Part shown: piece by piece, positions 1 to 64,000 of the stretch
How positions within the stretch are numbered: position 1 is the stretch's first letter
Layout of the letters: each line of letters begins with the position of its first letter
Source: Pseudidiomarina homiensis
Lineage (GTDB): Bacteria; Pseudomonadota; Gammaproteobacteria; Enterobacterales; Alteromonadaceae
NCBI RefSeq assembly: GCF_003987225.1
Contig: NZ_PIPX01000001.1
Span: forward strand, 558,001 to 622,000
DNA length: 64,000 bases
Direction of reading: 5' to 3'
Position numbers and translations under genes: made by a program
The notes under the pieces: model-generated
The model's input: the letters and a program-made list of their open reading frames with translations, nothing else
The model's database searches: none
What the model was told of the DNA's origin: nothing

Positions 1-324
1 GCTGCAGCCGCAGAGCGCAAGAAAAAAGCGCAAGCCGAACAACGCGCCGCAGCACCGAAACGCGACAAAACGTCGAAACCAAAGTTAACCTCTAAACCAA
101 AAACAGCTCCCAAACGTAAACCGAAAAAGGCACCACAGCCAAAATTACAGGCAGCACAAGGCGACGATTTAAAAGTGGGTCAAAAGGTGCAAGTGAAGGC
201 CGGCAAACAGCCTGTTGCAGGTGAAATCATTGAACGCGATAGGAATGATGTAGTGGTGCAACTTCATAATGGTTTAACGGTCAAAGTTGCAACAGACGCC
301 ATCTTTGTCGCAAAGCAGGAGTAG
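1..324 (+). CDS. proQ: ProQ RNA chaperone, C-terminal part (5' end outside window)
   Basis: The open frame enters from the window edge and stops with TAG at 322-324. The visible 107 residues are a lysine-, alanine- and proline-rich linker followed by a small beta-rich tail with KVGQKVQVKAG and VVVQLHNGLTVKV. This fits the Hfq-like C-terminal Tudor domain of ProQ, a global RNA chaperone that binds structured sRNAs and 3' UTRs. The N-terminal FinO domain is not in the window, so the call rests on the linker and tail plus position: prc starts four bases downstream, as in the E. coli proQ-prc pair. The two genes are probably co-transcribed. Confidence 0.85.
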   Translation, partial: AAAAERKKKAQAEQRAAAPKRDKTSKPKLTSKPKTAPKRKPKKAPQPKLQAAQGDDLKVGQKVQVKAGKQPVAGEIIERDRNDVVVQLHNGLTVKVATDAIFVAKQE

Positions 325-328
325 TCGT

Positions 329-2392
329 ATGGCTCAATTAGCGCTCAAGAAAATAGCTCTCTCGGTAACCCTTAGCTTAGGCTTAGCTGGCACCGCTGTT
401 GCAGTGCCACCTGCACACGATGTCGATGAACTGCCAGAACTTAAGCAAGAAGAACAGCACAGTGTCGTCAGTCAACGCGTAACCACTTATTTTACGCGCT
501 ACCATTTTAAAAATATGGAACTCGACAACGAACTGTCCGAGCGCATTCTTGACCGCTACTTGGAAATGCTCGACTACAATAAAATGATTTTTCTGCGTGA
601 AGATATCGAGCAAGCAGCCGAATATAAGCACTTGTTCGACGATATGATTCACGCCGGTAAATTGAGCCCAGCGTATGCGCTATTCGATAAGGCGCTTAAG
701 CGTAACTATGAGCGTTATGAGTACGCCCTGAGCCTGCTTGATCAAGAAAAGCCTTTTGATTTCAGCTTAGCTGGCGATCGCTACCACTATGACCGCGAAG
801 ATGCAGAGTGGGCCGCTTCCAAAGACGAACTTAATGAATTATGGCGGCAACGTGTAAAGTATGACGCTCTTAACTTAACCATGACAGGCAAAGAGTGGCC
901 TGACGTCGTAGATACGCTCGAAAAGCGCTACAACAACGCCTTAAAACGCTTAACGCAAACCAATAGTGAAGATGTTTTTCAAACCGTGATGAATGCGTTT
1001 GCACGTAGTGTTGAAGCGCACACTAGCTATTTATCACCGGCAAACTCTGAGCGTTTCGAACAGAATATGAACCTCTCCCTTGAGGGCATTGGTGCTGTTC
1101 TGCAATCTGATTACGATTATACCGTTATCAGAAGCTTAGTCCCTGGTGGACCAGCCGATAAAAATGGCAATATCGCTCCTGACGACCGTGTTGTTGGCGT
1201 CGCTCAAGGTGCTGATGAGGACGCCGAATTTACCGATATTATCGGTTGGCGTCTGGACGAAGTCGTCGAGCTCATTAAAGGCCCTAAAGGTTCAACGGTG
1301 CAGTTGCAGGTTTTAAAGGCTGATCAATCAGCGAGCTCGGCCCCCAAAGTCGTCAAGATCGTGCGTGACGAAGTTAAACTTGAGGATCGCGCGGCTAAAG
1401 TAGAGGTCAAAACAATGGAGGAGGGTCCTTACAAAGGGCGCTCGCTCGGCGTTATTACCGTACCAAGCTTCTACCACAATGTGAGTGAAGACGTTAAACA
1501 ACTCATTACCGAGTCCGAAGAGGCCGGTGCTGAGGGTATCATTATGGACTTACGCACCAACGGTGGTGGGAGTCTTCAAGAAGCGATTCGCTTGACCGGA
1601 TTATTTATTGATTCTGGTCCCGTTGTGCAGGTTGCAGACGGTAGTGGTCGTCGTGAAGTCAATGGCGATCGGGATGACACAACCTATTACAATGGTCCGT
1701 TGGTAGTGATGATCGACCGTTACAGCGCTTCGGCGTCAGAGATCTTCGCCGCAGCAATGCAAGATTACGAACGTGCGCTGATTGTTGGTGAAAACACCTA
1801 TGGTAAAGGAACTGTGCAACAGCACCGAGGGTTACAGCGACGCTTTGACTTCTTCGATGAACCATTAGGAAGCGTGCAGTACACCATCGCCAAATTCTAC
1901 CGCATCAACGGTGGCAGTACACAGCTTAAAGGCGTGGCCCCAGACATCACTTTCCCGACCGTGACAGATGTTGACGAGTTCGGTGAGAGTAGTCTTGAAA
2001 ACGCGCTCCCGTGGGACAAACTTGAGACGGCTGACTACCAGTCAGTAAATCTTCTCGCTGAAGAGAAACTGCAGGAACTACGTCAGCTGAGCCAGCAGAA
2101 TATCGCAGCTAATCCAGAGTTTAACTACGTTATGGAAGATGCAGCCGAATACCGTCGTGAGAAAGAGAAAACCTGGGTCAGCTTAGTTTTGGCAGAGCGC
2201 GAAGCTGAGCAAGAGGCCGATGAAGAAAAGCGCCTCGCGCGCATGAACGAGCGTCTTCAACGCGCCGGCTTTGAACCGGTTGAAAAGCTTGAAGATGTAC
2301 CAGAAGCCTTTGAGCAGCCAGATCCGTACTTAAATGAAACGTTGGTACTGAGTTTCGAGCTCATCGATACAATGAAGATTGCCATGCAATAA
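329..2392 (+). CDS. prc: Tail-specific periplasmic protease Prc (Tsp), S41 family
   Basis: Prc degrades periplasmic proteins with nonpolar C-termini and trims penicillin-binding proteins and peptidoglycan hydrolases. The ATG at 329 is chosen over an upstream in-frame start at 287 because it follows an AGGAG ribosome site and gives a normal signal peptide (hydrophobic core about residues 7-24, ending near GTAVA). The 687-residue product matches E. coli Prc (682). Order: signal peptide, N-terminal helical region, PDZ domain (about 240-350), S41 catalytic domain, C-terminal DUF3340 region. From the SASASEIF and YGKGTVQ motifs the catalytic dyad is Ser468 and Lys493. In E. coli htpX follows prc; here a symporter gene follows, and an htpX relic lies 57 kb away. 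Confidence 0.95.
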   Translation: MAQLALKKIALSVTLSLGLAGTAVAVPPAHDVDELPELKQEEQHSVVSQRVTTYFTRYHFKNMELDNELSERILDRYLEMLDYNKMIFLREDIEQAAEYKHLFDDMIHAGKLSPAYALFDKALKRNYERYEYALSLLDQEKPFDFSLAGDRYHYDREDAEWAASKDELNELWRQRVKYDALNLTMTGKEWPDVVDTLEKRYNNALKRLTQTNSEDVFQTVMNAFARSVEAHTSYLSPANSERFEQNMNLSLEGIGAVLQSDYDYTVIRSLVPGGPADKNGNIAPDDRVVGVAQGADEDAEFTDIIGWRLDEVVELIKGPKGSTVQLQVLKADQSASSAPKVVKIVRDEVKLEDRAAKVEVKTMEEGPYKGRSLGVITVPSFYHNVSEDVKQLITESEEAGAEGIIMDLRTNGGGSLQEAIRLTGLFIDSGPVVQVADGSGRREVNGDRDDTTYYNGPLVVMIDRYSASASEIFAAAMQDYERALIVGENTYGKGTVQQHRGLQRRFDFFDEPLGSVQYTIAKFYRINGGSTQLKGVAPDITFPTVTDVDEFGESSLENALPWDKLETADYQSVNLLAEEKLQELRQLSQQNIAANPEFNYVMEDAAEYRREKEKTWVSLVLAEREAEQEADEEKRLARMNERLQRAGFEPVEKLEDVPEAFEQPDPYLNETLVLSFELIDTMKIAMQ

Positions 2393-2410
2393 AATGCATC
2401 GCTTAGCCCA

Positions 2411-2436
2411 AAAAGCCGCCCGAGGCGGCTTTTTTG
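2411..2436 (+). terminator. Rho-independent terminator after prc
   Basis: A 7-bp GC-rich stem (AGCCGCC at 2414-2420 pairing with GGCGGCT at 2424-2430), a three-base loop and a following T run through 2435. It sits 18 bases after the prc stop and separates proQ-prc from the symporter gene. The A tract before the stem could allow weak termination in the other direction, but no convergent gene needs it. Confidence 0.9.
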
Positions 2437-2467
2437 TGGCATCCTATAAAGAAGTAAAAGCCCAAGC

Positions 2468-2484
2468 AATAATAATAATAATAA
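2468..2484 (+). repeat. (AAT)5 microsatellite in the symporter leader
   Basis: Five perfect AAT units (2468-2482) followed by AA, ending about 20 bases before the start codon of the sodium symporter gene. Being untranslated, length changes would alter the spacing or structure of the leader, not the reading frame. Confidence 0.85.
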
Positions 2485-2503
2485 CACTACGGAACACTTG
2501 GTT

Positions 2504-3880
2504 ATGACAGTTCAAAAAGCAATTGCCAGCCGTTGGTCGAGCCGGATGGCCTTCATTCTTGCCTCCACCGCTGCCGCGGTCGGTCTCGGAAATATTTGGA
2601 AATTCCCTTATATAACCGGCGAAAATGGTGGCGGAGCCTTCGTTTTAGTTTACCTACTGTGCATTGCCGCAATTGGCATTCCAATCATGATGGCTGAGAT
2701 TATCATTGGCCGCCGTGGCAGACACAGTCCCGGTATTGCCGCACGAAAAGTAGCACTTGAGTCTGGCCGTAGCTCGACATGGCAGCTGACCGGTTGGGTC
2801 GGCATGGCGACTGGCTTTTTAGTCTTAAGCTTTTATGCAGTTATCGCAGGATGGGCGGCAGCCTATGTTTACGAGGCGGCAAGTGGGCACTTCGTTGGGC
2901 AAGACGTTGCCACTATCAAGTCCATGTTTGGCTCGTTAGTAAGTTCACCTGCAAGACTAACGTTTTGGCATGCCGTGATCTTGATCGGGGTAACGTTAGT
3001 GGTCGGTAAGGGCTTAAAGGATGGGCTCGAACGCACCGTTCGTTGGATGTTGCCCATTATGGTCGCGTTATTGGTCGCTATCGCAATCTATGCGGCAATG
3101 ATCGGAGATTTTGGCGCTGCGCTCAGTTTTATGTTCGCCCCAAATTTTGCTGACCTCACTCTCAATGGCGTGTTACTCGCATTGGGACACGCCTTTTTCT
3201 CTTTGGGCTTAGCCTCGGGCGTTGTCATTATGTACGGTGCTTATTTACCGCGCGAAACCTCTGTCGTACAAACGACTCTATGGGTTGCCATGGCAGATAC
3301 AGTGGTCGCACTATTAGCTGGTTTCGCAATATTTCCTATTGTATTTGGCAGTCAACTGACGCCCGAAGCAGGTCCAGGACTTATTTTTCAAACACTTCCA
3401 GTAGCCTTTAGCGGCATGCCGGGTGGTGTTTTCATCGGTACCTTGTTCTTCGTTATGCTCGTCATCGCAGCGTTCACTTCCGCAATCGCTATGATCGAGT
3501 CCGCCGTGGCATTTTTACAAGAAAAGTTCGATTGGGGCAGGTGGCGTGCTACCATCACCGCGGTCTTGACCCTGTGGCTACTGGGACAACTCACGATTTA
3601 CTCTTTTGCTGGAGCAGCGTGGACCCAACTCGATTGGAGCGTCCCCGGCAAGACCTTAGCTAGCTGGTTTGATGTGATTGATTATGCAACAGGTTCAATA
3701 CTGTTGCCGTTGGGTGGATTATTGCTCGCGATTTTTAGTGGCTGGGTCATGACACGGTCAGCCAGCCAAGATGAGCTGAACACACATCCGATGATCTTCC
3801 GCCTTTGGCTTTGGATGGTGCGTTGGTTCGCGCCCGTTGTTATCGTGATCATTTTCTTGCAGCTCATCGGTGTATTTTAA
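2504..3880 (+). CDS. Sodium-dependent amino-acid symporter, NSS (SNF) family
   Basis: Inner-membrane carrier using the sodium gradient to import an amino acid or related amine, in the LeuT/MhsT/TnaT family. The N-terminal signature is plain: WSSRMAFILA, then AVGLGNIWKFPY in the unwound first helix and GENGGGAFVLVYL. At 458 residues it is normal for bacterial NSS proteins, with about 11 hydrophobic segments. ATG 2504 is preferred to an in-frame TTG at 2498 because GGA at 2491 is better spaced for it. The next gene is a Na+/H+ antiporter on the same strand, so the pair plausibly couples sodium entry to sodium export. The substrate cannot be read from sequence. Confidence 0.9.
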   Translation: MTVQKAIASRWSSRMAFILASTAAAVGLGNIWKFPYITGENGGGAFVLVYLLCIAAIGIPIMMAEIIIGRRGRHSPGIAARKVALESGRSSTWQLTGWVGMATGFLVLSFYAVIAGWAAAYVYEAASGHFVGQDVATIKSMFGSLVSSPARLTFWHAVILIGVTLVVGKGLKDGLERTVRWMLPIMVALLVAIAIYAAMIGDFGAALSFMFAPNFADLTLNGVLLALGHAFFSLGLASGVVIMYGAYLPRETSVVQTTLWVAMADTVVALLAGFAIFPIVFGSQLTPEAGPGLIFQTLPVAFSGMPGGVFIGTLFFVMLVIAAFTSAIAMIESAVAFLQEKFDWGRWRATITAVLTLWLLGQLTIYSFAGAAWTQLDWSVPGKTLASWFDVIDYATGSILLPLGGLLLAIFSGWVMTRSASQDELNTHPMIFRLWLWMVRWFAPVVIVIIFLQLIGVF

Positions 3881-3927
3881 GCCACGCGACGACTGATTTT
3901 CTGCTGAACTAATTTGAGAAACTAATT

Positions 3928-5406
3928 ATGCGAAACCAATCTTATTCAGCCTTTAAAGAGCCGAGTCTTTTACAGGCCGCGTTGCCTTTAGTAGTGCTTA
4001 TTGTAGCACTCGCCAGTTCGGTCTATTTATTTGGCGAGGACTCGTCTTATGGACCGAATCAAATAGCATTATGGGTCGCTGGTGGTGTTGCTGTTATTAT
4101 CGGCTTCGTTAATAACTACCGTTGGGAAGACCTCGAAGAGGGCATAAAAGAGGGGATTTCGGTTGCCCTGGGTGCTTTACTGATCATTTTAGCAGTAGGC
4201 TCATTAATCGGTACGTGGCTACTCTCAGGTACCGTACCTACGATGATTTACTATGGCTTAGAGCTACTTAATCCAAGTTGGTTTTACGCTGCTAGCGCCT
4301 TGATCTGTGGCATTATCGCCTTGGCCATAGGTAGCTCATGGACCACCGCAGCGACCATTGGTGTCGCCTTAATGGGCGTCGCTGCTGGGATGGGGCTGTC
4401 GCCAGCCATCACCGCTGGTGCCGTGGTTTCCGGTGCTTATTTCGGCGACAAAATGTCACCGCTTTCAGACACCACTAACTTAGCCCCCGCAGTCGCAGGA
4501 ACTGAGCTCTTCGCGCATATTCGCTACATGTTCTACACCGCTGGACCTGCCTACCTTATCGCTCTTGTGCTATTCGCAATTCTTGGTTTGAATACCGACA
4601 TCAATGCTAGTGTCGTGCAATTAGAGCGGATGCAACTTGAGATTTCCAACGCCTATAACATTGGCTGGGAAATGTTAGTTCCTCTCTTGGTCCTACTCGC
4701 TCTAGCCGCAACACGTAAACCAGCATTGCCAACGGTATTTTTTGGTGCTTTGCTTGGCGGTCTATGGGCAGTTCTCTTCCAAGGCGATGTCATTTCACGT
4801 TTGGCCGGCGATGACTCCGCGGTCGCGTCGCTGAAAATGGTATGGTTGGCGCTAACAGATGGCATCACTGTTGAAACCGGAAATAGTGAACTCGACTCAC
4901 TATTAAGTGGTGGCGGTATGTCCAGCATGCTCAATACCGTATGGCTCATTTTAAGTGCGATGGCATTTGGTGCCGTGGTTGAGAAGATTGGCTTACTGCA
5001 ACGCCTTATTTCCGGAGTACTTGGTTTCGCTAAGTCTACCGGCAATTTGATAGCAGCGACTTTGTTTACTTGTTTCGGTGCCAATTTGTTAACGGCTGAT
5101 CAGTACATGGCCATCGTTATTCCGGGAAGAATGTTCCGCGAAGAGTACGAGAATCGAGGCCTCGATGCTCGAGTTCTATCTCGTACTCTCGAAGACAGTG
5201 GTACGTTGACATCAGCGCTGATCCCCTGGAATACCTGCGGGGCATTTATGATGGGAACGTTAGCTATAAGCCCGCTTGAGTATGCGCCTTTTGCTTTCTT
5301 TAACTGGCTCACACCGCTGGTTGCCATGTTCTACGGCTATACCGGCATTCGTATTCTCCGCCGTGACACTCAGCACGCCGCAGTAGCGCCTGCGCACACG
5401 AACTAA
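3928..5406 (+). CDS. nhaC: Na+/H+ antiporter, NhaC family
   Basis: A 492-residue inner-membrane protein with many hydrophobic segments. The family hallmark GDKMSPLSDTTNLAPA (about residue 180) is followed by a second half-repeat containing GSGTLTSALIPWNTCGAF-type sequence, typical of NhaC transporters that expel Na+ for H+. It lies 47 bases after the NSS symporter and 23 before pepN, all on one strand, so read-through is likely. The pairing of NSS and NhaC fits a sodium-based amino-acid economy in a marine or saline organism. Some family members exchange malate/lactate or arginine-type substrates, so the antiporter assignment is by family. Confidence 0.88.
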   Translation: MRNQSYSAFKEPSLLQAALPLVVLIVALASSVYLFGEDSSYGPNQIALWVAGGVAVIIGFVNNYRWEDLEEGIKEGISVALGALLIILAVGSLIGTWLLSGTVPTMIYYGLELLNPSWFYAASALICGIIALAIGSSWTTAATIGVALMGVAAGMGLSPAITAGAVVSGAYFGDKMSPLSDTTNLAPAVAGTELFAHIRYMFYTAGPAYLIALVLFAILGLNTDINASVVQLERMQLEISNAYNIGWEMLVPLLVLLALAATRKPALPTVFFGALLGGLWAVLFQGDVISRLAGDDSAVASLKMVWLALTDGITVETGNSELDSLLSGGGMSSMLNTVWLILSAMAFGAVVEKIGLLQRLISGVLGFAKSTGNLIAATLFTCFGANLLTADQYMAIVIPGRMFREEYENRGLDARVLSRTLEDSGTLTSALIPWNTCGAFMMGTLAISPLEYAPFAFFNWLTPLVAMFYGYTGIRILRRDTQHAAVAPAHTN

Positions 5407-5429
5407 AGTAAGACAGAAGTAGGGGCTTT

Positions 5430-8051
5430 ATGGCCGATATGACAACCCAGAAAACCGCAAAATTCCGGAGTGATTATCGCACTCCGGCATTCACCATTGA
5501 TACCGTAGATCTCGATTTTCACTTGCATGACAGTACCACTCGCGTCGTCGCAGTAATGCGCGTACGGCGATTGAGTGCAGGGCCACTTGAGCTCGATGGC
5601 GAGCAACTACAGTTACGTCGCATAGCGATCGACGGAAGCGAGCTTGCAACCGCCGATTATGAGCTAACAGCGACACAGTTACGCATGGCTGATGTTCCAG
5701 ATAACTTCGAACTCACCATCGAAACTGAAATCAATCCAAGTGCTAATAGTGCCTTAGAAGGGTTGTACAAATCTGGTGGAGCCTTTTGTACCCAATGTGA
5801 AGCAGAAGGCTTTCGTCGCATCACTTATTACCTTGATCGACCCGACGTATTAGCGATTTTTACGACGACCGTGCGTGCCGATGCAGAAACGTATCCATAT
5901 TTATTAAGTAATGGAAACCTCCAGCGTAAAGGCACACTCGACAATGGTGAACATTTTGCCACTTGGCATGACCCGCACCCGAAGCCAGCGTATTTGTTCG
6001 CCCTGGTTGCTGGTGACTTTGATCGCCTGCATGATCATTACACCACTATGGAAGGCCGCGAAGTATTACTAGAGCTCTTTGTTGATAAAGGCAACTTGGC
6101 GCGCGCCGGATACGCTATGCAGTCCTTAAAAAAAGCGATGAAATGGGACGAAGAGCGGTTTGGTCTCGCTTATGACCTCGATCGCTACATGATCGTCGCA
6201 GTTGATTTTTTCAACATGGGCGCCATGGAAAATAAAGGACTTAATATATTTAATTCCAAATATGTTCTAGCCGACACTGCAACGGCCACTGATTGGGATT
6301 TTATTCACGTCGAGTCAGTTATCGGTCACGAGTATTTTCACAATTGGACCGGTAATCGCATCACCTGCCGTGACTGGTTTCAGCTAAGCCTAAAAGAGGG
6401 GCTTACAGTGTTCCGTGACCAAGAATTTAGTTCTGATCTTGGTTCACGTGCCGTGCATCGAATCGATGCAATTCGCGTGATGCGAAGCCATCAATTTAAT
6501 GAAGACGCTAGCCCGATGGCGCATCCGATTCGGCCGGATAAAGTTGTCGAGATGAATAACTTTTACACCGTTACGGTTTACAACAAAGGTGCTGAAGTTA
6601 TTCGTATGCTGCATACTTTCCTCGGCGAGCAAGGCTTTCAAGCGGGCATGCGGTGCTATCGTGAGCGTCACGATGGCCAAGCCGTTACATGCGAAGATTT
6701 TGTTGCTGCGATGGAAACTGCGAATGACACCGACCTCGCGCAATTTCGCCGTTGGTACAGTCAAGCGGGAACACCGACACTCACGATTACAGAAGACTAC
6801 GACGCCGCACAAAAAAGCCTAACCATAAAGGTGCAACAACACACGCCGAGCACGCCCGGGCAAATCGACAAACAGCCGGTTGTTATCCCGTTGCTATTCA
6901 GTCTCTATAACGCCGCTGGGCAACGTCTATCAGTGACACATGAACATGTACAGCGACATGAGTCAGGGAGTGAACTCTGGGTAGTTAACCAAGCAACCGC
7001 AACGCTCACATTGACTGACGTCAATGAACGACCTGTGATTGCCTGGTTGGAAAACTTTAGCGCGCCTGTGAAAATCGAGAGAAATGTCGATTTAAGCGTT
7101 TACACCACGTTACTCGCCCACGCGGAACAAGAAGTGACCCGTTGGGAAGCAGCGCAACAAATGTATTTGCACGTGTTATTAGCTGGCGTTCGTCAACAAG
7201 GGCAGATAGACCTTCCGCAGGCGTTAATCGAAGCGTTACGGCACGCACTGCACGCAGCTTTAGATAACGCATTAAAAGCCCTTATTTTCACCCCTCCAAG
7301 TGCGGAAGAGCTGGTTGAATACTTTCAAGAAGATGCTCCGCTTGAAGCTATTGGCAAGGCGGTACAGCAACTTCGTGATGCCCTTGCAGAACATCTGGAA
7401 GATGATTTTGCTAAGGTTTATCATAGCCTTACCGCTGATGAGAAGGATCTTAGTGCGCAAGCGATGGCAGTGCGGGCCATGCAGAATCGCTGCCTTTACT
7501 ATTTAGCCGTTGCCACGCCGCAAGATTATGCTCCTAAAGTATTGCAGCAAGCCACGCAAGGGCAAAGTATGACCTTGCAACAAGCAGCCTTAGAGTTTGC
7601 CGTTCATTTGGACTTACCGAATCATCAGCAAGCACTTGGGCAATTTGAACAACAGTGGCAAGAAACCCCGTTGGTGATGGATAAGTGGTTCGCCGCGCAA
7701 GCAAGTGCCCCGCAACCGGAAACCGTTGAACGTGTTGCTATGCTACTTGAGCACGACAAGTTTAGCTTGCGCAACCCCAATCGGGTATACGCACTGGTGG
7801 CCACCTTTTGCCGTAATAGTCTTTGTTTTCACCGGGCAGACGGACAAGGCTATCAGCTCGTGTTGCGCATAATTAAGCAATTGAACACGCTCAATCCACA
7901 GGTAGCTGCTCGTCTCATTACGCCGTTTTTGCAATGGCGGCGCTACGATGAAAAGCGCCAAGAACTGCTTAAGAACTGCTTGTTAGAGCTTCAGCAAATG
8001 GATAATCTAGCAAGTGACCTTGCTGAAAAAGTGAACAATGCTTTAGCCTAG
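5430..8051 (+). CDS. pepN: Aminopeptidase N (M1 zinc metallopeptidase)
   Basis: Cytoplasmic enzyme that removes N-terminal residues from peptides late in protein turnover. At 873 residues it matches E. coli PepN (870). The GAMEN exopeptidase motif is residues 264-268. The zinc site is His300-Glu301-x-x-His304, with the third ligand Glu323 in LKEGLTVF. DUF3458 beta and C-terminal helical domains follow. ATG 5430 follows AGGGG at 5421-5425; a second in-frame ATG lies three codons later. With pepE and two amino-acid dehydrogenases in this window, it fits a peptide-consuming lifestyle. A hairpin terminator follows. Confidence 0.97.
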   Translation: MADMTTQKTAKFRSDYRTPAFTIDTVDLDFHLHDSTTRVVAVMRVRRLSAGPLELDGEQLQLRRIAIDGSELATADYELTATQLRMADVPDNFELTIETEINPSANSALEGLYKSGGAFCTQCEAEGFRRITYYLDRPDVLAIFTTTVRADAETYPYLLSNGNLQRKGTLDNGEHFATWHDPHPKPAYLFALVAGDFDRLHDHYTTMEGREVLLELFVDKGNLARAGYAMQSLKKAMKWDEERFGLAYDLDRYMIVAVDFFNMGAMENKGLNIFNSKYVLADTATATDWDFIHVESVIGHEYFHNWTGNRITCRDWFQLSLKEGLTVFRDQEFSSDLGSRAVHRIDAIRVMRSHQFNEDASPMAHPIRPDKVVEMNNFYTVTVYNKGAEVIRMLHTFLGEQGFQAGMRCYRERHDGQAVTCEDFVAAMETANDTDLAQFRRWYSQAGTPTLTITEDYDAAQKSLTIKVQQHTPSTPGQIDKQPVVIPLLFSLYNAAGQRLSVTHEHVQRHESGSELWVVNQATATLTLTDVNERPVIAWLENFSAPVKIERNVDLSVYTTLLAHAEQEVTRWEAAQQMYLHVLLAGVRQQGQIDLPQALIEALRHALHAALDNALKALIFTPPSAEELVEYFQEDAPLEAIGKAVQQLRDALAEHLEDDFAKVYHSLTADEKDLSAQAMAVRAMQNRCLYYLAVATPQDYAPKVLQQATQGQSMTLQQAALEFAVHLDLPNHQQALGQFEQQWQETPLVMDKWFAAQASAPQPETVERVAMLLEHDKFSLRNPNRVYALVATFCRNSLCFHRADGQGYQLVLRIIKQLNTLNPQVAARLITPFLQWRRYDEKRQELLKNCLLELQQMDNLASDLAEKVNNALA

Positions 8052-8096
8052 CAAGCTAACAAGTTCCAATAATCATGCATAAAGCTATCATATTCA

Positions 8097-8136
8097 TGTT
8101 CAGGCCACGTCAGCCGTGGTCTGAACACTGATTTTT
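8097..8136 (+). terminator. Probable rho-independent terminator after pepN
   Basis: Long hairpin: TGTTCAG at 8097-8103 pairs with CTGAACA at 8121-8127, and CCACG (8105-8109) with CGTGG (8115-8119), with a TCAGC loop. A run of five T starts five bases after the stem, so termination may be less than complete. It lies 46 bases after the pepN stop. Confidence 0.7.
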
Positions 8137-8197
8137 CCTGTTTATTATCATTGAATAGCGCGGCTAAATGTCCGACAATAAAGGCTATTGGAAAAAT

Positions 8198-8213
8198 CTG
8201 TGACAGTTCACAG
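8198..8213. promoter_or_regulatory. Inverted repeat upstream of NAD-glutamate dehydrogenase
   Basis: CTGTGACAGTTCACAG is a perfect 6-bp inverted repeat (CTGTGA / TCACAG) around a 4-base centre. It ends 37 bases before the start codon of the glutamate dehydrogenase gene. The half-sites resemble those of CRP (TGTGA / TCACA), but the CRP spacing is 6, so a CRP assignment is not justified. An operator for a regulator of the dehydrogenase is inferred. Confidence 0.45.
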
Positions 8214-8250
8214 TATTGTTCTACCTCAATAGGTTACAAGGATACTTAGC

Positions 8251-11200
8251 ATGAACTCCGTTGGCGACAGCCAGACCCCCGTTATTCTGCAGAAAGTGGC
8301 CGCGCTCATTCAGCAACGAGCGACCGACCGCGCTGATATCATCCAAGACTTTGCCCTCCGTATGTTCCGCAATGTAGCGCCAGATGAACTTGCGCAGCGT
8401 AATGATAGTGATTTGTATGGTGCCATAATGGGGTTATGGCACAGCTTCAACGATTATCGCCCAGGCGAAAAAGCGTTGATTAAAGTTTACAACCCTGAAG
8501 TCGCGCGCCATGGTTGGGAGTCAGCGCATACCATTATCGAGATCATCCAAAGTGACATGCCATTTATGGTCGATTCCATTCGGATGGCATTATCACGCAT
8601 GGGGATTAACTCGCATTTGTTACTGCATCTACCATTGAGCCATGAGCGAGATGGCGAGCAGCGGATTGCTAAGCTATTAAAGCCGGGTACGCGTGGTGAC
8701 AACGAAGTTGATACTGTATTCCTTATCGAAATTGACCGCCAAACCAGCAAAGATGCGATCGCCCAATTAAAGCGCGAATTAGCGTCGGTCATGGATGACG
8801 TAACCTATTCAGTAACCGACTGGCAAGCCATGCGTGAGCGTATGGAGCACGTTGCCGAAGAGTTGAGTAACATCAATTATCCTGGCGACGCAAAAGAGTT
8901 GAAAGAGGCGCAACGCTTCCTCAAGTGGCTCGCAAAAGATAACTTCACGCTTATGGGCTATCGTCGTTACGACCTAAAAGCGGTAGAAGGTGACTACGTT
9001 ATTCGCCAACAGGCAGATTCAAGTCTTGGTCTTATGCGAAAATCGGCAACCAACAAAGAAAGGTTAGTTTCATCGCTGCCCGAAGTAGCTCGTGATCTCA
9101 CCTTTGACAATACCTTGCTGTTAGTTACCAAAACGAATTCAAAATCGCGTGTGCACCGTCCAGCTTACAGCGATTACATCGGTGTGAAGCGCTTCGATAA
9201 GAACGGTAAAGTTATTGGTGAAGATCGCTTTATTGGTTTGTATTCAAGTAGCTTCTACAACAATAGCGCGCGCGATGTGCCGCTAGTGGGTGAAAAAGTT
9301 AAGCGTGTCATGGATGCCTCAGGCTTTGCACCTAACTCGCATGCTGCGAAGGCCTTGCTAAATATCCTAGAAACTTACCCACGTGATGAAGTGGTTCAAG
9401 CAAGCGAAGATGATTTGCTTGATGTTGGGGTTGGCGTATTGCAAATGCAAGAACGCGATATGACACGGGTTTTCGTGCGGCGTGATATTTTTGGCCGCTT
9501 TGCATCGTGCATGGTGTATGTGCCGAAAGAGCGTTACAACACTTTATTACGGCAAAAAACCCAGAGCATCCTTGCTACTACTCTTAATAGTAAGTACGAC
9601 GTTGAATTTACCACTTACTTTTCCGAATCCGCACTTGCCCGCACCCACTACACGGTGCGTATTGGCGAGAACGTACAGGACATCGACGTGAAAGAACTCG
9701 AACAGAATTTAGTTGAAGCCGCACGCACCTGGGAAGACAATTTTGAGCGCATTTTACGCAGCACCTTTGGTGAGGCAAAAGCGAATGCGCTGAACAAGAA
9801 ATATGCGAATGCGTTCCCTCGCGCCTATAAAGAAGAAGTGCTGCCGTCAGTTGCAATAGCCGATATTCAACAATTAGAAGCACTCGATAAAGATCACAAA
9901 CTAGGCATGTTGTTCTATCGTTCACGAGAAGAGAACGAGCAGAGTAAACGCATTCGTCTCAAGCTCTTCCATAAAGATGAGCCGATTCATTTGTCTGACG
10001 TACTGCCGATGCTGGAAAACTTTGGTTTACGCATCATTGGCGAGAGTCCATATCAGATCAAGGCCACAAATGGCGAAGTATTCTGGGTGCTCGATTTCCA
10101 GATGTTGCATAGCAATGCGACTTTAGACCTCGAAGCCAGCCGTGATTTATTCCAAGATGCATTTGCCAAAGTGTGGTCTGGGCATTATGAAGATGACGGC
10201 TTTAACCGCCTCGTCTTGAGCGCCGGATTGACTGGCCGCCAAGTCATTATTCTGCGGATGTTTGCCAAGTACATGCGGCAAATTGGTACAACCTTTAGTC
10301 AAAGTTATATTGAGAGTACCTTTAGTAAGTACCCAGTCATTGCAACCTTGATCGTCAAGCTCTTCTACAGCAAATTTGAGCCTGGCACGAAAAGTCGTAG
10401 CAAGAAAATTGAAGCACTGGAAACACGCATTACCAGTGAACTTGATAACGTCGCGAATCTCGATGACGACCGCATTATTCGGCGTTATGTCGAGCTGATT
10501 TTGGCAGCCTTACGCACCAACTTCTTCCAAAACGATGCCCAAGGTAACGAAAAGCCATATATCTCAGTGAAGTTTATGCCTGAGAAAGTTCCGGAGATGC
10601 CACTACCGTTGCCGAAGTACGAGATTTTCGTTTACTCGCCACGTGTTGAAGGTGTGCATTTGCGCGGTGGTAAAGTTGCTCGTGGTGGCTTGCGTTGGTC
10701 AGACCGCCGTGAAGACTTCCGTACCGAAGTTTTAGGCTTGGTTAAAGCGCAGCAAGTGAAGAACACCGTGATTGTTCCTGTCGGCGCGAAAGGGGGCTTT
10801 TTCTGTAAGCAACTTCCCGAAGAACGTGAAGCCTTCTTCGAAGAAGGCAAAGAATGTTATCGCACCTTCATTCGTGCTTTGCTGGATATTACCGACAACA
10901 TTGTCGACGGTGAAGTCGTACCGCCAGTTGACGTTGTTCGTCACGACGAAGATGACACCTATCTGGTGGTGGCAGCTGACAAGGGCACCGCGACGTTCTC
11001 GGATATCGCCAATGGTATTTCGCAAGATTATAACTTCTGGCTGGGCGATGCCTTTGCTTCAGGTGGTTCGGTTGGTTATGACCATAAGAAAATGGGGATT
11101 ACCGCACGCGGTGCTTGGGAGTCGGTGAAGCGGCACTTCCGTGAAATTGGTATCGACTGCCAAAACACTGAATTTACTGCTGTGGGCATCGGTGATATGG

Positions 11201-13092
11201 CTGGTGACGTGTTCGGTAACGGTATGTTGTTGTCGAAACACACGCGTTTGATCGCTGCCTTCAACCACATGCATATTTTCCTTGATCCTGAGCCAAATGC
11301 GAAGAAGAGCTACGCCGAGCGTGAGCGGTTATTTAAGCTGCCACGTTCATCGTGGGAAGACTATGATAGCTCACTTATTTCTAGCGGCGGCGGTATCTTC
11401 TCACGGAGTGCCAAGGCCATTGAGCTGACGTCAGAAATGAAGAAGCTATTCGGTACGCAGAAAAAATCGATGACGCCAACCGATATGATTCGCGCCATCT
11501 TGATGCTACCGGTTGATTTACTCTGGAACGGTGGTATCGGCACTTACGTGAAATCAACCAAAGAGAGCGATAGTGACGTTGGCGACCGTGCCAATGATGC
11601 GCTTCGCGTGAATGGTAAAGAATTACGTGCCAAGATTGTGGGCGAGGGCGGTAACTTAGGCCTAACCCAACTTGGTCGCATTGAGTACGCTGGTAACGGC
11701 GGTCGTATTAATACCGATGCTATCGATAACGTAGGCGGTGTCGACTGCTCGGATAACGAAGTTAATATCAAAATCTTGCTCAACGGTTTGGTTGCACAAG
11801 GCGAGTTAACTCGTAAGCAACGCGATCAATTGTTGTACGACATGACCGATGAAGTATCACAAATTGTCTTGAAAGACTGTCATCGTCAATCGCAATCAAT
11901 TTCCGTTACCGCATTACGTGGAGCGGACCAAGTTAAAGAACTGCAGCGTTTTATTCATCACCTTGAACGTGAAGGCCAACTTAACCGCGCCCTTGAGTTC
12001 CTGCCTGATGATGACGAGTTAGCGGAACGCCAAGCCAATGGCAAGGGCTTCACACGCCCAGAATTAGCGGTAATTACTGCTTACGGCAAGATGGTATTGA
12101 AAGAAGAGTTGCTAGACGATGCGGTCATGGCTGACCCATTCCATGCGCGCTCGTTGATCAATGCTTTCCCGAAACCGTTACAAGAACCGTACGCAGAAGC
12201 AATGCAGGCGCACCCGCTGCGCGCTCAAATCATCGCAACACGTTTGGCGAATAACATCGTTAACGATATGGGGCCTAATTTTGTCTTCCGTAAAATGGAT
12301 GCGACCGGCTCGACAGCCGCAGAAGTTGCTGCAGCTTATGTTGTTGCGCGTGAATGTTTTAACTTACGTGGTTTGATGGAACAGATCGAAGCAGGTAACA
12401 ATAAAATTCCTGCAGATATTCAGAATCAAATGTTGTTCCAGCTACGTCGCGTTGTGCGCCGTGCCACACGATGGTTCCTGCGTCACCGTCGTCCAGAGCT
12501 CACGACCATTCAAGAGCAGTTGGACTTCTATCAGGGAGCGTTTAACGACTTACGTAAGAATGTTCTAAGTTACTTGGTTGCAGACGAGCGCACCGGCATT
12601 GAAAAAGAAATTGAGCGGTTGACCAACACCGGAGTCCCGGCCAAATTAGCTGAGCAAATTGCGATTCTGTCGACGCTGTTCTCCGCATTGGATATTGCCG
12701 ATATCGTCCATGAAACCAAACGTAAGGTGGGTAGTGCTGCCAACGCCTATTTCCACTTAGGCGCTGCGGTATCATTGCATTGGTTCCTTGACCAAATCAA
12801 CTCACAGCCTGTCGATAATCATTGGCAAGCCTTAGCCCGCGCGGCCTTCCGTGAAGAGCTTGATTGGCAACAGCGGTCGCTAACATTGAGTATGCTCAAA
12901 GGTGGTGATCCGAAAACTGATGGTATTGATGTGCTACAAGCATGGTTGGATGAAAATCGCGCCTATGTGGATCGTTGGCTGCATATGCTGTCTGATTTCC
13001 GCACAACCAAAACCCACGAGTTTGCCAAGTTCTCAGTTGCCTTACGTGAACTGATGTTGTTGAACCACAACTGCACAGCGGTGAATGTGTGA
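8251..13092 (+). CDS. gdhB: NAD-specific glutamate dehydrogenase, 180-kDa type
   Basis: Oxidatively deaminates glutamate to 2-oxoglutarate and ammonia with NAD+, feeding amino-acid carbon into the TCA cycle. The 1613-residue length is that of the large GDH class (Pseudomonas GdhB, Caulobacter, Streptomyces). The first ~700 residues hold ACT-like regulatory domains. The catalytic part follows, with [19 protein letters not shown] and VPVGAKGGF (about residues 805-850), then the nucleotide-binding region with [16 protein letters not shown] (about 1128-1143). The C-terminal tail is long and helical. ATG 8251 is preceded by AAGGA at 8237-8241. It overlaps pyrD by four bases, so pyrD translation is probably coupled. 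A palindrome 38-53 bases upstream may be its operator. Confidence 0.97.
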
Positions 13093-14102
13093 GTCTCTAC
13101 GGCGCAGCACGTTGGTGCTTGTTCCGTTTAGACGCGGAGCAAGCACACGATCACTCGATGCGCATACTGCATAAGTATGCGCATACGCCTTTGGCCGCGG
13201 TTTGGCGGCAAAAAGTTGCGGCCAAACCCGTCACCGTTATGGGTATCGAGTTTCCGAACCCAGTTGGTCTAGCTGCAGGTTTAGATAAGAACGCAGAGTG
13301 TATTGATGCCTTTGCGCAAATGGGTTTTGGTTTCATTGAGGTCGGTACAGTCACGCCACGTCCGCAACCTGGGAACCCAAAGCCACGGTTATTCCGGATT
13401 CCGCAAAAAGAAGCCATCATTAATCGTATGGGCTTCAACAACCACGGTGTTGACTACCTTGTCGAGCAAGTTAAACAGTCTCGCTTTAAAGGTGTACTTG
13501 GCATCAATATTGGTAAAAATAAAGATACCCCTGAGGACCAAGCCGCAAACGACTATATTACCTGCATGCGTAAAGTCTATCCGTACGCGAGCTATATAAC
13601 CGTGAATATTTCGTCACCCAATACTCCAGGGCTGCGCGCATTCCAGCACGGTGAAGCGTTAAATGCTTTACTTTCAGCGCTGAAGAAAGAACAAGCTGCT
13701 TTGACCACCAAGCATGAGCGTTATGTGCCTTTAGCCGTAAAAATCGCACCGGATGTGAGTTCAGAAGAACTCCAAGCAATGGCGCAAGCATTTGTTAAAC
13801 ATGAAATCGATGCCGTCATCGCAACGAATACCACGTTGAGCCGAAATGCGGTGCAGGGCTTACCTTATGCCGATGAGGTAGGGGGCTTGAGTGGCGCTGT
13901 ACTCTTCGAGGACAGCACGCGAATAGTCCGAGAGCTGTCAGGATTTTTACAGAATAAAGTTCCAATTATCGCCGTTGGCGGCATTGACTCGTATGCTGCA
14001 GCACGAGCGAAACTAGCTGCCGGCGCAAGCTTAGTTCAGGTGTACACTGGCTTTATCTACCATGGGCCAAAACTTATCGCTGATATCGTGAATAACTTGT
14101 AA
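13089..14102 (+). CDS. pyrD: Dihydroorotate dehydrogenase, quinone-dependent (class 2)
   Basis: Fourth step of pyrimidine synthesis: oxidises dihydroorotate to orotate and passes electrons to the quinone pool at the inner membrane. The 337-residue protein (E. coli 336) has the amphipathic class 2 N-terminus, [10 protein letters not shown] near residue 60, and the FMN/substrate signature with [14 protein letters not shown], whose serine is the class 2 catalytic base. It starts with GTG at 13089 inside the GDH stop region (GTGA overlap). In E. coli pyrD is followed by zapC, as here. The overlap with a giant catabolic dehydrogenase is unusual for pyrD. Confidence 0.97.
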
Positions 14103-14138
14103 TTAACTGCGTTCTTAGCTATGTTAAGGCGCAGTTAA
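14103..14138 (+). other. Hairpin between pyrD and zapC
   Basis: TTAACTGCG (14103-14111) pairs with CGCAGTTAA (14130-14138), with an inner CTTA/TAAG pairing in the loop. It begins right after the pyrD stop. No T run follows, so it is more likely a 3'-end stabiliser or processing site than an intrinsic terminator. Confidence 0.5.
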
Positions 14139-14181
14139 GCATTATAAAAATCACAATAAGCGTTAACAGAAGGGGCTTTTC

Positions 14182-14733
14182 GTGCACGCATCGCAGCATT
14201 GGCGCTGGATCTATGATCCTGAGACGCAACAGCTATCGGTAGAACTCGATCACGGGTTAGTGCACAAGTGTCCTTATAAAAAATCACGCCTCATTCCAAT
14301 GAATCCACTACACGCAGCTTTTACCATGGAAGATGCGACCTGTTTTCAAGAATTCTACGACGTACTCAGCGCCTACGAACTATGGGATCCGATGATGCTG
14401 ACCCAAGCAGCGCTTAACCGCACCATTCTTGAACGCTTTGGCCGCCCTCAAATGCCGCAAAGTTGGTATTTTCAAAGCTGCACCAAGGCGCCCAATTACG
14501 AACTTGAGGTGGGGGCATTGGTAGAATTGAATTCAGGAATTGAAACGGCGGTATTTGCCATCACAGCAATCGATGATGAATTTGCCGAATGTATGTTGCT
14601 AAGTAGCTCGATGACACTGTCTGAAGTTAAAGAGATGCAACAGTTTGATTCAGTGAAAGTATTACGCAATCGACTGCAACCTAGTCATTATCTTCAACTC
14701 AACCTTGATGACGAGCATTTACGCCACGCCTGA
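14182..14733 (+). CDS. zapC: Cell-division protein ZapC
   Basis: ZapC binds FtsZ polymers and stabilises the Z-ring in the cytoplasm. The 183-residue product (E. coli 180) begins MHASQHWRWIYD, like ZapC N-termini, and has the acidic composition of the family. The start is GTG 14182, supported by AGAAGGGG at 14169-14176. Its place directly after pyrD is the same as in E. coli and is the strongest support. The cpdB-like gene follows 12 bases later, so the two may share a message. Confidence 0.88.
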   Translation: MHASQHWRWIYDPETQQLSVELDHGLVHKCPYKKSRLIPMNPLHAAFTMEDATCFQEFYDVLSAYELWDPMMLTQAALNRTILERFGRPQMPQSWYFQSCTKAPNYELEVGALVELNSGIETAVFAITAIDDEFAECMLLSSSMTLSEVKEMQQFDSVKVLRNRLQPSHYLQLNLDDEHLRHA

Positions 14734-14745
14734 TTCGAGGCTCTT

Positions 14746-16609
<1,864 letters not shown>

Positions 16610-16622
16610 TCCGATGCTGCGC

Positions 16623-16650
16623 ATGTTACCAAGCTTTTCGTAGAACGCAA
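16623..16650 (-). promoter_or_regulatory. Putative promoter of tRNA-fMet
   Basis: On the - strand TTGCGT (16650-16645) and TAACAT (16628-16623) are separated by 16 bases. A GC-rich stretch (GCGCAGC) follows, the type of discriminator found at growth-rate-controlled stable-RNA promoters. The mature tRNA 5' end is 13 bases past the -10 box. No experiment supports it. Confidence 0.45.
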
Positions 16651-16745
16651 GCACGCATTGTGTTAACTGCTGCTTATTTCAGCAAATCCCGTTTAACTGC
16701 TGATTTTTCCTACAATTCCAGCAATACACTGGATTCTGCATGCCG

Positions 16746-16751
16746 TATAAT
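16746..16751 (+). promoter_or_regulatory. Putative -10 box for the rlmKL operon
   Basis: A perfect TATAAT lies 33 bases upstream of the rlmKL start. The matching -35 is weak (AATACA at 16723-16728, 17 bases upstream). It faces away from the divergent tRNA-fMet promoter. Confidence 0.4.
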
Positions 16752-16784
16752 AGCGGCACATTTAGCTAAGGATACGTCGAACAC

Positions 16785-18917
16785 ATGACTGCAACTTCAC
16801 ACTATTTCGCCACCTGTGCCAAAGGGCTAGAACCGCTCCTTTTTGATGAGCTGCAACAGCTAGGCCTCGAACAGGTTCAACAAACGGTCGCGGGCTGCCG
16901 TTTCGAAAGCGATTGCGAAGGGGCCTATCGTGTCTGTTTATGGAGTCGTCTTGCCAGTCGCGTGCTGTTGATGCTGGGGCAATGTGACGTTGGTCGTCAA
17001 TTGGAGTCGGTAACACAAGCCATTAGTGAAACACTATGGCACGAGCATTTTACTGCTGAGCAAAGCTTTGTCGTTAGCTTTACTGGACAAAACCAGCAAA
17101 TACGCCATACCCAATTTGGCGCACAGTTGGTTAAAGACGGTATTGTCGACCACTTCCGCCAGCAAGGCTTAGATCGTCCAAGTGTCGATCGTGAAAACCC
17201 TGACCTCCGTGTGCATGCCCATTTGCATAAGGATCGACTCACCTGGTACCTCGATTTAGTCGGCGAGCCTTTGCACCGTCGTGGTTATCGGTTGGAGCAG
17301 GGCGCGGCGCCGTTACGCGAAACCCTTGCAGCAGCCATTGCGCTCCGTGCAGGGGTAACAAGTGATACGCAAGTTCTTATGGACCCGTTCTGCGGTTCTG
17401 GCACCTTGCTACTGGAAGCCGCAATGATTGTGCTCGGTCATGCGCCGGGACTGCGTCGTCAGAGCTGGGGCTTACAGCGTTGGCGACAGTACCAGCCGCA
17501 ACTCTGGCAGCAATTGATAAATGAAGCTGAGCAACGTTTCGCGCAAGCGAGTGAACGGTCGCAACTGACCATTTATGGCTCCGACAATGACCCTCGCATG
17601 CTTGGCATTGCCGATCAGAATGCCACTCGACTCGGAATTACCGATCGTTGTCACTGGCAAGCCAGCGATGCAACCAAAACCCAAGCTCCTAGCTCAACCG
17701 TTGGTCATTGCGTGATGTTGTGTAACCCGCCCTACGGTGAGCGACTTGGCGAGGAGGTTGAAACCTTGCTACTTTATCGTCGTTTAGGACAACAATTGCG
17801 ACAACATTTTGCCGGTTGGCAAATTGCTATCCTCGCCGGCGACGAAAGCTTACTTAAACGTCTAAAATTACGGAGCCATAAAAAATATAAGCTCTATAAC
17901 GGTGCTTTAGAGGTCATCTTGGCACTCTATGATATGCAAAAAGAGCAACTTGAATTTACTCAAGAGCAATCGAGCGATCTTGCTAACCGATTAAAAAAGA
18001 ACTACCAAAAATTAGAAAAATGGGCGGCAAAAGAGGGGCTTAGCGCTTGGCGGGTCTACGACGCAGACTTACCTGAGTATAATGCAGCGGTTGATGTTTA
18101 TAACGAACATTTGGTTATTCAGGAGTACGCTGCACCGAAAGATATCCCACCGGCTGTTGCTAAGGAACGTCTTTGGTATTTACTCGACACTTTAGCCGAA
18201 GTTTTACCATTTCCCGCAGCGAATATGCACCTTAAAGTTCGGCAAAGACAAAGTGGCAAGCAACAATACCAACGGCAGCAATTACGCCATGTCATTACCA
18301 CGGTGCACGAATACAATGCACAGTTTGAGGTCAACTTAAGCGATTACCTTGATACCGGACTGTTTTTAGATCACCGTTGGGCAAGGCGTGAGCTAGGCCG
18401 TTTGAGTGACGGCAAGAATGTCCTTAATTTGTTTGCCTATACATGTACGGCGTCGGTTCAAGCCGCTTTGGGTGGAGCCCAACAAGTTACTTCAGTCGAT
18501 TTATCAAAAACTTACCTTAGCTGGGGCGAGGATAATTTTCGTTTAAATGGATTACCCGTGCGCCAACACCAGTTTATTCAAGCGGATTGCTTGCAGTGGC
18601 TACAACGCCAGCCACCGCAGCAGCGTTTCGATGTTATTTTTCTCGATCCACCCACGTTTTCAAATTCGAAGCGTATGCAGGACGTTCTAGATATACAGCG
18701 TGATCATGTCATGTTATTGAAACTTGCAGCTCGACTACTTAAAGACGACGGGGTGATTCTATTTTCGAACAACAAACGTAAATTCAAGCTCGATCAGGAA
18801 GGGCTTAAAGACGCCTTTCTGCGAGCAGAAGACTGGACTTCACGTTCGATCAGTCAGGACTTCGCGCGGCATAAAGGCATTCATCACTTGTTTAAGGTGA
18901 CACACCACCATGAGTGA
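16785..18917 (+). CDS. rlmL: Bifunctional 23S rRNA methyltransferase RlmKL (m7G2069 and m2G2445)
   Basis: One polypeptide with two SAM-dependent methyltransferases that modify 23S rRNA at G2445 (N-terminal RlmL part) and G2069 (C-terminal RlmK part) during 50S assembly. The 710 residues match the family (702 in E. coli). A THUMP domain occupies the first ~150 residues. The first methyltransferase has DPFCGSGTLLLEA and CNPPYGER (about 205-320). The second has VLNLFAYTCTASV and FLDPPTFSNSKRM (about 545-635). It overlaps the next gene by eight bases and leads a tightly coupled set with the glutaredoxin-like gene and uup, as in E. coli where rlmKL precedes uup. Confidence 0.97.
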   Translation: MTATSHYFATCAKGLEPLLFDELQQLGLEQVQQTVAGCRFESDCEGAYRVCLWSRLASRVLLMLGQCDVGRQLESVTQAISETLWHEHFTAEQSFVVSFTGQNQQIRHTQFGAQLVKDGIVDHFRQQGLDRPSVDRENPDLRVHAHLHKDRLTWYLDLVGEPLHRRGYRLEQGAAPLRETLAAAIALRAGVTSDTQVLMDPFCGSGTLLLEAAMIVLGHAPGLRRQSWGLQRWRQYQPQLWQQLINEAEQRFAQASERSQLTIYGSDNDPRMLGIADQNATRLGITDRCHWQASDATKTQAPSSTVGHCVMLCNPPYGERLGEEVETLLLYRRLGQQLRQHFAGWQIAILAGDESLLKRLKLRSHKKYKLYNGALEVILALYDMQKEQLEFTQEQSSDLANRLKKNYQKLEKWAAKEGLSAWRVYDADLPEYNAAVDVYNEHLVIQEYAAPKDIPPAVAKERLWYLLDTLAEVLPFPAANMHLKVRQRQSGKQQYQRQQLRHVITTVHEYNAQFEVNLSDYLDTGLFLDHRWARRELGRLSDGKNVLNLFAYTCTASVQAALGGAQQVTSVDLSKTYLSWGEDNFRLNGLPVRQHQFIQADCLQWLQRQPPQQRFDVIFLDPPTFSNSKRMQDVLDIQRDHVMLLKLAARLLKDDGVILFSNNKRKFKLDQEGLKDAFLRAEDWTSRSISQDFARHKGIHHLFKVTHHHE

Positions 18918-19146
18918 TTTTTACCTGTTAACGAAACCGCAGTGCCCACTATGTGACAAGGCGCTTACCGAACTGCATGGTTTAACGCTCGAACAGCCGA
19001 TTCGCCTGCATTGGGTAGATATTACGCAACAGCCAGAACTGCAAGACGAATACGCTCTGCTGGTGCCCGTGTTAGTCCGTGCAAAAGATGATGCAGAATT
19101 ACGCTGGCCTTTTAATAATCAACTCATGGAATTTGTTACTGCATGA
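18910..19146 (+). CDS. Small glutaredoxin-like protein (DUF836 type)
   Basis: 78 residues with a thioredoxin-fold start: FYLLTKPQCPLCDKALTEL, where C-P-L-C is at the position of the glutaredoxin redox pair. This looks like the glutaredoxin-like DUF836 family, common between rlmKL and uup in gammaproteobacteria. A cytoplasmic thiol-disulfide role is inferred; no substrate is known to me. The start lies inside the last codons of rlmKL, and the stop overlaps the uup start by four bases (ATGA), so the three proteins are probably made together by translational coupling. Confidence 0.82.
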   Translation: MSDFYLLTKPQCPLCDKALTELHGLTLEQPIRLHWVDITQQPELQDEYALLVPVLVRAKDDAELRWPFNNQLMEFVTA

Positions 19147-21074
19147 CCGTATTACGTATCCAACAAGCTCAACTTGCATTCGGCCGCGAACCTATTCTTG
19201 ATCGTGTTGATTTGGTCATTGAGGAGGGCGAACGTTTATGTCTTGTAGGCCGTAACGGCGCTGGTAAATCAACCTTATTAAAGGCGATCGCTGGCGACAT
19301 ACAGCTCGACGATGGGGTGATTCAGAAAGTAGGTGATACCGTTGTCGCACGGTTGCCACAAGATCCGCCGGCGAACTCTGAACAAAGTGTCTATGACTAT
19401 GTTGCTGAAGCCCTGGCCGATGTTGGTGCAGTGCTCAAGCGTTACCACGAAGTATCGCAACAGCTCACGCAAGATCCCGATGATGCATTACTTATGCGCA
19501 CCCTAGCGCAATTGCAAACTCAGCTTGAAGCAGCCAATGGCTGGCAATTACAAACACGCATCGAACAAACGTTAACCCGGCTAGGACTTGACGAAAACAT
19601 GTCGATGACTGCACTTTCTGGTGGCTGGTTACGGCGAGTTGCACTCGCGCGAGCTTTAGTTGTAGCGCCGGACTTATTGCTGCTCGATGAACCGACCAAC
19701 CATTTAGATATTGATATGGTGCAATGGTTAGAATCGGTATTGCTCGACTTTCGCGGGGCAGTGCTCTTTATTAGCCACGACCGTATGTTTATTCGTCGGC
19801 TCGCCACACGCATTATCGATCTGGATCGCGGACAACTAAGCTCATTCCCTGGTAATTACGATGCTTACTTAGCGAAAAAACAAGAGCTACTCGAAGTTGA
19901 AGCCAATCAAAACGCCGAATTCGATAAAAAATTGGCGCAGGAAGAAGTATGGATTAGGCAGGGCATCAAAGCTCGACGCACCCGCAACGAAGGCCGTGTG
20001 CGTACGCTACAAGCGCTGCGCAAAGAACGACAACAGCGTCGTGAACAACAAGGCTCGGCACGATTAGCGGTGCAAGAATCACAGCGCTCAGGCAAGCTCG
20101 TGTTCGAAGGCGAACATCTTGAGTTGGCATTCGCGGACAAGCCAATTCTCAGAGACTTTAACCTAACCTTACAACGCGGGGACAAAATTGCTCTTGTTGG
20201 CCCCAACGGTTGTGGTAAAAGTACATTAATACGGTTGATTCTTGGTCAGCAAAAAGTTGACAGCGGCAAGGTAAAAGTCGGTACCAATCTTGAGGTGGCG
20301 TACTTCGATCAACATAGGGCCAAGCTTGATCCAGAAAAATCCGTTGCCGAAAATGTCGGTGATGGCAAACAAGACATCACCTTTAATGGGCGTACACGTC
20401 ATATTCTTAGTTATTTGCAGGACTTTTTGTTTGCGCCACAACAAGCACGCACGCCGGTCCATGCATTATCCGGTGGTGAACGCAATCGAGCGCTACTAGC
20501 AAAACTCTTCTTACAACCAAGTAACTTACTGGTACTTGACGAACCCACCAATGATCTTGACATTGACACCCTCGAGTTACTTGAGCAAATCATTGCCGAT
20601 TACCAAGGAACCGTCATTTTGGTCAGCCACGACCGTGAATTCGTCAACAATACTGCAACCAGTATTTTGCTGTTTGAAGGGGCGGGCAAGGTCACCGAAA
20701 TCGTCGGCGACTTCCAAGATGTCGAACACTATTTACAACAACAAACAAGGTCCGTACAACATTCGACGTTGGCGAATGGAACTAAAGAAGCGGAAAAGCA
20801 GTCAGAGAACCCGAAAGTTAAAGGTTCAGCACAACCTAAGAAAAAGTTATCCTATAAGCTTCAGCGTGAACTTGATATGCTACCTGAACGCATTGAAGCT
20901 ATCGAAAACGAACAACAGGAACTGCAGGCACAAGCAAACAACCCAGACTTTTATACGCGTCCGCATGACGAAACCGGACCCGTTTTAGAGCGCCTTGCAG
21001 CACTTGAAGAAGAGCTATTACTGGCACTCGAACGCTGGGATGAGCTTGAAAACTTACAAAAAGAGAGTAGTTAG
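19143..21074 (+). CDS. uup: ABC-F ATPase Uup
   Basis: Soluble twin-ATPase protein of the ABC-F family, which acts at the ribosome and, in E. coli, also limits precise transposon excision and affects branched DNA intermediates. Two nucleotide-binding domains show GRNGAGKST with LSGGWLRRVALAR, and GPNGCGKST with LSGGERNRALLAK. Both Walker B strands are LLDEPTNHLD or VLDEPTNDLD. The charged linker between them (about residues 240-310) and the C-terminal coiled coil (about 565-640) are as expected for Uup. No membrane segment is present. Length 643 (E. coli 635). It follows the glutaredoxin-like gene with an ATGA overlap. Confidence 0.95.
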   Translation: MTVLRIQQAQLAFGREPILDRVDLVIEEGERLCLVGRNGAGKSTLLKAIAGDIQLDDGVIQKVGDTVVARLPQDPPANSEQSVYDYVAEALADVGAVLKRYHEVSQQLTQDPDDALLMRTLAQLQTQLEAANGWQLQTRIEQTLTRLGLDENMSMTALSGGWLRRVALARALVVAPDLLLLDEPTNHLDIDMVQWLESVLLDFRGAVLFISHDRMFIRRLATRIIDLDRGQLSSFPGNYDAYLAKKQELLEVEANQNAEFDKKLAQEEVWIRQGIKARRTRNEGRVRTLQALRKERQQRREQQGSARLAVQESQRSGKLVFEGEHLELAFADKPILRDFNLTLQRGDKIALVGPNGCGKSTLIRLILGQQKVDSGKVKVGTNLEVAYFDQHRAKLDPEKSVAENVGDGKQDITFNGRTRHILSYLQDFLFAPQQARTPVHALSGGERNRALLAKLFLQPSNLLVLDEPTNDLDIDTLELLEQIIADYQGTVILVSHDREFVNNTATSILLFEGAGKVTEIVGDFQDVEHYLQQQTRSVQHSTLANGTKEAEKQSENPKVKGSAQPKKKLSYKLQRELDMLPERIEAIENEQQELQAQANNPDFYTRPHDETGPVLERLAALEEELLLALERWDELENLQKESS

Positions 21075-21081
21075 ATTATCT

Positions 21082-22830
21082 ATGAAAAAGTTTACTTTAG
21101 GGGCCCTTAGTGTCGCCATTGCAGCATCTTTTATATCTATTGCGCAGGCGAACACATACAACATCCAGCAAGTTGAAACACCAGAGAAAGTTAGAGATCT
21201 CTTTCCCATAGCCATCAACGACAACCGTCATAGTATTGTGCTTGGGCAGCAGCCGAAAGACATCGAGTTCGATCTGACATTATTATCCGATAGCATCTTA
21301 CGTAATATCGGGATCGATCCAGAGGTTGACGATCTTGAAAACTATCAACTATCACGCCAGCAATACGAAACCCTCGTTCGCGGTTTGCGCGACAGTGTAA
21401 ATACTGATGTAAGCAACCCACGTGTGTCTTTCTATGACGCCGGTTATTTTGATGGGCAGTCGGTCGTTTTTAATGAATTTTTTGAAGACACTGACGCAGA
21501 AACGCCAGAAATGGAATATTCAACCGACCACATTTACAATGGACTCAATAACAACAATGTCCGTGTCGGTTGGGGTAGCGCGCCTTACAGATTCAATGAA
21601 TTCACTTATACGACGGGCGAGGGCGACGACGAGCAAGAAGTCACCACTACCTATACTTCACGTGCATTTACCCGCCAAGCAATCTGGTCAAATGGTGATA
21701 CAACAAAAACCTATCCAGCACCGGAGCAAGCCTATCTAGGTGGCGAGTCGGTTATGATGGACATTAATGACCAAAACGTTGCCGTCGGTTATGCGAGTGT
21801 TGCAGTTTCGCCAGCATCACAAGCTTTTGCTGACGACTGTCAGACACGTTTAGATGAAGGAACAGCGACAAGGTCGCTTTACACCTGTTTATGGCAGCGT
21901 TGGATCAATTTAAGTAATGCGACAGCGGCAAACCTGCAGAGCTTCTACAGCCGAGCAACGATTAACTCGAATCAGTCCATTTACGATATGCGTGCCATGG
22001 TATGGCAGCTTGACGTAAATGGTGAGGTGATCTCGTCACAGCAATACGGAACGTTAATGGAGCGTGGCGAAGAGGACGAGGGTGACTTTTCCAGCTATGC
22101 CGCAGCGGTTAACAATAATGGGATTGCAGTAGGCCAGAGTTGGACTTACTACGAAGGCATTCAAGAAGAAGGCCGTCGAATTAAAATGCCGGCAATTTTT
22201 ATCGATGGTGAAGTTAAGCCGATAACCGAAGATCCAGTTTACTTATGGGGCGCCGCGACCGACATTAACGACGAAAATCAAGTCGTCGGTTTCTTGATTC
22301 GTCGCGTGCAAGGCATCAATCGCTACATCGGTTTCATTTACGATATCGAAAGCGAAACCTTGAGTGAACTTCCTTCGTTCTTTAATGGCTCTAGCACAAT
22401 TGCCACCGCAATCAATAATGACGGCTTGATCGTCGGTACAGCTGAAATCGATGCGGATCTGTCGGCCCAGCGCCGTCGTGTTGCATTTAGTTATGAAAGC
22501 GCTGTAGAAGGTGCGAACTTCATTAATTTAAACGACGCTGTAGCTTGCGATTCGGGTTATTTTCTCGCTAGTGCCGATGGCGTTAACAACAGCGGCGAAA
22601 TTGTTGCAACAGGTATTCGCCCAGAGGAAGTTACTACCGAAGATGGCGAAACTACCACCGAGCAATTTGCCAAAACTCTAGTTTTAGATCCTAGCTCGGG
22701 CGAGCTGAATAATTGCACGCAAGAAGAGGGTAAGATCGAACGACAGGGCGCGAGCACAGGTGTTTTTGGCTTCCTTTCTATGTTGTTGATTGGTGGTCTT
22801 ATTACACTACGCCGCAAGTTTACCCGTTAA
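21082..22830 (+). CDS. DUF3466 surface or periplasmic protein with sorting-like tail
   Basis: ATG 21082 gives 582 residues with a signal peptide (MKKFTLGALSV to about AQA). The body holds several repeats in which an asparagine- or aspartate-rich turn precedes a V-G strand, such as DINDQNVAVGYA, AVNNNGIAVGQSW, DINDENQVVGFL and AINNDGLIVGTA. That is the probable beta-propeller-like DUF3466 pattern. The C-terminus is a hydrophobic helix then basic residues (GVFGFLSMLLIGG to RRKFTR), resembling GlyGly-CTERM/rhombosortase tails. It follows uup by seven bases. In other marine gammaproteobacteria a DUF3466 gene also sits beside uup and rmf (from memory). Function unknown; anchored surface or outer-membrane localisation is inferred. 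Confidence 0.8.
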   Translation: MKKFTLGALSVAIAASFISIAQANTYNIQQVETPEKVRDLFPIAINDNRHSIVLGQQPKDIEFDLTLLSDSILRNIGIDPEVDDLENYQLSRQQYETLVRGLRDSVNTDVSNPRVSFYDAGYFDGQSVVFNEFFEDTDAETPEMEYSTDHIYNGLNNNNVRVGWGSAPYRFNEFTYTTGEGDDEQEVTTTYTSRAFTRQAIWSNGDTTKTYPAPEQAYLGGESVMMDINDQNVAVGYASVAVSPASQAFADDCQTRLDEGTATRSLYTCLWQRWINLSNATAANLQSFYSRATINSNQSIYDMRAMVWQLDVNGEVISSQQYGTLMERGEEDEGDFSSYAAAVNNNGIAVGQSWTYYEGIQEEGRRIKMPAIFIDGEVKPITEDPVYLWGAATDINDENQVVGFLIRRVQGINRYIGFIYDIESETLSELPSFFNGSSTIATAINNDGLIVGTAEIDADLSAQRRRVAFSYESAVEGANFINLNDAVACDSGYFLASADGVNNSGEIVATGIRPEEVTTEDGETTTEQFAKTLVLDPSSGELNNCTQEEGKIERQGASTGVFGFLSMLLIGGLITLRRKFTR

Positions 22831-22868
22831 CTAGAAAACTTGTTCTAAAAAAAGTTAATAACAGATCT

Positions 22869-22917
22869 AACGCCTTTTCAGTAGCTTATAGCGCAAACTG
22901 AAAAGGCGTTTTTTTTT
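22869..22917 (+). terminator. Strong terminator after the DUF3466 gene
   Basis: A perfect 13-bp stem: AACGCCTTTTCAG (22869-22881) with CTGAAAAGGCGTT (22898-22910), a 16-base loop, then T through 22917. It ends the rlmKL-uup-DUF3466 transcription unit before rmf. Confidence 0.92.
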
Positions 22918-22956
22918 GCTATTGAACTACCGCCTACAGTTGCTATCTATTATTAC

Positions 22957-22980
22957 AAGAGTGAAATAATTTTCGCTCTT
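22957..22980 (+). other. Hairpin in the rmf upstream region
   Basis: AAGAGTGAAA (22957-22966) pairs with TTTCGCTCTT (22971-22980) around a TAAT loop: ten pairs, one of them G-U. It ends 41 bases before the rmf start codon with no T run after it. It may be a 5'-UTR stem that stabilises the message, or an operator; the sequence does not decide. Confidence 0.5.
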
Positions 22981-23021
22981 GCAAAAAATTGTAAAAGAAC
23001 AACTGGACGAGGAAGTGAATG

Positions 23022-23195
23022 ATGAAAAGACAGAAACGCGATCGCCTAGAACGGGCACACTCACAAGGTTTCAAAGCTGGTGTAGCGGGTCGTTCAAAAG
23101 AACTATGTCCGTATCAGAATCAAGAAATTCGTTCCCAGTGGTTAGGCGGTTGGCGCGACGCGCAAGAAGCGCGAAGTGTAGGGTTATATCGTTAA
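23022..23195 (+). CDS. rmf: Ribosome modulation factor RMF
   Basis: 57 residues beginning MKRQKRDRLERAHSQGF and containing AGVAGRSKELCPY and SQWLGGWRDAQEA, closely matching E. coli RMF (55 residues). RMF binds the 30S subunit near the anti-Shine-Dalgarno sequence and promotes 100S ribosome dimers in stationary phase. ATG 23022 is supported by GAGGAAG at 23009-23015, six bases upstream. The gene is easy to miss because of its size. It lies between uup/DUF3466 and fabA, as in E. coli where rmf is next to fabA. Regulation by growth phase and ppGpp is known in E. coli; here only a leader hairpin can be seen. Confidence 0.96.
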   Translation: MKRQKRDRLERAHSQGFKAGVAGRSKELCPYQNQEIRSQWLGGWRDAQEARSVGLYR

Positions 23196-23260
23196 ATTAA
23201 TCTGTCCAGCGCACTAAATTTATTCAACTTATTGAAAAAAATCTTCTCTTGAAAGTAAGT

Positions 23261-23296
23261 AAGCCCGCCAACAGCAATCTGTTCGCGGGCTTTTTT
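23261..23296 (+). terminator. Terminator after rmf
   Basis: AAGCCCGC (23261-23268) pairs with GCGGGCTT (23285-23292), with an inner AACAG/CTGTT stem, followed by T through 23296. It lies 65 bases after the rmf stop and also separates rmf from convergent fabA. No T run is present on the other side, so it serves mainly the + strand. Confidence 0.9.
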
Positions 23297-23318
23297 CTAT
23301 CTAGCACTCGGTAAAGAT

Positions 23319-23831
23319 TTAGAAGTTAGACGTGTCCGTAAACAAGCCAACTTTCAGATCTTTCGCCGTATAAATGGTTTTACCATCGACTTCAACGCGG
23401 CCGTCAGCCATACCCATGAAGAGCTTACGCTTGATCACGCGCTTCATGTCAATGTGGTAGCTAACCTTTTTTGCGGTCGGTAAAATTTGACCAGTGAATT
23501 TAACTTCACCTACACCCAGTGCGCGACCACGACCCGGACCGCCAGCCCAAGCCAAGAAGAAACCGGTCAACTGCCACATCGCATCAAGACCTAAACAGCC
23601 AGGCATGACTGGGTCGCCTTTAAAGTGACAACCGAAAAACCACAAGTCTGGATGAATATCGAGTTCGGCGTGAATATAGCCTTTGCCGTATTCTCCACCT
23701 TCGTCGTTGATGGTCACAATACGGTCCATCATCAACATGTTAGGAGCAGGGAGCTGGCTATTACCAGGGCCAAACATTTCGCCTTCGGCACACGCCAAAA
23801 GGTCTTCGCGAGTAAAACTAGATTGGGTCAT
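23319..23831 (-). CDS. fabA: 3-hydroxydecanoyl-ACP dehydratase/isomerase FabA
   Basis: Dehydrates 3-hydroxydecanoyl-ACP and isomerises the trans-2 product to cis-3-decenoyl-ACP, the branch point to unsaturated fatty acids. The 170-residue protein (E. coli 172) has [15 protein letters not shown] and GLDAMWQ, with catalytic His69 and Asp83, then [11 protein letters not shown]. The gene is monocistronic, with its own promoter and a FabR-type box at 23862-23890. E. coli also has fabA between rmf and lonH (ycbZ). The partner fabB is not in the window. Confidence 0.98.
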
Positions 23832-23861
23832 AACTACCTTGCCTTTAGTTCAAGTGCCGCT

Positions 23862-23890
23862 AGCTTAGCGAACACTTGTACGCTTAACAA
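23862..23890 (-). promoter_or_regulatory. fabA promoter with FabR-type operator
   Basis: On the - strand TTGTTA (23890-23885) and TAAGCT (23867-23862) form -35 and -10 boxes with an exact 17-base spacer. The palindrome AGCGTACAAGTGTTCGCT (23884-23867) fills that spacer and overlaps the -10 by one base. It matches the FabR operator of enterobacterial and Vibrio fabA/fabB as I remember it. FabR is a TetR-type repressor that senses unsaturated acyl thioesters. The operator is 36-53 bases upstream of the fabA start. Confidence 0.85.
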
Positions 23891-23906
23891 GTCCGATTAG
23901 TTCCCT

Positions 23907-25823
23907 TTACCAGATCCGCTTGTACCACGGCTGCTCAGGTTCACAGTGTTGCAGTTCCTCTAAACGCTTCTCGATACGAGCGTACAGCTGTTTCTGATTC
24001 TCACCGGTCAATAACGCTAACGCATCAGCAACATCATCAATGGCGTAGATGTGGTACTTGTTGGCTTCAACAGCCGCAATAATGTCAGGTTCAAGATTGA
24101 GTTGGCTCATATTAGCTTTTGGAATAATCACGCCTTGTTTACCATCGAAACCGCGAGCTTCGCAAAGCGCAAAGTGGCCTGTGATTTTTTCATTTACCGC
24201 CCCAATCGCTTGCACTGCGCCAAATTGATCTACCGCTCCGGTAATTGCGATACCTTGGGCAATAGGGGCCTCGGCTAGGGCTGATAACAAACAACAAAGT
24301 TCGGCTAAAGACGCACTGTCGCCGTCGACCTCATAATACGATTGCTCAAAAACGATAGTTGCGGATAACCGCATTTCTTCACTTTTGGCAAAAACATTCG
24401 CAATGTAGGCCGACAAGATCATGACGCCTTTGGTATGAATACTGCCACTTAATTCAGACTTTCGATCGATGTCGATAATATCGCCATCGCCATAGTGCAC
24501 CGTTGCAGTTATCCTTGAAGGCTCACCAAATTCACTACCGCCGATGGTAACCACAGTAAGACCATTCACTTGTCCAACAACTTCACCCTCCGTCGCAATG
24601 AAAACTTGGCCTTCAAGAATTTGCCGGCGACTAAGTTCCGCAATGTAACCTTCGCGTTGCTGTCGCTGTTTAAGCACCTGCAAGACTGCCTCATGATCGA
24701 TGACCTCTTGTGCCTTAGCCTGTGCAACCGCACCGGCTTCGCGCAGCAATTGCATTAAGGCAATGGTATCTAGGGATAGCTCGGTTTGATAATCGCTTAA
24801 CCGCGAAGCCTCTTTGAGGACTAAAGGCAGAGCTTCTTCGGTCACTGCTAGTGTTGCTGCCTCACGCTCAACATACGCCAAGTAATCAAAGTAGGGCACT
24901 AAGAAGGCATCTTGGCTTAACGAATAATGCGCTGAAAAATCAGCTAGATAAGGGAACAGGTTATCAAAATCCCGATCCAATTCACGTAGCTGCCCATAGA
25001 TAGAACGATCACCCAACAGCAACACCTTAAGGTGGATAGGAACAGGTTCAGGTTGATAATAAGCCGCAATATTTGCTTCGCCAGGCTGTGGCCAATGAAA
25101 CAAGCTGGTGCGCAGAATATACTTTAGCTTCCGCCATAGGCCCGGCTGCGTCAACAGTTCCTCGGCGTCGATAGCTAAAACTCCGCCGTTGGCTTTTAGT
25201 AGCGCCCCCGGTTGGATCAAATGGAGCTCCGAACTAATCGTGCCGGCAACAGATTGCAGACGGATGCCACCAAACAGGCTCGTATCCGTTACCCGATCAC
25301 AAAGTACAAAATCATCCGTTTGCTGATCGGATTCAACAATAATGGTTGCCAATTCATTGCCGGGTAAATCATCAAAGGTTTTATCGGAAACTCGGGTCAA
25401 ATAAGCATCAAAGCGGGCACTTGGGAACTTTTCCCTCAATTCTGTTAATAGCTTAGAGCGCTCCTTAACCGGTTGCTCAAAAAGTGACATTAAGCCCGTC
25501 AAAACATCGCGCGCAGCCCCCGCTGGAACGTTAACGCACAAAGGCTCGTTGGCTGAATCCGGATTCGCAAGATACAGCCAATCGTGCCGTTCAAAGTGCA
25601 TCCATTGATAGCGTTGTTGAAGCTCTTTCAATACATCCATTACCCGTAGGCCTGGTGTGGTGACCATAAAACCATGGGCATACCTACCACCGATCCGCAT
25701 TGTCTGTTCAATCGCCGCAAGAGCACGATTCTGACCCACTAATGGATTCGCGGATGGAGAAGCAGGGCGCTGTTGCGCCCAAGTATAGATAGGTGGTTGT
25801 AATTGTTCTGCTGCAACGCGCAT
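23907..25823 (-). CDS. lonH: Lon-family protease LonH/YcbZ (AAA-degenerate)
   Basis: A 638-residue protein with a C-terminal Lon (S16) protease domain. The catalytic serine is in VDGDSASLAELCCLL and the lysine in VNEKITGHF. Upstream is the AAA_32 substrate-binding type region. The N-terminal part resembles an AAA module, but the Walker A position reads MVTTPGLRVMD, without the GK[ST] needed for ATP binding, so ATP-independent or altered activity is likely. E. coli YcbZ (586) occupies the same place upstream of fabA. The gene begins 19 bases after the truncated traB remnant and could once have shared its promoter. Confidence 0.9.
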   Translation of the reverse strand: MRVAAEQLQPPIYTWAQQRPASPSANPLVGQNRALAAIEQTMRIGGRYAHGFMVTTPGLRVMDVLKELQQRYQWMHFERHDWLYLANPDSANEPLCVNVPAGAARDVLTGLMSLFEQPVKERSKLLTELREKFPSARFDAYLTRVSDKTFDDLPGNELATIIVESDQQTDDFVLCDRVTDTSLFGGIRLQSVAGTISSELHLIQPGALLKANGGVLAIDAEELLTQPGLWRKLKYILRTSLFHWPQPGEANIAAYYQPEPVPIHLKVLLLGDRSIYGQLRELDRDFDNLFPYLADFSAHYSLSQDAFLVPYFDYLAYVEREAATLAVTEEALPLVLKEASRLSDYQTELSLDTIALMQLLREAGAVAQAKAQEVIDHEAVLQVLKQRQQREGYIAELSRRQILEGQVFIATEGEVVGQVNGLTVVTIGGSEFGEPSRITATVHYGDGDIIDIDRKSELSGSIHTKGVMILSAYIANVFAKSEEMRLSATIVFEQSYYEVDGDSASLAELCCLLSALAEAPIAQGIAITGAVDQFGAVQAIGAVNEKITGHFALCEARGFDGKQGVIIPKANMSQLNLEPDIIAAVEANKYHIYAIDDVADALALLTGENQKQLYARIEKRLEELQHCEPEQPWYKRIW

Positions 25824-25842
25824 GCGCTTACCTTTTTTAACC

Positions 25843-26226
25843 TTAGTTTGAGACCGGCTCGACGGTGTAGCCGCGCTCCCGTAAAAGGTTGATCATACCA
25901 GCTTTTCCGCCTAAGTGACCTGCACCAACAGCAATAAATTCACTGCCATCAGCCTGTAATTCCTCATCTAATGTGTCCTGCCAAGTAAAGTTACGCTGAT
26001 CCAAGAGTACTTCTTTATATTCAGCGTATTCTTCCATCTCGGTGAACATACCGTACATTCCGTCAATATCTTCGGCTTTATACAGGTCGATCATGCGCTG
26101 TAACTCTGCTTTTGCTCCAGCTTCATCTTCAATTGCATCGGCCAGCCATTGAACTTGCTCCTCATGAGGAATTTGCTCAAACACGCCAAATTGAAATTCA
26201 CGGGCAAGAGCGTAGCGACAGACGCG
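25843..26226 (-). pseudogene. TraB/GumN-family remnant, N-terminal half missing
   Basis: The open frame encodes only the C-terminal part of a TraB/GumN family protein (COG3735; normally about 280-300 residues). It has the strong end motif FIAVGAGHLGGKAGMINLL and the preceding helices (EEQVQWLADAI). Family-like sequence begins near REFQFGVFEQIP (about 26202). Reading further upstream in frame gives a few unrelated codons, then TAA at 26229-26227, with no signal peptide or catalytic N-terminal motifs in any frame. A GTG at 26184 is the only plausible start and has no good ribosome site. The break lies about 90 bases from dif, so loss through recombination near dif is plausible but unproven. Confidence 0.75.
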
Positions 26227-26532
26227 TTAAATTGCCACTACCAAAATGTCACAAAGCATCAACAGAGGGCGAAGCCTATAAACGATGGCGACGGCTCCAA
26301 ATACACCAATTAGTAATTGCGCATAATGTATATTATGTTAAATACGATATTATTAAGGTTAGTTACAATAAGTAGGTATTCACATATTGACGTCGCTACG
26401 TGAAATTTTACCGGTTATACCCCTGCTTTTTAAAAAGCACGCACGTAGCGCACCATCGTAAAAATCGCACGCCATGTAAAAGGATTGGTATGGAAAAGAT
26501 CAATTGAAAAAATTCGCTCGCAGTCTGATGCG
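26227..26532. other. AT-rich intergenic stretch around dif, no gene seen
   Basis: Between the traB remnant and the SRPBCC gene neither strand has a convincing reading frame. The stretch is AT-rich around 26310-26400, and its only recognisable element is dif. I see no inverted repeats or transposase remains marking an insertion sequence. Any terminator for the - strand SRPBCC gene would be at 26440-26530, but no clear stem with a T run is visible. Confidence 0.7.
26316..26343 (+). other. dif: dif chromosome-dimer resolution site (XerC/XerD)
   Basis: The 28-base site has XerC arm ATTGCGCATAA (26316-26326), centre TGTATA (26327-26332) and XerD arm TTATGTTAAAT (26333-26343). It differs from the E. 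coli dif only at the first two bases of the XerC arm, as I recall that sequence. XerC and XerD recombine here to resolve chromosome dimers under FtsK control during division, so this marks the replication terminus. Support from context: leading-strand genes converge on it from both sides, and it lies in a gene-poor gap. Only one copy is seen, so no Xer-exploiting element is integrated now. Confidence 0.95.
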
Positions 26533-27081
26533 TTATCGCTTCATGTAGCTCTGGAATGACTTCATTTGTTGCTGTAGTACATTTTCGACCGCAGGTGCCC
26601 AACGCGACAAATCATTGCCAGTATAACCACCAACACGATAGCGTACGGTCAAAGTTGTCATGTGCTCGTCAGGATTATTAGCTAACGACCAATCCATCAC
26701 ACCATCGACACCTTCGGCTTGCAACGGTCCTAGTCCGCCGCTAAATCTAACCAGGCTGTGAGGTTCAACTTTAACAACACGCAGATGCTCAGTGAATCTC
26801 ATTTCATCTGCGATTTCACACAAACAACCTCCTGGTATTAGCCGTATCGACATATTTTCACTACGCCCATACCAAGTATGATCAGCAAGCCACCACTGAC
26901 CAATATCTTGCGTCAAGCCATCAAAAACCAACTTTAGATGGCCATCAACCGGCAGCGAAAACTCAAAGGTAAAACCATCAGTTGAGCTATCGAGAATCTC
27001 AGCTTCTGCCTTGCTGACAGGCAAAAACAATGTGCCCACAAAAGCTAATGCTGCAGCACACTTCGTTAGTTTCGCGTTCAT
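26533..27081 (-). CDS. Secreted SRPBCC (START/cyclase-like) domain protein
   Basis: 182 residues with a signal peptide (hydrophobic core about residues 9-22, cleavage near SKAEA). The body matches the SRPBCC helix-grip pattern: early strands FTFEFSLPVDG, a central WSLANNPDEHMTTLTVRYRVGGY, and a long C-terminal helix (WAPAVENVLQQQMKSFQ). Such folds enclose hydrophobic ligands. The start ATG overlaps the stop of the RND transporter by four bases, so it is translationally coupled to the pump and presumably periplasmic, where RND pumps collect substrates. A ligand-shuttling or membrane-stress role is inference only. Confidence 0.7.
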   Translation of the reverse strand: MNAKLTKCAAALAFVGTLFLPVSKAEAEILDSSTDGFTFEFSLPVDGHLKLVFDGLTQDIGQWWLADHTWYGRSENMSIRLIPGGCLCEIADEMRFTEHLRVVKVEPHSLVRFSGGLGPLQAEGVDGVMDWSLANNPDEHMTTLTVRYRVGGYTGNDLSRWAPAVENVLQQQMKSFQSYMKR

Positions 27082-30000
27082 GCATCCTCCGCCTGCTCCA
27101 TTTCTCGTTCAAGGCGCTGGGTTTCATCGGCACGAGGTTTGGTGAAACGTGCGAGCGCTAAATAAATCACAGGCGTTAAGTAAAGCGTAAAGAGTACTGC
27201 AAAAGCAAGTCCGCCAAAGACAACCCAACCAATCGAGTTACGCGCCTCTGCACCGGCACCTACAGAAAGGATAAGAGGCAATGCGCCCAACAGCGTGGAC
27301 ACCAAGGTCATCATGATAGGACGCAGACGAATACTTGCAGCGTGTTCAACTGCATCCCTTACAGACTGGCCTTTGTCACGAAGCTGGTCTGCAAATTCGA
27401 CAAGTAAGATTGAGTTTTTCGCAATTAAGCCAATAAGCATTACCAGACCAATCTGCGAGAAAACGTTGATCGATGTACCGGTTATGAACAACGCAAAGAA
27501 GGCTGCAGCTATACCAAACGGCACAGTTGCCATGACCACCACTGCGCTGTTCACACTTTCAAATTGCGCCGCTAACACGAGCAAAACGATAATGAATGCC
27601 AATATGTAGGTCATCATTACTTCGCGTTCTGTTTCTTCGTACGCCTCGGCCTCTCCCAGAAGTACCATACCGATATTGTCTGGCAGCGTTTCATTGGCGA
27701 TACTACGCAAGTTTTCCACGACTTGTTCAATTGGAATCGAGGTTGGCATTTGCATATCGACCTCAATGGCTCGGCGCTGCGCACGCCTTTCAAGCTCTGC
27801 CGCTACGCCCTCTTCACTTATACTTGCAACCGCCGAAAGCGGGACAACTTGGCCGTCTGCGGTGCCAACATATAGATTTGCCAAATCGGTTGGCGACTTT
27901 ATTAAACTTCGATCTGCTTGAAGCATTATTGGTACCGCTTGGTCACCAATATTTAAGTCAACAAGGTCATCTCCGTTAATCGCTACCCGTAGCGTTGAAG
28001 AAATATCGCTGAGCGAAACACCCAAGTCAGCCGCACGACGACGGTCAATATTCACACGTAACTGCGGTTGTGTGGGTTGGTAACCCACTCGTGGAAAGCC
28101 CACCTCTGGCATTTCTTGCTGAACAGCTTCGCCAAATTTTAGTGCAGCATTATAAATGTCGATGTATTCATCACCAGTTAAGGCGACTTCTAGCCCACCA
28201 CCTTGTCCACGTAGGTTCAAACTATTGGAACCAAAAGCACGTGCCGGAGCACCCGGGATGCGGCTTAAGGGTTCGCTAATTTCATCAATGATCTCTTGTT
28301 GTGAACGATCCCGTTCTTCCCAATCGGTCAAGCGTACCGTTATGAAAACCAAATTTGGGTCCCATTGCCCTACTCGCGTATTGATGCTCGCAACCGCCCC
28401 GCCGTTTACGTAAGGTAGTAGTATCTCTTCCATACGTTGCGCTTGACGATCCATAAAATTCAAACCGACACCATCTGGGCCGCGAGCAAAGATGCGGATC
28501 TGACCACGATCTTCTTGCGGCATAAGTTCGTTATCGACATTGAGATAGAACCAAACAGCACTTGCAGCAACCACTGTACAGCCGACAAAAACCAGTAATG
28601 CGTGATCAAGAACCCAATGAAGTGTTTGGCGGTAAACCTTTGAGAAACGACTTCCTAAGCGCGTCAGCACAGTCTCTTTATGCTCTTTTAAAGGTAAACG
28701 AGCAGTTAAGGCCGGTACTAATGAAAGCGCCACAAAGGAGGAAATAATGACGGCCGCCGCAAGCACGCCACCGAATTCACGGAACAATCTACCGGCGGTT
28801 GATGGTAAAAATGCAATAGGCACAAAAACAGCGACGAGCACTGCTGTTGTAGCAACAACGGCGAAAAAGACTTCACGTGTACCAATAACAGCTGCGGCAC
28901 GCGCGCCTAAGCCCATCGAGCGCCGACGTTGAATGTTTTCCGAAACCACAATTGCGTCATCGACAATCAGACCAGTAGCCAAGACCAAGGCCAACAGTGT
29001 CAAAATATTAATGGAAAACCCTAATACCCAAATAACAGCTATCGCACCAATAAGTGCCACGGGGATCGAAGCTGCAGGGATGATCGTCGCTCGTCCTGAA
29101 CCAATAAACAGCCATAACGTCGCAATCACTAAAAGAATAGTTAGCGCTAGTGACGTCACCACTTCTTCCACCGAACTGCGAATAAACTCGGCATCATCAT
29201 CAGTGACTTGAATCGTTAACTCAGGATATTGTTTACGCAAATTCTCAACTAAACGCAGCACTTCGTCGGAAATCTCAATGGTGTTCGAGCGCGCTTGACG
29301 AATGATGCCCAGCCCCAGAACTTGCTTACCATCGAGTCGCGTGATGCTACTTGCGTCGGCGGGTCCAAAATAAACGGTAGCGACGTCCCCTACTCGAGTC
29401 GTCCCAGATATTACGATGTTTTCGACATCTTCAGGTGAAACTGAGCTTGCATCAGCGCGAACAATAAGTTGCTGATCCGTAGATTTCAAACTGCCAGCAG
29501 GAACATCAAAAGGCGCTTGACGCAATGCAGAGGCGACCTGAGTTACTGTAAGGTTGTAACTTGATAGCCGCAGCGGTTCAATAACCACACGCATCACGCG
29601 GCGACGATCGCCGGTCAAACGCACGTCGGCAACACCCGGTATATTCAAAAAGTTGGGGGCGAGGTCGGTCTCAACACGTTCGGTTAGCGCCGACAGATCC
29701 AACGTGTCGCTTGATATTGCAAGCGCGACGACAGATTCAGCATCATTATCAGCTTTGATGATCGAAACGTTTTCAACCTGCTCAGGCAAGCCGCGCTGGA
29801 CACGACTTACTGATTCACGTGTTTCATTTGCTGCATTATCAAGATCAATACCAGGCCGGAACTCAATAACGATTCGAGAGCTGCCTTCCTCGCTCGAGGC
29901 TCGAATAGACTTCACACCGCTGACCCGCGCGGCAGCGCCTTCAAGTCGGCTGGTCACCTCTGTATCAACTGTTTCTGGTGCCGCGCCAGGATAACTCGCC

Positions 30001-30164
30001 GTGACCGATATTACCGGACGATCCACGTCTGGTAACTCGCGAACTTCAACGCCCTGTATTGCCGCTATACCAGCAATAATAATCAGCAGATTAAGGACAA
30101 CAATAAGAACCGGTCGACGAATCGACATCGATGGCAAATCATTTAACTGCGGCGCCCACTTCAT
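27078..30164 (-). CDS. RND efflux pump inner-membrane transporter (HAE1/AcrB type)
   Basis: A 1028-residue proton-driven exporter, full length for the family. Two homologous halves each carry six membrane helices and a large periplasmic loop. The proton-relay aspartate pair is in LATGLIVDDAIVVSEN (near residue 400). The second half has FSQIGLVMLIGLIAKNSILLVEFA. The N-terminus reads MSIRRPVLIVVLN, common in the MexF/AcrB-like branch. It sits between an adaptor gene (four-base overlap) and the SRPBCC gene (four-base overlap). No outer-membrane TolC-like gene or local repressor is nearby, so it must use an unlinked channel. Substrates unknown. Confidence 0.95.
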   Translation of the reverse strand: MKWAPQLNDLPSMSIRRPVLIVVLNLLIIIAGIAAIQGVEVRELPDVDRPVISVTASYPGAAPETVDTEVTSRLEGAAARVSGVKSIRASSEEGSSRIVIEFRPGIDLDNAANETRESVSRVQRGLPEQVENVSIIKADNDAESVVALAISSDTLDLSALTERVETDLAPNFLNIPGVADVRLTGDRRRVMRVVIEPLRLSSYNLTVTQVASALRQAPFDVPAGSLKSTDQQLIVRADASSVSPEDVENIVISGTTRVGDVATVYFGPADASSITRLDGKQVLGLGIIRQARSNTIEISDEVLRLVENLRKQYPELTIQVTDDDAEFIRSSVEEVVTSLALTILLVIATLWLFIGSGRATIIPAASIPVALIGAIAVIWVLGFSINILTLLALVLATGLIVDDAIVVSENIQRRRSMGLGARAAAVIGTREVFFAVVATTAVLVAVFVPIAFLPSTAGRLFREFGGVLAAAVIISSFVALSLVPALTARLPLKEHKETVLTRLGSRFSKVYRQTLHWVLDHALLVFVGCTVVAASAVWFYLNVDNELMPQEDRGQIRIFARGPDGVGLNFMDRQAQRMEEILLPYVNGGAVASINTRVGQWDPNLVFITVRLTDWEERDRSQQEIIDEISEPLSRIPGAPARAFGSNSLNLRGQGGGLEVALTGDEYIDIYNAALKFGEAVQQEMPEVGFPRVGYQPTQPQLRVNIDRRRAADLGVSLSDISSTLRVAINGDDLVDLNIGDQAVPIMLQADRSLIKSPTDLANLYVGTADGQVVPLSAVASISEEGVAAELERRAQRRAIEVDMQMPTSIPIEQVVENLRSIANETLPDNIGMVLLGEAEAYEETEREVMMTYILAFIIVLLVLAAQFESVNSAVVVMATVPFGIAAAFFALFITGTSINVFSQIGLVMLIGLIAKNSILLVEFADQLRDKGQSVRDAVEHAASIRLRPIMMTLVSTLLGALPLILSVGAGAEARNSIGWVVFGGLAFAVLFTLYLTPVIYLALARFTKPRADETQRLEREMEQAEDA

Positions 30165-31234
30165 TTGTTCACGCCTCCATCATCGGCTAGACGTTCAACT
30201 GCTTGACCACGCCGTAGGGTTTGCACACCTTCAATAATCAGTTCATCGCCGAGTTGTAAATTTCCATCAACGAGGACTCGGCCCGGCAGACGTTGTGCAA
30301 TACTGACGTCAACGCGTGTGGCTTTACCATCCTTAACCACCCAAACGTAAGCACCTTCAGGCCCCCACATCAAGCCAGCTTCAGGTACCGAAGGGTAACT
30401 ATCCCCTTGCAAAGTTAAGGCGACACGAAAACTCATTCCCGGACGATAGCGATCATTTTCATTATTTAATAATGCACGAATCCGCAATGTACGGTTGGTT
30501 GCATCAATTCGTGAACCAACTTCATCGACGGTGGCTTGGAGTCGATTTTCTGCACGTAACCAAGAATAGACTTCGAGTTCAGCACCATTATTGAGCATTT
30601 CGGTTGCTTGCTCAGGAGCTTGAAAATCTAAATACAATTGATCACGTTGGTCCAAAGTTGTTATCAAGGTTTGCGGGGTAATACGATCACCGACTTGTAC
30701 ATCGGTAATGCCGACCACCCCAGCGAAGGGAGCTGTAATACGTCGGTCATCGACTTCGGTCTGCGCTTCTGCGACGGCTACTTCTAAGAGATCACGGGCA
30801 ATAATTGCTTCATCCAGCTGACTCTGTGGTATCGCGCCACCCGCGCGGCTTTGACGCAAGCGCTCAACCGTACGTTCAGCATCGGCCAATTGTAATTTCG
30901 CGCGTTGTAAGGCAATTTGTTGGCGTCGATCATCGAGTTGCACCAGTAAGGCACCGCTGTCGACCTGCTCTCCCGGTTCGAAATTAACCGCAGTGACTTC
31001 ATCGCCCACTGCGGGATAAATATCAACCGAGCGCAAAGCTTCCGCATAAGCGACCGCCTCGACCTGTTCCAACTTTCGTTCAAAACCTAACGGTTGGGTA
31101 ACCACTAGCGCTGCTTGCTCGCGATTTCCCCATTGCTGCGCGTTGGCTTCGCCGATCATTAACTGGCTAGCAAAAATGGTGCAGCAAACTGCGCAGATAA
31201 GAGCGAGTCCACTCGTGCCTTGAGACAACTTCAT
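30161..31234 (-). CDS. RND efflux periplasmic adaptor (membrane fusion protein)
   Basis: 357 residues. An N-terminal hydrophobic segment (about residues 8-25) acts as signal or anchor. It is followed by a lipoyl-type half (YPAVGDEVTAVNFEPGEQVDSGALLVQLDD), an alpha-hairpin coiled coil (QLADAERTVERLRQ), the second lipoyl half (TAPFAGVVGITDVQVGDRI), and beta-barrel and membrane-proximal domains. That is the standard adaptor layout linking an RND pump to an outer-membrane channel. It overlaps the transporter gene by four bases and leads the three-gene operon. Upstream on the - strand are the qmcA terminator and about 65 bases that should hold the promoter. Confidence 0.94.
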   Translation of the reverse strand: MKLSQGTSGLALICAVCCTIFASQLMIGEANAQQWGNREQAALVVTQPLGFERKLEQVEAVAYAEALRSVDIYPAVGDEVTAVNFEPGEQVDSGALLVQLDDRRQQIALQRAKLQLADAERTVERLRQSRAGGAIPQSQLDEAIIARDLLEVAVAEAQTEVDDRRITAPFAGVVGITDVQVGDRITPQTLITTLDQRDQLYLDFQAPEQATEMLNNGAELEVYSWLRAENRLQATVDEVGSRIDATNRTLRIRALLNNENDRYRPGMSFRVALTLQGDSYPSVPEAGLMWGPEGAYVWVVKDGKATRVDVSIAQRLPGRVLVDGNLQLGDELIIEGVQTLRRGQAVERLADDGGVNK

Positions 31235-31300
31235 TCAATCAAATCCTTGTAAAATACGTTTGTACAGCTTGTGTATAGTCTTATTTGAGCAAATATGATC

Positions 31301-31335
31301 AAAAAAGACCGCTCATCCTCGATGAACGGCCTTTT
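31301..31335 (-). terminator. Terminator of the nfeD-qmcA unit
   Basis: On the - strand a long imperfect stem (31335-31321 with 31317-31303, thirteen pairs and two mismatches, three-base loop) is followed by a run of T (A run 31301-31306 on the + strand). It ends 20 bases after the qmcA stop and separates it from the RND operon downstream on the same strand. Confidence 0.85.
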
Positions 31336-31354
31336 AGATACGCCAGTTTAAAAC

Positions 31355-32287
31355 TTACTGTTGTGGCTTAGCTTTAAGCACTTCAGTGAGGCCTGCGACC
31401 GCTCCGCCTATGTCAGCAAGTTGTGCAGGTAAAATAAGCGTATTGGTCTCTTTAGCTAGATTACCAAACTCCTTCACGTACTGCTCGGCAACTCGTAAGC
31501 TCACAGCGTCTTGTCCGCCTGGCTGTTGAATTGCTGCGGCGATTTTACGAAGGCCCTCGGCGGTCGCTTCAGCAATGAGTTCAATTTCGCGTGCGCGCCC
31601 TTCTGCTTCATTGATCTGCTTTTGTTTCTCGGCTTCAGAAAGGTTAATGACCTCTTGTTTGTGACCTTCAGAAACGTTGATCATTGATTGCCGCTCACCT
31701 TCGGACTTCGCGATGGCGGCGCGACGTTCGCGCTCCGCTCGCATCTGCTGTTCCAACGCGTCCTTTATGCTCATTGGCAACTCAATATCAGAAATCTCGT
31801 AACGTAAGACTTTGATACCCCACGGAGCAGCGGCCTCATCGAGGGCTTGCACGACAATTTCATTGATACGAGCGCGTTCTTCGAAGGTTTTATCAAGATC
31901 GGTTTGCCCAATTACCGAACGCATCGTGGTCTGCGCTAACTGTGACGCAGCATAACGATAATCATTAATGCCATAACTTGCTTTGTGCGCATCAACGACT
32001 TGAATGTAGAGCACACCATTAATACCAACTTGAATGTTGTCGCGAGTTACACACGCTTGGCGTTCAACATCGATCACTTCTTCTTTCAGTGTGTGTTGAT
32101 AGGCCACTTTATCGATAAATGGAATCAGTAAGTGAAAGCCTGAATCCAACGTACGGTTATAGCGGCCTAACCGTTCAACCACAAAGTTGGTCCGTTGTGG
32201 AACAATGCGCGCGGTTTTTAGAATGACAATAATGACAGCAACGGCAAAGCCAATCGCTAACACCGTACCCACATCTAAAGGCACCAT
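31355..32287 (-). CDS. qmcA: SPFH/stomatin-family membrane protein, QmcA-like
   Basis: 310 residues: an N-terminal membrane helix (about residues 6-24), then the SPFH/Band 7 domain with VPQRTNFVVERLGRYNRTL and the typical VLYIQVVDAHKASYGI. A long charged helical region (ERERRAAIAKSEGERQSMINVSEG) follows, and a short C-terminus. These proteins form cage-like oligomers or microdomains and associate with FtsH-type proteases. The gene follows an NfeD-family gene by 31 bases, the usual pairing (E. coli ybbJ-qmcA). Which membrane client it serves is not visible. Confidence 0.92.
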   Translation of the reverse strand: MVPLDVGTVLAIGFAVAVIIVILKTARIVPQRTNFVVERLGRYNRTLDSGFHLLIPFIDKVAYQHTLKEEVIDVERQACVTRDNIQVGINGVLYIQVVDAHKASYGINDYRYAASQLAQTTMRSVIGQTDLDKTFEERARINEIVVQALDEAAAPWGIKVLRYEISDIELPMSIKDALEQQMRAERERRAAIAKSEGERQSMINVSEGHKQEVINLSEAEKQKQINEAEGRAREIELIAEATAEGLRKIAAAIQQPGGQDAVSLRVAEQYVKEFGNLAKETNTLILPAQLADIGGAVAGLTEVLKAKPQQ

Positions 32288-32318
32288 CGTATCTACTCCT
32301 TGTTATTATTAATTAGTG

Positions 32319-32783
32319 TTAAATACTCTTTGCCGCAGCATTCGGCTTTTGCTTCGCTACCGTCAACTGGATTCCTTCGTTGGCGATAACCCAAGCGGTA
32401 TCACCCGACTTTAATTCATCTTCAGAAAAGGCATCCCACTGCACTCCATTCAAGAGTACGCGCCCAGCCCCATGATTGAAGTCACGGATCACCTTAACGC
32501 GAGCGCCTATATCGCGCTGAAAGTTAGGCTTTGCCTCATCTTCATCAGCGGTGTACCCCATGAACCAGCGTTTGAAATGGCCTCGTGCAACGACTAACAA
32601 AACCAAACTAACCACACCAAAAACAGCAAACTGAGTTGCACTTTGCTCAATTACTTCCCAGTGCAATAAGAGCCCGGTCACAATCGCCCCAATCCCCAAA
32701 AAGACTGCAATAACACTGGTTAAGAGTAATTCCGACACGATCAATACAATGCCAATAATGATCCAAATTAAAGCAACGGACAT
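32319..32783 (-). CDS. NfeD-family membrane protein (YbbJ-like)
   Basis: 154 residues: two or three hydrophobic segments in the first ~75 residues (IIIGIVLIVSELLL and FGVVSLVLLVVARG), then a soluble OB-fold domain with DIGARVKVIRDFNHGAGRVLLNGVQWDA, the NfeD C-terminal signature. NfeD proteins partner with SPFH proteins, which fits the adjacent qmcA. The partnership is family knowledge; the exact role is not known. The ATG at 32783 has an AGGAG ribosome site just upstream on the - strand. Confidence 0.9.
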   Translation of the reverse strand: MSVALIWIIIGIVLIVSELLLTSVIAVFLGIGAIVTGLLLHWEVIEQSATQFAVFGVVSLVLLVVARGHFKRWFMGYTADEDEAKPNFQRDIGARVKVIRDFNHGAGRVLLNGVQWDAFSEDELKSGDTAWVIANEGIQLTVAKQKPNAAAKSI

Positions 32784-32905
32784 GGCAACTCCTTAAGTAT
32801 TTCAACCAAACACTACGATCGGCGTTAAAAATATGTTTCGTCGACTATAGCACGAGGATTTATCAAAGTGACGCTGAATTTGTTTCAAGTTACTACGCGC
32901 GGCGC

Positions 32906-33352
32906 CTAACGTTTACTCGAAAAGGTGAATGTCACACTAGTTGGCAGATTATTGTCAGAATGCGCTAATGGTATGGTCATACGCCATTCCATCTCCGACT
33001 CAGTGCAAGCGCCAAGATAAAGTGTCGCTTGCCACTCATTCCCTTCCGCAGAACGCCATTGTATAGGAATGCGCCCCATCTCCATGGACTCGCCTTCGAC
33101 GATGGCCAACTTAGGTGTTACCCCAGCGGGAAGGATAAGGCGCAATGGCAGCGCTTGCTCCAATGGGACAGGTTGCTGCGGCATCGATAAAATAATCGTT
33201 TCTTGATACAGATCAATTTTTGCCACGGGTAACTGTTGCGTTGAATCAAAGCTACAAGAGATACTATGCAGCGCCAACAAAAGTAGCACAAAGACCCTAC
33301 TTTTACTGCGGGAATAAGAAAAATAAGGTAAAGACCGATTAGTTAATTTCAT
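32906..33352 (-). CDS. Uncharacterised secreted protein divergent from ccoN, possible lipoprotein
   Basis: 148 residues not recognised. The N-terminus has basic residues, then a hydrophobic stretch (VFVLLLLALHSISC, about residues 20-33). This could be a lipoprotein signal with Cys33, but the residues before the cysteine (S-I-S) fit the lipobox poorly. The rest looks like a small beta-rich domain with an ILPAGVTPKL turn and a cysteine in LYLGACTESE. It is divergent from ccoN, 176 bases apart, suggesting a shared control region and perhaps an envelope role near the oxidase. No function is claimed. Confidence 0.55.
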   Translation of the reverse strand: MKLTNRSLPYFSYSRSKSRVFVLLLLALHSISCSFDSTQQLPVAKIDLYQETIILSMPQQPVPLEQALPLRLILPAGVTPKLAIVEGESMEMGRIPIQWRSAEGNEWQATLYLGACTESEMEWRMTIPLAHSDNNLPTSVTFTFSSKR

Positions 33353-33528
33353 GGCTTGCCCAAAATTTCCTCAAGTTGGCGTCACGCTTGGATTTTTAAT
33401 GGATTCTTCCTGTATTTTTATGGCTATCCGTCATAAAATAGGGAGGTGTTTGTCAAAGTATCCGACAAGCGATCATCATTGTCACGTTACTCTGTTCTGA
33501 AGTCAGAGAATCAACGCGGAAAATAAAA

Positions 33529-34983
33529 ATGAGTCAAACAAGTCCACAACAGATCGAATACAACCTCAAGGTCGTGCGTCAATTCGCTATCATGACCGTA
33601 ATTTGGGGTATCATCGGTATGGCTTTAGGTGTTTGGATTGCGGCCCAGCTAATTTGGCCGGAGCTCAACTTCGATACCCCATGGCTAACCTACTCTCGTT
33701 TACGCCCATTACACACCAATGCGGTTATTTTCGCTTTTGGTACTTCGGCGTTGATGGGAACCTCTTTTTATATTGTGCAAAAAACCTGTCGAACTCGCCT
33801 TTTTTCTGACAAGTTGGCTGCGTTTGTATTTTGGTCATGGCAAACCGTCATTGTGCTCGCCGTGATTACCTTGCCATTAGGCTTAACTAGCTCCAAAGAA
33901 TATGCGGAGTTAGAGTGGCCTATCGACATCTTGATCGCCTTGTCGTGGATTGCTTATGTAATGGTATTTTTCGGTACCCTAGTTAAGCGTCGCACCTCGC
34001 ACATTTATGTTGCGAACTGGTTTTATGGTGGTTTTATCATCACTATCGCCGTGCTCCACATTGTGAATAGCATGGTGCTTCCGGTCTCCTTGACGAAGTC
34101 ATATAGTGTCTACGCCGGTGCCGTCGATGCCATGGTGCAGTGGTGGTACGGGCACAACGCAGTAGGCTTCTTGTTGACTGCCGGCTTCCTCGGCATGATG
34201 TACTATTTCGTGCCGAAGCAAGCAGAGCGCCCAGTGTACTCATACCGTTTGTCGGTCGTTCACTTTTGGGCTTTGATCGGTTTGTATATTTGGGCCGGTC
34301 CGCATCACCTGCACTACACAGCACTGCCTGATTGGGCTCAGTCTCTTGGTATGGTGATGTCAGTGATTCTATTTGTGCCTTCATGGGGCGGTATGATCAA
34401 CGGTATCATGACGTTATCTGGGGCATGGCACAAACTCAAAACCGATCCGATTTTGCGCTTCCTGATTGTTTCTTTGTCGTTTTACGGCATGTCGACTTTC
34501 GAGGGGCCGATGATGGCCATCAAGTCAGTAAATGCCCTCTCACACTATACAGATTGGACCATTGGTCACGTGCATTCAGGTGCCCTTGGTTGGGTCGCGA
34601 TGATTACCATTGGCTCACTTTACTACCTGATCCCTCGCCTATGGGGCCAGACGCAAATGCATAGCGTGCGTTGGATCAACATCCACTTCTGGTTGCACAC
34701 CATTGGGGTTGTGCTGTACATCGTTGCACTGTGGATTTCTGGTGTCATGCAAGGTTTGATGTGGCGTGCGGTAAATGCCGAAGACGGTACCCTTACCTAT
34801 AGCTTCGTTGAGAGCGTAGAGGCATCGTACCCATTCTGGTTCATCCGTTTTGTCGGCGGCTTGTTCATTGTTACCGGGATGATTTTGATGGCAGTGAACT
34901 GCTATCGCACTATTCGTGCGGGCAAACCTACTGTCGAAACCATTAACGTTGCGCCGCGTGAAGCAGCCACGCATTCAGCTTAA
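33529..34983 (+). CDS. ccoN: Cytochrome c oxidase cbb3 subunit I
   Basis: Catalytic subunit of the high-affinity cbb3 oxidase: reduces O2 at the heme b3-CuB centre and pumps protons. 484 residues with about 12 membrane helices. Histidine motifs include [14 protein letters not shown] early, [10 protein letters not shown] (near residue 205, CuB/cross-linked His-Tyr region), [17 protein letters not shown] and [14 protein letters not shown]. It is the first gene of ccoNOQP. Expected oxygen regulation by FNR is not supported by an obvious TTGAT-N4-ATCAA box in the upstream 176 bases. Confidence 0.97.
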
Positions 34984-34995
34984 GGAGTCGTCACT

Positions 34996-35616
34996 ATGAA
35001 AAACGTTAAGCATGAATTCGTTGAAAAGCGCGTAGGCTGGTTGGCTATTTTTGCCACCATCGTGATTTCGATCGGTGGCTTGGTACAAATCACTCCGTTG
35101 ATTTTTCAAAAACAAACGAATGAACCTGTGGTCGGTCTAGAGCCCTATACTGCGCTTGAACTTGAAGGTCGCGACATCTACATCCGTGAAGGCTGTAGTG
35201 GTTGCCACAGTCAAATGATTCGCCCCTTCCGAGCTGAAACCGAACGCTATGGTCATTACTCATTGGCCGGTGAGCACGTATGGGAGCGCCCATTCTTATG
35301 GGGCTCGAAGCGCACAGGCCCTGACTTGGCTCGCGTCGGTGGACGCTACAGCGACGAGTGGCACTACGTACACTTGATGGACCCTCGTGATGTGGTTCCT
35401 GAGTCCAATATGCCTGGTTTTCCATGGTTAGCAGAAAACACCCTCGACGGCGAATACACAGCCAAGAAAATGGAAGTATTCCGTCAATTTGGTGTGCCTT
35501 ACACCGACGAAGACATCGCTGGTGCCAAAGCTGCGGTAGCAGGCAAAACTGAGATGGAGGCTTTGATTGCCTACCTTCAGTCCTTGGGCACGGCGTTACA
35601 AAAACAGGCCAACTAA
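34996..35616 (+). CDS. ccoO: Cytochrome c oxidase cbb3 subunit II (mono-heme)
   Basis: Membrane-anchored c-type cytochrome passing electrons to CcoN. 206 residues, an N-terminal helix (about residues 14-35) and one heme c site, [13 protein letters not shown] (near residue 69). The family motif [21 protein letters not shown] follows; the distal methionine is probably in [10 protein letters not shown]. It lies 12 bases after ccoN and is immediately followed by ccoQ. Confidence 0.97.
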
Positions 35617-35617
35617 G

Positions 35618-35809
35618 ATGGATTACATCACCTGGCGTAGTATTTATACAGTTATCGTTTTCGTATTGTTTATTGGCATCGGTGTGTGGGCGTTCAGTAA
35701 AGCTCGAAAGAAGAGTTTCGATGAAGCCGCCAACTCAATCTTTGAAGAAGATGAGTTAGATCGCAGCCAACAAAACGATACTAAACAGGAGTCGAAGAAC
35801 AATGAGTAG
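35618..35809 (+). CDS. ccoQ: Cbb3 oxidase subunit CcoQ
   Basis: A 63-residue small membrane protein: ATG 35618, one base after the ccoO stop, gives MDYITWRSIYTVIVFVLF, one transmembrane helix, then an acidic, polar tail (FEEDELDRSQQ). A longer upstream in-frame start would overlap ccoO and lacks family likeness. CcoQ stabilises the oxidase complex in other species. The stop overlaps ccoP by eight bases. Confidence 0.93.
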   Translation: MDYITWRSIYTVIVFVLFIGIGVWAFSKARKKSFDEAANSIFEEDELDRSQQNDTKQESKNNE

Positions 35810-36752
35810 CTTCTGGAGTGCATGGATTATCGTCCTGACCCTAGCGTTTTTAGTCTTTATTATTTGGCTGTTGCGCTGGAATATGAACAACTATACCGGT
35901 ATCAAAGAAGGTGAGCTCATGGATCATGAGTTCGACGGTATCGTTGAAATTAACAACCCCCTACCTCGTTGGTGGATGATCTTATTCTGGGTCACCATTG
36001 TTTGGGGCTTTATCTACCTTGCCCTGTTCCCAGGTTTGGGTAATTTTCAGGGTTTGCTCGGCTGGAGCAGTTCAAACCAAGAGGTTCGCTCGCTCGAAGA
36101 GTCGCGCACCGCTACTGAAGCGCATCGTGAAGCCGGTTTGATCGTACAGTATGACCGCGAAGTACAAGCTGCGGAAGAAGAGTTTGGACCCATTTTTGCA
36201 GCGTTATCTGAGCGCCCTATTCCCGAGCTTGCTAACGATGAAGACGCAGTCGAGATTGGCCAACGCTTATTCTTACAAAACTGTGCCCAGTGCCACGGGT
36301 CGAATGCTATGGGCGGTAAGGGCTTCCCTAACTTGACCGATGACAATTGGCTTTATGGCGGCTCGCCAGACGCAATCAAGACAACCTTGTTGCAAGGTCG
36401 TCAAGGTCAAATGCCGTCATTCAGTGGCCAGTTCAACGAGCAGCAAATCACTGAGTTAGCGACCTATGTACTAAGTATGAGCGGCCGCAAAGTTGATCCT
36501 GAGCTTGCTGCTGCAGGCAAGAAAAATTTTGCTGTATGCTCTGCCTGTCATGGCATGGACGGTAAAGGTAATCAGCAACTTGGCGCACCAAACCTAACTG
36601 ATAACATTTGGTTATACGGTGGCTCGCAAGCAGCAATCGAAGAAACCCTGCAAAATGGCCGTAACGGCGTAATGCCAGCCTGGAAAGACATTCTGGGTGA
36701 GGACAAAATACACGTCATTAGTGCCTACGTTTACGGGCTTTCAAACGATTAA
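35802..36752 (+). CDS. ccoP: Cytochrome c oxidase cbb3 subunit III (di-heme)
   Basis: 316 residues that receive electrons from soluble cytochrome c. Two N-terminal membrane helices (about residues 7-25 and 58-78) flank a segment with MDHEFDGIVEINNPLPRWW, the CcoP signature. Two heme c sites follow: NCAQCHGSNAMGGKG (near residue 164) and VCSACHGMDGKGN (near 246), each with a downstream LYGGS motif. Length and layout are normal. A strong terminator follows, ending the structural operon before the assembly genes. Confidence 0.97.
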   Translation: MSSFWSAWIIVLTLAFLVFIIWLLRWNMNNYTGIKEGELMDHEFDGIVEINNPLPRWWMILFWVTIVWGFIYLALFPGLGNFQGLLGWSSSNQEVRSLEESRTATEAHREAGLIVQYDREVQAAEEEFGPIFAALSERPIPELANDEDAVEIGQRLFLQNCAQCHGSNAMGGKGFPNLTDDNWLYGGSPDAIKTTLLQGRQGQMPSFSGQFNEQQITELATYVLSMSGRKVDPELAAAGKKNFAVCSACHGMDGKGNQQLGAPNLTDNIWLYGGSQAAIEETLQNGRNGVMPAWKDILGEDKIHVISAYVYGLSND

Positions 36753-36756
36753 ACTG

Positions 36757-36782
36757 AAAACCCCGCAAACGCGGGGTTTTTT
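36757..36782 (+). terminator. Terminator after ccoP
   Basis: AAAACCCCGC (36757-36766) pairs with GCGGGGTTTT (36771-36780), AAAC loop, T through 36782. It starts five bases after the ccoP stop. It is symmetric and may act in both directions. Assembly genes downstream would then need partial read-through or their own promoter. Confidence 0.92.
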
Positions 36783-36812
36783 CTAACGTCTATGTTTTTG
36801 AGGTGATTAACA

Positions 36813-37319
36813 ATGGAAAAACCGTGGTATAAGCAGTTTTGGCCTTGGTTTTTAATGTGCATTCCATTCTCGGTGGTCATCGCCATGATCATCACCCTTT
36901 CGGTGGCCTCAAATTACGGTGACAACCCTATGGTGGTTGATAACTACTATAAGAAAGGTCGCGGCATCAATGCCGAAGTCGAAAAAGTACAAGAAGCGCA
37001 GCGCCGCGGTATTTCTTTTCGCTTTAAGCAACAAGGGCAAACCTTAATTCTCGCCTATGAAACCGGTGCGCCGAAAGAATTAACAGCATTAAACGTAAGG
37101 TTCTATCACACCACTTTGGCAGACAAAGATTTCTCGTTGGTACTTACCGCCGATGCAGAAGGCCTATTTCGTGGTGAGTTACCAGCCGAAGTCGCCGAAC
37201 AGGATGGCAAGTGGACAGTAACTATCACGCCATTTGATGATAGTTGGCGCTTAAGCCAACAACTCCAGTTGCCGAGCTATCGCGAACTCGTTTTAGAGCC
37301 GCTAACTTACGGCGTTTAA
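36813..37319 (+). CDS. fixH: FixH/CcoH cbb3 oxidase assembly protein
   Basis: 168 residues: one N-terminal membrane helix (WFLMCIPFSVVIAMIITLSV, about residues 11-31), the family motif NPMVVDNYYKKGRGIN, and a periplasmic beta domain. FixH/CcoH helps assemble or stabilise cbb3 oxidase. It has its own GAGGTGA ribosome site 12 bases before the ATG and ends two bases before ccoI. Confidence 0.9.
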   Translation: MEKPWYKQFWPWFLMCIPFSVVIAMIITLSVASNYGDNPMVVDNYYKKGRGINAEVEKVQEAQRRGISFRFKQQGQTLILAYETGAPKELTALNVRFYHTTLADKDFSLVLTADAEGLFRGELPAEVAEQDGKWTVTITPFDDSWRLSQQLQLPSYRELVLEPLTYGV

Positions 37320-37321
37320 CT

Positions 37322-39772
37322 ATGGCGAAAACATTGCCGCAACCACCGGCCGGATGCTGCTTTCACTGTCTGCAACCTCTTCCGAAAGACGGTGGTTACC
37401 GGGTTACCGTGGCAGAACAAAGCCAGAATGTGTGTTGTTTTGGTTGTCAAGCAGTTGCTCAGACCATTGAACAACAAGGCTTAGTACACTTTTATCAGTA
37501 CCGCGACACAAGTAACCCTCTGCAAATTCCGTTATTACCGGACGAGCTACAGCAGCTAGAGGCCTACGATCAACGCGAACTGCAGGAGCAGTTCACCCAA
37601 ATTGATGAAACTGGGCAGCGCACGACAACACTCTCCGTAGAAGGGATGACCTGCGCTGCATGTGCTTGGCTTATCGAACAACAACTACAACGCTTTAACG
37701 GCGTAGCCGTAGCCCGCGTGAATGCCACTACAGAGCGGGTTTTCGTTAGTTGGGATGAAACCCAAGTCAAGCTTAGTGAAATCCTGCAGCAAATTGCCGG
37801 TTTGGGTTATCGTGCTTTGCCGTTTCAGGCAGCAACACAAGAACAGGACTTTAAACGCCGACGTCGCTACTTTGTGCGTCGCATCGGTATCGCCGGCTTG
37901 GCGACCATGCAAGTGATGATGATAGCCGTGGCGCTCTACTTCGGTATGGTCAACGAGCTTGATGATAATCTCCGGCAATTTTTTTGGTGGATCAGTTTAC
38001 TCTTTGCCACCCCGGTATTGCTTTACAGTGCGCAGCCATTTTATTTGTCAGCGTTACGTAGTATTCAAGCTAAACAGCTGAATATGGACGTTCCCGTCAG
38101 TTTGGCTCTACTCAGTGCCTATGGTGCAAGCGCCTACGCCACGCTAAGCAATACTGGCGAGGTCTATTTTGAGTCCGTCAGCATGTTTACTTTTCTGCTG
38201 CTGGTTGGACGGTATCTCGAGCTACTGGCCAAGCAGAAAGCTATCGCCACCGCAGCAAATCTCGTAAAACTACTGCCGGCTTCCGCACAGCGCGAAATTG
38301 AACCCGGTCGTTACGAATCTGTTGCCGTGAATCAACTCCAAGTTGGTGACGTTGTGCAGGTACTTGCTGGGCAAACCCTACCAGCCGATGGCGAATTGCT
38401 AAGCCAACAAACAGAAATTAATGAAAGTATGCTCACGGGTGAGAGCATCCCTGTGCTTCACCAACAAGGCAGTCAAGTTTTGGCTGGCACGCTGAACCAA
38501 ACCCAGCCCATCCGTGTGCGGGTTCAAGCCACCCAACAAAGTACCGTGATGGCTAAAATTGCCGCCTTGCAAGATCAAGCGTTAGCCAATAAACCACGTC
38601 TCGCAGAACGCGCAGAGCGCTTAGCCAATCAGTTTGTGAAGCAACTTCTAATCCTTGCTGCGGCAACGTTTTTAGTCTGGAGTTTCATTGAACCAGCGGA
38701 AGCCTTTTGGGTAACACTCGCCGTGCTCGTGGCCACCTGCCCTTGTGCGCTTGCGCTTGCAGCTCCTACAGCGGTAACTGGGGTTATTCACCGACTCAAT
38801 CGCTATGGCATCATCTTGCGCAACACTGAAGTGATTGAAACCCTGCGCGCTGTCCAAACCGTGATCGTTGATAAAACCGGGACCTTAACTACCGGGCAAT
38901 TTAAGCTTACTGAATCCTCTTATCCCAATGGCCAACAGGAACTCGCCGATCGTCTCGCAAAAAGCTTAGAATTGCACTCCGAGCACCCATTAGCTGCACC
39001 TTTTAAAATGCTCGACGCTGAACTTGCAGTGACGCAGCTTAGTGACGTTGAAGTTAAACTCGGGGCTGGTGTTAGTGCAACATGGCAACCCATCGACAAC
39101 GCTCCGAGCATCGCGATTCGCATCGGTGCACCACAGTTTATCGCAGCTTGGCACCCCAGCGTGCTTTCACACAGCAGCGCTAACGTCGTCCTGGCTACAG
39201 AAAGCCAGGTGCTCGCTTATTACCAGGTAGAAGATGAACTCCGTGATGATGCCCTCAATACCCTCGATGCACTTAGACAACAAGGGCTCGAGATTGTGAT
39301 GCTCACCGGCGATCGGCAAGCGAATGCCCAGCGAGTGGCAGACCAATTAAATATTACAGCATTTTTAGCTGAATGCTTACCTGCGGATAAACTTGCGTAT
39401 GTTGAACAGCAACAAAAGCATGGTGCCGTTATGATGATCGGTGATGGTATTAATGACGGGCCAGTACTGGCACAAGCCGATGTTTCGATGACCTTTGGCC
39501 AAGCCGCTGATTTAGCACGACAAGCCGCTGACGTGGTGGCCATGCGCAATGATTTTTCTGCTGTGCTGCAGTTATTTTCTTCGACGGCACAAAGTCGGCG
39601 GATTTTACGCCAAAATGTCACTTGGGCATTGGTGTATAATCTCGGTATCATCCCAATAGCGGTCGTTGGTTGGGTAACGCCTTATATCGCCGCTATCGGC
39701 ATGTCGATCAGTTCGCTACTGGTATTAGCAAACTCGCTACGATTGTATCGAACCTCAAAAGACACGAGGTAG
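37322..39772 (+). CDS. ccoI: Copper-exporting P-type ATPase CcoI/FixI
   Basis: P1B-type ATPase that moves copper across the inner membrane for the CuB centre of cbb3 oxidase. ATG 37322 gives 816 residues; an upstream in-frame extension would overlap fixH. Order: a cysteine-rich N-terminal metal-binding domain (CFHCLQPL to CCFGCQAV), an HMA domain with Cys111-x-x-Cys114, eight expected helices including the Cys473-Pro-Cys475 metal site, phosphorylated Asp517 in DKTGT, and the GDGINDGPVLAQAD hinge. The double N-terminal metal domain is characteristic of CcoI rather than CopA. Confidence 0.96.
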   Translation: MAKTLPQPPAGCCFHCLQPLPKDGGYRVTVAEQSQNVCCFGCQAVAQTIEQQGLVHFYQYRDTSNPLQIPLLPDELQQLEAYDQRELQEQFTQIDETGQRTTTLSVEGMTCAACAWLIEQQLQRFNGVAVARVNATTERVFVSWDETQVKLSEILQQIAGLGYRALPFQAATQEQDFKRRRRYFVRRIGIAGLATMQVMMIAVALYFGMVNELDDNLRQFFWWISLLFATPVLLYSAQPFYLSALRSIQAKQLNMDVPVSLALLSAYGASAYATLSNTGEVYFESVSMFTFLLLVGRYLELLAKQKAIATAANLVKLLPASAQREIEPGRYESVAVNQLQVGDVVQVLAGQTLPADGELLSQQTEINESMLTGESIPVLHQQGSQVLAGTLNQTQPIRVRVQATQQSTVMAKIAALQDQALANKPRLAERAERLANQFVKQLLILAAATFLVWSFIEPAEAFWVTLAVLVATCPCALALAAPTAVTGVIHRLNRYGIILRNTEVIETLRAVQTVIVDKTGTLTTGQFKLTESSYPNGQQELADRLAKSLELHSEHPLAAPFKMLDAELAVTQLSDVEVKLGAGVSATWQPIDNAPSIAIRIGAPQFIAAWHPSVLSHSSANVVLATESQVLAYYQVEDELRDDALNTLDALRQQGLEIVMLTGDRQANAQRVADQLNITAFLAECLPADKLAYVEQQQKHGAVMMIGDGINDGPVLAQADVSMTFGQAADLARQAADVVAMRNDFSAVLQLFSSTAQSRRILRQNVTWALVYNLGIIPIAVVGWVTPYIAAIGMSISSLLVLANSLRLYRTSKDTR

Positions 39773-39774
39773 TT

Positions 39775-39966
39775 TTGGACAGCTTATATATCTTAATTCC
39801 CATAGCCATCCTCTTTGTCATCATTGCCGTGGTGATATTCTTCTGGGCCGTACGCAGTGACCAATTTGAGGATTTAGAACGTCAAGGAATGAATGTCCTC
39901 CTTGATGACGACGACCCGAAAACAACGACCAAACCGCGTCAACAAGACAACGATCATGACGCTTGA
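39775..39966 (+). CDS. ccoS: Cbb3 oxidase maturation protein CcoS
   Basis: 63 residues from TTG 39775, two bases after the ccoI stop: MDSLYILIPIAILFVIIAVV (one membrane helix), then FFWAVRSDQFEDLERQG, the CcoS signature. No ATG in frame would preserve that helix without a long overlap into ccoI, so TTG is preferred; AGGT at 39766-39769 is a modest ribosome site. CcoS is needed for heme and copper insertion in Rhodobacter. It overlaps the next gene by 11 bases. Confidence 0.92.
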   Translation: MDSLYILIPIAILFVIIAVVIFFWAVRSDQFEDLERQGMNVLLDDDDPKTTTKPRQQDNDHDA

Positions 39967-40627
39967 CCTTTTTGCTGCCTTCCTGATGGGGCTCGCCGGT
40001 GCCGGTCACTGCTTGATGATGTGCGGTGGCTTAGCTGGTGCGATTCACCATCAACAAAGTAAGGTTGCTAACTTAAGTGCCCTGCTATTCTACAACGCAG
40101 GCCGTTTAAGCTCTTACATGATTGCCGGAGCTCTCGTCGGCTTATTAAGCCAAGCGGCAATCAGCGGTTTTAGCCCCGCACTTCTCACCCTACGTTTTCT
40201 AGCGGCCTTTTTCCTGATCGCATTGGGGTGTTATTTGGGCGGCTGGTGGCTTGGTTTAAGCAAGCTCGAGCATCTCGGCCGACCATTATGGCAACGACTC
40301 GCGCCCTACGCTGGGAAGTTGCGCCAAAGCAACAGTCTCATGAGTCGTTATGTTGCCGGGATGGTTTGGGGCTGGCTTCCTTGTGGCTTGGTTTATAGTG
40401 CACTCAGTTGGTCTGCCCTTAGCGCATCCCCAGTTAATGGCGCGCTTTACATGCTGGCTTTTGGCCTTGGGACCCTGCCGGCAATGCTGGCATTTGGTTG
40501 GTTTAGCGGTGCTTTGCAAAGCATTCTTAAGGGACAAGGCTTTCGACAAGCGATGGGGGTACTGATGATCGTTTATGGTCTTTGGGTAGCGATTATTGCT
40601 TTACGTCAAGCCTTAGCATTCAACTAG
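39956..40627 (+). CDS. Sulfite exporter TauE/SafE-type membrane protein of the cco cluster
   Basis: ATG 39956 gives 223 residues and six or so membrane helices. The opening has a Cys/Met-rich GAGHCLMMCGGLAGA segment, and VWGWLPCGLVYSALSWSA lies mid-protein, both characteristic of the COG2836 branch next to ccoS. These conserved His, Cys and Met residues suggest copper handling rather than sulfite export. A role in cbb3 metal supply is inferred from position. The gene overlaps ccoS by 11 bases. In many relatives fnr follows directly; here uspE follows after 65 bases. Confidence 0.85.
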   Translation: MTLDLFAAFLMGLAGAGHCLMMCGGLAGAIHHQQSKVANLSALLFYNAGRLSSYMIAGALVGLLSQAAISGFSPALLTLRFLAAFFLIALGCYLGGWWLGLSKLEHLGRPLWQRLAPYAGKLRQSNSLMSRYVAGMVWGWLPCGLVYSALSWSALSASPVNGALYMLAFGLGTLPAMLAFGWFSGALQSILKGQGFRQAMGVLMIVYGLWVAIIALRQALAFN

Positions 40628-40692
40628 TTGGCTTACAGCGCTTTTTCTGACTAAACTGACATTTACCAATGTGCTTCAACGTGAGGTGTCAG

Positions 40693-41622
40693 ATGTCGTG
40701 CGTCAACTCTATTTTGGTTGTTCTCGATCCAGACAAACAACAACAAAAAGCGTTAAATCGCGCCTTGCACTTAGCGCGGATTAGCCAAGCGAAAGTAACC
40801 CTAATGCTTTCGATCTATGACTTTTCTTATGAAATGACCACCATGCTGGCTGCTGAAGAACGTAATACCATGCGTGACAGCCTGATTAATGACCGCCGCG
40901 TGTGGATTACCGATTTATTGGAAGACTACAACACTCGCGATCTGCAAATTGACATCAAGGTGTTGTGGCACAACCGCCCCTACGAAGCCATTATTGAAAC
41001 GGCAATCAACGGTCAACACGATATCATTGTGAAAGCGACGCACCCTCACGAAGGTTTAGCTCACCTGATTTTCACACCTACAGACTGGCACCTATTACGT
41101 AAAGCGCCGTGCTTAGTATTATTGGTTAAAGAACATGAATGGCCGGAGAACGGTAAAGTTCTCGCGGCGATTCATACCACCGGTGAAAGTGAACATCACG
41201 ATAGCTTGAACACACGCATTATCGAATCGGCGCAACGCTTCGCCAAGTGTCTACATAGCGAAGTACACCTAGTGAACGCCTACCCTGGAGCTCCAGTGAC
41301 TATTGCGGCCGAAATACCAGAGTTCGACACCGCTAATTATCGCGAAGTTATTGCCGAAAACCATCAAAAAGCACTTGCTGCGCACGCAGAACAATTTAGC
41401 ATCGCTCCAGCCCAGCAACATGTTCGCGAAGGCTTACCCGAGCAAGTTATTCCAGAGCTTGCGGAAGAGCTTGATGCCGAGTTGGTTGTACTCGGCACAA
41501 TAGGTCGCACAGGTTTTAGTGCGGCATTGTTAGGCAACACCGCGGAACATGTTATTGAGCAAGTTAACTGCGATTTATTAGCCGTAAAACCGGCGGGATT
41601 TGAATCGCCAGTTAAGGTATAA
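40693..41622 (+). CDS. uspE: Universal stress protein E (tandem Usp domains)
   Basis: 309 residues holding two Usp domains in tandem. The first starts with SILVVLDPDKQQQKALNRAL; the second ends with ELVVLGTIGRTGFSAALLGNTAEHVIEQVNCDLLAVKP, the nucleotide-binding Usp loop. UspE helps in stress survival and motility/adhesion in E. coli. ATG 40693 with GTGAGGTG at 40681-40688 fits family N-termini better than the upstream in-frame ATG at 40669. E. coli has fnr next to uspE; here no fnr is present. Confidence 0.93.
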   Translation: MSCVNSILVVLDPDKQQQKALNRALHLARISQAKVTLMLSIYDFSYEMTTMLAAEERNTMRDSLINDRRVWITDLLEDYNTRDLQIDIKVLWHNRPYEAIIETAINGQHDIIVKATHPHEGLAHLIFTPTDWHLLRKAPCLVLLVKEHEWPENGKVLAAIHTTGESEHHDSLNTRIIESAQRFAKCLHSEVHLVNAYPGAPVTIAAEIPEFDTANYREVIAENHQKALAAHAEQFSIAPAQQHVREGLPEQVIPELAEELDAELVVLGTIGRTGFSAALLGNTAEHVIEQVNCDLLAVKPAGFESPVKV

Positions 41623-41623
41623 T
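41618..41623 (+). promoter_or_regulatory. Possible -10 box for ttcA
   Basis: TATAAT overlaps the uspE stop codon, 58 bases before ttcA. The matching -35 region is weak, so this is a tentative call. Confidence 0.3.
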
Positions 41624-41680
41624 CCGCCCACTTTTTTGCGCGTGAGGCGCTTTGATAGTTAGTTCGGGTGGAAATGTTTT

Positions 41681-42634
41681 ATGAGTTCAGCAAGCCTTAG
41701 CGACAGCGATAAGAAACAACGTTACAACTTCAACAAGCTGGAGAAACGTCTGCGCCGCCACGTTGGACGTGCCATCGAAGACTTCAACATGATCGAAGAT
41801 GGCGACAAAATTATGGTATGCCTGTCAGGCGGCAAAGACAGCTATACCCTACTTGCTATTCTCCGTTTCTTACAAAGAATTGCACCGATTCAGTTTTCGC
41901 TCGTCGCGGTTAACTTAGACCAAAAACAACCTGGCTTTCCTGAGCATGTGTTGCCAACTTATCTTGAAAGCGAAGGTGTCGATTACCGCATTATCGAAGA
42001 AGACACGTACAGCATTGTAAAAGAGAAAATTCCAGCCGGAAAAACCACTTGTTCATTATGCTCTCGCCTACGGCGTGGCATTCTCTATCGCGTCGCAAAG
42101 GAGCTTGGGGCAACCAAAATTGCCTTAGGTCACCACCGCGATGACATGGTCGAAACGCTGATGTTGAACATGTTCTATGGCGGCAAGATGAAATCAATGC
42201 CAGCCAAATTGGTCAGCGATAATGGTGAGCATGTTGTGATTCGACCGCTCGCTTATGTTCGCGAAAAAGATATCGAACGTTACGCTGACTATCAGCAATT
42301 TCCTATTATTCCCTGTAATTTGTGCGGTTCGCAGGAAAACCTGCAGCGCAAGGTCATCAAAGACATGTTGCGCCAATGGGATCGTCAATATCCGGGGCGC
42401 ATCGAAAGTATGTTTACTGCCATGCAAAACGTAGTGCCATCGCATCTTGCCGATAACCAACTGTTTGACTTTAAAAACATTACTGCCGATGGATTAGCAA
42501 ACGAGCAGGGCGACACGGCGTTCGATCACAGTGTGCCGAATGACTTTCTCAACTATCGCAGTGAGGAAGATGAAGATGAAGCGGCCAGTAATGACCGCCT
42601 CGGGGTTATTCAGGTGCGGAATTTGAGCGTGTAG
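41681..42634 (+). CDS. ttcA: tRNA 2-thiocytidine(32) synthetase TtcA
   Basis: Thiolates C32 in certain tRNAs using ATP and an Fe-S cluster. The 317-residue protein (E. coli 311) has the PP-loop [10 protein letters not shown] (near residue 50), the cluster cysteines in [12 protein letters not shown] (near 125) and a later CNLCGSQ. It follows uspE as in several marine relatives. Its last 29 bases overlap the convergent bax-like gene. Confidence 0.97.
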
Positions 42635-43526
42635 CCTGTTCGTCATCGAGGCCAGAAAAGCCGGGCTCGGCAACGGGCCCATCTTCATTAGCTGGATCAG
42701 CGAGCGCAGCAAGGATCAACGGGCGGTTCACGCGAATCATTGCGTTAAGCTCCTCAACGTAGGCTTCACCACGTTCAGAATAGCTTAACAAGCCTGGCGT
42801 CAAGTCTAACGCACGAATATCGCGTCCCAACAAGCGCTGCTCAACACGTAAGGATCGCAGTTCGAAATAAGCCGGATGCGTATTCAAATTACGCATATAA
42901 CTCGCAATTGAGTCGTTAACGGACGAGAACTTGCGCACTTCGTGCACTGCCTCATCGCCGCGCGCCTGTGGGATCAAACCACAACCTTCGGTGAAGCACC
43001 ATTGACCAAAAAGATTGAGTGCTTCAAGTGCAAATCGCGAAGTACCCCACGCAGATTCATTCGCCGCTTGCACTAAAACCAAGGTCTCTGGAACGACATC
43101 AACGCGCCGAATCAATAGTTCAAAGGTTTCCTCTGCCGCCTCATTACTCTCAAGACTAAAATCGACTCGGTATTGTTTGGCCAAATAAGCAAGCCAACTG
43201 CGTTGCTCTCGCGTAAGTGAGTTCGGGTTAAATAGCCATTTGGTGTGCAGCGCTTCTAGTCCCTGACGGTGCTCCGCAATACGTGCATTCTCGGCAGCAA
43301 CCAACGGTGCAAGAAAGTCAAAGAACGCCTTTTTCTTGTCCGCAACTTGCTGGTATTGACTAAAGTCTGGCAACGACGTTACGCGCGGTGCCTGTATTGC
43401 AATATCCTTTGCCGGCACCACATTGTCATAAAGCCGGTAAGGATTCGCTAAATGCAGCGCCGTCGGCGCCACCACAGCAGCGGCGACCGCTAAAATAGCA
43501 AGCATAATTAAAACAATACGTAACAT
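42606..43526 (-). CDS. bax: Bax-like glucosaminidase-fold protein
   Basis: 306 residues with an N-terminal signal or anchor (about residues 4-22) and a C-terminal lysozyme-like glucosaminidase domain: [29 protein letters not shown], where the glutamate in NESAWG is the probable catalytic acid, followed by [16 protein letters not shown]. coli Bax (274) belongs to the same family; a peptidoglycan-cleaving role is likely. The 3' end overlaps ttcA by 29 bases tail to tail. It is eight bases from the upstream membrane-protein gene, so the two probably form an operon. Confidence 0.85.
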
Positions 43527-43534
43527 GCAGTCTC

Positions 43535-44326
43535 CTAAAGTTGAGCCTCATTCGGTTGCTGTTCAAGTTCAGCATTAGAATTAGGTACGCCAATAAGTCG
43601 GTTATAGATGACACCCACAACGTTAAAGCTCATTGGAAACGTGAATATTAGCCCCAAGAAAAGTGGTAACGCACTAATAAATATAACAATAAACAGCACA
43701 ACATAGATACCTAGCACGGTAAACATCTTTTTATTCATCACCAAGAACGAAGCAATGATCGCTCGACTTATTTTAAGGCCCCGTTCCAACACCAGAGGTA
43801 TCGCTAATAAAAAAGCGAATTGGAAATAAATAGCGGTCACCAATACTAGCGACACAGCTATTGCGCCAATACCAAAAATAAAGAAAAATAAAGCGGCGAG
43901 GATCATCACCACAACGCTCATGATGAAGGTAATGGCTAAAACTTGTGGCAAACAACGCAGGGCTTCAGCAAAACATTCGAGGCCAGGTTTCGCGTCTCGC
44001 GCATTTTTCAATCCCATCAAGGTCACGACAGCGGTAAACGGCGCGACAAAAATAATACTCAGCAACGACTGGAAGATCGAATTGCGCGGATCGGGTTGGT
44101 CCTGCTCCATCGGAAAAACTGACTCGGCAATACCAGATACCACACCATTCATAATGATCAACACCGCAACACCAAGTAGCATCATGGGTAGCGCACGCAG
44201 CGTGATATCCCAACTACGTTGGATGACATCACCCACCGCCAAGGGAGCTTCGCCACGTAGAGCTGCAGCGAAGTTATCGATTTGAGTAGCTTGTTTTTGC
44301 GGATCATTCGGTTTTGAGTCCTGCAT
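43535..44326 (-). CDS. Uncharacterised polytopic membrane protein
   Basis: About 263 residues. A hydrophilic N-terminus (about 40 residues) is followed by five or six hydrophobic segments, several rich in I, V and F (MILAALFFFIFGIGAIAVS). The pattern resembles the BPSS1780/YciC-like families of multi-pass proteins, but I cannot assign one. ATG 44326 and GTG 44332 both follow AGGA; spacing (10 versus 4) does not decide. It lies upstream of bax and divergent from rluE. Confidence 0.6.
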   Translation of the reverse strand: MQDSKPNDPQKQATQIDNFAAALRGEAPLAVGDVIQRSWDITLRALPMMLLGVAVLIIMNGVVSGIAESVFPMEQDQPDPRNSIFQSLLSIIFVAPFTAVVTLMGLKNARDAKPGLECFAEALRCLPQVLAITFIMSVVVMILAALFFFIFGIGAIAVSLVLVTAIYFQFAFLLAIPLVLERGLKISRAIIASFLVMNKKMFTVLGIYVVLFIVIFISALPLFLGLIFTFPMSFNVVGVIYNRLIGVPNSNAELEQQPNEAQL

Positions 44327-44404
44327 GCGCACTTTTTCCTTTATACTTATGTTTTGCGACCTAGCCCATATTCTAACATTATTCTAAGCGACACTGATAA
44401 GTCT

Positions 44405-45046
44405 ATGCCAAAGAAAAGCACTCCAGGGGCTCGCCCCTTTCGCCGCAAGAGCCGACGCAGCAAAGCCCCACAAGCGTCCGACCAACATCGCCCAGCGAAC
44501 CCTAAGCTCGTTCTGTTTAACAAGCCGTACGGCGTTCTCACGCAATTTTCAGGGGATGCTGATGAAGCAACCTTGAAGCCTTATATTCCATTTAACGATG
44601 TCTATCCTGCTGGACGTTTAGATAAAGACAGTGAAGGCCTGCTCTTGTTAACCAACGACGGTTCGCTGCAGCACAAAATTAGCCATCCCAAGCACAAATT
44701 ACCGAAAACCTACTGGGTACAAGTTGAAGGTATTCCCAGTGATGAAGCGTTACAGCAACTAGCTGATGGTGTTGAGCTCAATGATGGGATGACCTTGCCA
44801 GCCGACGTCATACGTATGGACGAACCCGCAAACCTTTGGCCACGCAACCCACCCATTCGAGAACGCAAGTCAGTCCCTGATCAGTGGCTATGCCTGACCA
44901 TTCGTGAAGGACGCAATCGACAAGTTCGCCGTATGACAGCCGCAATTGGTCACCCTACCTTGCGATTGATTCGCGCAGCGATAGGTCCTTGGCGACTCGC
45001 AGGTTTACAGCCTGGTCAGTGGCGCGAAGTACCGCCAGTGTGGTAG
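44405..45046 (+). CDS. rluE: 23S rRNA pseudouridine(2457) synthase RluE
   Basis: RsuA-family pseudouridine synthase without an S4 domain. ATG 44405 gives 213 residues (E. coli RluE 217). A basic N-terminus (RPFRRKSRRSK) is followed by LVLFNKPYGVLTQF. The catalytic aspartate is in AGRLDKDSEGLLLLTNDG, and LTIREGRNRQVRRMTAAIGHPTLRLIR comes near the end. An earlier in-frame TTG adds 17 unlikely residues. RluE modifies U2457. It precedes mnmA as in E. coli, where nudJ lies between. Confidence 0.93.
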   Translation: MPKKSTPGARPFRRKSRRSKAPQASDQHRPANPKLVLFNKPYGVLTQFSGDADEATLKPYIPFNDVYPAGRLDKDSEGLLLLTNDGSLQHKISHPKHKLPKTYWVQVEGIPSDEALQQLADGVELNDGMTLPADVIRMDEPANLWPRNPPIRERKSVPDQWLCLTIREGRNRQVRRMTAAIGHPTLRLIRAAIGPWRLAGLQPGQWREVPPVW

Positions 45047-45079
45047 AATTCGCGCGAAATTTTTGGAGTAAAGGTTGTT

Positions 45080-46191
45080 ATGGCGAACGCAGATAAAAAA
45101 GTCATTGTCGGTATGTCAGGTGGAGTCGATTCATCGGTGTCCGCTTACCTGTTGTTACAACAAGGCTACCAAGTTGAAGGCTTGTTCATGAAGAACTGGG
45201 AAGAAGACGACAACGACGAATACTGCGCTGCGGCAGAAGATCTCGCCGACGCTCAAGCCGTGTGCGACAAGCTGGGCATTGAGCTCCATACGGTTAACTT
45301 CGCCGCCGAGTATTGGGATAACGTGTTCGAGTATTTCCTTGAAGAATACAAAGCTGGGCGGACCCCTAACCCCGATATCATGTGCAATAAAGAAATCAAA
45401 TTTAAAGCGTTTTTGGAATTCGCAGCCGAAGCCTTAGGCGCTGATTATATCGCAACAGGGCACTATGTCCGTCGCCGTGAACATGACGGCAAATACCAAC
45501 TACTGCGTGGGCTCGACAACAACAAAGACCAAAGCTATTTTCTTTACACTTTGTCGCACGAACATGTCGCGCAAACACTCTTCCCGGTTGGCGAGTTAGA
45601 AAAGCCCGAAGTTCGCAGAATTGCGGAAGAACAGGACTTAGTTACTGCTGACAAAAAGGATTCGACTGGGATTTGCTTTATTGGCGAACGCAAATTTAAA
45701 GACTTTCTGCAAACGTACTTGCCCGCTCGTCCAGGCCCAATTGAAAACGTCGATGGCGAAGTTCTCGGCGAACATGAGGGGTTGATGTACCACACCCTAG
45801 GCCAACGCAAAGGTCTTCATATTGGCGGCCTGGCGAATGCCGGCGACGAGCCGTGGTATGTCGTGGATAAAGACGTTGAGCGTAATGTGCTTATTGTTGC
45901 GCAAGGTAAAAACCACCCGCGACTGTTTTCCAAGGGCCTCATCGCAGGTCAGTTGCATTGGGTCGATCGAGTTGGCCCACAGGGTACACTTTCTTGTGTG
46001 GTGAAAACGCGCTACCGCCAACACGACATAGCTTGTCAGTTAAAAGTGATTGGCGACGACAAAGTACAGGTGGAATTTGCCGAACCCGTAGCCGCCGTTA
46101 CCCCAGGGCAATCGGCGGTGTTTTACCTTGACGACGTGTGTCTTGGTGGCGGTATCATCGAATCGCGCATTGCCGACCATGAGGTTCTGTT

Positions 46192-46195
<4 letters not shown>
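45080..46195 (+). CDS. mnmA: tRNA-specific 2-thiouridylase MnmA
   Basis: Thiolates U34 in tRNA-Lys, -Glu and -Gln with sulfur relayed from TusE. The 371 residues have the ATP PP-loop SGGVDSS at 13-19, the first active cysteine in [11 protein letters not shown] (near 102) and the second in [12 protein letters not shown] (near 200). The stop overlaps hflD by four bases (GTGA). The order mnmA-hflD-purB matches E. coli. Confidence 0.98.
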
Positions 46196-48215
<2,020 letters not shown>

Positions 48216-48216
48216 G

Positions 48217-49365
48217 ATGATGGAACTCAACCTTAATCGCGCCGATTTCCTTGCCAATCACTGGCAAAAGAAGCCGTTACTTTTACGTAACGGCTTTGCC
48301 AATTTTGCCGATTTAATAGAGCCGGAACTGCTCGCTGGACTGGCGATGGAAGAAGCCGTTGATGCGCGTATCATTCGCCAAGTTAACAACGGCTGGGATG
48401 TTGAGCACGGTCCGTTCGAAGACTATGAACGTTTTGGCGATGTTGATTGGACGCTATTGGTACAGGCCGTTAACGAATGGTTCCCTGAAGTCCAAGAGCT
48501 TTTATCAGCCTTTCGCTTTTTACCCGACTGGCGGGTAGATGATGTTATGGTGAGTTTCGCTACCGAAAATGGTGGCGTCGGCCCACACCTCGATCAATAC
48601 GATGTGTTTATCATTCAGGGTGGTGGTCGTCGACATTGGCGAGTTGGTGAGCGGGCTTCGAATCTTGTCGAAGTCTGCCCTCATCCAGATTTAAAGCAAC
48701 TTGAGAATGGTCAGTTTGAGGCTGTCATCGACGCTATTCTAGAACCTGGTGACGTGTTGTACATTCCAGCAGGCTGTCCCCACAATGGTATTGCGCTCGA
48801 ACCAAGTATCAACTATTCGGTGGGTTTTCGTGCGCCAAACAGTGCTGAGTGGCTAGCTCAAATTGCCGACCAGCTATTGGCTTCTGAACTAAGCTTTCCA
48901 CGCTATCAAGATCCAGAGTTAACCACTGAGTCGCCCTCCTACCAAGTTCGTGCGGATGAAGTTGCGCAAGTACGTGAGTTACTCATCACGCAATTGCATA
49001 CAGCGATCGGCGCCGACGCGATTACGCGTGTGATGTCCCAGTCAAAACGGCCATTAGCGGCGGCAGAGAATACCCTCAGCACAAATGAATTATTAAGTTA
49101 TGCCAGCACAGACATGCTTATTGGACGCACACCAGGAGCGCGGATCTTGCGCAGTCCCACTGGGGAGCTTTATAGCAATGGCGAAATACTTCCGCAGCTT
49201 AACGAAAGCGCAACCACAGCATTGTTAGAGTTACGTTCGGAACAACCACTGGCTCACTTGGACCAGATACTTGGTGATCGTCAGGCGTGTGAATGTTTGG
49301 TAGAACTGATTCAGCAGGGAGTTTTGTATTTAGTTCAAGAGGTAGCAGATGAGGACGACAGCTAA
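48217..49365 (+). CDS. roxA: 50S ribosomal protein L16 arginine hydroxylase RoxA (YcfD)
   Basis: JmjC-type, Fe(II)/2-oxoglutarate oxygenase that hydroxylates an arginine of L16. 382 residues (E. coli 373). Iron ligands: His and Asp of VGPHLDQYDVF (near residue 127), and the second His in IPAGCPHNGIALEP. The winged-helix C-terminal domain follows. It starts two bases after the purB stop; a second ATG is the next codon. In E. coli ycfD is also in this neighbourhood, after phoPQ, which is absent here. Confidence 0.95.
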   Translation: MMELNLNRADFLANHWQKKPLLLRNGFANFADLIEPELLAGLAMEEAVDARIIRQVNNGWDVEHGPFEDYERFGDVDWTLLVQAVNEWFPEVQELLSAFRFLPDWRVDDVMVSFATENGGVGPHLDQYDVFIIQGGGRRHWRVGERASNLVEVCPHPDLKQLENGQFEAVIDAILEPGDVLYIPAGCPHNGIALEPSINYSVGFRAPNSAEWLAQIADQLLASELSFPRYQDPELTTESPSYQVRADEVAQVRELLITQLHTAIGADAITRVMSQSKRPLAAAENTLSTNELLSYASTDMLIGRTPGARILRSPTGELYSNGEILPQLNESATTALLELRSEQPLAHLDQILGDRQACECLVELIQQGVLYLVQEVADEDDS

Positions 49366-49433
49366 CTCCTATTCATACCGTTAACTGTCGTTGTCTTTAT
49401 TCATCGGTGAGCCGCGGGCTTTATTACTCGCGC

Positions 49434-49853
49434 TTACTGCCACAACTTTTCTGTTTGCACAGCGTCGTGAATCCCCTCAGCACGGCTCACTAAGTATTGC
49501 GCATACTTGATTTGTTCGGCATCTTGTTGCGCTTTAGGGTCATCAATAATAGCTTGCGCTTTCAACTGCCACTGCATCGCAATATGCCGCAATGCTTCAC
49601 GTGCATCTTTCGCAGCTTTCGCACCGACAACATCCGTAGGCACATCCCCGTTCACCAGCCAAAGTTCCTTGCGATCTTGCGTGGTAAATTTCCACACTGC
49701 GACATAAGGAACCAGATAACGTGATTCTTTGGTGAGTACGCGATCAGTAATGATGCCGTTTTCGGCTAGATATTTGTTCGCCGCTTGAAATTGCTCACGA
49801 ACCCAAGCTGACGCTTCTTCTTCAGTTAATTCAGGCTGCTGTTGATCCGCCAT
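49434..49853 (-). CDS. DUF4826-type small cytoplasmic protein
   Basis: 139 residues, acidic, with no signal or membrane segment. An N-terminal helix (EEEASAWVREQFQAANKYL) leads to a conserved-looking LVPYVAVWKF strand and ELWLVNGDVPTDVV, then two long helices. The pattern is like DUF4826 proteins common in Alteromonadales (recognised from memory). Function unknown. It is convergent with roxA and divergent from the leucine dehydrogenase gene. Confidence 0.72.
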   Translation of the reverse strand: MADQQQPELTEEEASAWVREQFQAANKYLAENGIITDRVLTKESRYLVPYVAVWKFTTQDRKELWLVNGDVPTDVVGAKAAKDAREALRHIAMQWQLKAQAIIDDPKAQQDAEQIKYAQYLVSRAEGIHDAVQTEKLWQ

Positions 49854-50053
49854 CGTTGTACTACTTCCCTTCTTAAAAACAGTGTCACAATACTAACTCG
49901 AAAGCGCCAAACGGCAAAGTCCGAATTACTGTAAACTTTGCTTGCAATAGTTTACGTTGACGTAAACGTATTATTTTCTCTTATTCACTAGCGCAGACAA
50001 TTTGAAAATGCTAATGTGCGCGCAATTTTGGGATGAACGAGGAAACATCACTC

Positions 50054-51106
50054 ATGTCTCTATTTGAGCATCAAGAGTTCGACCAACACGAGCAAGTCGT
50101 GTTTTGTCACGATAAAGAAACTGGACTTAAAGCTATTATCGCTATTCACGATACCACTCTAGGCCCTTCGCTTGGCGGTACACGTTTATGGAACTACGCG
50201 AATTCAAGCGAAGCTTTAACTGATGTCTTACGTTTATCACGTGGTATGACTTATAAAAGCGCCCTCGCCGGCTTACCATTGGGTGGCGGTAAAGCAGTTA
50301 TCATTGGTGATGCTAAGACCATTAAGTCACCTGAACTTTTCCGTGCTTATGGTCGTTTCGTCGAGTCGCTGAGTGGTCGTTACATCACCGCTGAAGATGT
50401 CAACATTCGCACCAGTGATATCGCTATTGTTGCTGAAGAAACCTCCCATGTTGCTGGAACTGAAGGTAAAGCAGGCGACCCATCGCCACACACTGCACTA
50501 GGTACCTACTTAGGCTTAAAAGCCGCAGCCAAACACAAGTTTGGTTCTGACGATTTGAAAGGCATAAAAATTGCTGTACAAGGTCTCGGTGCCGTCGGTT
50601 ATGACTTCGCTGAATACTGTGCCAAAGAAGGCGCTGAGTTGTGGGTCACAGATATTAATGACGAAGCGTGCCAGCGAGCGCAGCAAGAGCTTGGCGCTAC
50701 TATCGTAGGTCTTGATGAAATTTACGGTCTTGATGTTGACGTCTATGCGCCATGTGCCCTAGGTGCGACCGTCAATGATCAAACCTTGCAGCAAATCAAA
50801 GCAAAAATTATTGCTGGTAGTGCGAACAATCAGTTAGCAACCCCTGCACACGACCAAAAAGTCATGGACATGGGTATTCTGTACGCGCCAGATTATGTGA
50901 TCAATGCCGGTGGCGTGATCCACGTATGCAGTGAAGCTGCGCAAATGAGTCGTGAAGAAACGGATAAACGTGTGCGTGATATTTACGACACTTTAGACAC
51001 CATCTTCACCCGTTCTGCAGCAGAACAGCGCCCAACTGGCCAAATTGCTGACGAACTTGCACGTGAAGTGATTGCCAAGGCAAAAGCGGCGAAACAAAGC
51101 GCTTAA
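50054..51106 (+). CDS. ldh: Leucine dehydrogenase family protein
   Basis: NAD-dependent deaminase of branched-chain amino acids (Glu/Leu/Phe/Val dehydrogenase family). ATG 50054 (350 residues) is preferred over 50033 because GAGGAAA lies upstream of it and family proteins begin MS-F-HxxFDxHEQVVFC. Motifs: glycine-rich GPSLGGTRLWNY and LPLGGGKAVI with the catalytic lysine, then the Rossmann loop VQGLGAVGYDFAEY (near residue 180). It probably starts leucine, isoleucine and valine breakdown. Phenylalanine or valine as main substrate is not excluded. Its stop and the convergent ydiJ stop both sit in the loop of one hairpin. Confidence 0.92.
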   Translation: MSLFEHQEFDQHEQVVFCHDKETGLKAIIAIHDTTLGPSLGGTRLWNYANSSEALTDVLRLSRGMTYKSALAGLPLGGGKAVIIGDAKTIKSPELFRAYGRFVESLSGRYITAEDVNIRTSDIAIVAEETSHVAGTEGKAGDPSPHTALGTYLGLKAAAKHKFGSDDLKGIKIAVQGLGAVGYDFAEYCAKEGAELWVTDINDEACQRAQQELGATIVGLDEIYGLDVDVYAPCALGATVNDQTLQQIKAKIIAGSANNQLATPAHDQKVMDMGILYAPDYVINAGGVIHVCSEAAQMSREETDKRVRDIYDTLDTIFTRSAAEQRPTGQIADELAREVIAKAKAAKQSA

Positions 51107-51122
51107 AATTAATTCAAGCGCT
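51098..51122. terminator. Shared hairpin between ldh and ydiJ
   Basis: AGCGCTT (51098-51104) pairs with AAGCGCT (51116-51122). The ldh TAA starts in the 3' edge of the left arm, and the ydiJ stop lies in the 11-base loop. No clear T run follows in either direction, so intrinsic termination is uncertain. Confidence 0.4.
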
Positions 51123-54100
51123 CTGCCAAAAGCTGCAGTGGGTGTTGTACCTGCTGCGGCTTTTTGTTTTTTGACTGTGCGTTATCGGCAAACCGCCCCG
51201 CTTGGCAGCGACAGGAAAAACCCGTAACCAATGGTTGTTGGCTTGCGGCTAGCGGTTCACGCCAACTCAAGTCAAATAACTTTCGACTCGACGTTTGTTG
51301 CTCAGCCTCATGCCCGTAAGTACCTGCCATACCACAACAACCCGTCGCCACTGCTTGTGCCTCAACACCGACACTGCGCAACACTTGTTGCCACAGCTTC
51401 GCACTCGTTGGTAGTGCTGTCTGCTCAGTACAATGTAAAAAGAGTTCAGCAGATTCACTTGCTTCAGGCTTTGTTGGTTCTTGCTCTGAGTTGGACATGA
51501 CCTTGGCTAGCCATTCTTGCGGCAACTGTACTTCGAAGGCAACTTGCTCTTCAGCGTAATCAAGGTATTCGTCCCGCAGACACAGCACTGTCGATGCATC
51601 GACACCGACGAGATTGAAATCAGCCTGCGCTAGTTGGTTGAGCTGACGGGTAACGCGCGTCGCAGTCTTGGTGAACTCCGACAAAAACCCTTTCACGTGC
51701 TGCGCCTTTCCATTACCAATAAAGTCCAACAGATAAGGCTGATAGCCGAGTTTTGTGATCACCTCAGCCAATGCTTCAACAACTTCTGCTTGGTAAAAGC
51801 TGGTAAAAGGATCTTGTACGATCACGACTGTTTGTTGCCGTTTTTCACGGCTTAACTTTAACAGGTCTTCACAACTTCCCGCTGACCAGTGGTGCTGACG
51901 CCAGCGCTTATGAAGGCTGGGCACCGATAACTTCGGTGTATCGACATAGCCAAGGGTTTTCTGCATCAACCATTGACTCAGCGGGTTATGGGTAAAGGTA
52001 TTAAACAAACGCGGCAAACGCGCCATGAGTGGCGCGGTGCGCTCGATACTAGCCACCAAATAATCACGTTGCGGCCGACGATAAAGTTGATAATACCAGG
52101 CTAAAAATTTCGCGCGAAACGACGGCACATCTACTTTAACTGGGCATTGGCTGGCACAAGCCTTACAGGCCAAACAAGCATCCATCGACGCTTTAACTTG
52201 GTGATTAAAATCTCGTGAAAAACGTGGTTTCTTTTCTTTCAATAGCTCTGCACGGGGCTTAGGTGACTGACTCACGTCAAGCCCTTGCTCACTATTCAAA
52301 CGTAACCACTCACGGATCAAGCTTGCCCGCCCTTTTGGTGACATGCGGCGATCACCAGTGGCTTTAAATGAGGGACACATTGGCGAGTCCGGAGCATAAT
52401 TAAAGCATAAACCATTACCATTGCAGTTCATGGCTGCCTGATAATCTTCACGCACGTTCGCCGGAATTTGTCGATCAAAGTAGCCACGTTTACGCGCATC
52501 GACCGATACCAATTGTGCGGTCGCATGACCAAAAGGTGTCGCCAATTTACCTGGGTTAAGCCGATTATCCGGATCAAATGCAGCTTTAATTTTTTGCAAT
52601 TCGGGATACAGCTCGGCACCAAAAAATGTCGGCGCGTACTCGGAGCGGTAACCTTTACCATGCTCCCCCCACATCAGCCCACCATATTTTGCCGTTAATG
52701 CGGCGACTTGGTCACTGATCTTGCGTAATAAAGCTTCATCTTCAGGGACTTTCATATCCAGCGCTGGCCGTACGTGCAAAACCCCAGCATCAACGTGACC
52801 AAACATACCGTAGTGTAAGTCGTGGGCATCAAGTAGTTGCCGGAATTCAGCGATAAAATCGGCCAAGGAATCGGGCGGAACCGCAGTATCTTCGGCAAAA
52901 GCAATCGGTTTACGCTCACCCTTGACCGCACCTAATAAACCTACCGACTTCTTGCGCATGGCATACACGGTTTGAATACTGACACTGTCACGGCAGACCT
53001 TGTAACCTACCACACCGTGCGTTGCCGGTCCGCCGCTAAGCTCACTATCGAGCGTTGCTAACAACGTTGCTAGCTTCTCTTCCAGCTCTGCGGCTTCAAC
53101 TGCTGTGTATTCAACCATGTTGATACCAGCCATCGGCTCACCAGTGTCGCCTTCGGCAACAAAATCGCGTACTTGATGCCAGATGATATCGTTTCGGGCA
53201 AGATCCAACACCGTACTATCAATAGTTTCCACTGAGGTTGCCTGCGCTTTTACTAACACCGGAGCATGGCGCAGCGCAGCATCAAAATCCCGATAAGAAA
53301 TGTTGACCAGGACTTTATGACGCGGAATTCGAGTTAAATTGAGTTTGGCTTCAGTGATGAACGCAAGTGTTCCCTCTGAGCCAGCGAGTAAACGCGAAAG
53401 ATCTAGGGTTTGTTGCTCAGGATCATAGCAATGTTTGAGGTCATAGCCGGTTAGGAACCGGTTCAATGGTGGAAATTTCGCTTCAATAGCTTGGCGTTTT
53501 TCCACGCAACTTGCCAATGCTTGGCGATACAACGCGGCTTCTAGACTATCCCCCGCAGCAAGGCGCTCAGCTTCTTTAAGCGGAATGGCAGTTGTGTTGA
53601 TCACTTCGCCATTAATCAATACGGCTTCTAACTCAAGAATATGGTCGCTGGTTTTACCGTAGACCAATGAACCTTGTCCTGAAGCGTCGGTATTAATCAT
53701 GCCACCAATAGTGGCACGATTACTAGTCGATAGGTCAGGCGAAAAGAACCAGCCGCCAACGCGTACTGTGTCATTTAGGGCATCTTTCACCACACCGGTT
53801 TGGCAGCGTACCCAACCAGCTTCGGTGTCAGTCTCGGTAATGCCGTTAAAGTAACGACTGAGATCAACAATAATCCCGTTACTCAAGCTCTGGCCGTTCG
53901 TTCCAGTGCCACCGCCGCGCGGGCTAAAGCTCAGGCTTTGGTAGTCAGGCTCTTGCCCTAGTTGCAATGCTTTTTGCAGGTCCTCACGATGCCGTGGGTA
54001 AATCACTGCTTGCGGTAATTGTTGGTAAACGCTGTTATCGGTGGCGGCAATCAGTCGACCTGCATAACTATCGTCGATGTCACCAGCAAATCCTGCTTGC

Positions 54101-54189
54101 GTTAAGGCAAACACATAGCGACGGTACACCGGCTCAGTAGCCGGATAATCATCAAGTGCCGTCAACTCGCGTACTACAGGATCTGCCAA
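51109..54189 (-). CDS. ydiJ: FAD- and Fe-S-containing D-2-hydroxyacid dehydrogenase YdiJ
   Basis: Large membrane-associated oxidoreductase with three parts. An FAD_binding_4 domain holds SFSPRGGGTGTNGQSL (near residue 90) and STSNRATIGGMINTDASGQG. An FAD-oxidase C domain follows. A 4Fe-4S/CCG part carries ACLACKACASQCPVKVD and a late CCGMAGTYGHE. YdiJ enzymes oxidise D-2-hydroxyglutarate or similar acids. The start is taken as TTG 54189 because a near-perfect ribosome site AAGAGGTGAT (54203-54194) ends five bases before it. An in-frame GTG at 54198 lies inside that site. Product about 1026 residues. It follows ppsA by under 50 bases. Confidence 0.9.
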   Translation of the reverse strand: MADPVVRELTALDDYPATEPVYRRYVFALTQAGFAGDIDDSYAGRLIAATDNSVYQQLPQAVIYPRHREDLQKALQLGQEPDYQSLSFSPRGGGTGTNGQSLSNGIIVDLSRYFNGITETDTEAGWVRCQTGVVKDALNDTVRVGGWFFSPDLSTSNRATIGGMINTDASGQGSLVYGKTSDHILELEAVLINGEVINTTAIPLKEAERLAAGDSLEAALYRQALASCVEKRQAIEAKFPPLNRFLTGYDLKHCYDPEQQTLDLSRLLAGSEGTLAFITEAKLNLTRIPRHKVLVNISYRDFDAALRHAPVLVKAQATSVETIDSTVLDLARNDIIWHQVRDFVAEGDTGEPMAGINMVEYTAVEAAELEEKLATLLATLDSELSGGPATHGVVGYKVCRDSVSIQTVYAMRKKSVGLLGAVKGERKPIAFAEDTAVPPDSLADFIAEFRQLLDAHDLHYGMFGHVDAGVLHVRPALDMKVPEDEALLRKISDQVAALTAKYGGLMWGEHGKGYRSEYAPTFFGAELYPELQKIKAAFDPDNRLNPGKLATPFGHATAQLVSVDARKRGYFDRQIPANVREDYQAAMNCNGNGLCFNYAPDSPMCPSFKATGDRRMSPKGRASLIREWLRLNSEQGLDVSQSPKPRAELLKEKKPRFSRDFNHQVKASMDACLACKACASQCPVKVDVPSFRAKFLAWYYQLYRRPQRDYLVASIERTAPLMARLPRLFNTFTHNPLSQWLMQKTLGYVDTPKLSVPSLHKRWRQHHWSAGSCEDLLKLSREKRQQTVVIVQDPFTSFYQAEVVEALAEVITKLGYQPYLLDFIGNGKAQHVKGFLSEFTKTATRVTRQLNQLAQADFNLVGVDASTVLCLRDEYLDYAEEQVAFEVQLPQEWLAKVMSNSEQEPTKPEASESAELFLHCTEQTALPTSAKLWQQVLRSVGVEAQAVATGCCGMAGTYGHEAEQQTSSRKLFDLSWREPLAASQQPLVTGFSCRCQAGRFADNAQSKNKKPQQVQHPLQLLAERLN

Positions 54190-54210
54190 GTGAATCACCT
54201 CTTTTCGTTA

Positions 54211-54228
54211 TTTGCTGTTTGCTGTTTG
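54211..54228 (+). repeat. TTTGCTG heptamer repeat in the ydiJ leader
   Basis: Two perfect TTTGCTG units plus TTTG, between the ppsA stop and the ydiJ ribosome site. Untranslated; copy-number change would alter the intercistronic spacing only. Confidence 0.6.
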
Positions 54229-54236
54229 TGCGTTAA

Positions 54237-56615
54237 CTAGCTGTTTTTGGCTAAGTAGAGCCAGGTGTCGACGACGGTGTCTGGATTTAGTGACACAGAA
54301 TCGATGCCTTGTTCTACGAGCCATTGGGCGAAATCGGCGTGGTCTGATGGACCTTGCCCGCAAATACCAACGTACTTGCCTTTTTTCTTCGCTGCTTGAA
54401 TCGCCATTGCCAGCATTGCTTTCACTGCTTCATTACGCTCATCGAACAGATGCGCGATCACACCTGAATCACGATCAAGACCCAACGTTAGCTGCGTTAA
54501 GTCATTCGAGCCGATGGAGAAACCATCAAAAATATCGAGGAACTGCTCCGCCAATAGCGCATTTGAAGGTAGTTCACACATCATGATGACCCGCAAGCCA
54601 TTCTCGCCTTGCACCAAACCTTCCTCAGCTAAAAGTTCGATGACTTTGCGACCTTCTTCAAGGGTACGCACAAACGGAATCATGATCTCAACGTTGGTTA
54701 AGCCCATGTCGTTGCGCACACGCTTAATCGCCTCGCACTCCATCGCAAAGCAGTCACGAAACTCTTCTGAGATATAACGTGATGCGCCGCGGAAGCCTAG
54801 CATCGGGTTCTCTTCATGTGGTTCGTACTGACGACCGCCAAGCAGATTCGCATATTCGTTCGACTTGAAATCCGACATGCGAACGATGACGCGCTCCGGC
54901 GAAAACGCCGCACCCAATGTGGCAATGCCTTCAGTAAGCTTGGTTACGTAGTACTCACGTGGAGACTCATAACCAGCGATAAACGTACTAATTTGCTGTT
55001 TTAATTCATCACTTTGCTGCTCGAAGTTCAGCAATGCTTTGGGATGTACGCCAATCATTCGATTAATGATGAATTCTAGCCGTGCAAGACCGACACCGGC
55101 GTGCGGTAAACCGGCAAAATCAAATGCTCGGTCGGGATTACCAACATTCATCATAATCTTCAACGGCAAGTTTGGCATATCACCAATGTCCGAACGGCTC
55201 ACGTCGAACTGCAATTCGCCTTGGTAGATGTAGCCGGTATCTCCCTCGGCACAGGAGACAGTTACCGCTTGACCATCTTTAATCAAGTCAGTTGCATCGC
55301 CACAACCGACAACCGCTGGAATCCCTAATTCACGGGCAATAATTGCCGCATGACAGGTACGCCCACCGCGGTTGGTGACGATGGCCGCAGCGCGCTTCAT
55401 GATCGGTTCCCAATCAGGATCCGTCATATCCGTCACTAACACATCGCCCGGTTGCACCTGATCCATTTCGGAAATGTCATTCAAAACACGAGCTACACCG
55501 GCGCCAATACGCTGACCAATGGCTCTGCCGGTGGCGATAACGTCACTCTTCTGTGCGAGGCTGAAACGTTCGACTGACTGGCTATTCTTATTTGACTGAA
55601 CGGTTTCGGGCCGCGCTTGCACAATATAAAGCTTACCGTCGATACCATCTTGTGCCCATTCGATGTCCATCGGGCGACCGTAGTGCTGTTCAATAATGAC
55701 CGCCTGGCGAGCCAGCGCTTCAACTTCTTCGTCGCTAACCGAGAATGTTGCACCCTGCGCAGCAGGAATATCGACGATAGACGTTTGTTTGCCGTGTTCC
55801 GGGCTGTCTGAATAGACCATTTGGATTTTCTTACTACCCAAATTCCGGCGCAAAACCGCTGGTTTGTTCGCTTTCAAAGTTGGCTTATGAACATAGAACT
55901 CATCGGGGTTTACAGCACCCTGCACGACCATTTCGCCCAAGCCAAAACTTGAGGTGATAAACACCACGTCATCAAAGCCCGACTCGGTATCGATAGTGAA
56001 CATCACGCCAGAAGAGGCAATGTCACTACGCACCATGCGCTGAATGCCAGCTGATAGAGCAACGCCGCGGTGATCATAGCCTTGATGCACTCGGTAGGAA
56101 ATTGCACGGTCGTTAAACAAAGAGGCAAAAACGTGTTTGATGGCTTCCATGATGGCATCTATGCCACGTACATTAAGAAAGGTTTCTTGTTGACCTGCAA
56201 ACGATGCGTCCGGCATATCTTCAGCTGTTGCCGAACTACGCACCGCAAAGCTGACTTCGCTATTACCACCACTTAGCGCTTCATAGGCTTCACGAATCGC
56301 TTTATCTAAGGCTGGCTGGAAAGGCGTCTCGATCACCCACTGACGGATTTTTTGCCCTGCTTCGGCCAAGGCTTTTACATCGTTCGTATCAAGGTCATCA
56401 AGCAGGCTATGGATACGTTCATTCACACCTGACTGCTCGAGGAATTCGTTAAAGGCTTCAGCAGTCGTCGCAAAACCGTTGGGAACTTCAACCCCAGCGC
56501 CTGCAAGGTTACTAATCATTTCACCAAGCGACGCGTTTTTACCTCCCACGCGCCCTACATCGTTCATCCCTAAGTGATCATACCAAAGTACGTAGTCGGT
56601 TACGGTTTGTTGCAC
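54237..56615 (-). CDS. ppsA: Phosphoenolpyruvate synthase PpsA
   Basis: Makes PEP from pyruvate and ATP (releasing AMP and phosphate), the entry to gluconeogenesis when growing on amino or organic acids. 792 residues (E. coli 792). The N-terminal ATP-grasp part starts with [13 protein letters not shown]. The phosphohistidine is in [18 protein letters not shown] (near residue 420). The PEP/pyruvate barrel has [11 protein letters not shown] and the end motif CGQGPSDH. The start is GTG 56615 with GAGGA seven bases upstream. Divergent from its regulator ppsR. Confidence 0.97.
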
Positions 56616-56719
56616 GTCAAGTTCCTCGTGGTTGGGGTCTTAAGCATGGCTGCCCATTTTACACACATGCGTGGAAAAGGTTAAGATTCATCAAGCATTT
56701 CTAGCCTGAGAATCCATTC

Positions 56720-57547
56720 ATGCGAACTATTTTCTATATATCAGACGGCACCGCCCTTACCGCCGAGGCCTTTGGTCGGGCTATGCTGTCGATGTTTCCG
56801 TTAAAAATTGAGCACAAAACACTCGCTTTTATTGACTCCGAAGCGAAAGCAGAACAGGCCGTTAGCAAAATCAATGCGGCACACCAAGCTACTGGTGAGC
56901 GCCCAATTATCTTTCATACTTTTGTTAGTCTAGAACTCAAACGCATTATTACCGGATCAAGCGGTAGCTGTTACGACTTTCTCGACTATCTGGTCGAACC
57001 CTTAAGTCGTGAACTCGGTATTGATGCCCAGCCGAAAACCAACCGTACCCATGGTATTCAGGAAAATGGTGGAATAAGAGACAGTTACGATAGCCGTATC
57101 GAGGCGGTGAACTACTCTCTCGCGAATGATGACGGCAGTAACATTGCGGACTACGACCAAGCGGACATTATTTTATTAGGCGTTTCCCGCACGGGAAAAA
57201 CACCAACGAGTCTTTACTTAGCATTGCATTACGGGATCAAAGCGGCAAATTACCCAATCACTGAAGACGATGATATGGAAAATCTTCAGTTACCTAAGGC
57301 TTTAAAGTTGCATCGCCATAAAATTTTCGGATTAACGTTAGAGCCACAGCGGCTCCATGAGATACGTAGCAAACGCCGCGAAGGTTCGCGCTATGCATCA
57401 ATGCAGCAGTGTCGATTTGAATTACAAGAGGTCGAGAAAATGTATCGACGCGAAGCCATTCCATTTCTCGATTCAACACGTTTTTCAGTGGAAGAAATTG
57501 CCGCTAAGATCCTCGCTGAGACGAATCTTGAGCGGCATCACTACTAG
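56720..57547 (+). CDS. ppsR: PEP synthase regulatory kinase/pyrophosphorylase PpsR
   Basis: Bifunctional regulator that inactivates PpsA by ADP-dependent phosphorylation of a threonine and reactivates it by phosphate-dependent dephosphorylation. 275 residues (E. coli 277) with the DUF299 start [15 protein letters not shown] and the P-loop [15 protein letters not shown] (near residue 155). Head-to-head with ppsA over 104 bases, the usual arrangement, so a shared control region is likely. Confidence 0.96.
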
Positions 57548-57552
57548 GCCTA

Positions 57553-58371
57553 TTAACTCTCTTGTTCAGCGCTGGCGCGTGCGTCAGTGCTTTCAAAGAT
57601 TTTGTCTGCTGAGGCAGCTACAAAGCCCGTGTAGAGTTTATTCGGTGCAATTTCATAACGCTTAGCAAATTCGTAGAAGCAACTTGGAATAACTTTTTCC
57701 ATGTCACTAAAACGCACCGGCGCATGATCCGCCATGGTCGACGATTGCTCCAGATAAACGTCTGGTGAACCCTTGATTTCGCCGCCCGACGAGTTCAGAC
57801 GAAAACCGGCGGTTTTAAGGGTTTCATTGACTTGTTCAAGCGACTCATAGTCCGGCAAATGATTCACGTTTACGGTAAAGTGATTGGCACGGAAGCCAAA
57901 CGCAGCCATCCACGCTGCATATTCACTTTCTTCAAGTAAACGCTCGTAATCATTGCTGCTAATCTGCCAATGCGTACCCGAATACAAGAATTCAGACTGT
58001 TCTACTTTAGCGGGATCAATTTGCGCAACGAGCTCTTTAACGATGCCTTGCAATTCCGGCGAAAATTCTTCGACCAGCAATTCGCTAATAAAGATTTTCG
58101 GTAATGCAGGGTCATCGTGTTCAAAGTGCTTAGCTACAAGTCGCTTGGCTTCAAAATGATAATCTCCGCAAGCCTTGTAACCCATGGCTTCAAAATGCTT
58201 GGCTAAGGTCGCAAGACGTACAGGTGCCTGATTAAAGGTACGAAACGCGACATGATCATTGATGATATCGCGCCCCTGCCCTAAGACCTGATGCACTTTT
58301 GCTGCTGACGGAGTAAGTTTGATGTAATCGTTCCAAAGGTTCTCAAAAAACTGCTCAACCTGTTGTGACAT
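57553..58371 (-). CDS. DUF1338 family protein (HglS-like 2-oxoacid dioxygenase fold)
   Basis: 272 residues, cytoplasmic. The family includes HglS/YdcJ, an Fe(II) enzyme turning 2-oxoadipate into D-2-hydroxyglutarate. Candidate metal ligands are His in NDHVAFRTFNQ and in RANHFTVNVNHL, with a later glutamate. This is the short form; HglS is about 450 residues, so its substrate may differ. Notably ydiJ nearby belongs to the enzyme family that can oxidise D-2-hydroxyglutarate, so a lysine-catabolic link is conceivable. It starts 27 bases after the DAHP synthase gene on the same strand and ends five bases from the convergent ppsR. Confidence 0.8.
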   Translation of the reverse strand: MSQQVEQFFENLWNDYIKLTPSAAKVHQVLGQGRDIINDHVAFRTFNQAPVRLATLAKHFEAMGYKACGDYHFEAKRLVAKHFEHDDPALPKIFISELLVEEFSPELQGIVKELVAQIDPAKVEQSEFLYSGTHWQISSNDYERLLEESEYAAWMAAFGFRANHFTVNVNHLPDYESLEQVNETLKTAGFRLNSSGGEIKGSPDVYLEQSSTMADHAPVRFSDMEKVIPSCFYEFAKRYEIAPNKLYTGFVAASADKIFESTDARASAEQES

Positions 58372-58398
58372 ATACTACTAAAACCTCGAAAATGTCAG

Positions 58399-59757
58399 TT
58401 AACCGCGGCCTTGACGTGCCTCACGGAGAGAATCTGCCACCAAGAATGCAAGTTCCAAAACTTGGTCGGCATTCAAACGCGGATCGCACTGGGTGCGATA
58501 GCGTTGCGTCAAATCTTGTTCACTAATCTGATAAGCACCACCGGTGCATTCAGTCACGTCTTCGCCAGTCATCTCCAGATGAACGCCACCTGGATAGGTG
58601 CCTTCTGCTTGATGAACCGCGAAGAACTGGCGTAATTCCTGATGTATGGCGTCAAAGTTACGGGTTTTCAAGCCATTCTCGGCTTTCACCGTGTTGCCAT
58701 GCATCGGGTCGCTCGACCACACCACGTGACGCCCTTCACTTTTTACCTTGCGAACGATAGCAGGCAAGGCAGCCGCTAAATTCTCGGCACCCATGCGCGT
58801 AATCAGCGTCATGCGACCTGGCTCATTTGCCGGGTTCAAGGCGTCTAACAACGCAATAACGTCGTCAGGTTTAGTGGTCGGACCTATTTTAACACCAATT
58901 GGGTTGTGAATGCCACGCATGAACTCAACATGGGCATGATCCAATTGCCGCGTGCGCTCACCAATCCATACCATGTGCGCTGAGCAGTCATAAGGTAGCC
59001 CTGTCAACGTATCAGTCCGCGTTAACGCTTCTTCGTAAGGCAATAGCAACGCTTCATGCGAAGTAAATAGCTGTGTTTCATGGATCGTGGCATTGGTATC
59101 TGCAGTAATGCCTACAACTTCCATAAATTTCAGTGCTGATTGAATTTGCTCAGCAACCTGCAAATATTTATCTTTTAAAGGATTTGCTGCAACAAAACTC
59201 ATGTTCCACTTATGCACTTTATGCAGATCCGCGAGACCACCCTGTGCAAAAGCTCGTAACAGGTTCAATGTCGCTGCCGAGTGATGGTAGGCCTGGACCA
59301 TTCGTTGCGCATCTGGAACGCGTGCCACTTCGGTAAATTCTGGACCATTAATAATGTCGCCGCGGTAACTTGGTAAGGCTATACCATCAATGGTTTCTAA
59401 ATCACTCGAACGTGGCTTCGCATATTGTCCTGCCATGCGTGCCACTTTTGTTACTGGGCACGAACCGGCGAAAGTTAAAACAATCGCCATTTGCAGAATG
59501 ACTTTAAAGGTGTCACGGATCTTTGGCGCATTAAAGTCAGCGAAGGACTCAGCACAGTCGCCACCTTGCAATAAAAACCCCTGCCCTTGGCTTACTTGTC
59601 CAAGTTGTCGTCTAAGCGCTCGAATTTCTTCGGCAAACACCAACGGTGGGAACATCTTTAATTGTTGTTCAACGTTGTTAAGCTGTGCTTTGTCTGGGTA
59701 ATTCGGCTGTTGTTGGATCGGTCTCTCGCGCCAACTACGCGCACTCCAGTTTGTCAT
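58399..59757 (-). CDS. Class II 3-deoxy-7-phosphoheptulonate (DAHP) synthase
   Basis: First step of aromatic amino-acid synthesis, condensing PEP with erythrose-4-phosphate. The 452-residue plant/Mycobacterium-like class II form shows [58 protein letters not shown], and [16 protein letters not shown] with metal-binding residues. E. coli uses class I enzymes, and its aroH lies near ppsR, so a class II gene holds the comparable place here. It is probably co-transcribed with the DUF1338 gene. Confidence 0.96.
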
Positions 59758-59799
59758 GATGATCCTTACTACTTCATTTTCATTTGATGATTAACGTTG

Positions 59800-60010
59800 C
59801 TACAACTGTTCAAGAGCGGCAATCACTTTGTGGTTACCAACCAATTGTGCTGAACCATAGTCCGCTCGGTACTCGCCTCGGTACTCACATTGACGCGAGA
59901 ACCACATAACGATAATACTTGCGAGAATACCAAACACAACCTCTAAAACCATGACTATTCCAAAATAAGCCAAACCACCCAGTCCTCGGCCGTCTGAGGA
60001 GGTACTTATT
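59800..60010 (-). pseudogene. htpX: htpX relic (M48 membrane protease fragment)
   Basis: About 60 codons clearly match the region after the catalytic domain of Htp[35 protein letters not shown], and [19 protein letters not shown] ending in TAG (59802-59800). The N-terminal ~190 residues, with both first membrane helices and the HEXXH zinc site, and the C-terminal tail are missing. An EYRG-EYRA repeat is a small in-frame duplication that a working gene would not need. A formal open frame continues to 60117, but its upstream part has no HtpX likeness. It is therefore a decayed remnant between DAHP synthase and pepE. Confidence 0.85.
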
Positions 60011-60089
60011 GTACCCCAATTCAATCGCACCACAGCTGAAATTTTGCTAATCTGACCGCACTTTAGTTGCTGTAAATAAGGTATTTTAC

Positions 60090-60803
60090 ATGTCCACACA
60101 ATTGCTTTTATGCTCAAGTTCTAAAGCTGGTGATAGTGCCTATCTAGAACCCGTCATTCCGCATTTAAAAGAACGCTTGGCAGCACCGAGCAACATCCTT
60201 TTCGTACCCTACGCCGGTGTTGGCATGAGCTACGATGACTACACCGCAAGAGTAGCTACGGCTCTCGAACCACATGGTTATAAGGTAATCGGTTTGCATA
60301 CCGAAGTTGATGCGCAAGCGGCGTGTCGCAATGCCGATGCGATTTTAGTGGGCGGCGGTAACACGTTTCATCTGCTCGCCCAGTTACAACAACAGGACTT
60401 AATCCCGTCGATTCGTGACGCTGTAGCAGCTGGGATGCCCTACATAGGCTGGAGCGCCGGCTCAAATATTGCTGGTTTAAGCATTCGCACCACTAATGAT
60501 ATGCCGATTGTACAACCGCGTTCCTTCGATGCCTTGGCGTTAGTGCCTTTTCAACTTAACCCTCATTACAGCGACTATCAGCCGCCGGGCTTTCACGGCG
60601 AAACGCGTGATCAGCGCTTAGCGGAATTCATGATCGTAGCGCCGCAGACCCCAGTGCTGGCAATTCGGGAAGGCACTTCATTAAAAATTGACGGTAACCG
60701 AATGGTCTTACTGGGTGAAACCGATGGCTGTGTTTTCAGCGCTGGTCACAAAGCTGTACTGCCACGTAATAGCGACATTAGCTCCTGGCTGGCAGGGAAG
60801 TAA
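60090..60803 (+). CDS. pepE: Peptidase E (alpha-aspartyl dipeptidase)
   Basis: Cytoplasmic S51 serine peptidase that cleaves Asp-Xaa dipeptides. 237 residues (Salmonella 229). The nucleophile serine is in [23 protein letters not shown] (near residue 125), and [12 protein letters not shown] precedes it. ATG 60090 is used; the ribosome site is weak (AAGGTA at 60077-60082). The last 58 bases overlap convergent bioD. Confidence 0.95.
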
Positions 60804-61471
60804 CCGGCAACAGCTTTAGGGTTGGCGGTTTTTTGAAACGGTATGCTCGCCAATAGAGGTGCTTGATAGTGCGTTTCAAGATACTCCGCCAGCCACAGTT
60901 CGTTCTCATCTGCTAACGCCATGGCTTCAGGCTGTGCTTGATTCGCCACCCAGCCCACCAAGTTCAAACCGCGCCGATGAATGTCTGCAGCAGTTAACAG
61001 TGCATGGTTTAGGCACCCCAATCGCATACCGACCACGAGTACAATGTTGCCATGCACTGCTGTAGCGAAATCCGCAAGTGACTCCGTCGCGTTTAATGGC
61101 ACTAACCAACCGCCTGCTCCTTCAATAAGCAGCAGGTCATGTGCCACATCAGTAAGTTGTTCATGCGCGGTTTTTAAGTCAGCGACCGTTAAATCGATCC
61201 CTTGCTGCTGAGCGGCAAGGTGCGGAGCAACAGGCGCAGACAAACAAATCGGGTTTATAGCCTCATAGGCAACAGGCCCGCAGGTCATTGCCTGCTCCAA
61301 CTGCAGTGCGTCACTGTTACGCAGGCCAGCCACAGTTGCGTCAGCGCCAGCAGCAACAGGCTTCATCGCTAAGGTCCGAAAATGACCTTCAGCTAACCGC
61401 TCTAACAGCGCAGCACTGACTAGCGTTTTGCCAACATCGGTATCTGTTCCTGTTACAAATACGCAAGTCAT
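60746..61471 (-). CDS. bioD: Dethiobiotin synthetase BioD
   Basis: ATP-dependent ring closure of diaminopelargonic acid with CO2. 241 residues with P-loop GTDTDVGKT (residues 8-16), the substrate lysine in AMKPVAAG, and LIEGAGGWLVPL. Its ATG is two bases after the bioC stop. Its 3' end overlaps pepE by 58 bases on the opposite strand, so the last ~19 codons of each gene are mutually constrained. Confidence 0.96.
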   Translation of the reverse strand: MTCVFVTGTDTDVGKTLVSAALLERLAEGHFRTLAMKPVAAGADATVAGLRNSDALQLEQAMTCGPVAYEAINPICLSAPVAPHLAAQQQGIDLTVADLKTAHEQLTDVAHDLLLIEGAGGWLVPLNATESLADFATAVHGNIVLVVGMRLGCLNHALLTAADIHRRGLNLVGWVANQAQPEAMALADENELWLAEYLETHYQAPLLASIPFQKTANPKAVAGYFPASQELMSLLRGSTAL

Positions 61472-61473
61472 GT

Positions 61474-62268
61474 TTAATTTTCCTCAATAGGTTTTACACC
61501 TGACAACAGACCAATACGCCAATGCAGCTCAAGCATGCCATTGGCATTGCGGTGTTGTTCTAATGCTTGTTTCAGTCGTAAAAAACGCTCTCGCCCGTAT
61601 AAACCAGTTGCGCTACGCGCGGTATAATTTGCCCCTACGCCCTTTAGTTCATGCAGCATTGCTTCCACGGTAGGAAACTCTTGCACGACATTCACCACTT
61701 CGCAGTCAATCTGCCACGGTAACCCTTGCACTTCCGTTACAAATGCAGAAAAGTCCAGCCATTGATTCGTGTGCCGCTGACCATCAACAGCAGTAAAACA
61801 ATCACCCAAAGGCTGCAGTGAACCAGCAAGTACTGTCGACGCTGCAATTTGTGCCCCGGGTGCCAACACGCGATACCACTCCGCAAGTAAAGCGGATAAA
61901 TCATTACTCCACTGCATCGCTAAGTTACTAAACAATAAGCCGACACTCTGTCGACGCAAAGGTAACTGCTCCATGTCCGCCGCAACGAGGTTCATACTTG
62001 GGTTATGGCGTTGTGCTTCGGTCAACATTGCTGGAGTAATGTCCATACCGAGATAATGACCACCCAACTGAGAAAGTTTCTCCTGGTGATGTGCTGGGCC
62101 ACAACCAAGATCAAGTAGCATAGATTCGGCTGCTACTAAAGGACTTAAACGTTGTAATAATGCGTCGGCAATACCACGCTGCAGTCGATCGTAATGGGTA
62201 TAGGTGCGCGCAGCGCGGGCAAAATAACGAGCGACCCGTTGTTTATCGTAGAGACTGGTAGCTTTCAC
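61474..62268 (-). CDS. bioC: Malonyl-ACP O-methyltransferase BioC
   Basis: Methylates malonyl-ACP so it can enter fatty-acid elongation as a pimelate precursor. 264 residues (E. coli 251). FARAARTYTHYDRLQRGIAD is the typical BioC start, the SAM motif is LLDLGCGPAHHQEKL, and LFSNLAMQWSNDL follows. GTG 62268 overlaps the bioF stop by four bases. The demethylating esterase (bioH or similar) is not in the window. Confidence 0.95.
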   Translation of the reverse strand: MKATSLYDKQRVARYFARAARTYTHYDRLQRGIADALLQRLSPLVAAESMLLDLGCGPAHHQEKLSQLGGHYLGMDITPAMLTEAQRHNPSMNLVAADMEQLPLRRQSVGLLFSNLAMQWSNDLSALLAEWYRVLAPGAQIAASTVLAGSLQPLGDCFTAVDGQRHTNQWLDFSAFVTEVQGLPWQIDCEVVNVVQEFPTVEAMLHELKGVGANYTARSATGLYGRERFLRLKQALEQHRNANGMLELHWRIGLLSGVKPIEEN

Positions 62269-63437
62269 GTCGCAAACTCTGCAAAACTGCGCTGCAATGC
62301 CTGCACAAGCTGGCGTATGTCTTTTTCATGATGTGCCGCTGTTAGCGTTAGACGTAAACGGGCCGTCCCCTCTGGCACCGTCGGAGGCCGAATGGCACTA
62401 CACCAAATACCCGCTTCACGCAGTCGTTGACTCATATGTAATGCTGCGCCATCACTACCAATACGTAACGTTTGGATGGCATGGCGCGATGAACACAGCG
62501 GCAGACCTGCCGCTTGAGAGAGTTGCTGAAAGTACGCAACATTGGCGGCGAGCTTACTGCGTAAGTCGCTTCCCTCTGCACTGATAATAATTTCAACCGC
62601 AGCTTTAATTGCCGACGCTTGTGCTGGCGGCATCGCGGTCGAATAAATAAGTTCCGGACAGTAGTTCACTAAATAATCAGCGCTAGCATCATCGGTCGCA
62701 ACAGCACCACCCGCGACGCCACAGGCCTTGCCAAAGGCTAAACTGATGAGGCCAACTTGTGCGACGGAGAAGTCTGCCGCTACGCTGCGCCCAGCGTCAC
62801 CACAGACTCCGAAACCATGCGCATCATCAAGCATGACATCACCATGACCCGACGTATCAAGTAGGCTGACCAAAGCATCGTTGGTCAGCGCATCCCCATC
62901 CATACTAAAAATTGATTCGCTTATCAGTAGTGCGCTTTCAGGCTGCTTTTTCAACCAGCGCTCAGCAGTAGCAAAATCATTGTGTTGAAAGCGGCGCCAG
63001 CGTTGGCCACTGTGCTTTGCACCTTGCAGTAGAGAAGCATGTGCCAACCGATCAAGATAAAGATGGTTATACAATGGCCCAAGCGTCGTCAGCACACCCA
63101 CGTTTGCCGCAAATGCAGAGTTAAAGAGAAGCACTCTGGGACGCTGCAAAACCTCACTGAGCAGTGCGCATAATTCGGCATGATGTTCCGTATAGCCAGT
63201 CACCAGCGCCGAAGCGCCCGCTCCTGCCGCTACGGCTTGCGCATAAGCGTCAAGCACCTTGGGGTGTCGACCTAAGCCCAAATAGTCATTACTGGAGAAC
63301 TGCAAATACTTGGTTCCAGCAACAGCTATTTGAGTGCTTGATAATGGTGTAACCGACTGTAATAGCCGAGTTCGATCTTGCTCGGCACGTTGCTTCAGCT
63401 GTTTTGCCATCGCCACCATCACTGACTTTTGCAGCAT
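62265..63437 (-). CDS. bioF: 8-amino-7-oxononanoate synthase BioF
   Basis: PLP enzyme joining pimeloyl-ACP with L-alanine. 390 residues (E. coli 384): FSSNDYLGLGRHPKV near 50, DDAHGFGVCGDAG, and the PLP lysine in SLAFGKACGVAGGA (near 240). Alternative starts at codons 7 and 10 are possible, but the first ATG lies 14 bases after the bioB stop. Confidence 0.96.
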   Translation of the reverse strand: MLQKSVMVAMAKQLKQRAEQDRTRLLQSVTPLSSTQIAVAGTKYLQFSSNDYLGLGRHPKVLDAYAQAVAAGAGASALVTGYTEHHAELCALLSEVLQRPRVLLFNSAFAANVGVLTTLGPLYNHLYLDRLAHASLLQGAKHSGQRWRRFQHNDFATAERWLKKQPESALLISESIFSMDGDALTNDALVSLLDTSGHGDVMLDDAHGFGVCGDAGRSVAADFSVAQVGLISLAFGKACGVAGGAVATDDASADYLVNYCPELIYSTAMPPAQASAIKAAVEIIISAEGSDLRSKLAANVAYFQQLSQAAGLPLCSSRHAIQTLRIGSDGAALHMSQRLREAGIWCSAIRPPTVPEGTARLRLTLTAAHHEKDIRQLVQALQRSFAEFAT

Positions 63438-63451
63438 AAGTAACGGCTCGA

Positions 63452-64000
63452 TTAACTAACTTCGTAATAACGCACAGGCTGAGCCTGCTCTTGTATAGCA
63501 TCTTCGATAACGGCCTCGTGGACATCATCACTGTAACCATCATGTTGCAGCGGTTCGATACCTAAACGCGTGAACAACAGCTGATCTTTGTCGGCTTCAG
63601 GATTCGGTGTGGTTAATAAACGTTCACCATAAAAAATAGAGTTAGCGCCGGCAAAAAAGCACATCGCTTGTAGCTCATCGCTCATGGTTTCGCGACCTGC
63701 GCTCAAACGGACAAAGGACGTCGGCATAATAATACGTGCGACGGCAATGGTACGTACAAACTCGAACGGGTCCATGTCATCAAGTTCTGCGAATGGTGTA
63801 CCCTTGACCTTAACCAACATATTCACCGGCACGCTTTCTGGATGCTTCGGAAGGTTCGCTAGTTGTTGCAATAAACCGGCACGATCCGCGCGGCTCTCGC
63901 CCATACCAACGATGCCTCCAGCACAAACTTTCATTCCTGCATCACGGACATTACTCAGTGTTTGTAAGCGATCGTGGTAGGTGCGTGTACTGATGATCTC
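63452..64000 (-). CDS. bioB: Biotin synthase BioB, C-terminal 182 residues (5' end outside window)
   Basis: Radical-SAM enzyme inserting sulfur into dethiobiotin. The visible part reads in from the window edge as [19 protein letters not shown], then [15 protein letters not shown] (a cluster-2 cysteine), [10 protein letters not shown] and [25 protein letters not shown] with the cluster arginine. The radical-SAM CxxxCxxC triad is in the missing N-terminal half. First gene of bioBFCD as seen; bioA is expected beyond the edge. Confidence 0.97.

Follow-up and report, generated by a model that had tools for sequence, protein, structure and literature searches.

Here we asked whether a 28-bp sequence in the genome of Pseudidiomarina homiensis is the site at which fused sister chromosomes are split, what it says about the direction in which the surrounding DNA is replicated, and whether it accounts for the state of the genes beside it. 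The sequence lies in a stretch of 64,000 nucleotides, referred to below as the window, which corresponds to C1:558001-622000; the assembly has 6 contigs, totals 2612526 bases and is 99.95% complete.

Sequence, conservation and machinery of the dif site

A sequence-only reading of the window had proposed a near-perfect dif at 26316..26343, in which the XerD arm and the centre are identical to E. coli dif and two outer bases of the XerC arm differ, and this description proved exact in both sequence and coordinates. The 28-mer, ATTGCGCATAATGTATATTATGTTAAAT on the + strand, is located at window positions 26316-26343 (position 584316 of contig C1). When the window was searched with the E. coli 28-mer, allowing up to 3 mismatches, it gave the one match, with 2 mismatches, compared with 0 in 100 shuffles; the second-best place in the window has 10-11 mismatches. 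The E. coli K-12 sequence used in the comparison is the one listed in Table 1 of PMC2731167 (GGTGCGCATAATGTATATTATGTTAAAT). The two sites agree at 26 of 28 positions, which take in the whole XerD arm, the central hexamer and the inner XerC arm, and they differ solely at bases 1-2 in the outer XerC arm, which are AT in P. homiensis and GG in E. coli. With the first two bases left free, the site is also the sole match at up to 3 mismatches in the entire assembly, and thus no better dif is present elsewhere at that threshold. Its parts are as follows.

26316..26326, + strand: XerC-binding arm of dif, ATTGCGCATAA; bases 1-3 (ATT) invariant in 26/26 genus genomes, bases 4, 7 and 9 variable
26327..26332, + strand: central hexamer of dif, TGTATA; identical to E. 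coli dif, TATATA in 1/26 genomes
26333..26343, + strand: XerD-binding arm of dif, TTATGTTAAAT; identical to E. coli and invariant in 26/26 genus genomes

This arrangement of 28 bp as 11-6-11, with the XerD arm the best conserved part, follows the proteobacterial pattern, and the site is intergenic, falling between ORFs 25843-26184 and 26533-27081.

Conservation of the site extends across the genus. All 26 Pseudidiomarina genomes analysed, the window's own included, contain exactly one match at up to 3 mismatches; each of these sites begins with ATT and ends in the same XerD arm, and variation is confined to positions 4, 7, 9 and 13. The 26 sites offer a tidy natural sample of the dif positions at which variation is allowed. 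Information content averages 1.91 bits per column in dif; over 40 bases on either side it is 0.31 to the left and 0.62 to the right. Conservation in the XerD-side flank (window 26344-26383) is thus about double that in the XerC-side flank and is high in the columns at +5, +6, +13, +27, +29 and +30. This may reflect either common descent or a genuine accessory sequence. Outside the genus, Table 1 of PMC2731167 listed the dif of Idiomarina loihiensis L2TR in 2009 as ATTGCGTATAATGTATATTATGTTAAAT, and describes it as lying between genes, 24 kb away from the skew maximum. It has 27 of 28 bases in common with that of P. homiensis, including the AT start, and carries T rather than C at position 7, which is exactly the variant present in 6 of the 26 genus genomes. 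In a wider sample of the family, only 36 of 79 genomes matched, with one site each, which counts against the dif reading, although the other 43 may have a dif that lies beyond 3 mismatches.

The genome also encodes the proteins that would act on such a site. XerD is encoded at C1:707594 (378.4 bits against an NCBIfam cut-off of 329.6; best solved match XerD 1a0p). An XerC-like protein at C2:8945 has XerC as its best match, at 330.3 bits, just under the equivalog cut-off of 335.15, and its name consequently rests on the best match and not on the cut-off. A third, partial Xer match, of 81 bits, is found on C3. An FtsK gamma domain is encoded at C1:520943 and matches the solved FtsK domains 2j5o, 2ve8 and 2j5p with E-values between 1.8e-23 and 4.6e-23. 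By analogy with E. coli and Vibrio, recombination would occasionally fuse sister chromosomes into a dimer that has to be split; septum-bound FtsK would load at KOPS pointing to dif from both arms and pump DNA until it reaches XerCD bound at dif, where its gamma domain would activate XerD, and XerC would then complete the crossover and resolve the dimer, strand exchange at this site being presumed from those systems.

Replichore orientation around dif

If the site is in use, FtsK-orienting sequences should point to it, and the window holds two.

58274..58281, - strand: KOPS octamer (GGGCAGGG on the - strand), pointing toward dif
59579..59586, - strand: KOPS octamer (GGGCAGGG on the - strand), pointing toward dif

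The earlier reading had named one octamer, at 59579-59586, that aims at dif from the right; its orientation was correct and its count was not, since CCCTGCCC occurs twice in the window, at 58274 and 59579, with both copies aimed at dif. Left of dif, the window contains no KOPS. Genome-wide, GGGNAGGG is present 82 times, 68 of them on C1. Among the C1 sites left of dif, 25 of 28 point right, and between dif and 1.83 Mb 35 of 39 point left (Fisher p 3.5e-11; the count covers the 67 sites of C1 up to 1.83 Mb, so that one C1 site close to the far end and the 14 elsewhere in the assembly are set aside). The switch in orientation around dif that had been predicted is therefore present: the best single switch interval on C1 is 520739-616274, which is 95 kb wide, contains dif and agrees with 60 of the 67 sites, with the remaining 7 running against the switch point and counting against the dif reading. 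The reversed-pattern control consists of totals only, 35 and 30.

GC skew, sampled as twenty 20-kb stretches over the genome, is positive in 6 of 6 stretches left of dif on C1 and negative in 11 of 11 between 0.65 and 1.82 Mb; the other three stretches, one near the end of C1 and two on C2, are positive. At the resolution of this sampling the skew changes sign across dif, and an extremum far from the site, which would have spoken against the earlier reading, was not seen. Its sign switches back near 1.825 Mb, next to two exact DnaA-box 9-mers, and dnaA is located at 1.767 Mb. Inside the window, the cumulative maximum is at 23183, 3.1 kb left of dif and about where the gene strand switches; this local maximum follows gene strand and so counts against the dif reading. 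The strand pattern itself bears out in part the claim that leading-strand genes converge on dif. ORFs of at least 150 aa from 287 to 22830 are all on the + strand and genes at 26.5-33.4 kb are on the - strand, as the claim requires, but those at 23.3-26.2 kb are already on the - strand and most of those at 33.5-51 kb are on the + strand again.

Exact overlaps of 127 bases link the ends of C1 and C3 to those of C6, which carries an rRNA operon, and the ends of C2 and C4 resemble those of C1 and C3. Therefore, C1 to C4 are probably one chromosome that was broken at rRNA operons in the assembly. If they form one circle, contig-length arithmetic puts the point exactly opposite the inferred origin at approximately 60-70 kb from dif.

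Together, single copy, KOPS convergence, sampled skew, a place roughly opposite the inferred origin and genus-wide conservation support the view that dif marks the terminus-side replichore junction and sets the replichore orientation of the window, as the sequence-only reading had maintained; with this, the orientation of the window's genes relative to replication is fixed. That replication forks also fuse at dif itself, making it the terminus in the strict sense, is a separate proposal and an unlikely one. The nearby switches in KOPS and skew are in keeping with it, as is the fact that a search for a Tus-family protein in the genome returned no match; against it, KOPS bracket the switch only to within 95 kb, the skew peaks locally 3.1 kb from dif, dif is off the antipode by the distance given above if C1 to C4 are one circle, and PMC3025954 suggests that termination occurs at a site other than dif. 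A search of the window for the matS motif gave no match.

The site at 26316-26343 thus has what is expected of a proteobacterial dif, in that it is single copy, near the skew maximum and the point of KOPS convergence, conserved, intergenic and accompanied by the genes for its machinery. Because copy number, KOPS convergence, skew, machinery genes and conservation in the genus all point the same way, we conclude that it is almost certainly the chromosome's single canonical dif, used for splitting fused sister chromosomes. It is an entirely known kind of site, real and well placed.

Elements at dif in related genomes

In four of the 26 genomes (G002, G003, G017 and G018; loci L028, L029, L082 and L105) dif is occupied. 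Each has a second site to the left of dif with the centre TGTATA, an XerC arm of the genus kind and an XerD arm mismatched at 5-8 of 11 positions, and the four site-to-site distances are 1959, 7892, 1572 and 1517 bp. A loose pattern of XerC arm plus centre found 28 matches in 933924 fetched bases, namely these four second sites and 24 that run on into the XerD arm of dif. In L028 and L029, the XerC arm of the right-hand dif copy is unlike that of the left copy. As described in PMC4246890 and PMC5357621, the attachment site of TLCphi has an XerC site and centre as in dif and a degenerate XerD site. All four elements match this layout of the TLCphi-type integrative mobile elements exploiting Xer (IMEX) of Vibrio cholerae, keeping the XerC arm and centre beside a degenerate XerD arm; the likeness is to the description rather than to TLCphi sequence, and the genes differ as far as seen.

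The gene content of the elements varies. The 7.9-kb element encodes Phage_CRI/G2P, G5P, a Zot-family assembly protein and DUF2523, all filamentous-phage proteins, and the 1.96-kb element encodes an ORF2/G2P-type replication protein. Replication proteins are accordingly present in L028 and L029, and none was recognised by eye among the ORFs of the 1.5-kb elements L082 and L105, of which two L082 ORFs were covered by the Pfam scan. Common to the four is a related helix-turn-helix (HTH) protein (alignment A1), which occurs in exactly the same 4 of 26 genomes and in each case between the two sites; the A1 model was built from three of the four sequences, so only that of G017 is an independent find.

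Against the NCBIfam model of the VC1465 Xer activation factor, two of three scanned HTH proteins scored 20.2 and 21.4 bits over most of the model and the third gave no match, which leaves all three outside the XafT/VC1465 family at its cut-off of 70. Other HTH-type hits in the genus equal or exceed these scores, the highest, at 38.6 bits, being in the window's own genome. A genus-wide search with the XafT family (NF040522) gave hits in 12 of 26 genomes, none above cut-off, and of the 16 places listed, 15 reach no further than roughly the first 30 to 54 of the model's 111 positions; hits also came from 4 of 14 control genomes, and the search is therefore not specific. The G003 element protein, which scored 21.4 bits against the VC1465 model, is absent from the NF040522 matches in the genus. 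The possible link of the HTH protein to the VC1465 factor is a lead and not a family membership. In PHROGs, the three HTH proteins all fall into phrog_23834, a group of unknown function. In the phage collection, L029:8000-18500 had no near match and the L082 HTH protein had two weak ones (E 4e-5 and 7e-4); one viral contig (L094) carries a relative of the HTH protein, with no dif-like site in 4402 of its 8600 bases.

The Phage_CRI search identified two of the 26 genomes, G003 and the window's own, in which the match is on contig C5 (L108, 6598 bp). C5 aligns with the G003 element over most of its length at 69-75% DNA identity. Its best match to dif has 12 mismatches, so that it contains no dif-like site; an A1-type HTH gene was not found in the window's genome, and the ends of C5 have no exact overlap with each other or with the ends of other contigs. 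The dif on C1 was assembled empty. The simplest reading is that C5 is an extrachromosomal filamentous phage, a short piece of which would be missing from the assembly.

From these observations we tentatively propose, as a reading that may well prove wrong, that dif in this genus is a common docking site for TLCphi-type Xer-exploiting elements, ranging from filamentous phages to 1.5-kb elements with no recognised replication gene, each with an HTH protein that is perhaps a new and distant Xer activation factor; the filamentous phage of the window's strain would remain outside the chromosome and leave its dif empty. With elements of this kind one could ask if Xer integration that does not depend on FtsK also occurs in bacteria other than Vibrio, using a different activator. 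A literature search on Idiomarina, filamentous phage and dif, with Pseudidiomarina by name outside its scope, found only PMC2731167.

The elements also raise the question of whether the dif of the window was left behind or rebuilt by an integrated IMEX and is not the host's original. That an element flanks dif in four relatives, and that the right copy in L028 and L029 has an XerC arm unlike the left, speaks for this. Yet no second site accompanies dif in the window, where the next best match has 10-11 mismatches; an element remnant (XerC arm plus centre) was sought within a few kb and none was found; and on the XerC side the flanking sequence can be aligned to its counterpart in the nearest relative, itself free of elements. 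We regard this origin as very improbable, and a rebuilt copy would still be a working dif. Least credible of all, to the point of being negligible, is a chance or vestigial dif-like sequence with the true dif elsewhere, a reading in favour of which nothing was found, given the single genome-wide match, KOPS convergence on it, and conservation in 26 of 26 genomes with an invariant XerD arm between weakly conserved flanks (1.91 versus 0.31 and 0.62 bits per column).

Genes beside dif

The genes nearest to the site are the following.

23907..25823, - strand: LonB-like protease gene, the conserved XerC-side neighbour of dif
25843..26184, - strand: truncated TraB/GumN-family gene; C-terminal 113 aa kept (Pfam PF01963 positions 154-263 of 263), 5' part deleted
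27078..30164, - strand: RND efflux permease gene, the conserved XerD-side neighbour of dif

In all 24 relatives for which both flanks were fetched (all but G017), dif has the RND permease gene as its XerD-side neighbour and the LonB-like protease gene at the XerC arm. Between them, ORF 25843-26184 corresponds to the C-terminal part of a TraB/PrgY/GumN-family protein. Alignment with L043, the nearest relative, shows that 539 bp are missing from the window in the interval from this remnant to dif; dif and the bases directly beside it are intact. A full-length TraB/GumN gene, of 282-318 aa, is present near dif in 23 of the 24 relatives, and in the remaining one no such gene was seen; therefore, the truncation is a 539-bp deletion that those 23 do not have, and across window 25843-26210 it was seen in none of the 24. 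L043 itself is missing a portion of the gene that flanks dif on the opposite side (26533-27081). The surroundings of dif thus vary by small indels, and the site alone does not account for the loss. The proposal that dif explains an eroded neighbourhood is accordingly not sustained: the erosion amounts to one truncated TraB/GumN gene, which 23 of 24 relatives keep at full length beside the same site. The truncation was also considered as the scar of an excised element, and this was rejected, as no dif-like remnant is present and the difference from L043 is a plain 539-bp gap.

In two relatives, L027 and L041, inserts of approximately 3.0 and 5.6 kb separate TraB from dif. These contain no second dif-like site and, by eye, look like ordinary chromosomal genes. 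Plasmid relatives of window 24000-29000 comprise 17 records, each of which aligns to 10% of the query or less, at 60-80% identity, and the features named in them are an RND permease or a Lon-family protease. Repeats around dif belong to short families only, of two or three imperfect copies. Further to the left, ORF 23019-23195 adjoins fabA and the LonB-like protease gene, in an order common to most relatives, and encodes what we take to be a protein resembling ribosome modulation factor.
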